A stretch of DNA of 64,000 nt from Microbotryomycetes sp. JL201. Its lineage: Eukaryota > Basidiomycota > Microbotryomycetes. Shown piece by piece: positions 1 to 64,000 of the stretch (positions are counted from its first letter, which is position 1; each line of letters opens with the position of its first letter). The notes below the pieces were generated by a model. It made no database searches and was not told the origin of the DNA. It was given only the letters and a program-made list of their open reading frames with translations. The DNA is taken from positions 59,877 through 123,876 of the forward strand of contig JAQYUZ010000049.1 in assembly GCA_033819885.1 (NCBI GenBank). The letters are read 5' to 3'. The position numbers and the translations under genes are program-made.

Positions 1-143
1 GCCAAGGCCTCACTGACGTCATTGTGTAGCCCTGAATCATCCAATAACTTTGCAGCACAATCTATGTTTGTCTCCAAACTATCCAAACCCCCGATTCCTT
101 TTTTTTTGATTTCTTTGTCTAATTTGTTAGGCGCGGAACTAGC
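1..143. other. Window edge, 3' flank of acid phosphatase gene
   Basis: No gene seen. This short stretch lies downstream of the acid phosphatase stop codon and includes an eight-base T run near 109. Confidence 0.5.
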
Positions 144-1757
144 TCAGACGAGGACGAGGATGCTGGCGAGCGCGACAACACAGGCCAATCCCGAGCCGAG
201 AACGAGATTCGTAGATCCACTGGTAGTCTTCGAGGTAGGCGCGGGCGTCGAACCTGACGAGCCCGTCGCCACTGCTTGGTTCGGTGCACTCGCCACTGTC
301 GACGAAGGCACGGCAGAAGAGGATGGTGACGACGACGTTGCGATGACCAAGCTGCCATTCGAGTAATCGAACCCAGGGTTCGAGTTGGCCGGGTTTGGCT
401 GGCCCATCTCGGTCAAGTTGAGAGGAGCAAATGATGTCAAAGACTTGTCTACGCCTTGTCCGATAAACACCTCGCCACCGCCGGCTCCAACAGCCGAAAA
501 GTTTTGGGCCAAGATGGGTGTCCACTGCTCCGGGTTGCAGAAGCCATTGAAAACGCCGGTCAGGTTGGTCAAAGGCAAGTTGTCAGCCTGTGCGCCCGTC
601 AACCCGTTGTTGGCGTAACCAGTCTTGTTGGCGACAAACGAGTAGACGTTTGCGACAGTCTTGTTGGTGTCTTGACGACCGAGAGAGCCGAGCTCCCAGT
701 TGGCCTGAACGGTTGATAACGAGGAGTAATGCGTGTAGTACGTGTTGTCGGTCGTATTGGCCAGTCCAGCGTTGTCAATCACGCCACCAAGGGCAATCGT
801 ATAGATTTGATTGTTGATTGTGTACGTCTCACTTTCGTCAAACGTCAAAAGGATGAGCGTCTCGTTGTTGTTGAAAGACGGATTGTCAAGCAGCGGGTAC
901 AAGAAGTATTCGAGCCATGCGGACGTAAAGTCAATTGTCGAGTCATGTGCATCATTGACAAGGTTAGGGGTGATGAAAACCCATTGACTCAAGGCGTCCG
1001 CGTCAACGTCCTTTGCAAAGTCGTTGAAATTGCGGTGACGCAGAGCGCGTTCGGGCTTTGATGCCACCGAGTCAAAGATGATTGTCGGGTTGTGCTTGCG
1101 GACCTGGCGACAATCCTCGGGCGTGAGCATTTGAGGCTCTGACAAAATACACGCTGGACGTACGTAATAGACATAATTTCCGCTGCCAGTCAAGTAGTTT
1201 TCCTCGGTGTAATTGAAGCCAGTGAATCCGTCATAAGGCATGTTCTCTTGATAAGAAGCCCACGAGACATTCTTGGCTTCTAGCAGGTCGACGACCGTCG
1301 AGACATTGGATGGAATCGCGTAAAACTTGTCGTCGGCCATACCAAAAAAGTCACCGGCCACCGCGGAGACGTAGTTGGGCTCGGAAGGATGTGTCACGCC
1401 GTAGTAGCTTGACATGAGCATGCCTCGTTGAGTCAAGTTTTGAAAGACTGGGGATGATGACGCGCTGCCATAGAAGCCGAGGTGAGACGAGCAGTGATAC
1501 TACGCTGATACCAGCACTCACGTAGCATAATCGGTATTTTCGAGCCAGATTTGGATGAAGCGATTGAAGGCTTTTCCCTGTACGACTGGCGAGTTGTTGA
1601 TTGTGGTATTGGACGGCCCGGTGTAATTTTGCGACGAAGTCGTTGGACTGGTGGATGGCGGTGCAAACGACTGAGCAATTGCTGCACCGTGAACGGTTAT
1701 GGGCAAGGTGCCCGCAAACAACGTAGCTGCTAACGCAGTGGCGGTGCTCGAGAACAT
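144..1757 (-). CDS. Secreted, probably GPI-anchored acid phosphatase (phosphoesterase family)
   Basis: Exons 1757-1522 and 1464-144, 57-nt GT-AG intron, about 518 aa. The start at 1757 (MFSSTATALAATLFAG) gives a clean signal peptide; the frame is open upstream but has no ATG. The body matches the fungal acid phosphatase/phosphoesterase family (PF04185): LENTDYAT, YYGVTHPSEPNY, a NDAHD motif, and LTFDESETY followed by a conserved Gly-Gly segment. Many N-glycosylation sites (NxT/S) occur. The C-terminus is a Ser/Thr/Pro-rich linker ending in a hydrophobic tail (LGSGLACVVALASILVLV), typical of a GPI-anchor signal. Inferred role: release of phosphate from organic esters outside the cell. It is divergent to the multicopper oxidase gene and shares its upstream region. 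Confidence 0.88.
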
Positions 1758-2289
1758 CGGAGCAGAAGTGGCCTGAGGAGAGAAAAAGAAGCTCAGAGGG
1801 GGCGCCAAAAGTCGTGACTTCTAGTCTTCACGTGCTTGGTTTGATTGTATGCAGTGCAGGCGGGATAAAGCGCCGCCCGCTGTCTTTTCGAAAATTCTGC
1901 TGCGCGAAGGTTCTGCTCGCCACCAACCGGGCCACTTTGCGCACGTTTCTCTGTCTGCACCAACAAGACGCAAGTGCGCCGGCACGGTCTAGAGTGAACG
2001 TGTTTCGTTGACGTTGTTAAATTTGGTATTTCGAGATCAAAAATAAACTCGGCGCAAGCTGATTGGTTCGCGCTAGTTGGTCTGCACGAGCCAGTCTAGC
2101 GTGCACATGGTCCACCTTGACCGAGCATCCGGCCTCATTGATCTAATCAATTTGCATTCGCTGCGGGTCATCTATCGGCTGTGTGGCAAACTTGATTTTC
2201 AGAGATCATCTCCTTTTTTTGTATTTCGCCGCGCACTCTCGAACATCATTGCTGGCATCAATCTGCAACTGGCAGAAGCACAAGCCAGC
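1758..2289. other. Divergent promoter region, acid phosphatase / multicopper oxidase
   Basis: About 530 bases between two divergent starts. No gene seen. An AT-rich stretch around 2018-2050 (aaatttggtatttcgagatcaaaaataaactc) is the best core-promoter candidate; no specific factor site is claimed. Confidence 0.4.
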
Positions 2290-4478
2290 ATGCCAGCGAT
2301 ATTGGACGACAAAGAGTCGACCCCGTCTGGATCCGAGCAATCTTCACTTCGCAACAATGACCGTCGACGGCGAAGGGGCCTGAGCTGCTGGCTCGTGACG
2401 GTGGTTGCAGTTTTAGTCATGTTGGCGGTCGCACTTGGAGTCGGACTTGGAGTTGGTATGAAGCGGGCCAGACATGCTTCAACGAGTCAGCAGACAAATG
2501 TCTTTGTGCTCAAAGGCGCCCAAGCAATGTCCGACGAGCCCGCTCAAGATCGAATTTATATTTTCGTTCTGGAGGAGCGTTTCGGTGCACCGGACGGCTA
2601 CAACAGATCGATGCTGATGGTCAATGGTACATATCCCGGTCCGACGATCGAAGTCAACGAAGACGATCGGGTCATAGTCAAAGTCGTCAATTTGATGCCC
2701 AATTCAACGGCGATTCATTGGCATGGTTTGTATCAACGCGGCACACCTTATTTTGACGGTACGAATGGCATAACACAATGCGGCATACCGCCTGGGGAGA
2801 GCCTCGTCTACAGCTTTACTTTGGATGGATGGTCAGGAACAACGTGGTGGCATGCGCATCACGGCGCGCAGTACACAGACGGACTATCTGGCGCTATTGT
2901 AGTGCATCCTCGGATCAAAGGCCCAGCCGTTGATGGCGAAGTCGTCCTTTCGCTGGCGGACGGTTACCATCGCTCGGCAGCGGATTTAGTCAGGCAATAC
3001 TTGTCACTCCAGGGCATGACTGGGGAAGGCTTGGCGGGCGTTTCTCAAGGCAACGAACCGGTGCCGGACTCTGGCACGATCAACGGCATTGGACAATGGG
3101 GAACCGGAAGCCAAAAGTATTTTCAGTATGATGTCGAATCCAACAAGACGTACCGACTCCGTCTGATCAACTCTGGCTCTTTTGCTGCGATCCGGTTCTC
3201 GATTGATAATCACACGTTGACGGTAATCGAGGCCGACGGAACGTTAGTCGAGCCGTATGAAGTGTCCGGCTTGACAATACAAGTCGCCCAACGGTACTCT
3301 GTTCTAGTCACAGCGAACCAACAAGGATCAGCGTATTGGATGAGATCCGTGATCCAACAGGATGCTTTCACCGTAAGCACCTTTTGATTCGACGCTTTTC
3401 TGCCAAGGCAACAGAGACTCATCAAGTTCAATTCCGAAGCAGTACACTGAAGCCGGTTTCAATGGCAATCAGCTCGCTGTCCTGAGATATGGCGTGGACA
3501 GAACAGTCATGCCCGACTCGTCTTTGGTCGATACTGATCCTGGACCCGGCCAAACTGGTCTTTCCGACATGGACACATCCGACCTCGTGCCTTTGGACGA
3601 ATCTTACCCACCTAACTCGACCGTGTAAGCTTATTGAGCATCGTACAACATGCCCTTAAGCTAACAGTCGGATCGTTCGATCCTACTGCGTGTTAGTTCG
3701 TACACGTTGACCGTATCGATGCAAAACACTGCCGACAACAGGTGGCTTTCGTTTGTCAATTCGACATCTTGGTCACCACTGCAAGGCCAGGCTACCTTGT
3801 TCCAGCAATCCTCAATGTTTACAGCCGGAGCGGGTGTTTATGACAAAGACAGTCAGTTCGTCATCTCGGTGCCACAAGAGGGCATCGTCGATATCGTTGT
3901 GTAAGTACTCACAGTGATCAGTCGGGAGATGTTTGGCCTGACAAAAGAATCTGGCGCGTCCAAGCAACAATTACGATGATGGCGACCATCCGTTCCGTGC
4001 GTATTGCAGGTTTCTCTCCGTCCAGAGCTTTTTTTTTGTTGATGGCTGTGGTCCAATAGATTTGCACGGGCATAAATTCTGGATCATGGGTCAAGGTGCA
4101 GGACGATACCAAGCGCAAGCTCTCAACTCGACGAACCCGATGCGGTGAGCTTGTGGCTTTGTTCACGTGGGAAAGGCCCGACTGACGCGAAAATCTGCAG
4201 AAGAGACACGGTGTTGCTTCCAGCATACACTTGGACTGTGCTTCGCTTCAAGGCCGACAATCGTAAGTCACCCTATCGTGTTTAACTGACTGCCCACAAA
4301 CTGACGGTCAATGACCGGATTCGATTCAGCTGGGATGTGGGCTTTTCACTGTCATCTAGTATGGCACATGGCTGCGGGTTTACTCATGCAATTCTCGACG
4401 CTCGCGTCTTCTGTGCCGGCGCCACCAAGCATCATGCTCGACCAATGTAATTCACCCGCCAACCTTGTTCCAGAATAG
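2290..4478 (+). CDS. Laccase-like multicopper oxidase with N-terminal membrane anchor
   Basis: Seven exons: 2290-3372, 3443-3624, 3697-3900, 3965-3996 (32 nt), 4060-4144, 4201-4262, 4330-4478; 598 aa, all phases consistent. All four copper-ligand regions are visible: IHWHGL (about residue 140), WWHAHHGAQY (about 186), HPFHLHGH split over exons 4 and 5, and HCHLVWHMAAGL near residue 554. The C-x9-Leu axial position suits fungal laccases and Fet3-like ferroxidases. The N-terminus is unusual: about 29 polar residues ending in RRRRR, then a strong hydrophobic segment (WLVTVVAVLVMLAVALGVGLGVG), so the enzyme should be a type II membrane protein rather than a signal-peptide laccase. Substrate (phenol or iron) cannot be read from sequence. 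An earlier in-frame ATG at 2107 is possible but would add 61 residues without family support. Confidence 0.9.
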
Positions 4479-4546
4479 TCGTGCGTAGCTCGGCGAGGAT
4501 GTATGATCTGGAATGTGTATCACTATTGCAAACGGACGTGGTCCTA

Positions 4547-4976
4547 TCACTCGCCTTGCTTGCCGGCCTCCCTTCTCTCGTGCTCTAGTTTCGAGCCCTT
4601 GGTCGCGACGCCTTCCTTTGGCTCGGCCGTACCGTAATGAGTCGCGTTCATCATCTCCTGCTCCCTGCTCTTTGCGCCTTCTGCCTCTGAGTTGTCTTGA
4701 TTGGCAGATTTGTTTGGGGCTGAGGGTGAAGTTTCAGGAGAAGTTGTTGAAGGTCTACCCGACGAGGGATGTTGTTTTGCAGTGGCAGAATTGGCACCGG
4801 CGAGAGGTGAAGTTGTGCTCCACCTCTGGGCGATGAACGATGTCGGGTGAGCAACGGGACGAACACTGGCGGCGCGACTGCCGCACGCACGGATGCAGCC
4901 CGTCAGCAACGAGTTGGTAGGGCAAAGCGAGGAAGCGGTTCACTGACGAGCGGAGAGCAGCGAGTCTCGGGGTCAT
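4547..4976 (-). CDS. Small putative mitochondrial protein, unrecognised
   Basis: Model: exons 4976-4944 and 4825-4547, GT-AG intron, about 103 aa. The joined start MTPRLAALRSSRWSTTSPLAG is rich in Arg/Ser/Leu and free of acidic residues, like a mitochondrial targeting sequence. The rest is hydrophilic and low-complexity, ending in a charged EHERREAGKQGE. The model rests on in-frame splicing and on the presequence-like N-terminus only. It converges on the laccase gene, 68 bases away. The function is unknown; it could also be non-coding. Confidence 0.35.
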
Positions 4977-5078
4977 AGCGTAGCACGAGAACAAGGCAAG
5001 GTTGCTCGCCCCGTAGATCGCGCCTCGAGTGACGTAGTGTGGGGTTCGCACGTGCTTTGCAAGCTATCCGGTACAGCA

Positions 5079-6278
5079 TCATACGCCCAAAATACTCTTC
5101 ATATTGTCCACAGACTCTCCGTCGAGCCATTTTATGAAACTTTCATAGAAATGGTCATGCTCTGCGCCGCGGCTCTGCGGCAAATCCAATTTGATCTTGT
5201 AGGCAGCAGATTGTCCATAAGCGAGGTATTCTGAAAGATTTGCGGAGATTCAGTAGGGCGGCCAAGCTTATTTTTTTCATGTCGCTCACGGTAACCCTCT
5301 GGAAACTGTGCCAGTTTGGCATCGTCAATCACAGGAACGCGTCTCGGGTCAACCGGCGTCATCTTGTCTTTTTCGTAAAACCTGATTTATGGGCGTGCGA
5401 GCTAGCATGAGCTTCGAAGTTCAAGCGGGGAGCAGCAGCGACAAAGATTGCCACCAAGTATCGGACACAATCCCAGCTCAGGACTGACCCTTTGAAAAAG
5501 TGGCATTTCCAATCCGTGCCGTTCTTCTTTTCGACGAAAAAGCACAGCCGGCAATCGGCATCTACGTCCACTTGACATGTCTCGCCTTCGTTCGCCGTCG
5601 GCATGGTGAACCGCTGAGTGATTGTCCTGCGAGATCCCAATAAGGTTCAAGGGACAAAGCACGAAAGGTATTGGCCGTCAAGACTCACGCCTTGAGTTTT
5701 CCGAGCGCTCTCTGGCCCTTGGCGGGACCCGAAGTGGCGATATCAACGGTGCAACCGTTCGCACGATGCTGTTGGCACAGCACGGTCAGGACAAGCTACC
5801 TCGGTTGGACTCTGCCGAGGTGAATGAATGTCGCTGAATAGGGGCAAGCGCACCGCAATCTTGACCCCCTTTGAAAAGCCGGTCTCTGATATTTTGATAA
5901 ATTCGTCAATCGGCACGCCACCTGACCACGTCGTGAATACGAATGCATCCTTGTCTGCAAACAATGCTCTCATCTGCTTTGGGTTCCCAATAGTCAGGCA
6001 TCTTGAGCCACGATGTCTGGCTGGTGCTGCTCGCCTTTGACCACTCGCATGCGTCGCGGTGACAAGGAAAGCCTTCGCACAATTCTCTGATCTTGAATCG
6101 CTCGAGAGCATCTAAACAATTGGCAATTCGGCTTCAACTTTAGTACGCAGTCTGGAACGAGCCCAAGGCTCGAATGAACGCTGTGGGCTTGTGGACTAGG
6201 CCTCGTACCTTTGTCAGATCCGTTAAGGGAGCAAGAGTTTGTTGGCAGAGGCGGACTAGCTCCTGGCGGAAGAGGCAT
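5079..6278 (-). CDS. SnoaL-like (NTF2-fold) domain protein
   Basis: Seven exons: 6278-6209, 6111-6035, 5973-5854, 5768-5689, 5626-5489, 5381-5290, 5230-5079; 242 aa. The joined protein follows a fungal SnoaL-like pattern: RFKIRELCEGF, ALFADKDAFVFTTWSGG, HRANGCTVDI, DADCRLCFFVEKKNG, FYEKDKMTPVDP, FPEGY then YLAYGQS, with a C-terminal helix FIKWLDGES. Members have a small alpha+beta barrel that often binds or isomerises hydrophobic compounds; no specific reaction can be assigned. Intron 2 (6034-5974) begins GCGAGC and ends AG; no GT donor keeps the frame, so it is a GC-AG intron. No signal peptide, so probably cytosolic. Divergent to the mitochondrial carrier gene. Confidence 0.8.
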
Positions 6279-6758
6279 TACTGGGAATGTGAGAGTATAC
6301 GGTAGAGGAGGACTTTGGGCTCCACAAAGTTATCAAAAAGCTGACGGCCCGCGGCTCGCTCGTGCTACCGCTGTGACGCACTCAAGCCAGCATGAGCGCA
6401 CTCGCCGTGGAATTACTGTTCCTGACAGTGTCTATGACGGGTCCTCAAATGCTCGAAATGCATGGAAATGGAGTGCCGGATCGCTCCGGTCGTAAAGGGG
6501 GTTGCTTCTGCAATTTACAAAAGTCGTTGCGGGAATCTGATAATTTCCGTTGGGTTGTACATAGACTGTGTTGGCACGTCGGAGCGTTGTAGGTCTACTC
6601 CGCGCAGATCACCGCAGTGCTCGGCTTCCTCGGGAACCCGCGACCCGGACTCGACGTCGGCTTGGACATTCCGCGAGCAGTCAATTGGGTCAAGTCAGCT
6701 CTTCGGTGTCTACCTATCGCTCATCCGTTGTCTGTACACGCGCGTGTTTGAGTGTGAA
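6279..6758. other. Divergent intergenic region
   Basis: About 480 bases between the SnoaL-like gene and the carrier gene. Open frames here lack coding character. It presumably holds both promoters; no distinct element recognised. Confidence 0.4.
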
Positions 6759-8351
6759 ATGGCCACTTCGGTGCGCTGCCAGAACCAGCGCCGACGTACA
6801 GTCGCTCCAGTCGGACGAGCTGACTCAAACTCACATACAGACGACAAAGGGAACGCCGACGTCTGCCGAGCCCGCTGAGGGCCTGCCAAAGTCGACGTTG
6901 CAGCCGGCGGTCGACCCTCTGAAGGATGCTGCTGCCACGGACAAGCAGGCAGACTCGCGCGGAGGTGTCAAGTCATTCTTGTCTGGAGGATTTGGTGGCG
7001 TCTGCGCTGTTTTGGTTGGTACGTCTCGTCCAGGACATCGGCCAACTGCCTCTCGCGCTACGTCACCTTTGTGCGAGAGCAACAGACGCGGCTCAGATAC
7101 ACAGCTTCGTGGATGTAGTGGCTGACATGATCCTGTTCACCTGCTCTCCAGGCCAACCGTTCGACTTGACAAAGACCCGACTGCAAACAGCCGCCCCAGG
7201 CCAATACAAGGGCACTTTGGACGTCGTCAAGCAGACGTTTGCGCGAGATGGTATCAGAGGGTGAGTCAGTGCGAGTCTTTCCTTCTGAGCTCGCGCACAG
7301 ATGAATAACGACCTGCACTTGCCTCCAGTTTCTACCGAGGCATGGGTCCACCGCTCGCCGGTGTCACGCCAATGTTTGCAGTGTCGTTTTGGGTTAGTGG
7401 CAGCCAATGTCAAATACCGTATGGAGTGCGACCACTGAGAACCCAAGTCTCACGCAGGGCTACGATATGGGCAAGAAAATTGTTTACGGCCTGACTCCGC
7501 AACGAACAGACAAGACTCTGAGCAACGCCGAGCTTGCTTTCGCCGGTTTCTTCTCTGCCGTGCCCACGACGCTTGTCGCGGCGCCAGTCGAACGCGTCAA
7601 AGTGCTGCTGCAGGTCAGCAGTCCAATTTCGCGAACGTGTGGGCTATGCTCTCTGATAATTCGTTCCCTTGCGGTACAGATGCAAGGACAAGGCGGCAAG
7701 CAATTATACAACGGCCCTCTGGACGCCGTCTCGAAGCTGTACAAGGAAGGCGGTCTCAGGTCAATCTACCGAGGCACTGGCGCCACTCTTGCGCGTGACG
7801 GTCCAGGTTCGGCAGCATACTTTTTGGCATACGAAGCCATCAAAAAGTCTCTGACACCCCAAGGTCAAGATCCGAGTCAATTGAGCTTGTCGGCTGTCGT
7901 TGTCGCTGGTGGCTTTGCGGGTGTGACCATGTGGACGTTTGCGATTCCGCCGGATGTGAGTGTCTGCCGGACATCACGTCATCTTGAGGCGGACTGACTG
8001 AGTTTGCGCTCTGCTTCTCAAAGGTTATCAAATCTCGACTGCAAGGCGCACCAAACGGCACTTACAAAGGCTTCCTCGACTGCGCGGCGCAGACCGTACG
8101 CAACGATGGCGTCAAGGCGCTTTTCAAAGGTGCGCTCGCCCATGAATATCAAGTCATCAGCTTGCTGACATATTGACCTTGGTACTGCAGGATTCGGTCC
8201 GGCCATGTTGCGCGCTTTCCCCGCCAATGCCGCCACGTTCGTGAGTTTGCAGCGATATGGAGCCGGAATGGTTTGACAGTGTCAACTGACATGCTTTCGC
8301 TCATAGCTGGGTGTTGAACTCTCGATCAAGTTTATGAACACGCTGTGGTAG
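6759..8351 (+). CDS. CRC1: Mitochondrial carnitine/acylcarnitine carrier
   Basis: Nine exons: 6759-6770 (12 nt), 6841-7018, 7152-7260, 7329-7392, 7458-7613, 7680-7955, 8024-8129, 8191-8240, 8307-8351; 331 aa, usual family length. Three carrier repeats carry the Px[DE]xx[KR] signatures PFDLTK, PVERVK and PPDVIK. GGVCAVLVGQPFDLTKTRLQTA-like spacing, FYRGMGPPLAGVTP and the C-terminal AFPANAATFLGVEL are features of the carnitine/acylcarnitine carrier subfamily. Known role: exchange of acylcarnitine for carnitine across the inner mitochondrial membrane to supply beta-oxidation or acetyl units. The first coding exon encodes only MATS; the downstream frame has no ATG, which forces a spliced start. 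Confidence 0.88.
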
Positions 8352-8482
8352 TCGTATCATTGATTTCGTCAACAATCAAAAGAAATTAGACTCGCACTAG
8401 ACCTTTTTCTTTTTTCCTCTTCTTCTCGTTGTAAATGTTTCGACAAGTTCATGAATTAATATGAATTGCACGTCTGCGCAAA

Positions 8483-10959
8483 TCACTCTACCTCTTCCTC
8501 TTCTTCCTCCTCCTCCTCCTCTTCTTCTTCGCCGTCTTCTTCGCCATGTGTAGACCGACTGGTCTTTGAATCCATGCTGATTCTCCTCTTTCGGTCTTCC
8601 AAGCCCTCAACAACCAAATTCGCTCCATCTTTCAACCATGCGACGTCTTTGATTTGCTGATTCGTCTCGCTTGTCGTCCCGTTCGTCGTCGTTGTCGTTG
8701 TCCCGGGTGAACAAGGATTCGTCAGAACGTTGCGAGGAAAAGTCGACGCGAGTGTGAACGTGTACACGTGCGTGTAATCAACAGGAGGAGAATCTGTTTT
8801 GAGAATGTGAGAACCCAGTCAGTTCGAGCCTCGGCAAGAAAGTATGACAAAACGAAAAAAGTTGTCTTGCCTCTTCTCGCTCCATCATCGTCATCCTTGT
8901 CCAAATTACACTCAACCCAAGCATAAACGTCATCCACCTTATGATCGGCAGCAAACTTTCGAACGATCCTTCGACCGTCTCCTAACCGAACGCCGATTCT
9001 GACAACGCCGTCCGTCGTGACGGGTTCTTTGACGAACCTGTCCAAGTACCCACGTTTCCACATTTTCCATTCCTTCAATTGTTTCCTCAGTTGTTCCACC
9101 TTTTCAATACGTTCCAGACGATCACGTTCGTCTCGTTCTTGTTGTAGGCGTTCGGCCCTCTTGCGCAAGACTCTTTCTTCGTCTCTCTTTGCGCTTTGTC
9201 TGAAAGCTCTATCTTGCTCATCTCTCAACCTACGTTCTTCAAGCCTCCTTTGTTGTTCAAATTGAAGACGGTTCAAGAACGGTGTCACTCGGGGCAAGAC
9301 GGTGTTTGTCAACCTGGTCGTCAACGATTCTGCAGACGTCGTTGACAAAGGTGACCCCTCCAGACGACATACGACAGTCATTCTAGAGGTGTTGATCAAT
9401 GTTGAAATCGAAGGATTCGAACCTGGCGTCGAGGGTGGAGGTTGCAACGCGATAAAGGCGACGAACGGCAGTTTAAAGTAAGTCAAAACGCGACCAGCTG
9501 TATGTCAAAAGGAGTTGCCTGTTAATCTTTTGTCCCTAGATCTGCGCGAGTCAGCTTGTTTCTCGTCTAGCTCACCAGTGTAAGCGTCTCTGTCTCGAAC
9601 GTCTCCTCCCCATACCAGGATCTTGTTCTTGGCCAATGTGTCGAGCAAATCTGGGTCAGTTAATACGTCTCTCTTGAACGTGTCGGCGTCTTGGTGATCG
9701 TCGCATGTCAAGACGACCATGAGCACACGAGCTTGTTCCTTTGCTCTTTTGACGGCCGTCTCGTAGCTCGTCACCATGAAATCTGGTAAACATTTTCGGT
9801 TCGACGCTGTAGACGACATTGCGGCGGTCGAGGAAGGAGCAGCTGACGAGGACGACGTCGACGTCGACGCCGCTGTGTATCGCCTTTCAAGGTTGACGTC
9901 GTTGTTGGCGACTCCAGAACTCGAAGCCGAAGTCGGTTGATCGAACCTTCTCGACCATCTAGTCGCTCCAGTCGATTCTTCCAATGACCTGACCCATCTT
10001 TCTGCCAAAACGTGAGGCGGTAGCCTGCTCGAGGCTGTAGGGTCACGCGCGAATGGGTTCCGAGGTCTCAAAAATGTCGAGCCACCCATGGCGGGTCTGA
10101 TCCTGAGCACTCGAGCTGCATGCCGAGCAGTACAGTACCGGGAGGTCAGCGTAACGTTTCTCTTGGTTGTCTAGAGAGATCGGAAGAGACTGGATCGACG
10201 CGGATGAACAGAATACTTGCCGACGATACTGAGTACAAAACCAGCGGCTCCCCACACGATTCCAACTGGCCAAGCCAGGAGGTTCAATGGCAAAGCAAAC
10301 AACTGTTGATGAGCGCAAGGGATTCCCGAACGTCAGCTTGGCGTTCCCAGACGCGGCTTGAAAGTCTGAGTGAAGGCTTGTTCAAGCGACTTGCCTGCTT
10401 GAACAAAGCGACCGGACCTGAAGCATTCGCTCTGCTGCCACTTGCTCGCCTTGATCTGCCGACGGTATTTTCCCCTTTTGACGAAGATGAAGGAGGGTAC
10501 AGCTGGTCCATCTCGTTTGCGAGTTCGTCGTCTTGTTCGTCCAAGTTGTCGTCGTGTATCGCGCCACGAGTCTCGCTCAAACTGCCACCGTCGAATATTC
10601 TGGCCACGGCGACCTGTGCGTGTGCGTGAAGGGATACGCACGAGTCGGACTGTCAGTTGTGGTGAACGAGCAGGTAGCTCTGTGCTGTATGGCATCGCTG
10701 AGCGTGCACGGACCTCGACATTCCAGTGACTGCGTTCGAGCACGTCAACCGCCTGCGCGACTTGTTCCTCACTCCAATCCAGAGGTCTTGATGAGTTGGA
10801 ACCAAGTGAAGAGGACGATGATGGCAATGATGGTGACGATGGCGCGGCAGTGCGCGTTGTACCAGTCGATGAGGGCGCGGGTGAAGTCACTTGTAACAGC
10901 TGCTCAACAAGCGTGCGCTGATCGAATGTCAGAGAGTCGAGCAAGCGACTCCTCGCCAT
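8483..10959 (-). CDS. ER-associated UBX-domain protein, FAF2/Ubx2 type
   Basis: Six exons: 10959-10714, 10613-10395, 10302-10221, 10115-9576, 9497-8871, 8793-8483; 674 aa. Order: N-terminal UBA-like helices (about 1-95, ending NVE-VAVARIFDG); a hydrophobic hairpin LFALPLNLLAWPVGIVWGAA (about 156-182) for ER membrane insertion; a UAS/thioredoxin-like domain (CLPDFMVTSYETA, VVLTCDDHQDADTFKRD, NKILVWGGDVRDRDAY, PFVAFIALQP); a long Glu/Arg coiled coil; a UBX domain (VRIGVRLGDGRRIVRKF, YTFTLASTFPR); and a C-terminal poly-Glu tail. Known role of the family: recruits the Cdc48/p97 ATPase in ER-associated degradation and lipid-droplet control. Three of its five introns (10394-10303, 10220-10116, 8870-8794) start with GC (GCAAGT, GCAAGT, GCAAGA). 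Confidence 0.87.
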
Positions 10960-11167
10960 TGTCGTGGTGATGGGCGCAGCAAGGCGCGGGGGGCCGAAAG
11001 GAGCGAGCAATGCACGAGACTGGGGTATAATCAGAGGTCTATCGGATTAGATTAGCGATACGAGAACGAATAAACATATCTACAACCAACACTACAGACA
11101 CTCAGATCATTCACATCGTAAACAGGCGATATATACAATTTTATACGGTCGAACGCGCACCAATCAC

Positions 11168-13229
11168 TCAGACCAGAACAAGGACAAGGCAGGCGACCAT
11201 GACGACGAGCGTCACTGCTGGCACAAACACCGTCGTGGGAGCGCCGCTCGGCTGGTTCGATGACGACGGCGGTGCCACACCCGGATCACCCGCCTCGTTA
11301 CTCATTCTCGACCAGTCTCTGTACGCCGACTCCATCAACAAGACGAACGCTTGCCCTTCAGGACTGATTCCGCCTGAAGACAACCTCTGGCCAAAGTTGA
11401 GAGGATCGACCACAGGCGACAACACTCCCGTCGAACCAGACACTGAATTGTAAATCTTGTTGCGCAGCGTGTTGGCTTGATCGATCAGGTCTGATGTGAC
11501 GTCGAATTGGGCGAGGCGGTACGCGACAGAAGTCAGCAAAGCCGTCGACGTGGCATCGCCAAACGTGTTGGATTCGTTGAGATAGTTGTGCATCAAGTTG
11601 TCGCGAGTCAGAGACGTTTTGAATGCCGCAGTAACAATCTCTTGCGTCCAGTCACTCAGATCGTCCGCTTGAGATTTGAATTGAGAGGCATAGTCAGAGT
11701 TGCGGATCGTCGCAATGACTCTCATCATGCCGGCGGCCGCCCAGCCGTTGCCTATACCAGAACTCGAGTCTTAGTGTCCTACTTGACCTTCCTGCTCTGC
11801 CTGCTCACCTGTCGCCCACAAGCCAGGATCCGGATGAGCACCCCACAAGATGTGTTGCCACAAGTTTGTTTCTGGCGTTCTCAAATACTGTCGGTACAGC
11901 CTGCATTGGTCGTAGGCTTCCTGTATCAAGCTTGAATTCTGATTGACGGTGCCGTAGTATGCCAAGAACGGTGGGACCATGTCTGTGCGTGGCGTCAGCA
12001 GCATGGCCAGTCACGGAGAAATCCGCATGCGCGACTCTTTCTGGACTCACACATAAAGTCGGACCTGATGAGAGAGCAAACTTGAACTTGTCAGGTGCGT
12101 CTTCGTAGATTTGTAGTGCTTGCACTGACCACAAGGAAACTTCTTCGACCCTGTGACTGATCGCGCCGTCGTTCGTTCTTGGCGTGTCTCTCAACAACGC
12201 TTCCAGCTGATCTTGTGCAGCCCGAGCCATTTGTTGCCTGGTTTGTTGCCCTTCTGGGCTCGTGTAGTTACTCAGGATGACGGCGACGCCCAAACTGGCC
12301 GGATCGGCGGCGCTGCCGTCTGGAACGATTTGTAACGAACCAGGTTGACGTTGAGACAAGGCCAAAGTTGCAATGTCAAGAACGGATTGAGCGACATGTG
12401 ATGAAGGTACGGGAACGTATGATTCGAAATAGACGCCGACGCGCGGATAATCGAATTCGAGCAGCGCTTGAGCATGAGCGCCCATCTCCCAACTGCAGGT
12501 GTTTGCAAGCATGCGACAGAGCATGGCAATATGACAAGAGTCAGTCACAAGCACGTTGCGCATGCCAAGATGTTGTTTGATATGTATTTATAGAATGCGC
12601 GCGCCGGCTTGGGGGGTTTATCTGGCGAAGTGAGTTGCGAGCCAATTGCAAATGCAGCTTGGACGTCATCACGCGCCGGCGCCATGCCAGAGCTGTTTCT
12701 ACCGATCTCGGAACATTGAAATGCAATCGAATCAACTTTTTGAGAGCGTGCTCTTGTTTGTATCGATTCTTGCCACTCGTGACGCGTACGGTGGTGTCTG
12801 CGGTTGCCAAGCATTTTTGGCTGGTTCAAGTCCGCGGCAACTCGAAAAAGTCTGGGGCAAGAACGAGCTCGCCCATGTGTGCTGGCGCGCCAGACCGGCA
12901 CAGGCAAACACATACCTTTTATTAGCAGTTTGTTGCAAGGTTTGTTTGATCAAATTCGCTTGTTGTTGAGAGAGCGATGTCGCCGTTCTCGTCGCCGAGT
13001 TTGTCGAGTTTGAGGAGGAAGAGGAAGTCTGTCGGCGCTGTATCCGTTCATCAGGCGATGGCACGGCGGCGTGTATCGACAGCTGTCGAGACTCTTGTAG
13101 CGTGGGTGAACTTGAAACTGCTTGGGGCAGTGCTGCTGCCATCGCCGAGCACGTTGGCCCGAGCCAGGACGAGGCGACAAAGGCCACACCGATCATGACC
13201 ATGACCCGGTTCGCTGACGGGGACGACAT
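11168..13229 (-). CDS. Six-hairpin glycosidase, GH105/YteR-like, GPI-tailed
   Basis: Five exons: 13229-12916, 12492-12130, 12064-12051, 11982-11809, 11751-11168; 482 aa. The N-terminus is a signal peptide (ANRVMVMIGVAFVASSWL) followed by a Ser/Thr-rich stretch. The catalytic-type region shows SWEMGAHAQALLE, the WSDFMYMVPPFLAYYG junction, and HPDPGLWATGNGWAAAGM, which fits fungal six-hairpin proteins related to unsaturated rhamnogalacturonyl hydrolases. The C-terminus is Ser/Pro-rich and ends in a hydrophobic tail, as for a GPI anchor. Exon 3 is only 14 nt (G TCC GAC TTT ATG T) and intron 1 is 423 nt. Substrate is not proven; family membership is by pattern only. Confidence 0.68.
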
Positions 13230-13950
13230 TTGTCACGCGCAACGGCCAGCCGATATGTATTTCTTTGTCGAGAGACGTGGCAGAGCCGAGGACAGAACGG
13301 ATGACGGCCGCGAGGAGCTCTTGTCGGCTGCTTTGGTGACGCACGACGAGGCCCGAGCTCAGCTTGCGTTGCCAATGTCTCAGATCGTTCGCAGGCAAAT
13401 TGGGCTTGGCACGTGATCGGACGCAGTCACCCTGCAGAGGATAACGCATCAAAGCGCACAGCTGGGAGAAGGTGCACTGCCTCGTCAGGGGCACGCCATG
13501 TCTGTGCGAGTCGGCACGTGATCTCGAGCTGAGTAGGTGGCCGGCACCCCCGGGACAGAGACCGCAACATGAGTGCGGCCGCAAACATTCTTCGACGCAC
13601 AGCCCTTGGCTTGCCGGCTTTTTCGTATTGTCGGGACTGCGTTTCGCGTGAGGCGCTTGCTCACGTTGTCAAGTCATTCTGCTCGCTGCATTCGAAGATT
13701 AACTGTTTCGGTTTTTGAATGAGCTACAAACTATCTGAACGTGGCCCCGTCTGCTCCAATGCCTCGAGCCTGCATGAGAGTCGGACAGAGGAGACGAGGT
13801 GGGCTTGCGTGCGTAGTGCGCTGCTTTGAATGTAGCATACTCGACATGTTGCTCTGCTTTGGCGGGTCGAGGAATGACAGGAGGTGGGGTGGGTGCGTCG
13901 CACGCGACCGCCGACTTTGGGCGTCGGGCTCGACCGCGGACCGAGGACCG
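13230..13950. other. Divergent intergenic region
   Basis: About 720 bases between the GH105-like gene and the Zn2Cys6 factor. The open frame from 13741 merges with the factor's first exon; residues before the ATG at 13951 look low in coding character and include earlier ATGs (13759, 13774) that could lengthen it. No regulatory site recognised. Confidence 0.4.
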
Positions 13951-16900
13951 ATGACGACGCCAGGCTCGAGCGGGGCCGCGGCAGGCGACTGTCAGCGTGA
14001 CAGTGGCGTGTCTGCGGGGCCTACTGGGTCGTCTGGGCGGCTGCTCGGCGTTGATTCGGGCGCGGCGGGCGGGGGTGCAGGAGGCCACTCGCTCCGCAAC
14101 AAGGACTATGCCTACTCGAGCCCCCGCACGTCCATCGCAACCTTTGCAGACACGGCTAAAAAGCGCAAGATCGTGTCCTGCTTGGACTGCCACTCGCGCA
14201 AAGTAAAGGTGAGAGACGCGCACCGAGCGAGCGCCGAGACGATGCCCGCCTGTCCGTCCTAGCAACCCCCGGACTTGCTCGGCCGCCCCCTTGGCATGCT
14301 CACGCCGTTTTGGAACGAGCTGGTTTGCACGCCACGCCGCTACGCGCCACTCGCTGTACGCGCACGCCGACCGCGTTTCACGTTCGCCGAGCACCGACGG
14401 GCGACCGGGCGGGCGCGCACACCTCCTGTCTTTCGAGCTCAAATCCATCTAATGCTCAAGATTGTGACTGACCTCTTGGCAAACCAAATTGCTCCATCTC
14501 GCCCAGTGCTCAAAAACGCGCCCCGTGTGCGAGCAGTGCATCAAACGAGGCAGACAAGATACGTGTGTGTACGAACTCGCTTCAGACGATGAAGAGTACT
14601 TGAAACTGCCAGCGTCGGCCGTATCAAACAAGCGGCCGGCGCTGATGCCTTCGCCACGCGCCTATCCAAACTCGCTCTCATCCACCTCGGCCATGATGGA
14701 CAGGCAGCCCTCGACAAGTGACACATTGGCCTCCGCCGCCGCTGTGGCCGCGACTGCGACATCACTCGGCTCTGCGCGTCTACCTTTGCTCGCTGACGAT
14801 GCCGACTATATGCCGATCAAGACAACCGCACCCGCATCATTGCCCGCCACAAGAAAACCTCATACAAAGTGAGCTCGCCGGCATCAGCCCCACCTAATCA
14901 ACACTCGCGCTCACATCTGACGAATCCTTGTTGCCGCCGTCCAGACGCAAAAGCAGCTCAGCGCGCGCCGTTCATACACCGCACGACGAGGCAGCAACAG
15001 CCGCTGCGTATGCCATGCTCTCGTTCCCTTTACAACCACCCTCGCCTCCTTTGCGCCAGGCTACAGTATCGCGAACTGCTGTAGCATTGTGCAAGCCAGA
15101 CGACCTTTTCCGGCAAGACCAGGGCACAACCGTGTCGAACACGCGCCAATCTTTGCTCGGTTACATCGAGGCTGTGCGTCCGTTTCGACACGCTACTCGT
15201 GCACATGGCTGACTGATCTGTCATATGATGTAGGCTCTTGCCGCCCCCGAGCTGGCGACGGACGGCTCAAGCGGAATTGATCGCCCTCAGATACCCGCGA
15301 AATCCAACTCGGGTGCCGCTCCGGGACATCACGACCCGTTTATAATCGTTCTCGAAAGTTTGCCGCGCGAGGTTGTCGACAGTCTCGTAACGACGTACGT
15401 CTCGTGCTACAACGAGCCGTTTCCGATCTTTTATCCCCACCAGTTGCGCGACTTTGTTCAGACGACGATAGCAAACGGCGGCAACGACGAGCAGCCAAGC
15501 GGATTGATCGGTACTGTCCAATCTCTGTTTCTGCTAGGTCTTGCGGCTTCTCGTCGGTTCGAACACCTCGACCTCGCTTCTCGGTTGCTCGACAACGCTC
15601 GGGCGCGATGGAGGGCGTACGAAAGTCAATCGTCCGCAACACCGTCTAAAGGAACTGTTCGAGCAAGAGTTCTCTTGAGCATCTATATGCATGACCAGCA
15701 CGACTATGAAAATGCTTGGTTCGTCGTTCAAAGGGCCGTTGCAGAGGCGCAAACGCTCGGCTTGCATCGCCCAGAAGCAGGACAGCCATTCATTTGGTCA
15801 GTCTGGATTGTCGTAGCTTACAAGAACATTCGAGGGCTTATCCTATCATTCCAGGAATGCGCTCGTTCGATTGTCGCTCGTGCAAACGTTCATTTCTGGT
15901 CGTCCCACGCATCTCGACTTGTTACCGCTCGTCATGGATGAGACCTCACAAAACGCAAAGGATGACGTCTGTTCGGAAATGCCGTTTGATCAGACGAGCC
16001 AGAGTCTGTCGTCAAAGACGTTTACCCGGTTGTTGCTCAAGGCGGTTCAGCTGCAGACTAGCCAGCCGGTCTCGAGCGACACTGTTGACTTTGAACAGTT
16101 TCAAGCATTCGAGCAACACGTCAGGCGGCTGAGCATGATGCCTGATCGAGATCAGGTCAGGGCAGAATCGTCCGACTCGGATTCTCACGACGGTGGCGAT
16201 CGCATGCCTTCTGGAGCACCGCTTTTCGGTATGATGGACGGCCGAGTCACAGTTCGACAACGGATCGTCTACTTTGTATTGACGAGGTTGTTGCTGCTTG
16301 GTTTGAGGATGGCGTTCGTCGGCGGCCCTAGTGAACAAGATTGTGCGCGCGATACAAACGAAGATGAAGAAATGCGCGATGTGTCTGACGGCGAGCACAG
16401 CACAAAGACCGATAGTCGATTCTTGTTTGGCTCAGAATACGCTTCAGACCAAGATGACAAGTCGAGTTATCGTCATCACCAACAGCCTCGACAAAGCATG
16501 TCAGACTCTACCACACTCGTCAACGGATTTGACAAGATTGCGTTGCATCGGGTCGCAACGAGTGTGTCCGGCCACTCTACGCCAGCATCTGGATCTGTAC
16601 GCATGAACGCCAAATCGAAATCGGGCTCGCCCGTCAACGATTCGTCTAGCGTGACGGCTGTCGATACTCCAACATTGTCATTCAAGATGGACGAGAGTCT
16701 TACAAAGTTGACGCACGGAGCAGCCAGAGGGGCACGTTTTGGTTCGATCCATGACGCCGTCAGTGACGCGAGGGAGATTGTCGCGGCACTGAGAGTCTTG
16801 AGGGAACACTTTCCTGAAATGGCTAGCGAAGGTGGACTGCTCAAGCTTGCTGGTCTCGTCAGCACTGTAAGTCTGTTGTCGGTCATGTTGCACCGGCGCT

Positions 16901-17975
16901 GAAACAAAAAGGTTGTGCTGATCTGACTTTGTTCACCTTTTAGATCGTATTGTGCTCGTACACGTTGAGACATACTTGGTCTCCGTCATCTGACGCCGCC
17001 AAAATTGATCTCATGTACCTCGCTGTCGTTTTGCACGAGGCGCGCGATCAAGACGTCGTTGCCGATGCCGCTTGGAAAACTCTTTTGGTTCATCGCAGCA
17101 AGTATCTCGAAAAGCAAGACTTTGCAGCATGGGTCGTCATCGAGTCTCAGCAACATCAACAACACGCTTTGCCCGATGGAGAAGCCAAGTCAGAGGATGT
17201 AGACTGCATGCCCGACACTTGGTCGTTTGATCCGAACGGAGAGACAACGTTTGACGACCTTGACGTCATTACCGACAATGGTTGTGTCGTGCTCGATTGG
17301 GACGATGACCACTTTGTATCGTGGGTCAACAGTCTTGCACGAGTAAAAAGACCACGGGCGCAAAGGTTGCCCATCGCGCGCAAGCCTGTTGTCAGACCGA
17401 CCAGAAGAGACCATGCACCGCCGTACCTGATGAATGGTCGAACCGACCCAAGAAGGGGAGCTCAAGGAGGATCGTATGGACCTGGTGGCGCCTCGAATTA
17501 TTATTCCACGCCGCTCGTCAAGTATCTGTCGCCGTTGCCGCCGCCTCCGACCGCGTTGCAACAAAACTCTTCCTCATCATCGACATCAGCAACGACGACT
17601 ATTTGGAACGGCGTCAGTCATCCACCCGCGTTGATGCGAGTCGATTCTTACACTTCAGTCAAGTCGTCCCACATGAGGAGAGCATCGTCTGTCGTTTCAG
17701 CTTCGAGCCGTGACACATCAACGTTCCACGATCCGACGGTCGAGCCGCTCAGCAAGAGCCTGTCGTCTTTACCTCCTCGATTGTCGACGGATCTAATGTC
17801 GTGTTTGCAAAGTCGAGATTGGTTGCCACCGTTGCCGGGAGGAGAACAAGCCAGTGACCTTGTCACCGGACGTGATTCAAAAGGCAGAAATTATGACGAC
17901 GGATTTATGATGCACCAAGATGCATCCGTCAATGCTTTGGGCGTGTACACGGACGAGATGTCCGTCGTGCAATAG
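13951..17975 (+). CDS. Zn2Cys6 fungal-specific transcription factor
   Basis: Six exons: 13951-14208, 14507-14868, 14945-15173, 15234-15796, 15855-16866, 16944-17975; 1151 aa. The binuclear zinc cluster is split by intron 1: CLDCHSRKVK then CSKTRPVCEQCIKRGRQDTC, giving C-x2-C-x6-C-x6-C-x2-C-x8-C. A low-complexity linker follows, then a fungal-specific transcription factor domain (PF04082-type) with EPFPIFYPHQL, LFLLGLAASRRFEHLDLA and DYENAWFVVQRAVAEAQTLGLHRPEAG. The C-terminal third is Ser-rich and disordered. Expected nuclear and DNA-binding; no target is implied by sequence. The ATG at 13951 was chosen because sequence after it is Gly/Ser-rich and leads directly into the basic region; upstream ATGs exist. 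Intron 1 is long (298 nt). Confidence 0.9.
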
Positions 17976-18263
17976 CAAGGCGAGAACGCGCAATTTTCAA
18001 GGGGGTTTCGAAGAAGGGTGAAAAAAGCGCTGTTTGGCGCTAGACAATGTTGTTGCAATTGTATGAACAATCTGAGCAAGTCTTCGGGAGCAATGTCGGA
18101 ACTGAGTGTGCTGCGCATCGGCCGTGACGCGCATGCGCTGCTGCCGATCGCCGAGCTGGCTCTTGTCCTCCTGACGACGCGCTCGCCCTTTGTTGCGGTT
18201 TCCTGTACCGATTCCGTCTGCCTCTTGCATCGTCCACTCTCGTCTGATCCACAATAAACTGCC
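17976..18263. other. Intergenic region
   Basis: Just under 300 bases between the zinc-cluster factor and the DUF1295 gene. Nothing recognised. Confidence 0.4.
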
Positions 18264-19564
18264 ATGACGTCGGCAGCGCTGTCCACGTTGAAGTTGACGG
18301 TTGGCGCCGCTTTTGGCATGCAAGTCGTTTCTCATGACATGCGTACATTCTTAAGCAAGTGTACTTTCTGACGCACACTTATTCTCTCTCTCTCTATTCT
18401 GAAACGACAGTCAAGCATTGGCCGGTGCCGTCGCCATTCCATTACAAACTGAAAAGTTTTACGACTTGACAGGCTCGTTGACGTTCTTGAGCTGTACATT
18501 TATTTCATTGTTTCATCAACCTTTGCGCAAGCTCGTGCCTGTCGCGTCATGGTCAACCTTGTTACTCCATCCGATCTCTACGTTCTCTTCAATGTCTCAA
18601 CTCAAGCTGTTGCACCCACGTCAATTTGTCATGTCGACCTTTGTCATTCTTTGGTCGACGAGGTTGGGTTTGTTCCTGGCAGACAGGGCGTTCAAGAGGG
18701 GTGATTCGAGGTTTGACGAGATTAAAAAGAGTCCTTCAAAGTTTGCCGGTGCTTGGTTCATGCAAGGCATGTGGGTCTCGTTGACTGCTTTGCCAGTCTT
18801 TGCCGTGAGTCTGTCCCACTCGCCAATCCCAAATTCTGATAAAGCGACAAACCGACTGACTTGCTTTGGAAACGATCGTCAAGGTCAATGCCGTGCCGGC
18901 GGCATTGCAACCTCGCCTCGGTGTTCGTGATTTTGTCGCCGCAGGCTTGTGGGTTACCGCGTTCGCGTACGAAGTTATTGCAGACAGACAAAAATCTCAG
19001 TGGCGAGCTCAAAAAGATCAGAAGCAGCACGACGAGCAATTCATCTCGTCAGGCTTGTGGGCTCAATCGAGGCATCCCAAGTGCGTCTGATCCAGCTCCG
19101 ACTTTACACGTTGGATGTTTTTTGCTGACCCAATTCTGGCTGGACTTGCAGCTACGTCGGAGAAGTCTCACTCTGGGCCGCCCAGTACCTCGGTTCGACG
19201 ACCACTTTGACTTCGAGCCTGATTGCAGGTCCAGTGTTGCCAAAGTGGATGTGGATTGCCGCTGCTACCAGTCCCGTGCTCGAATACGGTTTGATCAGAT
19301 ACATCAGTGGTGTGCCTATGCTCGAGGTGAGATCTACCCTTTCTATTCTCGACTTTTCAAACAAGTCAACTGACAAAAGTTTTTCCCGCTTGATCCACCT
19401 CGAAAAGGAATCGGGCGACAAGAAGTACGGTTCAAACCCAAAGTGGCAAGAGTACAAAAAGTGAGCTTGTTTCAGTGACCAGATCTAGGGGCAATCAAGG
19501 CTGATGGTAAAGTATCGATGGCGCTCATAGGAACGTGCCCGTTTTCTGGCCGAAACTATGGTAG
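18264..19564 (+). CDS. DUF1295 / steroid 5-alpha-reductase-like membrane protein
   Basis: Six exons: 18264-18358, 18411-18804, 18884-19080, 19152-19326, 19408-19460, 19531-19564; 315 aa. Several hydrophobic segments, and the PF06966 pattern: YDLTGSLTFLSC, WSTRLGLFLADRAFKRGDSRFDEIKK, WMQG-like FMQGMWVSLTALP, GLWVTAFAYEVIADRQKSQW, SSGLWAQSRHPNYVGE, and the C-terminal KYGSNPKWQEYKK. The family resembles isoprenylcysteine methyltransferases and steroid reductases in its C-terminal half and is probably an ER multi-pass protein; its reaction is not established. The intron 1 donor (GTGTAC) is the least certain junction; the short terminal exon ends FWPKLW. Confidence 0.85.
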
Positions 19565-19794
19565 CGCACAGATACAATACTTGTGAAATTTTGCTTTTAG
19601 TATCATGAGGAGCGAGAAAAAAGGTCGGGCCGAGCCAAGACGGACTAGCTTAAAGCTCAAACGCCGACACTAGGACCGTTCGGTCTTCTCGATCGCCTCT
19701 GAGTGGATCAAGCTGAATGTTCGTTTCAACAAGCAAAGAATTTACAATAGAGAACAGATACAGGCTCTCCCTTTCTCACTCATCTCTCAAGCTT

Positions 19795-22170
19795 TTACAA
19801 CTGACCATCCTCGTACATCGACCAAGCTCGCTTCTTCGCCCGTTCCTCCCGGTCCTTGACTTTTGACGCCGTCTCAAAAGCAGCTCTCCTTTCATGATCC
19901 CCGTCCAAGCTTTTTTTGCCGCTACCTCGAGTCGAGCGAGATTTTCGTGAACGAGACTTTGTCGACTGGAGTCGTTTCAAAGACGATAAAGTCCAATTTG
20001 CTGGATTACGAGCTCTGACGATTAAAGGCTTGCTTGACCATTGGCCAATCCGGACCAATTTTTGTGGACAAACTTTGCTCTCGTTCTCTCCGCTCGTGTC
20101 AACAGAACCTTGTTTCTCTGCGCCACCACATCGATCGTTCTCGTCGCTGAAGCCAGCTGAGACTGTCACGACGAGTCGGACTCGAGCAGCCTGATTAGGT
20201 TCAGTAATCTTGACATTTTTTCTCAAGTTATGAGCGATCGCTCCGGCCGTCGAACGAGGATTGTTGCCCGTCGAATGTTTGAACTGAATTCGGTTATACT
20301 TGATCGTCACTCGTTGACCTCTCTTGGCGTGTTGGGTTTGATTAATGTCGACGTATTGAGGTTTGACGTTTGTGGCCGTTGAGCGAGCTCGAGAGGCGTT
20401 GAACTGCAGTAGTGGGACGGGCAGAGCGGGTTCGGTGCATGTGATAGCCGACAATTCGAAAGTGAATGAAGGGACAGGACGCGATGATGGCAACACCGGC
20501 GTCTCGAGAAATGCATCGTCGTCGGGAAGACGCAGAGAGGCAGACAGTGACTGCAAAAGAACGAAGGATCAGCAGAGACTCAATATCGGCATAGAACTGC
20601 AAGCTCACAAGGTAGTTCTTCTTGTAAGCAACGTGACAGCCTACAGCGCTATCGTATTCAAAGCCTGGGCCAACGAGTTCAGGAGACAAGTCAAGTCTGG
20701 CACGATTACCCGGTCAGCAGTCGCGAACGGCCCAGCTGCAATCGCAGCTCACGCTTCACCCAAGCTATCCACCAAAGTGACTTGTTCTTGAAAAGTCTCA
20801 AAAAAGGGACCGCCGCCGTCGCGCTCGTACTCGGCACATTCCACCTGGTCATCGTCTTCGTCATCGGACGATTCCGGCCCCGCAAAGCTCTCGCTGTCGA
20901 GTTCACGCTTTCGCCTTTGCCTCTTCGCTCGAAAGTGATCTGTATCCTGCTGGTTCGATCTAGAGCGCAACACTTGACTTGGCTGCGGCTCAGACGTAGG
21001 CGGAGGATCCGCCTCGGAAGGTTCTCTCGCTTCTTCCAACCAGGCATGAACTGGCTCGTTGGCAGGCGCGCCGATTTCCGATGGAGAGGTATAAGCCGCA
21101 GGGAGTGAAGACTCAAACTTGGGAGCCGTTTCTTGCAAATACGACGCGCGATTTGCGCGAGGCGTGATGAACTCGGTCGATGCCAAGTTTTGCTCTGACG
21201 TTGCGACCTCGGCAACCACTCGAAATCGGGGTGCGGCCTCTGAAGGTCCTCCATCGTCGTCTCCGTCAGACGCCATCGGGTCAGCCTCGACTTGGATTGG
21301 GCTGGACGAGCTGAATGCGTGACGGACGAATGACGCGAACAGCTTCTTGTTCTGAGGTGGAGTGCGGTACGGGTTGCCTGAGGATGGTTCTGTCTCAATT
21401 CCAGGTATGAGCTCTCTGTCCGCATCCATCGACTGCAAGGGTTTCAAGGATTGCGAAGGTGGAGGGGTACTGAGCAGCGGCGCAGGTGGATACCCGGCGG
21501 GTCCGTGCGTGCTCGAGCAAGCAAGATTGGTAGCATCACCGGTGAAAGCAGTCTGATGGTGCCGCATGGGCGTCATGGGGAAGCGCATAGGCGATGTGCT
21601 GTCGAGACGGTGCACTGGCGACGTCAAGAGCCAAGTCGAAACACCAGGAAGCGTACGACTGTTGCCACTCGAGATGCAGTAGTGAGACGGGGAGCAAGAC
21701 CGTCCTGGCGTCACTGTCATCCATGATGACCAGACTTGACTCGAATCGTCCCAAGCCCCCCTGTTCATTGGCGGACGCCCAGACGCGCAAGACATGGGCG
21801 GCAGGCCTGCGCGTCAGAAGGTCCGTGCACGAAATGCGTCGTATAATGAAAGCACTTACGGCATGGCGTGGAGGGTACTGGATTGAGCACGTGACGCGCC
21901 ATTCGACTCGTGAAAAATTGTACCTTGTCGAAAGGGGTCGCCTGGCTGAGGAGTAGTGAGCGCAGAGCCACGACGAGCTTGCACGGCTTCAGAATTGTCA
22001 GTAGTCGTTCGCTCGCTCGATTCCGGGTTGTTTGAGCCTGTGAGAGGTGAATGACGCGTGATTCTAGTCGAGTCCGGGTCGCCTGCAGAAGCAAACCAGT
22101 CCGTCAGAGTCGAGCGTAGTGGCGTCCCGACCAGTGTAGACCACATCGAGCCCAGTCGACCCGATGGCAT
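19795..22170 (-). CDS. NDT80/PhoG-like transcription factor
   Basis: Five exons: 22170-21860, 21806-21540, 21469-20753, 20696-20609, 20550-19795; 712 aa. The C-terminal third carries the NDT80/PhoG DNA-binding pattern (PF05224, p53-like Ig fold): CHVAYKKNYL-SLSASLRL, YVDINQTQHAKRGQRVTIKY then NRIQFKHSTGNNP, a RLVVTVSAGF strand, and LVRIGQWSSKPLIVRARNPAN. The first ~450 residues are disordered, Ser/Pro- and acid-rich, apart from a hydrophobic patch in exon 2 (RTVLLPVSLLHLEWQQSYAS). The tail is highly basic. Family members act in meiosis, nutrient response or autolysis; which applies here is unknown. It converges on the DUF1295 gene, 230 bases away. Confidence 0.8.
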
Positions 22171-22498
22171 CGTCAGCAAATTTTGATACAAGAGATGAGG
22201 TGCACAACGAGTCGCGCTGATTGAGGTGAAATGTAAAAAGTGGGCGAGCGCTGGCCAAACTTCAGGACTGCGCGCGCGCGCTCGGGCCTCTATCACTTTG
22301 TGCCACCGATCCCGCCTATATCACGCCAGACGAGTCGACTCGTGAAACAAATTGGTACACGACGCGTCCTGCAATGCAACGAGCGCATCTCTGCTCAAGT
22401 GGGTCTACACAACAAGGCACATGGCGTGCATCAAAGCTCTTCCGGCTCGAGCGCGGCACCATCTGCATGCCAGTCAGACTCAGTCGGAACGTAACAAG
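22171..22498. other. Intergenic region
   Basis: About 330 bases upstream of the NDT80-like gene and downstream of eIF3i. A CpG-rich cgcgcgcgcgc run lies near 22268. No gene seen. Confidence 0.4.
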
Positions 22499-24347
22499 CT
22501 ACCGCACACGATCGCACTCACATGGCTGTGACGCCTCAAAGTCAGAGTCAAAGTGGTGAACTCGCACATAGCCGTCCTCGCCACCGATGGCATAGCCCTT
22601 TGTTTGCGGGTGTACAGCGATACTGAAATGGCCCTTTGTGAGCGTCAAATCGACGAGAAATTTGGGAACGGGCTCACGTGTTGCAAGGGCCGAAACCGCC
22701 CTTGACTCGAGCGACCTCCTCTTCGAAAATGCGATGGAAGAACCGAATCTCGAAATGACCTTGCCGTGCGCTAGTTGTCGTGACATTCATCGCTTCTTGA
22801 CCGCCACCGCAAAGCACCTGAGCGAAATCTGTGGTCAAACTGAGAACGTCTATTCAAAGATAAAAGCTCGACGAACGTAGGGCTTGCCAGGAACGATACT
22901 CGCGCTGTTGAGCGGTGGGTCTGACGAGAACGTCTTGATCAACGTCAGGTAGTCTTCGTCCCCTGATGCGTTCTTGTCCGGGCCAACAGACCAGATCTAA
23001 AATAAGGGATCAGCGAATGCCCATTGAATGGGAAGGGTTCAGGACACTCGCCTTTGCAGTCTTATCTTTTGATGACGTGATAAAGTAAGTGCCATCAGGC
23101 GACATTTGCAAATCAGTGATCAGATCCATGTGCGCCCGCTCTTCCTTGTCGAAGAAGAGCTCTCCGTCCTGTGAGACACTGATCAGCAAATAACGTCCTT
23201 CGCAAGCTGGACTCTGCGGCGGACGAACCATATCCCACAAGTTGAGCGTTCCATTCTCATGGCCGGTGACGATGAATTGGTCAAGCGCGGTCCATGCGGC
23301 GACAGTAGCTTTGGAGCCAGATGGTTGGATCTGAAGCACTGGCTCGTCGCTCTCTGTAATAAGAATAGGAATAAATCGACGACCATATCTGGAAAGAGCC
23401 TTTGCGACATACGCTCTTCGCTTTCTCGGTTGATCTCGAACACTCTCACTGCGCCTTTATAACCCATGCGTTGCTCAGTGACACACAGCACCTGAGGATC
23501 GATATGAGTCAGCGACTCGTGGGAAGCGTCGACGCGAGCGGAGCACACGGGCGCTTGCTCACCCTCTTATCATCCTCGCTCCACGCCACCCGCTTGACGG
23601 CGGTCGTGAACTCCCAGGTCTTCACGCACTGCCCTGTTCGCACGTTCCATAGTCGCATTTGGTTGTCTGCAGAACCGGAAACGAGGTATGTTGATGTGGC
23701 TGCAAGAAGGCACGAATGCAGGATTTATTAGCTTTTCGATTCCAATATCATGATCCCTTCGTGATTCGAGAGACGACAGAAGCGATCCGCCATGGCAGTT
23801 GAAGGGATTCGATATCGCGCAAAGCTATTGCAGCTTGCGAATATCGCTGTCGGGCAAAGTGAAGCAGCTGCACGGTTACAGTCGTCTGCTGTAGTCCGGC
23901 GAGGGGGTCGCACGCAGCTGCCAGGAACCTTCACAAAGAGATCCGATGCGCAACCCTTCAATTGCTGCTACCTGCACGTAGGTGGCGCGGGCGGCGTTGA
24001 AGAACAAAAAGACGCGACTTGGCGTTGCCTCGTCGAGGTTGCGGGTGGCCAGCAGGGCAGCTTGCCCGTCTCGATAATTCCACCAACGAAACTCACAATC
24101 GACGTCGATCGTCCATACGGTGCCGTTATGTCCGTCGTACGTGCCGAGGCGCTCGCCATTGTGCGAGTGCCACACGTTGATCACGTGGTCCTTGCTCGCC
24201 GAGAACAGCAAGTCGCCTTCTGCATTGTATTTGATCTCTGTGAATGTCATCATACACAGTCACGTCAGCTCGTAACGGGCGCCAGACCGGCTCCAACGCA
24301 CGCGTGAGTGACCGCTCGTGGCCAGACAACAGAATCGGGCGCTGCAT
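22499..24347 (-). CDS. TIF34: Translation initiation factor eIF3 subunit i
   Basis: Nine exons: 24347-24302, 24237-24097, 23699-23563, 23491-23413, 23353-23229, 23168-23052, 22996-22877, 22817-22678, 22622-22499; 342 aa, normal family length. It is a WD40 propeller with eIF3i-specific sequence: [15 protein letters not shown] at the start, [84 protein letters not shown] near the end. Known role: part of the eIF3 complex on the 40S ribosome. Intron 2 is long (397 nt). Intron 6 (23051-22997) has a GCGAGT donor and no in-frame GT alternative. The last residues (after [10 protein letters not shown]) read through a possible GTGAGT donor; I end at 22499 because the next AG is only 23 nt away. Confidence 0.94.
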
Positions 24348-24830
24348 GCGAGGTAGGTGTCAGCACAGGCATTGTTGCCGTCTGTATCCTGTGATCGACT
24401 TGCCATGGCGTCACTTGCTGATAACTGATGACCGGCCGACGCGTCCGCGACTTTTTTCGGCGCGCGCAGAGAATAGGAGGCAACACGCTCTGTGTTTCGA
24501 GTGCATGCGCCCTGACAGCAAACAAAAATGAAAGAGAAACAAGAGAGGAAAAAGTCTTCAAGTATTTATACTTGATCGGACCATTGCAAGTCAACCCACC
24601 GCTCTATTAGTGTTCAGCAAATCAGGAAGAATTCGCTGCAATTCGGTTCGTATCACTTTCTATGCCATCTGAACTCAATTTCAGGCATTCTCCCCGCCAA
24701 AGCCAAACACGCGCAGGGTACAAAGCGTTGTCAGAGCACGTTACAGCTCGTAAGAACCTCAAAGCGGCATTGAAAAGGACATGTGGACGACACTTATCGG
24801 TGGTACTTGCTCTCCTAGTTCTGCATGCTT
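24348..24830. other. Intergenic region
   Basis: About 480 bases between eIF3i start and the 3' end of array gene A. Contains short AT-rich stretches (24540-24580). No gene supported. Confidence 0.4.
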
Positions 24831-26168
24831 TCAATTGAGAGCATACCTGGCACGCTGGGCCCTGGTCATGCAGGTCTGTTGGCCACTCGGCAGCTGCACA
24901 ATGTGATTCATCTCGAGGCCCGCGTAATCATGTGGCACAGCTCCGGATATCTCCACTGCGTCACTTGAATGATACCTGATGGCGACTATCTCACGCAAAA
25001 GTACGGCAGCAGCATTGGATCGCAGCTTGAGCTCCTGGAATTCCTTGATCTCTGGCCTGCCGCCGTGTACCACGCTGAGCTCGTGCCGTTTCTCGTCAAT
25101 TTCAGCCCTGAAGGCTTGCGCGCGTTCGTGAGACTTCCAGACTTCGATAGTAGTCACATTTGAGAAGTCAATAGAGCATGCCTTTCAAAGATCGCTCCGT
25201 TCAGCTTTTCGACCATTTTGGAAGAAGAAGAACTGGCCACGTGGAATGCTTACATGTAATTTTCTGAGTTGTCTTGGCTGCATGTCTGCCTTGTTAGAGA
25301 TTTCCATCTGTCAAAAGTCGTCAACATTACTCATACCCGCCAATAATGAGCGATGCACCTGCCTCAAAAAACCAATACAAGAACTTGGCGTACAAGTGTG
25401 TCAACGCGTTCCTTTCTTTGCGCTTCATCTGCCCGTCGGGGATATACATGGCCTCGTCACCGGCTACCCGCGATGACCAGCGCCATTTGAGCGACGCAAG
25501 CGCCCATTCGATCAATGCAAACTCCCTTGAAATGGACGAGTCCAATTGCTTCGGCACGCCATCTTGATGAAATATTCCACTTGGTGGAAACTCTTTGACA
25601 AAATTGAGCATCAACTAGTGTGGGTCTGTCAGCCCTTGCCAAAGCCAAGTGATTTGGCAAAACGCACAGAGTCAAACGCAGACTAAAAAAACGAATGGAA
25701 TTTTTGCGTTTCAGTCAGATTATACTGCGGCCGATTGGAATACTTCTTGCCTTACAGCAATGCTTCCCTTCAGCTCTTCAAAACAACGACTCTCCTCGTA
25801 TCGCTGCAACTGACGTAATTCAGGATCCGATGGAAAAGCAATGGATAAACTCATCAGAAGCTTACGATGATGGCAAGGTCGACCAGTTCTGCCTGTCCCG
25901 CGTATCTCTGATGAAATTCGGTCTCTTTGTAGTTGCGACGGTTTTCTACGAGATTGTGATTTTCGCTGCTGACTTTGTCGTGGTAACGCTCGACCGCGCG
26001 GAGGTACTGGCGGCGCAAAGCAGTCAAGTCGGCTTGTTGAGCATTTCTTCCATTTGCGCTCCAGTCAAGATATGTTGTATAAAGCGCCAGCCTCTTTTCA
26101 GCAGAAGCGAGGCTGCGGTTGAGGTAAACAGGTTCCGGATCCGCGGTGTTGAACACGTGCAGCGTCAT
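24831..26168 (-). CDS. Array paralogue A, unrecognised helical protein
   Basis: Six exons, every one a multiple of three: 26168-25866, 25809-25756 (54), 25682-25668 (15), 25614-25363, 25307-25254 (54), 25181-24831; 342 aa. I do not recognise the family. It is hydrophilic and mostly helical, with no signal peptide or membrane segment. Landmarks shared with its neighbours: exon 1 ends in a helix (VERYHDKVSSEN, LVDLAII), exon 4 starts LMLNFVKEFPPSGIF and ends KFLYWFFE, the last exon has TIEVWKSHERAQAFRAEID and ends QLPSGQQTCMTRAQRARYAL. That ending closely matches gene B (KLPSGHGALVTNAQRRSYNLF), so A and B are sister copies. The intron after exon 4 begins GCAGGT. First member of a minus-strand tandem array. 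Confidence 0.65.
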
Positions 26169-26485
26169 ATCGAAACCTGCAATGCTTCAAAAGTGACAAA
26201 ATCACTGTCAAGAGCAGAGCTGAGCGCTGGTCACACTTGCAAGCGAAAATAACACCGCGGGGTCTCGAACGTGGCTCCTGATGCCTGCGATGAGTCGCAG
26301 CCTTTCCTTGACTGGACTTGAATATTTGCTTCAAGTTGGAAGGTGAGGGATTTGTGCGTTCCTTACAAGCCAAGCTGTAGCATTTCATCTGCGCACGCGT
26401 CAATTCCGCCCACCTCGTTGCCGTGGCGGTCATGAAATTTCAATGAGCTAGAGCACTTTGCAGCAAGTCCATCACTGTGATCAGC

Positions 26486-27723
26486 TTAGAACAAGTTGTA
26501 ACTCCTGCGCTGAGCGTTTGTTACGAGTGCGCCGTGGCCACTTGGAAGTTTGACGTGTCTTGCTGTCAGTGTCAAAGCGTCAGAAGCTGAGGTGGCAGAA
26601 TCGCGAGCGATTGGCGCTTTGAGCATAGCAGAAGGCACCACTAATGGCAGAAAGTTGGCATTTGAGAACATGCCATCTCGGAACCGCCTGCGCTCGCCCT
26701 CAATTCTGTTTTTGAACCAATGTGCTCTTTCTTCGCTGTGCCACACTTCACTAATTGTGGCTGGAGACAGATCCACCGCAAAAGTCTATTTTCAAAAATC
26801 AATGCGTGAGTATTGCGTCCGAAAACTTTAGCTCACAAGTCGTTTTTGGCGCTGCTCGGTCGTAAGCTTGGAGTCTTTCAGGTGAAGAATCTTCATCTAA
26901 AGCCGAGATTATCATGGCGGGAAAATTTTCATGCGCAAGGTGGAACTCACGTCAAAGTAGTAGTACAAGAAGTTTGCCAGCAATTTGGCGCACAATTGCT
27001 TTTGCGAGTCTTCCAAAGTACCGTGCCGCAGGCGCATGCCCGAATCTTGGTCACTTTGGCCACACCAGCGCTGTCTGAGCAATTCGAGGACAAAATGAAC
27101 AACGTGGATCTCGCGAGCCAGCGCAGGCTCCTCCTCCTTGACCGCAGGGAAAAGTCGACTGTGCTGCAGAATCCCGTCTATGAAATGATCTTCCAGCTGC
27201 AATGCTGCCTTTGTTCAGTTCTGCTGCAGCAGTACATGCCGGGACATTCATTGGACTCACACAGTCAATCTGATTCTGCATGTAGCCCAAGTTGTCAAGA
27301 TCGGGCCAGGCAGACGACAAAACACTGCACGCACCGCCACGCTTGTCAGAGCGCTCTGCTCGTCGTAACAGCGCTCGATCTCAAGTCGCTGTTTGAGACT
27401 GTGTCAGTCATACTGTTTTGAGCGGTCAAGCTACGCACCATAATGGTCAAATCAATGTGCTGGGCAAAGTCGCCGTATTTTTTATGCCACTCGCGGTTTC
27501 TGGGACTTCCAGCTGGTCCAGCCTGTTCCCGCAACTCAAAGAACGGATTGGCTGCTCTGGCAAGCGTGTTGTATGCAAATTGAGCCTCCGCGTAATATTT
27601 GGAGCTTTTGTACTGCTGCTTCACGTAATTTGTGTACGCCGCCAGCCGCTGCAACGCTTCAGCGACTGAGCGATGACGGTATGCAAGGTGACTATTGTCG
27701 AGCTGAAACGCAGGTGGCGACAT
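26486..27723 (-). CDS. Array paralogue B, unrecognised helical protein
   Basis: Six exons in phase 0: 27723-27439, 27388-27335 (54), 27275-27261 (15), 27196-26951, 26896-26837 (60), 26785-26486; 319 aa. Same exon plan as genes A and F. Exon 1 holds RSVAEALQRLAAYTNYV and ends in LTIM; exon 4 has LEDHFIDGILQHSRLFPAV and PALAREIHVVHFVLELL and ends FLYYYFD; exon 5 is a basic amphipathic helix (KILHLKDSKLTTEQRQKR); the last exon has ISEVWHSEERAHWFKNRIEG and ends KLPSGHGALVTNAQRRSYNL. All introns are short GT-AG. No known domain, signal peptide or membrane segment. Function unknown. The start at 27723 was chosen because it gives the same exon-1 length class as its paralogues. Confidence 0.65.
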
Positions 27724-28003
27724 GACAAGGCACAGGACAGAAGTAAATGGCAGAATCGTGAATCGACAAAAGCACAGCGCCCGGAGCCTTGTGCGATTGA
27801 CTCCTATGCTGAGATTGACTGAGACCGCTAATTTTAGCCAGATATTGAAAAGAAAAAGAGGCAGAGTGATTGTGCTAGACTTGCACAGAGCTGCCCTGCT
27901 ATTCAGTAACCATCCGATTGCGCTGACGCTTGGTTGTCTCTGCTGCATGTCCGCTGCCGAGCAGTGTCAATCCAACGTGACCGGTGGCCTTCTCTGAAGC
28001 ATG

Positions 28004-29212
28004 CTATGGGGCTTCTGTGCGTTTTGACACGGGCTTTGCCAGCATTCCGTGTAGCTTGACCACGTTGAAATCATTTGAGGTGACATGAATGTGATCCTGA
28101 TTCAACCAGTGAGTTCGTTGCTGAACACAGGCACGTTCAACTTCTTGAATCTGGCTAGGATCGGCCCAAGTTCGTTTCATTACGCTGTAGTCCGGGACAG
28201 AAAGCTACGACACAGCGAGTCAGGACAAACTCGCTGGTAAAAGCCACCCTGATGTGAGAACTGACCATTTGCTTGCGCTGCCTTCGCGTTGACAATTGTG
28301 TGCGACCGGGTTCCCTCAATGCGAGCTGTAATTTTTGTATGAGTGAGACTGAAGCTTACAAGTAGTCGCTTCTCCTCCGTCTTACCTCATAGTACCACTG
28401 CAGGAAAGCTGCGTAGAGCTCGGCAATGATTTCCATCTCTCGCTCAGGCAGTGTTGAATCCGAAATTGTGGAACCAATGTGATCGAGAACTTTGTTGATT
28501 GCAAACGTCGCAACATGACCTTCGCGAGCCAGCGCGGGCTTGAGAGATTTGACAACCTCAGCCGGGAAAATTCGATCGAAAATGACACCGTGCTCTAGAC
28601 TATGATAGATCTGCGAGCATGTAGCCAAAAAAAATTCAGACGATGCTGTTAAGCACAGCTGCAGCGGAGCGTATCACCCGCTTCTGTATCTGCTCCCACT
28701 CTCTGAATGGTTAGCCTCTGCTTGATGCCTTTCGGCAAGCATGACATACCGCGAGGAAGCTGGCGTCCCGCATCGAAAAGTAGAGCTCCTTCTTTTGCAA
28801 AACGCTGTGTGAAAAGGGTCCGACAGTCAGCGGGCCGTGAGCAGCTGTGCCCATATTCTGAGCTTGCCATCACGGCCATGTCAAATGATGTGGCACTGGC
28901 TTGCTGATCACTGAGCTTTTCGAGCTCTTTATTTGCTTTCTCAGCGTAAAAGACGCGCAGACTTGACAATTGCTGCAAGTGGAACGGCAAAGGCGTACGC
29001 ACCAGGGCAGTTATGTAATCTTGCAGACGGTCGCGTGCGGCTGCGGCCGTCAGGATGTTTTCGCTCGGGTGCCTGGTTTGACAGTCTGTAGGGCTGAGCA
29101 GGAGGTTTTGCTGTTGGTAGCTTTACTGGGTGCTCTGGCCAGCACAGCTTTGCGACGCAGGAAATTGGCTCCTCAGTACTTGCACCGCAGTACCAACCTA
29201 CGCTTCGCTCAT
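28004..29212 (-). CDS. Array paralogue C, unrecognised helical protein
   Basis: Model: 29212-29202 (11 nt), 29093-28868, 28804-28750 (55), 28700-28678 (23), 28610-28386, 28325-28266 (60), 28204-28004; 266 aa. Exon 2 reads AAAARDRLQDYITALVRTPL, like gene F (ARARLVRYIQALETP), and ends DMAVM. The core exon has LEHGVIFDRIFPAEVVKSL and PALAREGHVATFAINKVLDH, ending FLQWYYE. The last exon starts LSVPDYSVMKRTW. The intron at 28867-28805 starts GCAAGC where gene B has a GT donor at the equivalent site. The 55/23-nt exon pair departs from the usual 54/15 but stays in frame. The 5' end is uncertain: no in-frame ATG lies upstream of exon 2, so an 11-nt first exon is proposed. Confidence 0.55.
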
Positions 29213-29356
29213 TATATATATGAAATCCACGGCACTTCACCGATATTTTGATTCCAAGAAAGTTTGTATTCTACGGTTGCTGAAAGTCCACATCAAACCC
29301 ATTCTTGAGCGCTGTCGAGCCGTGATCCGAGCTGCAAACGAGCTGGGCAACGTTCG

Positions 29357-30420
29357 CTATGCGATATGCGCATCGTCCAGGGAGAACTTGCTGAGCGATC
29401 CCATTGTGGCGTCGGTCGAATCGTTTGAAACCCTGCGGCGACGAGCCGACTTTTTCATTTGCTGAAACGCTACCCAAGTTCCACTGAGAGCCGAATCAAT
29501 GGAGCACTCTTGCAAGGAGTACTCTACAGTAATTTCTCGTTGCATATGAATCAGGTCATTGAGGCTCTCCAACAGTCGAAGTTCAGGATTCATTGAGCGC
29601 GACGAGTGACGGCCTGCCTCGGCTGGAGAAGACTGGTGCTGAAAGCGCGGATCTACTTGTAGACAGTGTCGAGGTCAGTATTTTCCGGTGCTTGCAGATC
29701 TTGAAGACATACCGTCCACAGGATTGAAAGAATCTGGGTGCGCGCGACCGACCTGAACAGAAACATTTGAGCGACCTTTGTTTCGGACGACAGGACCACG
29801 TGACCAAGCTCACTCCGTAACGGTAAGAGAACCAGCTGGAAATGAGCCCGATCTCGATGGTGCGCTTGCGCCATTCTGACAAAACAGTCCAATACTGTCT
29901 TTCTTGATTTCGGCAAGTATTTATCACAGCGCGGCATCTTGGTTATTTACAGCCTGAGCCAGGCTTTCAGGCACATCGCCGAAGACCTGGTGTGCAAAAG
30001 ACGTGTATTCTAGCTCGAATGCCAGCGTGACGGGCGAATCACGCAAGTACTGGACTGTGGTGTGCGGAACCATAACCTGTTTGAAGGTGCGAGTCAAGGC
30101 GAGACAGTCTTGTATTGGCGTTGATGCTTACTTGACCAGAAAGAAGCTTCTTCCGCCTCTGGCTCATCTGCCAAAGCAAGAAAGATCCTCCAGCGTTGGA
30201 TTGACTGCGCAAAGATGATGGGTTAGGCTTTGAACTCGCTGTTTGCACTCATCACTTGCGAGGATCCACATGCTCACTCCCATACCAGAGGGGCCCGGGT
30301 ACGACATTCTTGAAAAATCTGTTCCAAAGCAGCCATTTCATGGGGGTGCGAGCTACGGCGGTCCCGGAGGAATCGCTGGTAGCGCTGCAATAAGTCTGCA
30401 GGCAATTCTGTGCTTGACAT
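29357..30420 (-). CDS. Array paralogue D, divergent unrecognised protein
   Basis: Six exons: 30420-30278, 30204-30132, 30076-29951, 29894-29814, 29752-29713, 29655-29357; 253 aa. It is the most diverged member of the array. Shared landmarks: exon 1 DLLQRYQRFLRDRRSSHP resembles the N-terminal helix of C and F; FAHQVFGDVPESLAQA aligns with FQHVFPAEINRALAAA of F; exon 4 ends SSWFSYRYG where paralogues end QWYYE or YYYFD. The C-terminus (after DPRFQHQSSPAEAGRHSS) is Ser-rich and unrelated to the others. Introns are short GT-AG. Function unknown. Membership rests on these local matches and on position and strand. Confidence 0.5.
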
Positions 30421-30990
30421 CTGTTTATTGTGTCTCTTTAGAAGCGTCAAACTCTCAAGACGACCACCTGAAATAGCTACGACTCCTCGCGGGCAAGACA
30501 TGCTGTGCTCAAGTGCTGTGCTGGCTCAAGGGCTCTGACTCCTCGCGGACGGATGTGGCGTGCTCGAATGCTGTGCTCATACCTTTTCTTCTTCTTCCAA
30601 AACAACACCTGCTAAGCGGGTGGGCAAACCTCGAGCTCTGGTGCTCAGTCATTTCAGCAGCGTAATTGCACCATAATTCTGCTCGGTCGCATGTTTGCGT
30701 GCGATGCCTTGTGAGACGCACCATTGCCTACACCCCTTGGCGCCACTGAAGAAGTCGTGCTGGACATCGGCAGCCCCGGTACGTATCGCAAGCTGGCGCT
30801 GGTCAGATACAGTGTTTCGACATGTTTTACATGCAGGTTTGCAAGAATTCGACCACCCCGCAACCGCCGTACCAGTGATCAGCCTGACCCACAGCGCAAA
30901 CGACCGGAATAACCTTGCTCTTTGCTTTGGGCCACTCGTCTGACGCCTGCAGCAGCCCGGCTCTGCATCAGCATTCCCCAGAAAGATACA
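30421..30990. other. Intergenic region before the palindrome
   Basis: About 570 bases between divergent array gene D and the left palindromic gene. A short direct repeat occurs at about 30481-30560: gactcctcgcggg / gactcctcgcgga, each followed by tgctgtgctcaag-like or tgctcgaatgctgtgct sequence. The palindrome arm begins near 30915. No gene seen. Confidence 0.4.
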
Positions 30991-31537
30991 ATGCAGACAC
31001 CCTCGCCAGCACCGGGCAGGCGCCATCCGCCCTCGCCGCCGCAAACCGGCACCTTTTCTTTTTCCGTCGCCGACGATTCCAACGTCGCTGCCGTTCTGGC
31101 AGTCGCCAAGCAAAGATGGCACATCGCAACGGTCAAAGTCGACGTATGCGATCCTCTGCTGACAACAAAACCTCTCAAATCCCTACCGTCCCCACCGACA
31201 AGGGCAGTGGATTGGGCGCGCGTAGAGCGCATGAGCCTCGCGCTCAAACAGTCAAATACTCCTCATTTGCGAGTAGAACTTACTCTGGCTCTGACGGACT
31301 AGCTATGATCACGCTTGCTCTGCCGACTCTTTGCAGGTGGAACCTCAAGGCGCCGGACGTCTCGACTCATTTCAACACCGGATCCGTCGGCCAAGACGAC
31401 AAGCCTAGTCACCAAGCTTTCCTTCTCGACTCGAGGCATATATTGGAGGCCGCTGGAATGGCGTTGGCGGGCCTGCCGGGCGCGCGCGCAATAATTTCCT
31501 TGCACATCAACGACGCCGCTACGTTGCGGCCCGACAA
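30915..31537. repeat. Left arm of long inverted repeat
   Basis: This arm runs from about 30915 (TTGCTCTTTGCTTTGGGCC) to the centre near 31538 and is the inverted counterpart of 31540-32168 (TTGTTCTTTGCTTTGTGCA on the minus strand). Identity varies: roughly 79% in the last 62 nt of exon 1 and 93% over the 68-nt intron, by direct comparison. The innermost part is a near-perfect stem around 31512-31565 with a spacer of about 20-30 nt. Each arm carries one gene copy. Confidence 0.85.
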
Positions 31538-31577
31538 TCGCCAGCCTATGCAACGTACCGGCGTCGTAGACGTGTAG
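30991..31577 (+). CDS. Palindrome gene, plus copy; unrecognised protein
   Basis: Exons 30991-31268 and 31337-31577; 172 aa. The ATG at 30991 lies in sequence matched by the twin's ATG. Exon 1 encodes a Pro-rich start (MQTPSPAPGRR) then VAAVLAVAKQRW, PLLTTKPLKSL, PPTRAVDWARVERMSLAL. Exon 2 encodes WNLKAPDVSTHF, LLDSRHILEAAGMALAGLPG and ends GVVDV. The intron begins GCGAGTAG, whereas the twin has GTGAGTAG; the frame requires this junction. No known family, signal peptide or membrane segment. The conserved MALAGLPGARA segment is encoded by the CG-alternating centre of the palindrome. It runs tail-to-tail with, and overlaps, the minus copy. Confidence 0.6.
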
Positions 31578-32092
31578 AACAATTTTTGCGCGCGCGCCCG
31601 GCAGACCGGCCAGAGCCATTCTAGCGGCCTCAAGGATGTGCCTCGAGTCGAGAAGGGATGTCCTTTCTGTGAGCTTGCCGTCTTGGGCGACGGAAGCGAG
31701 AGTGTGGGTCTTGACTCGAGAGACGGCCGGCGCCTTGAGGTTCCACCTGCAAAGAGTCGGCAGAGCAAGCGTGATCAGAGCTAGTCCATCAGAGCCAGAG
31801 TAAACTCTACTCACAAAAGAGGAGTTTTTGACGCTGTGAGTGCCTGACTCATGCGCTCTATACGCGCCCAATCAATCGCCCTTGTCGGCGGCTTCAGCAC
31901 GGATGCGAGGGGTTTTGTGGACAAAAGGGGATCGTTAATGTCGACAGAGATGGTGCCCAGCAGCCATCTCCGCTTGGCAGCTGCCAGAGCAGCAGCCACG
32001 TTGAAAGAGTCGGCGGCGGGAAAACGTGTCGGCAAGCCAGTCTGCGGCGGCGAGGGGAGTCGACGACCTGGTACAGGAGAGGGTGTCTGCAT
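31299..32092 (-). CDS. Palindrome gene, minus copy; extended by antisense read-through
   Basis: Exons 32092-31815 and 31746-31299; 241 aa. Exon 1 is exactly as long as in the plus copy (278 nt) and encodes MQTPSPVPGRR, NVAAALAAAKRRW, PLLSTKPLASV, PPTRAIDWARIERMSQAL. Exon 2 starts WNLKAPAVS and has LLDSRHILEAARMALAGLPGARA. Where the plus copy stops after GVVDV, this copy has VVDVQGN and continues another ~75 codons across the palindrome centre, reading the antisense of the plus copy's exon 2 and ending at 31299. The extra C-terminus (Arg/Ser-rich) therefore has no homology to the twin protein and may be non-functional. Family unknown. Confidence 0.5.
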
Positions 32093-32168
32093 TGTATCTT
32101 TCTGGGTAATGCTGATGCAGAGCCGGACTGCTGTAGGCGTCAGACGAGTTGCACAAAGCAAAGAACAA
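31540..32168. repeat. Right arm of long inverted repeat
   Basis: Inverted counterpart of 30915-31537. Homology starts about 75 bases upstream of the minus-copy ATG (at 32168) and extends to the shared centre near 31538. Exon and intron structure is preserved. A net 6-nt length difference lies in exon 2. Confidence 0.85.
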
Positions 32169-33501
32169 AAGGGGCGCGACACGGCGGCGGCAACAATGGC
32201 GACAGGGGCAAGAGAACAAAACTCGGGCATGCATCCCGCGTCTGATGTACCAAGCCACGTATCCTACTTGGCGGTACCCTCCATCCAGCTGCTCCAACTC
32301 GCTACCTTAGTCGGGTGGCTCGACGGCGGCTGCCCCGACTGCGCACGAGGGTCCGTGCACCACAGACAGTGGCCCGAGCTTGACCGGTCCGTCTTGAAGC
32401 AATCCGTCGCGAGCAATCACGCTGGCGTAAGCGTGACTTGCTCTGCAAAGCAACTGTTGCGAGCTCGGGAGTCGTCTGGTTGTGCGCCGGATTACCGCGG
32501 GGCGGCATCGGACCTTTTTGCAAGCTCAATTGTCGCGCGCCGCGCCATCCGCGAGTCGAGTACCTCAGAATGGTCGAGCCGAGAGACACAAAGCGTACGA
32601 TCTACACTGTCGCGACTGGCTCGATAATGCAACATTGAGGCGCGCGCGCCGCCCGCGTCACCGGCCAAGCTCGTTCGAACCGCTCCGCCGTTGGTCTGCC
32701 GACTGCAATACCGAGTAGCTCACACATGGCGGCAAAGCATCGTCTTGGAGCGTGGCATACACTACCCTGGACGTCCGCGCGCGCAGGCGACCGGCCCGTC
32801 GACGCGGTCGATCGATCGAGTTCGGCCCGAGCAACGAACCGTGACGACACAACACCAGTCGACCGCGCACTCTTGAGCATTCGGGCATGTGATCGAGTCG
32901 ACCCCGGTGCGTTGCGCATTCGCAACATGTCTGCAGCGGCTGTCGACGCGCTATCGACAGGGGGTTACCCTCCGAGCGACATTGCATCCAACACCAGAGT
33001 GTCCTCCTGTGACATTAAGGCTCTCTTGTGCCCGGGGCGCCTGACTGCTTGACATTGAGTGCTGAGCCCCGACTAACGCTTGCCGATTGGCGCGCTCTGG
33101 TGCCGCCTGCTTTCGTGATTGACCTATCGTCAACGGCTGAGCGCGACCGAGCAGAAACCTCACGCATGGTCGCCGAGTCAAACGAGCTGCAGTGCTGGCT
33201 CGACCGTAGTTGCAACGTTCAAAACGAGGCGCGAAACAGCGCTGACGCGCCGCATCCGATTGTGCGTATACTTCATAGTGAGGGGGCGATATAAGCTTCG
33301 CGTGTTGTTCGTATTTTTAAATATCAAGACAGGCAATGTCAACGGATTGACGCACCTCGCGGCTATCCCGAAGGCCCATTTGAGCTTTTGGGCATATGAA
33401 ATCAGCATCAGGGTAACGTGACAGCAGCAAGCTTTGTTTTCAAAATAGCACGCGGGTATCTGTTCTTGGAATCAATTATTCTAAGAGGCCAATCTTCGAG
33501 T
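32093..33501. other. CpG-dense spacer without a supported gene
   Basis: About 1.4 kb between the minus palindromic gene (and its upstream repeat) and array gene F. It is CG-rich with runs such as gcgcgcgcc (32641) and cgatcgatcg (32808-32819). Several open frames exist (plus strand 32726-33052 and 33028-33294) but none shows recognisable protein character, splice-linked partners or similarity to the array. It could hold a decayed gene or promoter DNA. Confidence 0.45.
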
Positions 33502-34706
33502 TCAGAGACCATAGCGATTGCGTTGACGCTTGGTAGTCTTTGCCAAATGTCCTTGACCAACCACCGTCAAGGCCACGTGTGACGAGTTGGTATGATTCAG
33601 ATCGTGTCCGCTTGTCTGTCCTTCTTCGTGATTGCGGTCTTCTTTCGTGTCGAGAGAAATTGGTTTTTCGAGCTCAGGCCTCAAAGAGACGCGGTTAAAG
33701 CTGACTTGTACCTCGATACCGCCTTGGCGGAACAGCTTCTGACGATCTCGGGTGTACGCCTTGCGCACTTGTTTGAATTCTTGCTCGTCAGGCCAGAAGT
33801 GGCTCAGCGCGCGATAATCCGGGGCGTTGAGCTGGGGCAAAAGAGAATGTCAAAAACTTGACTCAAACCTCGTCCTCAGAGCATGATACTTGCCCAGCGG
33901 TCATGTTGCTCTTCCTGAGACAAGTGTATCGCTCCAGGCTGAGTCAGGGCCAGCTGAAATGAGAGATGATGAGACCTTGGCTCGCTGGCATCTCATTTTT
34001 TAACTCACATAACAGTACCACTGCATCAATGCGCCATGTACTTTTGCCAAAGCGGCAACGTCAGGCTCAGTCAAAAGACTGTTCACCTTGTTGACAACTT
34101 GATCGACAATGAACGCAGCGACGAGCCCTTCGCGACGCAGAGCTGCCGCAAGTGCCCGATTGATCTCGGCCGGGAACACGTGCTGAAAGTAAATGCCGTG
34201 CTGGAAAGCATGCTCGAGCTTCTCAATCGTCAGTTTACCGTAAAACAGAGACTTGCCAGGGCTGAGCTCACTAGCTGCTTTTGTGTCTGTTTGGTCAAAA
34301 CGTCTAAAGGTCAATCTGTGGCCCAGGTCGAGGAAAGTGCTCTGAACCCACTTCTGGATCCCCGCTGTGATGAATTTGGAAGAATAAGTGCTTTTCTTCG
34401 GTGCGCTGACAGCGTTGCACCCGAAAAGTCAGCCGTAAGCAAATTTTCTCAAGTGCGGTCAGCCCTAACCATCACCGCCATCTCATAGGCCGTCTGACTG
34501 GGTTCTGCGGAGGCATCGATGCGTGCCAGCGAAGCACGAGCTCGTTCAAGGTAGAAGACCCGGTATGTGTCAAAGTAGTGACGGAGCTCGGAAGGAAGTG
34601 TCGGCGTCTCGAGTGCCTGAATGTAGCGAACAAGACGAGCGCGGGCTGCTCCAATAGAGCGGATCTCAGCGTTGGCCCTGCGAGCTTCCTCCCCTTCTTC
34701 TGCCAT
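33502..34706 (-). CDS. Array paralogue F, unrecognised helical protein
   Basis: Six phase-0 exons: 34706-34470, 34405-34352 (54), 34286-34272 (15), 34218-34009, 33953-33894 (60), 33831-33502; 301 aa. Exon sizes 2, 3 and 5 equal those of gene B. Exon 1: GAARARLVRYIQALETPTL, RVFYLERARASLARID, ends YEMAVM. Exon 4: LEHAFQHGIYFQHVFPAEI, ALRREGLVAAFIVDQVVN, ends LMQWYCY. Exon 5: LALTQPGAIHLSQEEQHDRW, similar to C (LALREPGRTQ). Last exon starts LNAPDYRALSHFWPDEQEF, matching C (LSVPDYSVMKRTW), and ends in a basic TKRQRNRYGL. C and F are sister copies. Intron 5 (33893-33832) has a GCAAGT donor. No known domain; probably soluble. Confidence 0.65.
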
Positions 34707-35026
34707 GTATCACAGAGGCGCGCTGGGAAGGGAACGAATGCTTTGCGTCCAGTGGTCGCATCATGGGGCTCGATCCCTCGAGGAGTCACCTAGCGCAGTC
34801 AGGCTGTGCTGCACTGCATGTGTCATGCAATGGAGTCAAACATTCTGTAAAAACCTCACGGTTCCTTCCTTATGGTCAGTTTGAGTGGTTCACTGTCACG
34901 TTGAATCAGCTTTTTCGGGTCCATGCCCCAAACCCGAGTCTCCGTAAAGACTCTAACGGACCACGAGGCACATACAAGCCTTTCAAAATAATCGAGTAAT
35001 CATTGCAAAACTCGATTAAACATTTT

Positions 35027-36167
35027 CTACAAATAGCGCCTGCCTTGAGCGCGCGACAGTTCAGCGTTGAAACCGCTTGGGAGGATGCGCATGCGCGAAC
35101 GAACGTGTGTGTCTCTGCGAGACAGAGATTGAACACGTCGCGACAACTCATTCTGCCCTAAAGAGTCAATGCCGTCCAACACTGCTTGTTCGAGATGGAT
35201 AGGCACGAATGGCTCGGAGTCAAAAACTCGATTGAGCAAATGGGCGCGCGTAGCGTTGATGCTCGTCGACCAGTTGTGCTTGAATTTGTCGAGAAAAACG
35301 TAATTGGGTACAAGATCCTTGAGGGCTTGGTCAGATATAAATTGCTCGTCAGAGTCGAATGCTTACATTCATCTGCGCGTTCTCGGCAGTGCTCGTGAGT
35401 CCGGCTTGATAGTACGCCCACTTCAGAATCATGTCAGCAAACGTGCCAGGTGCGCAGGCAAGAGAACTTTGGCGCAAAGCTCGCACCTGCATTCGCCAAC
35501 GAAAGAACGACGCCAGCACTTGGGCCACAGTCTTGCACTGAGCGCCGTTCATTTTCTTTGGATGGCATGATCCATGCAGTTCAACCAGCACCGCTTGAGC
35601 CGCTTGAAGTTCAACGTTTCGGCGAGCCTGGACCGCATGGCGGCGTCGAACAATTTCAGAGCTGAGCGGCTCAACGGTCTGGGGAGGAAGTTTCACGAGT
35701 CCCCGGTAGATTTCGCCTTCAAGAATCAGTTTCGCTTCATCGAATTGCTCCTGAGGATACATCCGTGACAAAGCGTCAGTAAAGGCAAGAATGAGCCTTG
35801 GCTGCAGACGGACCTTCAATGACAAAGTCGTGTTCAACTGATTCAGCCACCTTTGAGCTTCCTTCCCCTGCAAGTAAAAGATCAATGATGGCAAGCCTGG
35901 GGACAGCGGGTTAGGTTTGAGCGCAAGGCTTACCAAGATCCATAAATCTGTTTCTCGCTCGTTCAACGCAGTGCTTTCTCGCTTCAATTCAACTGCCGTA
36001 GCCATCTCGTCGAGTGTCTTGCCTAGATCTGCAGGCGTCCGATGGGCGCCCCGCACTCGTCCGAGTCGCTCAATGAATAAAATGTACTCCTCGAGTTTTT
36101 GGCGAGGCGCTGTCGCAATGTGAGCCTTGACGCCCTCATTGACGTTTTCGCCCACAGATGGCATCAT
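35027..36167 (-). CDS. Array paralogue G, unrecognised helical protein with fused exons
   Basis: Four exons, all phase 0: 36167-35934, 35867-35487, 35420-35367 (54), 35317-35027; 319 aa. Exon 1 contains PRQKLEEYILFIERLGRV and then LDEMATAVELKRES, so it covers what exons 1 and 2 encode in the paralogues. Exon 2 is long (381 nt), mostly helical and ends ASFFRWRMQ at the site where others end QWYYE/YYYFD. Exon 3 (WAYYQAGLTSTAENAQMN) is the 54-60-nt exon. The last exon starts DLVPNYVFLDKFKHNW, matching C (VPDY) and F (APDY), and ends basic. Function unknown. It closes the array and is divergent to the large disordered-protein gene. Confidence 0.6.
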
Positions 36168-37149
36168 CTTTTTTTTCTCTGCGTCAGATCAGGAAAACAA
36201 TCTTTCTTGCCTGCGTGTTGGCATCACAGGTCCGCGGGTAGTTGACATCTGAAACTCCTGTTGTGATCACGGCGAGCGCGGGCGGTGCAATGCAAGTTGT
36301 GCATCTGACAAGGTGGTCTTGGGAGGTAGACTTGGTGCATTGTGCACAAAAATTTACAGGGCCAGCGGCAATCAAAGTTGAAGTCGACGCTCAGGCCTCG
36401 CTGGGCTCTGCACCCTTGCCGCTCTGTCATCCATGCCTCATCAGACCTGAGCATGCACAATGCACAGTCAGATACAGACCTATCGCCACTGTGTGCAGCA
36501 AAGTTCGCGCGGTAATGTTGAGTTCGCCGCGTCGACGTTGACGCTCTGTATAGCGCCAAGCAGCACCCAAGACGACGTCAACGGGAACATGATGGGTCAC
36601 CTATAATCATCTCGCTGTTTCCAGCCAAGTGACGGCTCGTGCGCATGCTTTGCGGCATTTCAGACAGGGAGATAGGCCTGCAGGACTTGAATGACTGCAC
36701 AGCAGAATCACCGGATTATTGACCATGTTCGATTGACTCGTCGCTCGGGCCGCGTCGCGCTCGTCTGTGCACACTTGGCTCCTCGCCACCGGCCCGCAGC
36801 GTTGGCGAGGCGCGGGAAACTCAGGGCGTTGTTTGCCCCCCTGCAGCTTTGCGCGAGCAAGAGAGAACGAAAATAGTACAAGGCCTGCAGCCGCGTACCT
36901 TTCCTGACAATCTGCTCGCGCGTCATGCTCTGACTGAAGGCAGGAAAACTCTTTCAGAACGCGCTGGCTTGACGACCTCACGACCTTGTAAACGATCCTA
37001 GAAGCGACGCGCTGGCGTGTGTACTGCTCTGTCACGTTTTTCATTGCAAGCGACACGCGACTGTACTTGACGAATACCCACGACTGCCTACGATCACGCT
37101 CACGACCCCGTCCGACACAGTAGACATCCTGCACGAAAGCCAGCCCACA
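36168..37149. other. Divergent intergenic region
   Basis: About 980 bases between array gene G and the gene starting at 37150. Open frames on both strands (for example minus 36607-37362) lack coding character. It presumably contains two promoters; nothing more is recognised. Confidence 0.4.
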
Positions 37150-40100
37150 ATGACCCAGCGCCGCATCTCTCGGCCGTTGTCGAACGGCTCGCTGCTGTCC
37201 TACGCAACGCGCACGAGCGACCTGAGCCTGAGCGAGAAGCGCAGGTCGGCGTTGATCCACTACGAGGCAGATGAAACTTTTTGTAGCAGTGTGCTTCGAG
37301 CGGAGGATGTCCTGCGGCGCAGTCAACGCACAAGAAACGAGGATGACCGACGAGTAAGCCACGCTTTATTCTCGAGTGCGCCACAAGATGACCTCCTTCG
37401 ACAGCGCATGAACGATCCCATCGTCCGCAAAATGCGCTCACTTCCGTACCAGCAAGCGACTCAGCAACGACACAATGACGATACTACGAAGAGCCACGAT
37501 GACCAACCGCACGTCCACTTTAGACGCAATCCGACACAATCCTTGCTGCCTCGTCACTCAGCTCCCTTGTTGGCACATGCGCCTGCGCGAGTCACGCTAC
37601 AGCCTCCAGACGAGCCGACCTCCAAATTCTCATGCTCTTCGGCAGAGTCTAAAATTGGCTCACTCAGGTCAAAGGCTATTCGCGCGTCTCAAAGCCTGCT
37701 CAAGAACGCGCCAAGTCATCTCAGCCTGCGGCGTCGTACGTCGCAGAACGATCTGCTTGATGGCGAGCGACAACACGACGGATCGATACCAACAAAATCT
37801 TTCAAGGGCACTCTCAAGCGCCTGCGAACTAGTCAGCCTTCAAGCGCCTCGTCTCACGCCAAAAGCGATTCTGTCGATAGCTCCGTCTTCACTACGAGCA
37901 CGTCCTCGAAACATGGAAGCCAATTGTCTACATCGACCTCGTCGTCGAAGAAGAGCTGGGTTCGTAGGCTTGGACGCTTCATCAGTCGTAAACGCAGCAG
38001 CATCGTCGAAGAAGACGAGAAAGAGACGAGCGCCAGGTCGTCGCTACAGATTCGGGGACCCTTGAATGGTATGTTGTTCGCAGCTCATGTAACCATAGCT
38101 CATTCAACCGAATCCAGTCGCAACGCTGCCCGAGCGCGTCCGTCCACCTTCGCGGATTCCAATTTCGGCCGTCTTTGCTCATACTGAGCCGTACCGAAAC
38201 CGCTGCTCAGCCACGTTCGAATCTTCTGACGACAACACGACAGCAGCTCTTGCATCTCCGACGGCAAATCTGGCCCCGATTCACGACTCTATGCAACCAT
38301 TGATGCCCGCCATCTCTCTGCGCCCTAAACCTCCCAGTCCAGACACACGTGACCGAACTTTCGAACCACACAGCCCCGGCCGATTCAGGGACTTGATCGC
38401 TTCTGCATCAGCCTGCAGCTCTCCGGAAAAGACGTCTTCTGGCCTGCCCCTGCCGAACACGTCTCCTCGCAGTTCATACGATGACCCTATAAGCGAGCCG
38501 AGTCCAAAGAAACGAGCGCTCGGTCCGGAACAAATCATTGGAATGGAAGAAGCATGGCTGACGAGCCATCATGAAACGGACTGGATCGTCGAACAAAAGA
38601 GGGCAACGACAGACCTGGCCGCGTTGTTGTCCGGGCTAGAAGAAACCGAAGACATCAGCAGGCGAGTCGATGATAAGAGCATACAGAGCGTTGCGCCTCA
38701 AGTTTCTGTCGATTCGATCGTGTCTGATGTGCCTCAAGATTTGCACCAGCTCATTCTGGCCGTGTCAGATCACCTCTCAGAGTACTCGGTGACGACGGAA
38801 GCATTTGATCAGTATGGCCAGCGCGTGACATTTTCCAGGCAGGACGACACAGATTCGTCAATGTCGGACGATTCAGAAGGCAATGGCGAGCCACCGCTGT
38901 CATTGCAAGCGTATGCACGTCAGCAGCATGGCAACGCAGGAGTCTCGCCTAGTGGAACTTTGTCCACCGGTCCAGAGAGCCCACATTCGCCGCCAGGCTC
39001 ACTTCCCAACGAATGTGATGTTTCAACTGCAGGCAGTTTTGCAGGTGTAGCTACAGACGCCGTGTCTGCCGCCGCTGCTTTGCGACGCATGATCGAGTCA
39101 GACGACACGGCAGAGTGCGACTCTCGAGATAGCGCAATGTCGGTGCTTCAGATGGGCCGACCTACAGTGAGTCTAGCCTTCCTATGCGCCTTTTCTTGGC
39201 GTTCACATGCCACCTTTTGCAGCTGGGCGAAAAGATGCTTGACGAGGTCGACTTTGCCGTCTCGCTCGCCTCGCTCGTTCCAGACTACTCTCCTGCGCTT
39301 CCAACGCATACCACAACACCTGACCTACCTGTTTCCGTCCGCCGCGAGATGCATCAAGACATGACGACGTCGTCCTCTGAAGGATGGAGTCAAGCCGGAC
39401 GCGAATCGCCCGTTCCGTTGCCCGTCCGCTTGCCTCGAGGCAGCCTGGTCAGGTACTCTCAAATCGTCTCCGGACCTACGCTGCCTGTTGCCCTCGAGGC
39501 GACTTTAGACTCTATTGCGGCAGACCCGAAAGCTACAGCTGGCCCCAAACAGACGGTCACGTCAAATGGCAGCGGTTCCGGTTCACAATCAACAAACCTC
39601 AGCATCTCGTCTTTACCATTCTCGCCTTGTCCTCCACCCCGTCGTAGACGAGTACCTATGCTGACAGGACGCCGCCAGGCAATGAAGACTTTTCGGTTCC
39701 CTGGGCCAAGCGAGGATGGTGGATGCGTTTCAAGCCAGAGGACGTTCAACCCGCTCGAACAAATCACAAAGCGCCGGTCGCCGGAGTTGGTTGGTAAGAG
39801 AGAACCCGGTGGTTTGAGTGAGTTGTGGTCAACAGAGTCACCAGAAATGTGCTGACTGTGATTCAAGGCCCGTCACCGCGATCTCGCCAGCGCTCAAGCT
39901 CGAAAGGCAGCTCAAAGTCCCTCGAAAGCTCGCCTAGATCGCTACGTCAAATACCTTTGCAACCTTCAAGCGGAATCATCAACCATCTTCCGGGTCACAT
40001 CGGTCATTCTCGTCAAGTTTCTGTCGCCTCGAGCATCTCGCAAAGCGTCATCGTCGAAGACGAAGAAGAGAACGAGTTTTCCAAGGCAGAAGCGTCCGTG

Positions 40101-41071
40101 CCGTCCGAGATGGTTTTCGACTTGCAGTCTGAATTCGGTGTGCCACCTGTTGCGCAGACGAGTACCGTCGGATTGGATCTCGGTGCATCTCACCGTGGCT
40201 CCGCGCTCAAAATTGACGATACAGTCGATCAGTTGTTGGACGAATTGCATCGTATTATGGATGTGGAAGAGGCTCAAGTTCACAGAGTCTTGCGTAACTG
40301 GACGCAATTCGATTCTGATGCTCGAGACGAGATTCGTGCAAGTCATTGGAAATGGCCAGACACCGAGTGGTCAAGAGAAGCCCTCGCGCGTAAGTTCTTT
40401 GGGGACGACCATCAGCACAGTCTCGCTGATGAAAATCACTCGTGAAAGATTTTCTGATTCCAACTCGCGTGCGCGACATTCTCTTGTTCATCCTTGACTC
40501 GCAAACTCGCTTTCGTAGCTGCGTTCCTCCTCGTCCGCATGCTTCGTCGATCCTCGGCCTCCGGTCTCCGCCTATCTATCCAGATCATGCGCTTTCGCCA
40601 GCCACTCCCTTCGTGTCCGACACGTCAATGCAGACTGACTACGCCGTCATCGACAAGCCCGTCTCTCCCGTCCGATATTCCAAACCAAGCAAACCCGTCA
40701 ACCGCAGAATTCTCGCTACAAATTCTATCAACGCGTCTGAATCAACAAAAGGGTTCTCCCCTTTCACCGCCTTGCCGCCGAAACTATCGATTCGAAAAAA
40801 GCTACGTTCGTCATCACTTGTTCTTGTCGACAACTCTGTTCCACGAAAGACAGTGTCTCCTTCCAAACGTAAATCTGGAGTCGATACGAGCTTTCTCGGT
40901 GATTCGGTTGTTTCAAAGAGGCGTAAAGATCAATTCGACGCTGCCAGGCGCAAATTGGACGGCGTCGGAACTGCTTCTGAACAACAGAGTGAGGAAGACA
41001 CGATCGAGTTTGATAGAACGACACTCGGTACTGGATCAACATCCTTTCAAAAGTCAGTCCGAGTCTACTAG
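37150..41071 (+). CDS. Large, mostly disordered protein, unrecognised
   Basis: Five exons: 37150-38068, 38118-39166, 39223-39793, 39868-40441, 40519-41071; 1221 aa. The protein is Ser/Arg/Pro-rich throughout. Visible pieces: a basic patch KKSWVRRLGRFISRKRSS followed by an acidic stretch (about residue 270-295); AWLTSHHETDWIVEQKRATT and LHQLILAVSDHLSEYSVTT, which look folded; a helical segment DDTVDQLLDELHRIMDVEEA then WTQFDSDARDEIRASHWKWP; and a C-terminal basic region with SPSKRKSGV. The last intron uses a GTGAAA donor; a better GTAAGT at 40391 would break the frame. No known domain recognised; a scaffold or regulatory role is only a guess. Confidence 0.7.
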
Positions 41072-41410
41072 TCTTATCGTTTTGGTATGTGATGGTTGAC
41101 GTGGTTTTGGTTGGCTTGCGCAGGACGCCAAAAATGGTGAGCGCTCGAACAAAGTTCAAACGCAGGCAAGCGCTGTCTATGATACGTTGAGCATATGCGC
41201 GTACGGACTGGTGATTTATAGAGAACGAGTCTCTTTTCTCTTTCATCCTTGTCTGATATTGCAATAACTATGGGTTTCACACGCTCTCTCAACTTTGCCG
41301 TGAAGACGGAAACACTTCATCATGGATGTTATGTACAATGTCTTTGATTTACATGGCATAAGGCTAACGATGGATGCTATTACTTTCTACGATTCTTCGC
41401 CATCGTGAAA
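41072..41410. other. Convergent 3' region
   Basis: About 340 bases between two convergent stop codons. AT-rich stretches suit polyadenylation sites. No gene seen. Confidence 0.4.
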
Positions 41411-43216
41411 TCAGAAGAGGACAACAGCGAGAGCGCCAATGATCAAAGCGACGACGTTTGTTCCGAAATTCGTTTTCAGTCCCGGCGCGCTGTTGTGATG
41501 ATCTGCAGCCTTGGTCGCTGAACTTGAAGGTTCAGATTGATTGGCAGCAGATGCCGACCTGTCTGTGCGCGATGCCGAGGACGACGAAGTAGGTTTGCCA
41601 CTGCCAGTAGCAACGGCCGAAGACGACGAGGAGCCATTGCCTGACGTTGAAGATGGAACGGCCGATGAGCTTGTCGAGTTTGAGGCAAACTGCAAGACGT
41701 GGCCTTTGCCTGCTGCTGTTGGAGCGGCTAAAGAGACGGACGTCGTACCAGAGACCCATTGTTCGTAATTCGGGTAAGTGTAACCTTCAGTCTCGAGGTA
41801 AGGCGCAGTGTTGTTTGTGCAGACGGCGATCTGGGTCGTGATCGTGTCAGCCGGGCATGGCAAAGCTCGAAGCGAGTGCGAAAAACTCACAGGCATGACG
41901 CCACCAGTGTAAGCCTTGCCGATTTGAGGCAGGAATTGTTGAGAGAGAGCCATCGTTTCGTTGTTGAGTTCGTGAGACAAGACGATGGTACCAGACCTCG
42001 AATACTTTGCCGACACGTTGCCAATGATGTCTTCGTAATTTTGTTCGATCGCGGGAATGCCGACGTTGACCCATCGCCAGTCGTCCGTGTCTTCATTCCA
42101 TAGGACGGTTTGCATGTCCAGAGCATTGGCGATGTACCTGATACGGTCATCTACGTCACCGAACGGAGGACGCCAACCTCGAACTGTAACGCCGACGACG
42201 TCCTTGATGGCTTTTTTGGAAAAGTAAAGCTCGGCAAATGCTTGCTCGTTCGTGAGTCCGGTCATATAGTTATGAGACCATGTGTGAGCCATGATTTCGT
42301 GCCCGTCTGCCAATCCTCGTTGAGCTTCGAGAGGCCAATCGAGCACGTTGCTGCCAATGTAGAACAAGGTTGCCTTTTGGTTCTGGCTTTTCAGGTAGTC
42401 GTAGAAAGCGTTGTGTGTGCAGTTTGGTCCGTCGTCGAGTGTGTAGCCCCATGTGCGAGGCTCGTTGCACTGAGTCAGGTCGGCGGGCAAGGACTGATCT
42501 TTCGGCTTGTCACAGCCTGTATACGTCCACTACAAACGGAGCGCTTTACGTGAGTGAGGCTCGGCACAGACAAACGCGACGCGCCACAGGCATACCCAGC
42601 AATCTGGATCCTGGCCACCATTGTACCCGCCGTTCCACACGCCGTTTGGTGTGCCCTTTGGTGGAATGTTGGGAATCGAAGAGTTGATCTTTTTGAACAA
42701 TGCAACGACTTCTGGGTCAATGCTCCTACAATCGCGGTCCGTTGATTGCGTTAATACTCTCCGAACCCAGAAATAATTTTCGCAGGGCCGATTGCATGGG
42801 CGTCACTGCTACAAAGCTCACGGGTTGCTCAAGTCTGCGATTTCCCAGATCTGGGGGTACGTGTGAACCTGTTGTGACCATCCAACAGTCAGCGCCATGC
42901 GACCCAAGAAAAGCAGTCGCTGCGGCACAGCTGGGCTTTTTATAAATTCCGCGAATCGTTGACGCGCCTCGACGCGTTGCGAGCGGTGCAAAAAATAACG
43001 CCGCACTGTGCACATGTGCAAGACGGGAGGAAGGCTTACAATGTTGCTGACAGGAGGAAAGTCATACGGCACGCATTCTGCGTCTCCATAGAGTGTCGCT
43101 TGCTGCTGCCATGTCTTGGAGTCGCGAGGCTGAGGGCGGTGAGCGCTTGCGAGCGTCGAAGCGGCGACGAGCAGCTGCAGGCTCGTCGAGAGCACTGCAG
43201 ACTTTCGAGCACACAT
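41411..43216 (-). CDS. Chitin deacetylase (CE4), GPI-tailed
   Basis: Five exons: 43216-43040, 42850-42822 (29 nt), 42725-42596, 42529-41891, 41830-41411; 464 aa. Signal peptide AVLSTSLQLLVAASTLASA at the start. The NodB/CE4 motifs are present: YTLDDGPN (about residue 143, metal Asp), HEIMAHTWSHNYM (His-x3-His metal site), RGWRPPFGDVDD, DTDDWRW, and IVLSHEL. Cysteine-rich DPDCW/YTGCDK precedes the domain, as in fungal Cda proteins. The C-terminus has a long Ser-rich linker and a hydrophobic end (VVALIIGALAVVLF), so a GPI anchor is likely. Known reaction: deacetylation of N-acetylglucosamine in chitin to give chitosan at the cell wall. Confidence 0.92.
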
Positions 43217-43718
43217 GTTCCGTCAAGTGTGATAGGAGTTGACTGTGCCTCCTGACTTGATGATGGCGAAGGTGTAGACTGACGAAAGAACAGTGTAGAC
43301 TTGTTCGCAAGGTGGCGACTCGAGATCTGTCGAGGCACCGCACGGCCGTCTTGTCGCTAGCGTGCACAGCAGGAGGAACGAGGTCGGCACAAACAGGTAT
43401 GAAAGCACGCCCGAACCTGTGCACAGACTCGCTTTTTCTATCCCTTCCGAGCTGCGTGTAGATCGCAGCGGATCCGCGACCCGAGCAGGGTCCCGTCAGC
43501 GTCAGCTGCACCGCTCGGCAAGCTATTTTTGATCTCGGCGTATCCATTATCGACACTGCCTGCGCGTCGTAGCGACATCTCAATAGACATTGTACCTGCA
43601 CGCCAGCACTCGACAAGTTCGGTTCTGGAGCAAGGCTTGAATGCTATGTACAAAGCGCGCTAGCGGAGCGCTTTTTTTTTTTCTTTTCTTGCATCAACGA
43701 GTCCCACGCGGTGGCGCA
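43217..43718. other. Intergenic region
   Basis: About 500 bases upstream of chitin deacetylase and downstream of alpha-glucosidase. A T-rich tract lies at 43671-43690. No gene seen. Confidence 0.4.
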
Positions 43719-46418
<2,700 letters not shown>

Positions 46419-47575
46419 ATGCCAAAGGTCAGTGCCAGCGACAGCTCGAGGCGGTCTTGATCTCGAGCCACGACGCCTTTGCGGTGTCTGCAGGCTGGCT
46501 GTGCTACCCTGTCGCCCGCTGTCGTCGAAAATGACGCGCGAACGCACGACTCGACTCGACGCAGAACAATGCGGGCGTCTTCCGTGGCACAAAGTCGATG
46601 CTGCTTGATATCAAGACCGCCTCGATGCTTGTGTGCGCCTTTATTGCTGTCCTGAAGGCTGACACTACTCGTTTCCCTTGTCGGCTTTTTTGTTGTCGCG
46701 TGCGACGTACATGACATGGATTGCTCGGTGTGCGATCGTCAACAGAACAAGGGAAAGGCAAGTTGCGACTTGCGCATGTGCTGCTGTTTGCCATGAGCTC
46801 GATCTAACTCGCTTCGTCGTGCTCATCACTAGGGAGGCAAGAACCGTCGGCGCGGAAAGAACGAGAACGAAGCAGAGAAGCGTGAACTTGTCTTCAAAGA
46901 GGAAGGACAGGGTCAGTCAGCGCGTATCGCCGAGGCGGAACCTCGGAGCAGACACTGATACCGCCGCCCGCCATCACTCTAGAGTACGCCCAAGTGACAA
47001 AAATGCTCGGAAACGGTCGAGTCGAGGCGCAATGCTTTGACGGTGAAAAGCGACTGGCGCATATCCGTGGCAAGATGCGCAAAAAGGTGTGCTCGCGCGA
47101 TTCATCCGCCACGTTGCCTTGCTCAAAAACGGCGTCTGACGAGTCTTGACCCAGGTTTGGATCAATCAAGGCGATATCATTCTGTTGTCTTTGCGCGAGT
47201 TCCAAGATGACAAGGCCGATGTCATCCAGAAGTACACTGTCAGTCTCTTGCCGCCAAGCTGTCACCGCCGACTATCAACTGATTCTTGGATGCAGTCTGA
47301 CGAGGCTCGCAACTTGAAGGCCTACGGCGAGCTGCCAGAGACTGCAAAGATCAACGAGACGGACACGTTTGGCCCCGAGGTTAGCATTCGCGCGCGTTTG
47401 ATAGAATCGTCATGGTATAGGCTGACAGTCTTTGCGCGCGATCACAGGAAGACGACAACGTCGAGTTCGACGAGGTGTCGGATGTCGACATCGTAAGTTG
47501 GGCTTGCCGTTGATCGAGTTGCATGGTTTGCTGACAGCAGCTCGCTGGTTGCCTCCTGTGTAGGACGACATCTAA
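46419..47575 (+). CDS. TIF11: Translation initiation factor eIF1A
   Basis: Eight exons: 46419-46427 (9 nt), 46746-46757 (12 nt), 46833-46911, 46983-47086, 47155-47238, 47296-47379, 47448-47492, 47564-47575 (12 nt); 142 aa. The joined start [19 protein letters not shown] is the highly conserved basic tail of eIF1A, which confirms both tiny exons. The OB-fold follows: [68 protein letters not shown]; then [16 protein letters not shown] and an acidic tail ending DVDIDDI. Known role: with eIF1, promotes scanning and start-codon selection on the 40S subunit. Intron 2 (46758-46832) has a GCAAGT donor; no alternative preserves the sequence. Intron 1 is long (318 nt). Confidence 0.97.
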
Positions 47576-47996
47576 AAGAACAACAACCAGAGACCCTTTC
47601 CTGCCTCTGTCTAGAACGCTTATTGTGTTCTCGTCGTTCCGTACTTGCGTTTCTGTCTTGCGCCCTCGCCTCTGCCAGAGTGGTTCTGTGTTGTCCAACA
47701 ATTTCATTCCTTCGCCCGCCTGGCTGCTCGCCTTGAGTCTTCCTTCTCGCAAATCCCGAATACCACTTGAGAGCTGTCCATGACATCGACTCAGCGGCAG
47801 CAGCGAGTGTACAAGTCAGCAATTGAATAATTCGACAGACTATTGCGCCAAGCTAGAGTATTCGTATGGCCAATCTTGTACAGATAGCCTGCACTGGATG
47901 CGCATGAAAGTGCGAAAGAAAACATGTAGAGAATTGCGCTCGCGAAGCTCGTCGACTTGAGCTCGCTCCTGTCCTGTCGGACAGTGCGCTGCCGTC
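47576..47996. other. Intergenic region
   Basis: About 420 bases between eIF1A and the TPR gene. Contains the 3' UTR and promoter. Nothing specific recognised. Confidence 0.4.
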
Positions 47997-50900
47997 ATGA
48001 CGACGGCCGCGAACGGTCATGACACGAGCCGAGATGACGATGAGGCGGCGTCTGTGTCGATGCAGACGCTGCAGGCGTTGCCGTTTGGCCTCGGCCAGGC
48101 GCCGCAGTGCGATCGCAGGACGTGTACACAGCCAGGAGCGCCCTTGGACTTGAAGTCGCCCCTCGCAGATCAAATATCGACTCAGTTGACGGTGAGTGTG
48201 CCGCTTGGTGACCTCATGAGAAGCCCTGCCAGCGTGTACAGCGCGATTCTTTGTTTTCCGCGCACGGATCCCTCGCGGCGCGTCGCTGAATGTCGGCTCG
48301 GACGGCGTCTGTGTGCGACGGGAGGGCGCGCATAGCGTGCAAAATAGTCCGCACTACCCTAGCCGAGCTTGTCGGCTCGACCGTCTTTGTTTGTGCCCGT
48401 TGGCGACCGCTTTTGTGTCTGGCGCACGAGACTTCGTCGCGCGACCGCGACAGGATACACGTTGGCTGACGCTGACACGCCGCTCGTCCACGCCAGGCCA
48501 TCTTTTCGACCTTCGTTCAAACGTCGCTAAGGTATCTAGGCGTCAACGAAATTCTCGACTATCTCGAGCAGTCGCGCACAGTCGACACTTGGCTGCTCAC
48601 AGGCCTGCAGCAAGGCTGGTCACCTGGCAAGCTCGCAGACGAACACAACTTGGAATTAGGTCGTACAGCACTCAAAGACGTTATCCTCGACGCGCTCGAT
48701 GTCGATGACGAGGCGTGGGCGTGCTCGTTGCGCGAAGTCGGCTTCTCAAGCGGACTGTCGATGGCTTTTGAAGGCATCGTTGGGCAGGCACGTCTTTCAG
48801 ATTCAACAGCCGGTGTTTTCTGCGCTCATGCCTGCCCCTTTGATCATCTTTCAGCTCAAGTACAGCCACGCTCAGACGCCACCGTGCCTACACACGCTCA
48901 TGTCGCCGACAGGCCTCGCCGTACTTAAATCTGCACCTCTGAAGCATTCATTTCCAGTCTGTCCTCCTCGCAACCCGCCGTCGCCACAGTCCTTGATCTC
49001 GTCAATTCGCAATTTGATTTCGTCCGGCGTGCTGTCCGGTCCAGATTGGGCGAAACCGGCCGTCTGGCGTTCTCACGTACGCAAAGCGTTCACAAGGTAT
49101 CACGCGTTGATCAAAGAAGTCGCCGAAGAAGTCATCACCTCGCCATCCTTTGCCGTCGAGTTTCAAATCTTTATCGACTCTGTCGCGTCTCCTCTCGAGC
49201 TGTTCCGGTTGATTGCCGACGACTTTGAGACAGAATTCGGTTCGACGATGAGCAAAGGATTGCTGTGTGTTGGCGACACGGGCGGTCCAAACCTGTTTCA
49301 GATCATGGTCCGTCATTTCGTTTCGAGGATCGCTCAACCGCGTTTTCTGATGTTTTCCCCTTGCAGGATTTTTGCGACGCCGGAGGTCCGTCCAAGCTCG
49401 TCGCTCGTGTCAAGGCGCGTGTAGCCGAAAAGCGAGAAATCTCGAACCTCAAACACGAGATTGACCAGCGGCGCCGCCAAATCGAAGCGTTCAAGCAAAA
49501 ATTGGCAACTTGTTTCACCGAGACGAGCATAGATCTTGCCACGTCCGAGATGACAAAACTCGGTCAAGAGATGGACGACTTTGCCAAGCGATTGGCAGTA
49601 TTGCAGCGATCAAGAGCGCCTCCTCGGATGGGTAACGGGCTCGCGAACAATGGCAAAATGACGCCGGTCAATGGTGCCGACGGAACAAGTAACAAGCCCC
49701 AAATTGGCTCTTCGAGAGATCTGATGAATGCAGCCGACCCATTCGCGGCAACTGCGCCGAGAGCCGTCTCGCCTGCCCAGTCTCTCAAAGGGAAAGGCAA
49801 GGCGCCAGCTTTGAAGCACAAACGTCCTGCGCCTACGCTCGCCAAGCAACTACCTCCAATTTTGCCCAAACCGCCTTCACCTGCTTCTGTTCGGTTGTTG
49901 TCGCCTGCTTCCAAGACTTCTGCGATGGATGGTCGAGCAGGCTCGTTGCCGGAAACGCCTTCCAAGTCTCGCGTGCCCCGCAGACCTTTCTCTCAGAGTG
50001 TCAGTCGTCAAACGTCACCGTCCCCTCACAAGACTTTGTCATCGCCATCGTCGTCGTGCAATACCACAAAGTCAAAGTCTGCCCGCTCGAGCTTTGACGA
50101 GGACGAGTTTGGCGACTGCGCCTGCTGCTCGGCTTGCGCTCACGAGATGCTGCACACGGCAATGGCGCCCGTGCTGGCGCACAGGTCTGTGACCACGTCG
50201 ACACCGCCAGAGGCTGCGACAGTCACGGCCGACGCTCCTCGCACGGAAGCTTGTGAAGAGGCAACTCCCGCTCGCGCGATCACGCCTCCGACGCCTGCGC
50301 TTGCCCGTGTCGTCGTCGAACAAAAGAAACCTGCTCAGGTCAAGGTCGCAAAATTGCACCATTCTGCCTCCGATCCAGTCAGCGTTGAGCCAGCCCATGT
50401 CGCTCCAGCCGTCACGACTGAAACCAGTCCAGCCAACAAGAAGACTGCCTTGAAGAGAAAGAAGCAAACCAAGAAAAAAAGCAACATGTGTCCTCCTCTC
50501 GCCGATGATCCTGCCCAGCCTTCACTGTCGCCGCCTCATCCAGTCGTCAAGAGCGAACGCGGAACCGACGTTTCGTCTGTCTTGGCACTCGTTGTCGACT
50601 CCAAGTCGGATGCAGAATTCGTCAGTCGTTTGCAAATGGCCGTCAAGCCGGTCGACGAAGGTGGCGATATTTGTTTCCCATTCATGCCCGAGGCCAGGGT
50701 TCAGGCGTTGGAAACCTGGTCGCCGAGATCGGGTTGTCTGCCGCCGAAGAGTTGTCCACCAGACAGGTGCACGGGCGAGAAACCGAATCACACCATGTGG
50801 CGCTGGCTGGACGGTTTGTTGTACGAAACATGCCTTGCCGCATTCAAGTGTGAGCACCTGGCCCTTTTTAATCTGGCGGACATTGACCGTGACTGACTTC

Positions 50901-52351
50901 TCCCGTCATGCGCTCCGGTAGATGAGCTAATTTACAACATTGCCGACCCTCTTACCATGATTCGTGACAAGCTCGTCCGAGAGTTTTTGACAGCCGGACT
51001 CAAAATGACGGATGACCAAGACAAGCCGGTCGACATGACCGTGTACCTTGGTCGGTACGAGACACAGCTGTGGGCCGCGATCGGACATCCTGAAGTGCAA
51101 TTGGTGACCCGGAGGACACTGGCGATCGCGTTGATCAAGCTCATGTCGGTGTTTGTCAGTCATCCCGATCTCAAGCAAGCAAGAAGGCTTGGGACTGACT
51201 TTTGTTTTGACGGCATGTAGACTGCTCAACTCGGGCCCGTATGCATTTGCACCTTGTCGAATCACCCTGAAGTGCTCGCGAACGCGCTCAGTCGGTTGCG
51301 CGAAGGCGAAGAGGCAGACCGTCTCGAGCCGGTTGACTTGGTACCGATCGACCAAGAAGAGTTTTTCAAATGGACGCATGGTCAGATTCGTGCGGGCGTG
51401 AGTCATGTTGTTGTGATTTATTCGGGGGATGGGCACTGAGCTTTTAAGCGTTCGCGCCCGCGTGCAGGTCTTGAGCGGACCAGAGTGGGAAGGATTGAGA
51501 CGCCAGCGTCGCGTCATCGACTACCTCTTTTCGTTTGAAGACGCGTTCCAAGCTGCTGTTGACCGCTTGATGGTCCGACAACCTTACCGCATCGCCGAAG
51601 ACTTGATTGCCATGCTCGAATATACGGGCGGCATTCGAACGTTTGATACGGCCATGAGGTTGTGTCTCAACACTGTCGACGCTGATGAAGGTTCCGAGAC
51701 GATGGACGGCAAAAGCGTGTCGTCTGAACCTGGATCGTTGGGAGATGACGTCTTGTTGCCGGCTGATGGACCTTTGGCTTCATGGGAAAAGATGATCTCG
51801 CTTAGTATGAATCTGGAGCTGGTCGGTCGCAGACTTACCAAGCAACAAGCAGAAGAAGAGAGGCAAAAGGTACGATCAGTCTGTAACCGGGAAACGTAAA
51901 ATGACGATTGATCGCTCGAACCGTCTTTCCTCTTGCAGGGAAATCGACAATTTGCAGCGTCCCAATTTGCCGATGCGGTGGTTTCATTTTCGACTGCTAG
52001 TCTCATGGTTCCGTCTGACGCGACATACTGGACCAATTGTGCTGCCGCCCGCATCAAGATTGGTACGGACGCACACATGTCGCAGGCAGTCTCCGACTGC
52101 ACGACTGCTCTTGAGCTGGACCCGAAGAATATCAAGGCGTTGTACAGGCGCGCCACGGCGATGCACCACCTGGATTTGTTTGATGACGCCGTCAAAGGTG
52201 CGCTATCTCACGTGAAGCACTGTCCTCGATGCCGGAGCTGACAGCGTGTGTTGTAGACTTGGAAAAGCTGCTCAAGCTGTCACCTGACAACCTGCCAGCT
52301 GAGGAACTCTTGCGCACTGTAAAAGGTGCTATTGGCCGACGCAACAAGTGA
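47997..52351 (+). CDS. Large TPR-containing protein, otherwise unrecognised
   Basis: Nine exons: 47997-48191, 48497-48778, 48855-49307, 49367-50849, 50922-51154, 51221-51397, 51468-51869, 51939-52197, 52257-52351; 1192 aa. The N-terminal ~310 residues are helical (YLGVNEILDYLEQSRTVDTW, TALKDVILDALDVDDEAW). A coiled coil follows (EKREISNLKHEIDQRRRQIE, about 325-360), then a long disordered Pro/Ser/Lys region with a cysteine cluster GDCACCSACAHEM (about 560). PPDRCTGEKPNHTMWRW starts a second folded part (MIRDKLVREFLTAGLKMTDD). The C-terminus has TPR-like helices: GNRQFAASQFADAVVSFSTA, AVSDCTTALELDPKNIKALY, AVKDLEKLLKLSPDN. TPRs bind partner proteins; the overall role is unknown. All phases fit one gene, but a two-gene split is not excluded. 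Confidence 0.72.
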
Positions 52352-52880
52352 TTGCCTTTGCCTCGCGCGTGGCCGAAAAGAGGTCCGGCCGAAAACGAAC
52401 GTGTCTTGCTTCTACGGCAATAACGGTATCTACCTACGCCTGCGTCGAAACGCGTTGGCCAGCATTGAACGCGATGAACCCGCGTTACGAAGTTGTTCTC
52501 TTTCGTTGTTCGACACTTGTCGGAAACTACGATTGCACAGAGTTTGTCCCTTTTCTGTGCACATCACGTGCTCTCTTGGCTTGGCTTGGCTTGTATGCAA
52601 TTTGATGCCTTTTCCTTTCTCGTTTGATGTCATGCGTGCGCGTCACGTCGCGACAAAAAAAAAAAAAAGAGGGTACTCGGTCCGTACATGCGGTCAGGGA
52701 TTTTTCCGACTAACCGCAGAGGCTTTAACGATACGTCACAATGCCCTCTAGGTTTCACAGTATCACATTTTGAAATGCATAATCCCCGCGCCTCGAGGCG
52801 GTGCCGGTGCTCTTGAATGAAGAGCAACCCTCTTTAGCCTTGCTCTCCTCTTGCCGGTACTCGCGCGTGCGCGAAAGGTC
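52352..52880. other. Intergenic region
   Basis: About 530 bases with a run of 14 A at 52655-52668. It presumably holds the TPR gene 3' UTR and the promoter of the C2H2 gene. No gene seen. Confidence 0.4.
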
Positions 52881-54271
52881 ATGTCCGATTACACCAGCTC
52901 GCTCTTGAATACGTCTGCTGTCGCCCCTGCCGCCTCGTCCTTACTGTCGTCGCCCTTCGCCGCGGACTTTGGTCCGGCGTTGGACATTACACCGACGCAA
53001 TCCGCGACAACGGGTTCGCCAGCGCCTTCATTGTCGTTTGGATCGACGAGGTCGCCTACTCCCGTGTCTTCGATCGACGCCTGTTCGCCTCGCGAGGGCG
53101 TTCCGTCGACGAGGTCCGTGCGCTACAACGTTCACAACGACCAAACAAGCCTCGGAGCAGCATACGACTGCGACTGGCACGCCAAGGACAACTTTATTGA
53201 GCTGCTTGACGTGCCCGTGACGAACTGCTTGCCGCCGATGCCATTTGACGCCGAGGTGAGCTCGCGCGCAGTCACTCTTCGTCGTCCGCAGCACATTTCA
53301 AACGCGTCTGCACGCCAATTTTGGCTGACAATCGCCATCGTTGTGTGCAGGTTCGGCACACTACATATACTCATGTCCCTCTGCGTGCTCCTCAGCCAGA
53401 ATATGCTGCAGGGTACCACGCAAACGCGTTCGCAGCACTCTCAGAGCCAAACGCGCCGCCTCTGTACGCCACTAGCGAACGATTTGAAGGTTTTGATCGC
53501 GTTGCCAACAGTGTGACAGAGCCGGTCTACATGGCCCGACCTGTTTCGCAGCAAGTTTATGCACCTGTCGTGCAGCAGCAGCAGCAGCAGTATACGTACA
53601 CCGACCAAGCACTTGCCGCTGTTCCGACGCGGATGGCTCAATCAGCCATGTCAGTCATGTCGCAGCCCGCGGTTGTCCGTCCGATTCAAGCTGTTCCGGC
53701 CTTTTCCACGCTCGAAACGCCACAAGGCACTTTCTACTTTGTGCCACACAAATCGGCCGCGTCAGCCGCTCAAGCGTTCTCGGACATGGCGGTGGCGCGC
53801 GGCTTGTCCGCTACCGATCCTTCTCTGCCTCCGTTGCCCGATCTCGGTCCAGAGCCGGTGCCCGCACCAGTCCCCTCCGAGACTGTTCGCTCGGCACCCG
53901 CCATTTGCATCGCCGAACAGACACACGAACGCAACGACATGTCAGCTTTGATCAAACGCAAGACGGAACCCGTCTCGAAGCCGGTTAAAAAGATTGGCGC
54001 TTCGTCTGGCAAGAAACCTCGCAAGCCCAGGTCGACCGTCAAACGCTTCATGTGCCCTCAGGAAGGCTGTGGTCGTGCTTTTGCCCGCAACTTCAACATG
54101 CAATCGCATCTCAAGAGCCATCTCGACATTCGCGAGTTTGATTGCCCTTTGTGCCCCAAAAAGTTTTCTCGTCGACATGACCGTGGACGCCACTGCGCGA
54201 CGGTGCACGATTACCACGTGGACGATTACCAGCGCGCGTATCATGACAATGCCGAATTTCAGATCGGCTGA
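52881..54271 (+). CDS. C2H2 zinc-finger transcription factor
   Basis: Exons 52881-53255 and 53351-54271; 431 aa. The ATG at 52881 (MSDYTSSLLN) is the first in frame. The N-terminal two-thirds is Ser/Pro/Ala-rich and disordered, with a six-Gln tract from a pure CAG repeat. The C-terminus holds a basic stretch (KKPRKPRSTVKRF) and two adjacent C2H2 fingers: CPQEGCGRAFARNFNMQSHL with KSH, and CPLCPKKFSRRHDRGRHCATVH. Two terminal fingers after a disordered activation region resemble fungal Msn2/Crz1-type regulators, but no specific orthologue is claimed. Expected nuclear. Confidence 0.88.
53573..53590 (+). repeat. (CAG)6 microsatellite
   Basis: Six perfect CAG units inside the C2H2 gene, encoding six glutamines. 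Confidence 0.95.
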
Positions 54272-55080
54272 TCTCGATTTCGTTGCCCGCTCTTGAAAGA
54301 GGTTTCGCCGTGAGTAACCCCAGAGAATGCTCTCTTGACATGGCTGACACGTGCACGATCAGTCCTCGAACATTCGTTTACATCAAATTATCTCGCCACT
54401 GCACATCGTGCTGGTCGGCCGCTCCTTGAACACCTTTCCGCAACCCACCCTCTCCCCCTCTACAACCGACAATTTTCCTTCGCTCTGCGCTCTTTTCTCT
54501 TGTCGCAAGCGAGTTCCAGTTCAAGGAGCGGCCGGCCGGCACTCTCAACCCCTCAACGCGCCAACACTCCCCCTTGGAGTCTCGATCGTTCCCACTCTTT
54601 CCCATGGGACGGACAAACATTGAAGACCCATACGAGGGGTGATTCTCGATTGGCTTGGCGCGGGGCGCCGTTCTCTTCGTCGTGACACACACCGTTTCAT
54701 CTTGTATGATGCAACGGGTCGCGAGGGTTGTCAAGAACCGCGTGGATAGCAGGCTGGTTCCATTGAACATGCTTTCGTGCAGATTCACACTGCGCGAGGA
54801 TTGCCTTTGGAATGTTCTGAGCCTCTCCTGTTGAATCGCCAGTGAAGAACAATGTTTCGTGTGCTCGTCACACTAAACCTTGTTCGATTCACCTTTCCCC
54901 TTTGCTTTCCTTTTCTTTGCCTTTGGTTTGCTCAGCTTTGCTTGGTTTTCTGTTTTCAATGTCTGCAATCACTCAAATCTCGCTCGTGCTGTTTCGTCTT
55001 TTACATAGACACAAAAGTTGCAACAGTGTCCTTTGAGCCCACGACCGTCTATATCAAACCTCGAAAACTCGCAAAGAAGC
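54272..55080. other. Convergent intergenic region
   Basis: About 810 bases between the stop codons of the C2H2 gene and the P4-ATPase gene. It includes pyrimidine-rich stretches (54430-54520, 54890-54960). No supported gene. Confidence 0.4.
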
Positions 55081-58000
55081 CTAAAGCGCATAGCCCACAT
55101 CAGGAACAGCCTGAACTTGATCGTATCGTTGCTGCTGCTGCTGTTGTTGTTGTTGATGATGTAGCGACAAAGGTGACGCGATACCATACCCCGCCGCGTG
55201 TTTGGCGGCGATGCGAGTTTGATCCAGTGGACTCATGCTCGTCAGATCAATCGTTGGCGCACCAGAGACGCTCGACTGAACTTCTCTTCTCGTTTCGCCG
55301 AGAGGCAGAGACGTTGTCGATCCTGATGTCGGGTCACTAAACGTAACCCATTGCGTTTGAGTCTCGTGAACGTCTGACAAGCCATTGTACCGTTGCTGTT
55401 GATGGTCTATCCCACCGTATTCGTTTGAAGGTCGATGTTGAGCCGTCGAAGCGAGACTCGCTCGAGGAGTCGGGCTTTGAACGTTGACGGTCGGTACGAC
55501 AACGTCCCTGACGGTGCTCGCAAACCTGCCGATACTCGAACCGTTGGCGGATCTTTCGGACGACGTCAATGACCGCTGACCTGCGCCATATGGAGCTGGT
55601 GACGCAGGTATAGACCCAAAGTCGTCCTTGTAAGGTGTGTGCACGTCGACAGGACCCGCGTCGTCAAACTCATCGTGTTGAATTTCGAGTACGGGCAGAG
55701 GTGGCGATTCTGGATCCAACGGACCACCAGTGTGTTTGCGTGGCTTACGACTGACCATTTGCAGCTCACGCACAATGTCCGAGTCGTGCGGAAAATAGGT
55801 CGACTGGACAAAGTTGTACAAGTATCTGCGGATCGTGGTCGAGTTCAATTTCCCCGACAACGCCAGACACGGATACGATCGACTCACTTTGGCCCCAAGT
55901 TGACAACCAAAGTCAAAGCCATGCACAGCCAAAACGCAAACGTCGAATACAAATCTGTCGTACAGTGCGTGAGCTGCTTGTCCGTCGAGCGCGCTCATAG
56001 TCACACTCACACGTCAACTCGTTCTGGAATGCAAACACTGGGAACTGTGAATAGATGGCGATCCAGACGTGGAACGCCAATGTCGATCCAAAAATGATGA
56101 CGAACGCCATCCAAGTCCAATACCGGATGTGCAAGCCAACGTACAAGTTGGCGCTCGTGACGGCGCAAGCAGCGACAGTCGTGCCAAAGTCCCACAAGCT
56201 GACGTCGCGGCCTGTGACGGACAATGAGGTGCAAAACGCGTAAACGGCGTAGGGCACAAAAAATGAGACAGCCGATTGGTACAGTCCGTCAAACATGAAC
56301 CCAAAGAACTTTGGTCGAGTCCATTCAAGTCCAAAAATGCCGCGGCGGTAAAGTTGAGGATAAGCCAAAGCTGTCTTGGCATTGACGTCTTGATCAAACT
56401 TTACGGACGCTGGATCAGTAAATTTCGCGTAGGGTCTCCCGCATGTGACTTACGATGCCGAGCACGGCGACTGGTAGAGAAGTAAAGACCAAACTGAACA
56501 GCATGATCAAAGTGTACTCGTACAGGTACGTCGAGTCAAAGCTTAAGACAGGTGTTAGATCTCGATTGAACACGTGCAAGTCCCACGAAAGTACTTACTT
56601 GCAGTAGATCTGGTAGAAGAAAAGGGTAATCGTCCAAATGATTTGCTTGTAAAAGAACGTGGCATGCCTATCGAGTACGTTTCGATCAGCGCGGTCCTTG
56701 TCACACTCATGTCGACATCACTTACATGTCGGCGATGCGGATATAGCACCATCGGCCGTGAACGATCAGCAGCTTTGTCAAGAATCGGAATTGGCCAAAC
56801 GCGTAATCGGCAGACATGGAAGCCTGGGCGCCCTCGAGGCCAGCGATACCGACACCTATGTGCGCTTCTTGAATCATGGCTACGTCGTTTGCACCTGTGA
56901 AGCGAGAGCGTCAGTGTTGAACGCGAGGCGATAACTGTTCACAGGCCACACCATCACCAATGGCCAAAGTCATCGCGCCGCAGCCATCCTTGACAAGCTT
57001 GACTGTCAAAGCTTTCTGTGATGGCGACACTCGGCAGCAAACGACCGTCTCGCATTGCGTGGTGAGCTCGAGAAACATTGGCTTGAGACCGTCCGAGAGT
57101 GCGTACGACAACGTCTCTCCGTCAATGACGACGGCGAAACCACCAGATTTGGCGTCCTTTTCGTGAGCAGCGTATGCTCCATCAGACTTGACGCGCGTCA
57201 CTTTGTCGAGAGCAGCTTTGATTTGAGCGGTTGCTCCTTCCCCGGACTCGGCCGACAAGATGATCTGTCAAAGAGGTCGTTCAACGCCGAACTGGTTCAA
57301 AGAGGGCGAGTCGCTCACAATGTCCATTTGGTTGGACAACAAGTTGCAGCTGAAGCCAATTTCAATCGCAGTTTGCAGCTTGTCGCCTGTTCGTGATAAT
57401 TAGCGCCCTGTACATTGTCACCCCGAGCGAACCAGGACTCGCCTGTCAAAATCCACAGTTTGATGCCAGCTTTGTGGAGCTGTTCGATTGCCTCTGGCAC
57501 TCCGACTTGCAACTTGTCCTCCAACGCTGTCGCTCCCAAAATGGTCAAGTCGCCTTCAATCATCTCGCAAGCTTTTTCAATCTGTTCTTCTCGGTCGTCG
57601 ATACTCGCACATGCGGCATCGTAAATTTTGCTCCACTTTATGAACTCGTCCTCCGAGATGTACTTTGACGAGATGCACAACGTTCGCAGGCCGGCGTTGG
57701 CGAAATCTTCCAGATGTTGAGTCGTCGACTGCATTAGTTCCTGATCGTGGTCGACCATCAGACGTTGATAGATGACGGAATCTGCTCCTTTGCAAATGAG
57801 CAAAATTCGGTTGTCTGGCGTTCTGACGATCGTCGACATGCGTTTCCTTGAAGAATTGAAAGCCAGTGTCCGAAGCGGAACGTATTTCTCAGTCTGACCC
57901 ATGACATTCAGTTCAATTTCGTACGTCGTGCGGTTCAAGAATACAAAGCCGACGTCACGTGCGGCGCTGACGAGTGCAGCCTCGTCTGGCGACTCTGCTT

Positions 58001-60883
58001 TGTACTCGATCAGGTTGGGCTGGTCGGGGTCGAACCTGTCAGCGAGGACGGTGTGACAGATAGCCAGAGCTCTCCAAAATTCGATCAATCGCCGCTGATG
58101 GTCCGAGCTGGTCGTCAAGGCCGATGCCAAAACGGGAGAGATCAACGTCAACTGTTCCTCTCGCAGGTATGGATTGCTGAAGCCGGCCTTGAGCCTCTCA
58201 ACCGTCTGTTGCTTTTGTTCGGCAAGGTGCATACTGTTTTGAGCAGGATCGAGGGCCGAGCTGTCTGTGCCTTGACGCTTGGCAGCTCCGACCATCGCCT
58301 CGGTAATGCCATCGCCGTACGCGACGCCATCGACGGCACATTTTTGGAATTCCATGACGTTTTGTGTCAACGTGCCCGTTTTGTCTGAGAAGATGTATTC
58401 AATCTGGCCAAGGTCGTCGGAGATATTCCAAGTCTTGGGCACGCAAGGGTGGTCGAGCTTTGCGAAGAGTTTCAGCACGCACGAAGACATCACAGCTCAA
58501 AGCTTCACGCACAGGCTCGTAGTACATGTCAACGTCCTGGTAAATGAAGAATGCCTGGATCGTCTTGACCAATTCGACGGTGATGACGAGCGAAATGGGC
58601 ACAATGTTCTGAAACAGAATCAACGTGGCACTGAAAGGGAAGGGAGTGACGAAGAACGTATCAGAAGTAGAATGGGACCCTAGGATAGCTCTCGCACTGA
58701 CCCAAATGTGACGATAGCGTTGACAATCGAGCTCGCCGACGGCTGCGCGCCAACTTCAAAAAAGTCTGCAGATGTACTCGCCTTGTTGTCGAGCACGCCT
58801 TGCCCAACAGCACATCCGATGCAAATGCTCATTAGGATTGCAAAGTTGGCCAGGACGTTGAAGTTGGTTTCTTTCTCAATCTTGGATCGCTTCGAAGGCG
58901 TTTCGCCTTGGTTGAGCATGATCTTGGTGTCGGCGCCGGTAAAGACGACGAGCGCGATGACCCATTTCGTATTGCGAAGGGCACAGCCTCGCAATAATAG
59001 CTCGTTGATAGTAACAGGTTCTTGCATCTCGGCGTCGTCGGCCAACTGCTTGCCTTCGATGATCGGGTGCTCGGTTCCTAGCTTGTCGCCAGATAACCTA
59101 TACTTGAGGACACCGTTAAACGAATACAAATTGGCGTGTGGGGCCTCGCACTCGACCCAGAAGCGCGCGTGCTCGATGTCTTCCTCGTTGTTGATGCCCA
59201 TCGTCGCCTTGAGACTCTTGCGGGGCTTTAAGTTTGTCTCGCCGTCAAGATTCTTAGTCTCGATGAAGCATACGCCGTCAGAGTCGGACGAAGACAAGAC
59301 GACGACGTCAGCCGGGATCTGCTCGTTTTCTTTGAGCAGGATAACGTCGCCAACTTCGAGCTTTTTCCATAGTGTGCGTTCCCATTTTGCCGTGCCCGCG
59401 GTGGGATGGGTGTAAGACAGGACGTCTGACGGCTTTGTCGACCTGCCGAGGGATGAAGTGGCGTACCGACTGGACTCGAGCGTCTCTGAGCGCGCTCGGT
59501 TTGGCGGGTAGCTGCTGAGCGCGGACGGAGCATCGATAGTAAACATGCTGTTGTTCTTGTCTTGCAATTGGCCTTCGAGCGTCTCATTTGCGGCAGCTTT
59601 CGTCGGAGTCATGTCGAGCGTTGTCGTGTACAGGAATCCTGCGTCAAACTCGCCCTCTTTCTCGCGCAGTTTGCGTACGCCGCGCGACACGCCTGACCGT
59701 GTCGGTGACTTCCAAAATTGCCACCATGCGCGAGTATCTACTGGTTGATTGACGTTGTTCCAGTCACCTAACCTTGTGACGGCCGAATTATTGACGGCAT
59801 TGTCGAGCGAATGTCGTCGGCCGTCTTCGATGCCGTCCTTGATGGCAGTCAGGCCCAATACAGCGAGCAGCGGTAGCATACCGATCTGTGCATTGACTGC
59901 TCCGAATATGGGAAAGACTGGGGGGCATCGCTTGTCAGTGAGAGCTCCCCAATCAGAGCCGGGCAGCAACTTGCCCTGGAGAATGACGAGCGCGAGGAAA
60001 TAAATGTTGGCTATCCGTCGGAATTGCTCTGACAGATTCTGTCGATACAATGTCAACGAATGGGCTTGGTTCTGGGCGATGATGAAGGTAAACTTACCTT
60101 TGGCACAAAGCTGACGAGCGTATACTTGCTCGTCCGAACCTTGTTGCGTTCGTAGCCACGCGGGTCGGTCATCGCACCTTCAACATTGACGTACACTGTC
60201 CGCCTCGGCTTTGGTCGCTTTCCCTTGCGAAACCCAAGCTTCCAGCCCGAGCCGTCTTGCTTTTCTTGCCTGCGTGCACTCTCCTGCGCCTCGGCTGCCG
60301 CATTGGCCTGTGTTGCTTGTTGCTCAAGCTTTGATCGCCTCTTGTCGCTCGACGTTGTCACCCTCGTGTCGTCCTCGTCCAGCTCCTCGTCCTCTTCGGG
60401 CAAGCTGCCCTGTCCAGTTGAGCTTCGCGGTCTGTTTTTCTTTCGCCCAAAGATGGATTTGCTGCGCGGCCGAAGAGGCGTTGACTTTATTTTTTGTTTG
60501 AGCGATTCTGTGCGCTTGATTCGTCGCCGCTGCTCCTCCATGATGGATTCATGGATCGATGAAGCGGCAGTGCGCACTATGCGCAGCTCTATTGGAGCAT
60601 TGACAGTACATGAATCGAGTCAGCAACGTTTTTGTACGTCTACATGAGCCTTGTGTGCCGTTCTCAGGCTGCCTCCACTTTCAAGCGAGCGCAGAACACT
60701 CTTGCGCTCAATGGCCGACAGCCTGCCTCGGCGCAGTGGCAGTGGCTGAAGCTTACGCAGCTCTGGGTCCGTCTCTGGGTTGTAATCTGGGTGTGTCGTG
60801 TCTGACAGGTTGCGGCCGTCTGGTGCAAATTGCGGGAGCGACTCTGTGCGCGAATGGTGCGGCCGCAGTCGTCTGAACGCCAT
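55081..60883 (-). CDS. P4-type ATPase, Dnf1/Dnf2-like phospholipid flippase
   Basis: Fourteen exons: 60883-60644, 60586-60098, 60038-59975, 59917-58702, 58630-58513, 58457-57443, 57386-57319, 57264-56952, 56894-56726, 56667-56599, 56541-56454, 56398-56011, 55954-55888, 55825-55081; 1682 aa. Hallmarks: [65 protein letters not shown] (actuator), [16 protein letters not shown] (phosphorylation Asp), [47 protein letters not shown], then TM helices. Long basic N-terminal tail and C-terminal tail with nine Gln. Known role: inward flipping of phospholipids with a Cdc50/Lem3 subunit. Introns 59974-59918 (GCAAGT) and 57442-57387 (GCGAGT) are GC-AG. The first splice junction (60643-60587) is the least sure. 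Confidence 0.93.
55129..55155 (-). repeat. CAR (Gln) codon repeat
   Basis: Nine consecutive Gln codons (mixed CAA and CAG on the minus strand) near the C-terminus of the P4-ATPase, preceded by two His codons. Confidence 0.95.
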
Positions 60884-61418
60884 CCTAGGTCCGTTCTAGC
60901 ACAATCGTGTCGTGTGCCGAGGGTTCACGTGCTTGTGCGTGTGCCTTGTGCCTGTGTTGGCGAGCACGGACCGCGTGCGGTTGCGGCGCTTCCGGGACAA
61001 TCTCCGTGTACCCAAACTGCTCGGCGATACACACTCGGCGGATTCTGTTCCGGCGATCCTACCAGTGCTTCCGACGTCGAGACAGGGCAACGCGGAAATG
61101 ATATCGTTAGAGTGGGACAGCGACCGAGCGCGGGCGAGTCGGAAACTGTCCTCGGCCTTGATCGCCACGAGGCAATGTATCTGCACGGTCACCAGACGCG
61201 ACATTTCACTCCCTATGTAACAAGAAATAAATCCCGAGCGTCTCTCGACTGTTTCGCGATCACATCGCAAAGCGCAGCGACCGCGCCACGACGCGTCGCC
61301 AGCACGCGTGTTCCGCGCACGCCACCACCCTACACCTCGGCACCCTGTTTAACAACACGATTAAAAAAAAGGTAGAAGCCAGTCCCGGTGACAAACGCGA
61401 AACCAGCAAAAAAAAATG
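60884..61418. other. Upstream region of the P4-ATPase gene
   Basis: About 535 bases between the flippase start and the tRNA terminator. Open frames on both strands have no protein character. Probably promoter DNA. Confidence 0.4.
61408..61416 (-). terminator. RNA polymerase III terminator
   Basis: Nine A on the plus strand, i.e. a T9 run on the transcribed strand, two bases past the tRNA-Ala discriminator base. Confidence 0.8.
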
Positions 61419-61508
61419 TGGAGAACTTGGGAATCGAACCCAAGACCTCATGCAGATTGCTGTATAGAACAATGCTAAGCAAGCGCTCTACCCCTGAGCT
61501 AGATCCCC
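61419..61508 (-). tRNA. tRNA-Ala (AGC) with intron
   Basis: Reads GGGGATCTAGCTCAGGGGTA from 61508. D arm GCTC/GAGC, anticodon loop with AGC after CTTGCTT, T arm TTGGGTTCGATTCCCAA with a perfect B box, and acceptor end GTTCTCC plus A. The G3:U70 pair, the tRNA-Ala identity mark, is present. An intron of about 18 nt (around TTGTTCTATACAGCAATC) interrupts the anticodon loop at the usual 3'-side position; its exact ends are ambiguous. One mismatch each in the acceptor and anticodon stems. Confidence 0.9.
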
Positions 61509-61537
61509 TTTGATGTGGACGGCAATCTGCTCATACA

Positions 61538-61566
61538 ATATATACTACACAACAAGCGGGACCGGC
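61538..61566 (-). promoter_or_regulatory. Upstream element of tRNA-Ala(AGC)
   Basis: On the minus strand GCCGGTCCCG, 12 bases, TATATAT, then 29 bases to the tRNA 5' end. Both boxes and both spacings recur exactly upstream of the tRNA-Ala(CGC) gene. The TATA-like box sits where TFIIIB binds in RNA polymerase III genes. Confidence 0.7.
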
Positions 61567-63668
61567 GAAACGTGCATGTTGCAAATCTTCTTACTCTGGA
61601 ATGCTGCAAAAAAATTGAAAAGACCGTAGCTGGCCCGAGGAGCGCGCCAGAGAGAAAACAAGCTTGAAGCGACTTTTCCCACGCCATCACAGGCGGACCG
61701 AGTTTAGCTAGCGTCAAAAGACTCTCAATGTCCATCATGTACTATATAGAACCTCCTTCGGGCTTAATGTCAGGCAGAACAAGGCCCAGGGCTCGTGAAA
61801 AGAGGCGAGACAAAGGCAAATGTATGCAGACAAAGTAAGCACCCAATGTTTGAGGTATTTTATTCGGATCAAATTGTCGTTTGACTTGGCCAGCTGCGGT
61901 CGTCTCATCTGGGACCATGAGGACTCTTCTTCGTCCGTAGGGGATTTTTGTTCTTCCCCCGTTCTATCCTATAGATGACGAAGTGATCAATTGCAATGGA
62001 GAGTTTGTTTTGAAAAAAAAAACCTGCCGAAAGCGCCTTTGCTTTGGTCGGACAAGGTGGCGACTGAAAGAATGTGGTCAAAGCACAAGCCGATGCAAAG
62101 TGGATGGTCGGACACGGTGCAAGGCACAGCATCAAGTGACACTGGATCATTTGACCTCGTGGCATTAATGGCGTCTCAGAAGAAGCCACAGAAGAAGGCA
62201 CAAAGTCCCTCAGATTGTATTGGGCTGGATTCTCGATTATATTTTTGATCGTAGCCGCCAAGGTCTTTATACTTCACTCCACCACACTGCTATCATAAGA
62301 ATCTGTACCGTGCTGAAGACTTGAAGCCTGAGTGGAGGGGGCAGCAGATCAATCTTCATCACATCTCGTTAACGACACCGTCTCACAACCACATTGCCAC
62401 TGCGTCAATATGAGACAGGCCCGAACCAGGGCCTATGCCAATCACTGCGCATCTTGATCTGTAGAATGTACCTTAGCGGCCAAGACATGCATCCATACCG
62501 TTGACGCTCCACTCTCCAAAATTCCAGGATTCGTATCGCGAGTTGATTCTCTTTTTTCTTCTAAACAGACTATCAATTGCAGTTGATCACTTGGTATTCT
62601 ACAGGATAGAGCGTGAGAAGGACAAAAATTCCATTACGGACGAAGAAGATTGCTGAGCTTTGCGAGCTTTGGCTTCAACAGTGTGGGACTCTGACAGGTG
62701 GTCCAGTTGATCATAGGTCGTGTACCCACTAAAACAAAGGGCCCTCCGTTTTTCGGTTCAGATTGTGTTGATGGTCGGTGCCTCCAGATCCGTGAGTGAT
62801 CCAGATCATGGAGGGGGGCTTCGGATGTGGTTGCAAGCTCATGAGCCTGAGAGACTTACTGTCGAAGGGCGTTTCGAACTGCTGACTAGCACGATATGTT
62901 ATTGACGAATGCCCCGATCACTATAGGTATACGACTGGTTAACGTTCCTCTCGAGTCGAAAATTCAAAAACAGCTGCAAGTGCTCAAGTATCGTCGAGAT
63001 GGGGACTCGCTCAATACGATTGTGCGTACCCGAACGAGTATTGTCAAATTCGAGAAGTTTTCCATATGCTTCGGAATGGAGAGTAAGCGCAAAGCGCGGA
63101 GCTCTCCTTCGATGGTGGCGTCCCCGTGCTTGCATGGGGTTGACGGTCCTTCAAAGACGAGGCGGCGAGTGGCAGCTGGCCCTTATCACTGTGCGGTGAC
63201 AAGCTGAATCAAGCTGCAGTGGGGCGCACATCAGAGAAACCTCGCTCGCGTGATTGATGGCAGCTAACAGGAGCGACTTCGAAGCCGATCGTCCTGAGAG
63301 ATTGCCTGCACCGGCATAACATTCACCACATTGGTAGCGTCTACTCTCAGCCCGACGTCCTGATCAAAGCCCTGCTGGATCTCTACTGAAGAACGGGACC
63401 GAAAGTAAACAGACTGACCTTGCCGGCCGTATGGCTCAGCCGATGCCACAAATGACCGCGTCCGATTAAGCCACCTTTCATTATCGAATCATGGCCAAGT
63501 GCTCAAAATGCGTTGGGCAATCTGCTTTTGCAATGGATAGTTTGTTTAGGGAGAAAAGCGCCTACAGGAAAAGGATCAAAGAGAACGTTGATGCGCAAAC
63601 AGGTTGACCGTGGTGCAATGCATGACAAGACGACACGCACTTCCTCATGTTGAGGACATGTCGGAGAT
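61567..63668. other. Gene-poor stretch between the two tRNA-Ala genes
   Basis: About 2.1 kb with no supported protein gene. A minus-strand open frame at 61905-62261 (MAATIKNIIENPAQYNLRDF...) and a plus-strand one at 62896-63207 lack recognisable features. A short imperfect direct repeat (ttgcaatggagagtttgttt near 61990 and ttgcaatggatagtttgttt near 63530, each followed by aaagcgcc) links the two ends. No transposon signature found. Confidence 0.4.
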
Positions 63669-63675
63669 AAAAAAA
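63669..63675 (-). terminator. RNA polymerase III terminator
   Basis: Seven A on the plus strand, a T7 run seven bases past the tRNA-Ala(CGC) 3' end. Confidence 0.75.
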
Positions 63676-63682
63676 GAATGAA

Positions 63683-63765
63683 TGGAGAACTTGGGAATCG
63701 AACCCAAGACCTCATGCAAGTGCAATTAATGCGAAGCAAGCGCTCTACCCCTGAGCTAGATCCCC
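63683..63765 (-). tRNA. tRNA-Ala (CGC) with intron
   Basis: Identical to the AGC gene over the acceptor, D and T arms (GGGGATCTAGCTCAGGGGTA from 63765; GGGTTCGATTCCC B box) but with CGC in the anticodon loop. Its intron is shorter, about 11 nt (around TTAATTGCACT), and unrelated in sequence. The G3:U70 pair is kept. Confidence 0.9.
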
Positions 63766-63794
63766 GTGAATGTGAAACGAGGCCTATGAAAACC

Positions 63795-63823
63795 ATATAT
63801 ACTACACACTGGGCGGGACCGGC
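63795..63823 (-). promoter_or_regulatory. Upstream element of tRNA-Ala(CGC)
   Basis: Minus strand GCCGGTCCCG, 12 bases (including TGTGTAG), TATATAT, 29 bases to the tRNA. Same layout as at 61538-61566 although flanking DNA differs. Confidence 0.7.
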
Positions 63824-64000
63824 GGCCTGCGCCCAACGAGATGCTGCCCCTTCAGAGCTCATTCAAGACAATTGTGCCCCTAGGCAGCACCAAGCGTGGA
63901 GTCAGCGATACTTCAAGCTCTTTCCTGCCGGCATCGTCCAAGAAAAAGCATGGCAGACGTTATTAGCGCCATTGCCACCAGATAAATCGGTCAACCGGAT
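63824..64000. other. Window end
   Basis: Short terminal stretch; no feature seen. Confidence 0.4.

Follow-up and report, generated by a model that had tools for sequence, protein, structure and literature searches.

The gene array and its members

The 64-kb stretch of the assembly of the basidiomycete Microbotryomycetes sp. JL201 analyzed here (the window), which appears to be the final 64 kb of its contig, carries six neighboring genes on the minus strand, of which A, B, C, F and G are one real, unrecognised gene family with a common exon plan (Table 1). Around them, 13 of the 30 long reading frames scanned in the window matched Pfam at E ≤ 0.001, and these frames, among them a multicopper oxidase, a mitochondrial carrier, UBX, NDT80-like, alpha-amylase, polysaccharide deacetylase and P-type ATPase matches, are ordinary fungal genes. 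A large imperfect inverted duplication lies within the array and carries two facing copies of an unrelated reading frame, to which a genome search added no others.

Table 1. Genes and neighboring features of the array, in window positions.
Feature	Position	Strand	Exons or structure	Product	Leave-one-out score (control maximum)	z	Deposited model or remark
Gene A	24831..26168	-	303/54 (or 48)/15/252/54/351 nt	342 aa (340 aa if exon 2 is 48 nt)	101.2 (69.6)	6.1	P0002
Gene B	26486..27723	-	285/54/15/246/60/300 nt	319 aa	151.8 (77.7)	9.7	P0004
Gene C	27899..29212	-	profile fit		150.7 (65.5)	10.8	tail after TAG included
Gene C, conserved exons	28868-29098, 28750-28791, 28678-28698, 28386-28610, 28266-28325, 28004-28204	-	profile fit				
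Gene D	29294..30420	-			53.1 (63.3)	0.9 (body)	tail-like stretch after stop
Gene F	33502..34706	-	237/54/15/213/60/330 nt	302 aa	126.0 (66.0)	8.6	P0003
Gene G	35027..36167	-	234/54/264/54/291 nt	298 aa	106.9 (68.4)	5.7	P0001
NDT80/PhoG-like DNA-binding reading frame	19798-20568						left of the array
Inverted duplication	30915-32168		arm pairs of 305, 125 and 107 nt, 80-84% complementary				between D and F; two facing copies of an unrelated frame (MQTPSP...)

Homology was evaluated by omitting each gene in turn, building a profile from the remainder and scoring the DNA of the omitted gene with introns allowed, and 64 stretches (32 places on both strands) located in the window but outside the array served as controls. 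A, B, C, F and G each outscored all 64 controls, which indicates that they form one family, while D fell below its control maximum, so that its body is unrecognisable by the same profile test. Six paralogues in tandem had been claimed in the initial annotation, which therefore stands for these five genes and is not supported for the body of D. Homologous same-strand neighbors, a feature of birth-and-death tandem families, were found for five of the six genes, and for D by its tail alone.

Identity between members ranged from 17 to 34%. BLASTP found significant matches for C-F (34%, E = 4e-42), A-B (27%, 6e-23), B-C (25%, 6e-11), A-C (25%, 9e-5), C-G (20%, 7e-4) and B-G (24%, 0.003); B-F (0.040), A-G (0.31) and A-F (4.7) were not significant, and F-G returned no row. 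In an unrooted tree of the five genes, A and B were separated from C, F and G (bootstrap of the C+F+G group, 99/100), with C and F as the nearest pair (98/100).

The deposited gene models only partly coincide with ours, and disagree with the hand-joined ones for F, C, D and the end of A. P0001 (OIV83_005656) is exactly the gene G model minus the first Met, starting one Met later; P0002, corresponding to gene A, is cut short and differs at the end of A; P0003, corresponding to gene F, departs from our model at the micro-exon and is missing exon 5; and P0004 (OIV83_005654) is a D/C/B chimera spanning 26486-29674, which holds the B exon chain including the micro-exon without the B N-terminus.

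Exon plan, shared tail and apparently altered copies

The exons of A, B, F and G were hand-joined from the sequence and compared with a splice-aware profile alignment that allowed introns between codons only. As initially annotated, the coordinates of the four genes splice into complete products with every intron between codons, and all 19 introns of the hand-joined models are in phase 0. A, B and F are each built of six exons, the third being a 15-nt micro-exon, which encodes SAFDS in A and NQIDC in B and is present in both cases in the deposited chains (P0002 and P0004); G has five exons because the micro-exon runs into the next exon. The 24 modelled introns compared across the array are 49-76 nt long, and three of them start with GC instead of GT, namely A intron 4 and F intron 5 (both GC-AG) and C intron 1; these GC-start introns are at 25362, 28867 and 33893.

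Intron columns were read from a protein alignment built without exon data. Columns 109 and 221 are common to all five genes, column 127 is found in A, B, F and G with C at 126, column 241 is found in A, B, C and F with G at 239, and column 132 is found in A, B and F with C at 133 and is absent in G. Accordingly, four intron positions are shared by all five genes within two columns, and the intron 3′ of the micro-exon by four of the five, with the reservation that the choices of A exon 2 and of the C exons were guided by relatives, so that the matches there are not independent. Together with the profile scores, these columns bear out, for the five genes, the proposal of a lineage-specific array of paralogues with a kept gene architecture.

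The finer exon features claimed in the initial annotation were recovered in part. The succession of a 54-nt exon, a 15-nt micro-exon and a 54- or 60-nt exon, all in phase 0, holds for B and F, while exon 2 of A may be 48 nt rather than 54, since an acceptor 6 nt downstream is used in the deposited model as well as in the profile alignment. The micro-exon is altered in C and fused in G. Exon 4 ends in QWYYE (C), YYYFD (B) and YWFFE (A) as annotated, but in QWYCY in F and RWRMQ in G, and the last exon starts with VPDY (C), APDY (F) and VPNY (G), but otherwise in A and B. The profile fit also placed an additional intron in exon 1 of B, which is not present in the deposited B chain.

A C-terminal pattern not remarked in the initial annotation, (T/S)xxQ(R/G)x(R/S)(Y/M), was found at the ends of the proteins. 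In A, B, F and G, the end consists of HV or HI, a turn (LPSG or VGQG) and then (T/S)xxQ(R/G)x(R/S)Y. Each protein, probably helical for the most part, would close with this turn and a basic, QRxRY-like tail.

Gene C looks like an altered member. Its small exons, hand-joined as 55 and 25 nt, lose the frame, and the best profile fit gave 42 and 21 nt; because this alignment permits phase-0 introns only, the phase 0 of the five C introns is imposed by the fit. No in-frame ATG was found ahead of the last residues of the first conserved exon, and a short upstream first exon starting from the ATG at 29212 is possible, judged by eye. At the 3′ end, a TAG at 28004-28006 is followed in the same frame by a recognisable family tail to 27899 (27899-28003; E = 5.9e-5 with a profile lacking the C tail), which carries M in place of the final Y. 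The TAG may be bypassed by an extra small 3′ intron, for which 42 nt fit in the profile alignment, or by readthrough, or may be a true stop of a truncated copy.

A similar arrangement was observed in gene D, where a TAG at 29357-29359 is followed in the same frame by a family-like tail at 29294-29356; here too, an additional intron or readthrough may bridge the stop, or the copy may have decayed. This stretch reached E = 0.43 with the profile used for the C tail, and with a tail-cut profile, the bounds of which were picked after the first tail match had been seen, it scored 33.2 bits against 27.9 for the best control, none of the 128 half-overlapping controls being as good. When stops and frame shifts were allowed, D as a whole scored 134.6, equalled or exceeded by one of 128 controls. 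By parts, exon 1 was at chance level (72 of 128 controls as high); exon 4 was matched by only 3 of 128 controls, but near 30309, which is the wrong end of the gene; and exon 6, tail included, was matched by 5 of 128. With the body at chance or misplaced, and the tail-like stretch after the TAG apparently its only sign of membership, D would at best be a copy that has decayed or diverged very far, and it may not belong to the family.

Distribution, domains and divergence

When A, B, C, F and G were searched against the 17.15-Mb JL201 assembly at E ≤ 10, every match fell within this array. The search with G matched G alone and not its array neighbors, which indicates that further diverged genomic copies could escape such searches. 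Against 5.8 billion proteins, the array proteins matched JL201 proteins only (the four deposited), in searches that detect only relatives with common 5-residue words and of which two scored the best ~8000 candidates only. No papers were found under the strain name, and none of those listed for Microbotryomycetes or basidiomycete orphan genes concerned this locus by title.

The annotated absence of any known domain was confirmed, since no Pfam match above the curated cut-off was obtained for A, B, C, F, G, two D frames or P0004 (best E = 0.062), none of the five rows of A1 matched NCBIfam at E ≤ 1, and a PDB sequence search gave one match at E = 0.95. The array proteins gave no homeodomain Pfam match, as homeodomain mating-type genes would, and the five homeodomain matches of the genome sit on other contigs; nor did they give a gag Pfam match at E ≤ 5, as a retrotransposon gag would. 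Two structure models, both of low confidence (pLDDT 52.2 and 50.2), consist of helices with two short strands in the tail of B. Hydropathy revealed no membrane segment in the five proteins, the highest 19-residue Kyte-Doolittle means being 0.60-1.27, and the N-termini of A, B, F and G are not hydrophobic, the start of C being uncertain; the best 11-residue means within the first 35 residues were 0.30-0.63. Each protein has one to four cysteines.

Over the ten pairs of A, B, C, F and G, pS was 0.71-0.82, that is, saturated, and pN was 0.46-0.62. dS was infinite in seven pairs, and in the other three dN/dS was 0.40-0.56 at a dS of 2.2-2.9, values that we do not trust. Codon mismatches increased from the second to the first to the third position in nine pairs (B-G being the exception), an order toward which a protein-guided alignment is biased. 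Because synonymous sites are saturated, the fast divergence claimed in the initial annotation is indistinguishable from old age, and the duplications may simply be old. Despite this saturation, exons of 201-351 nt remain open in all five genes, and such long open exons, at this degree of divergence, point to constraint on the proteins in the past.

Possible origins of the array

Homology of five genes, common introns, a common tail and, as searched, restriction to this locus and strain have been shown. We lean, at slightly less than an even chance, toward a lineage-restricted orphan family evolving by birth and death in tandem on one strand, the helical bodies of which would bind changing partners while the tail would dock. 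One ancestral intron-rich gene would have been duplicated repeatedly at this single locus, and the copies would have diverged far in sequence while retaining intron sites and the C-terminal tail; C looks altered, and D would be a decayed or lost copy. Probably, these are soluble intracellular proteins made mostly of helices; the helical body could serve as a binding module with changing partners, while the tail could stay fixed and dock onto a shared partner or a nucleic acid. Turnover of copies would be more in keeping with recognition or genetic conflict than with metabolism. A stronger version, in which a family with a fold of its own was born in one Microbotryomycetes lineage and has been driven to keep diverging by recognition or conflict, while an unchanging C-terminal hairpin-and-QRxRY tail docks all members to one partner, is given only a small chance. 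Nothing points beyond one orphan gene family, and the "undescribed system" of the initial annotation is therefore overstated.

The array might instead descend from an old, known helical family with a housekeeping function, which was duplicated locally and has diverged past sequence recognition. Helical proteins readily lose sequence similarity, the saturated divergence permits old age, and the Foldseek list obtained with a low-confidence model, weak as it is (best E = 0.52), includes several helical-repeat proteins; we regard this origin as unlikely overall, yet with a chance that deserves weight. That the locus is mostly a graveyard of pseudogenes with one or two functional members is suggested by C, with no clear start and with a TAG ahead of its tail, and by D, unrecognisable except for the tail. 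Against it, A, B, F and G each retain a tail and a full set of open exons, and we consider it improbable. We consider very unlikely a domesticated or decaying mobile-element or virus gene, encoding a gag- or nucleocapsid-like helical protein, that was tandemly duplicated: helical proteins of ~300 aa, a restricted distribution and an inverted duplication inside the array would fit such an origin, but common introns including a micro-exon are unlike a recent element gene, neither gag nor zinc-knuckle families occur among the Pfam matches at E ≤ 5, no dispersed copies came up when the genome was searched with the five family members, and no viral fold was matched at E ≤ 0.001 with what is a poor model.

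Compared with known systems, the array resembles fungal tandem birth-and-death families in its same-strand neighbors, common introns, low identity and one or two apparently decaying copies, but differs in having no recognisable domain and no match beyond JL201 as searched. Like the wtf poison-antidote genes of fission yeast, its genes are diverging, clustered, multi-exon and found in one lineage; wtf proteins are membrane proteins, whereas hydropathy shows no membrane segment in the array proteins. Clusters of secreted effectors in plant-associated smuts are also tandem, orphan and diverging; the array differs from them in that A, B, F and G do not start with a hydrophobic segment and in its few cysteines.

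If transcribed as modelled, the array would represent a compact case of an orphan family growing and decaying at one locus. Intron sites are still common to A and F, and to F and G, though neither pair retains a significant protein match, and D, whose body is beyond alignment, is marked as a possible member by its short tail. The tail and the intron map could help to find relatives that escape plain protein searches.
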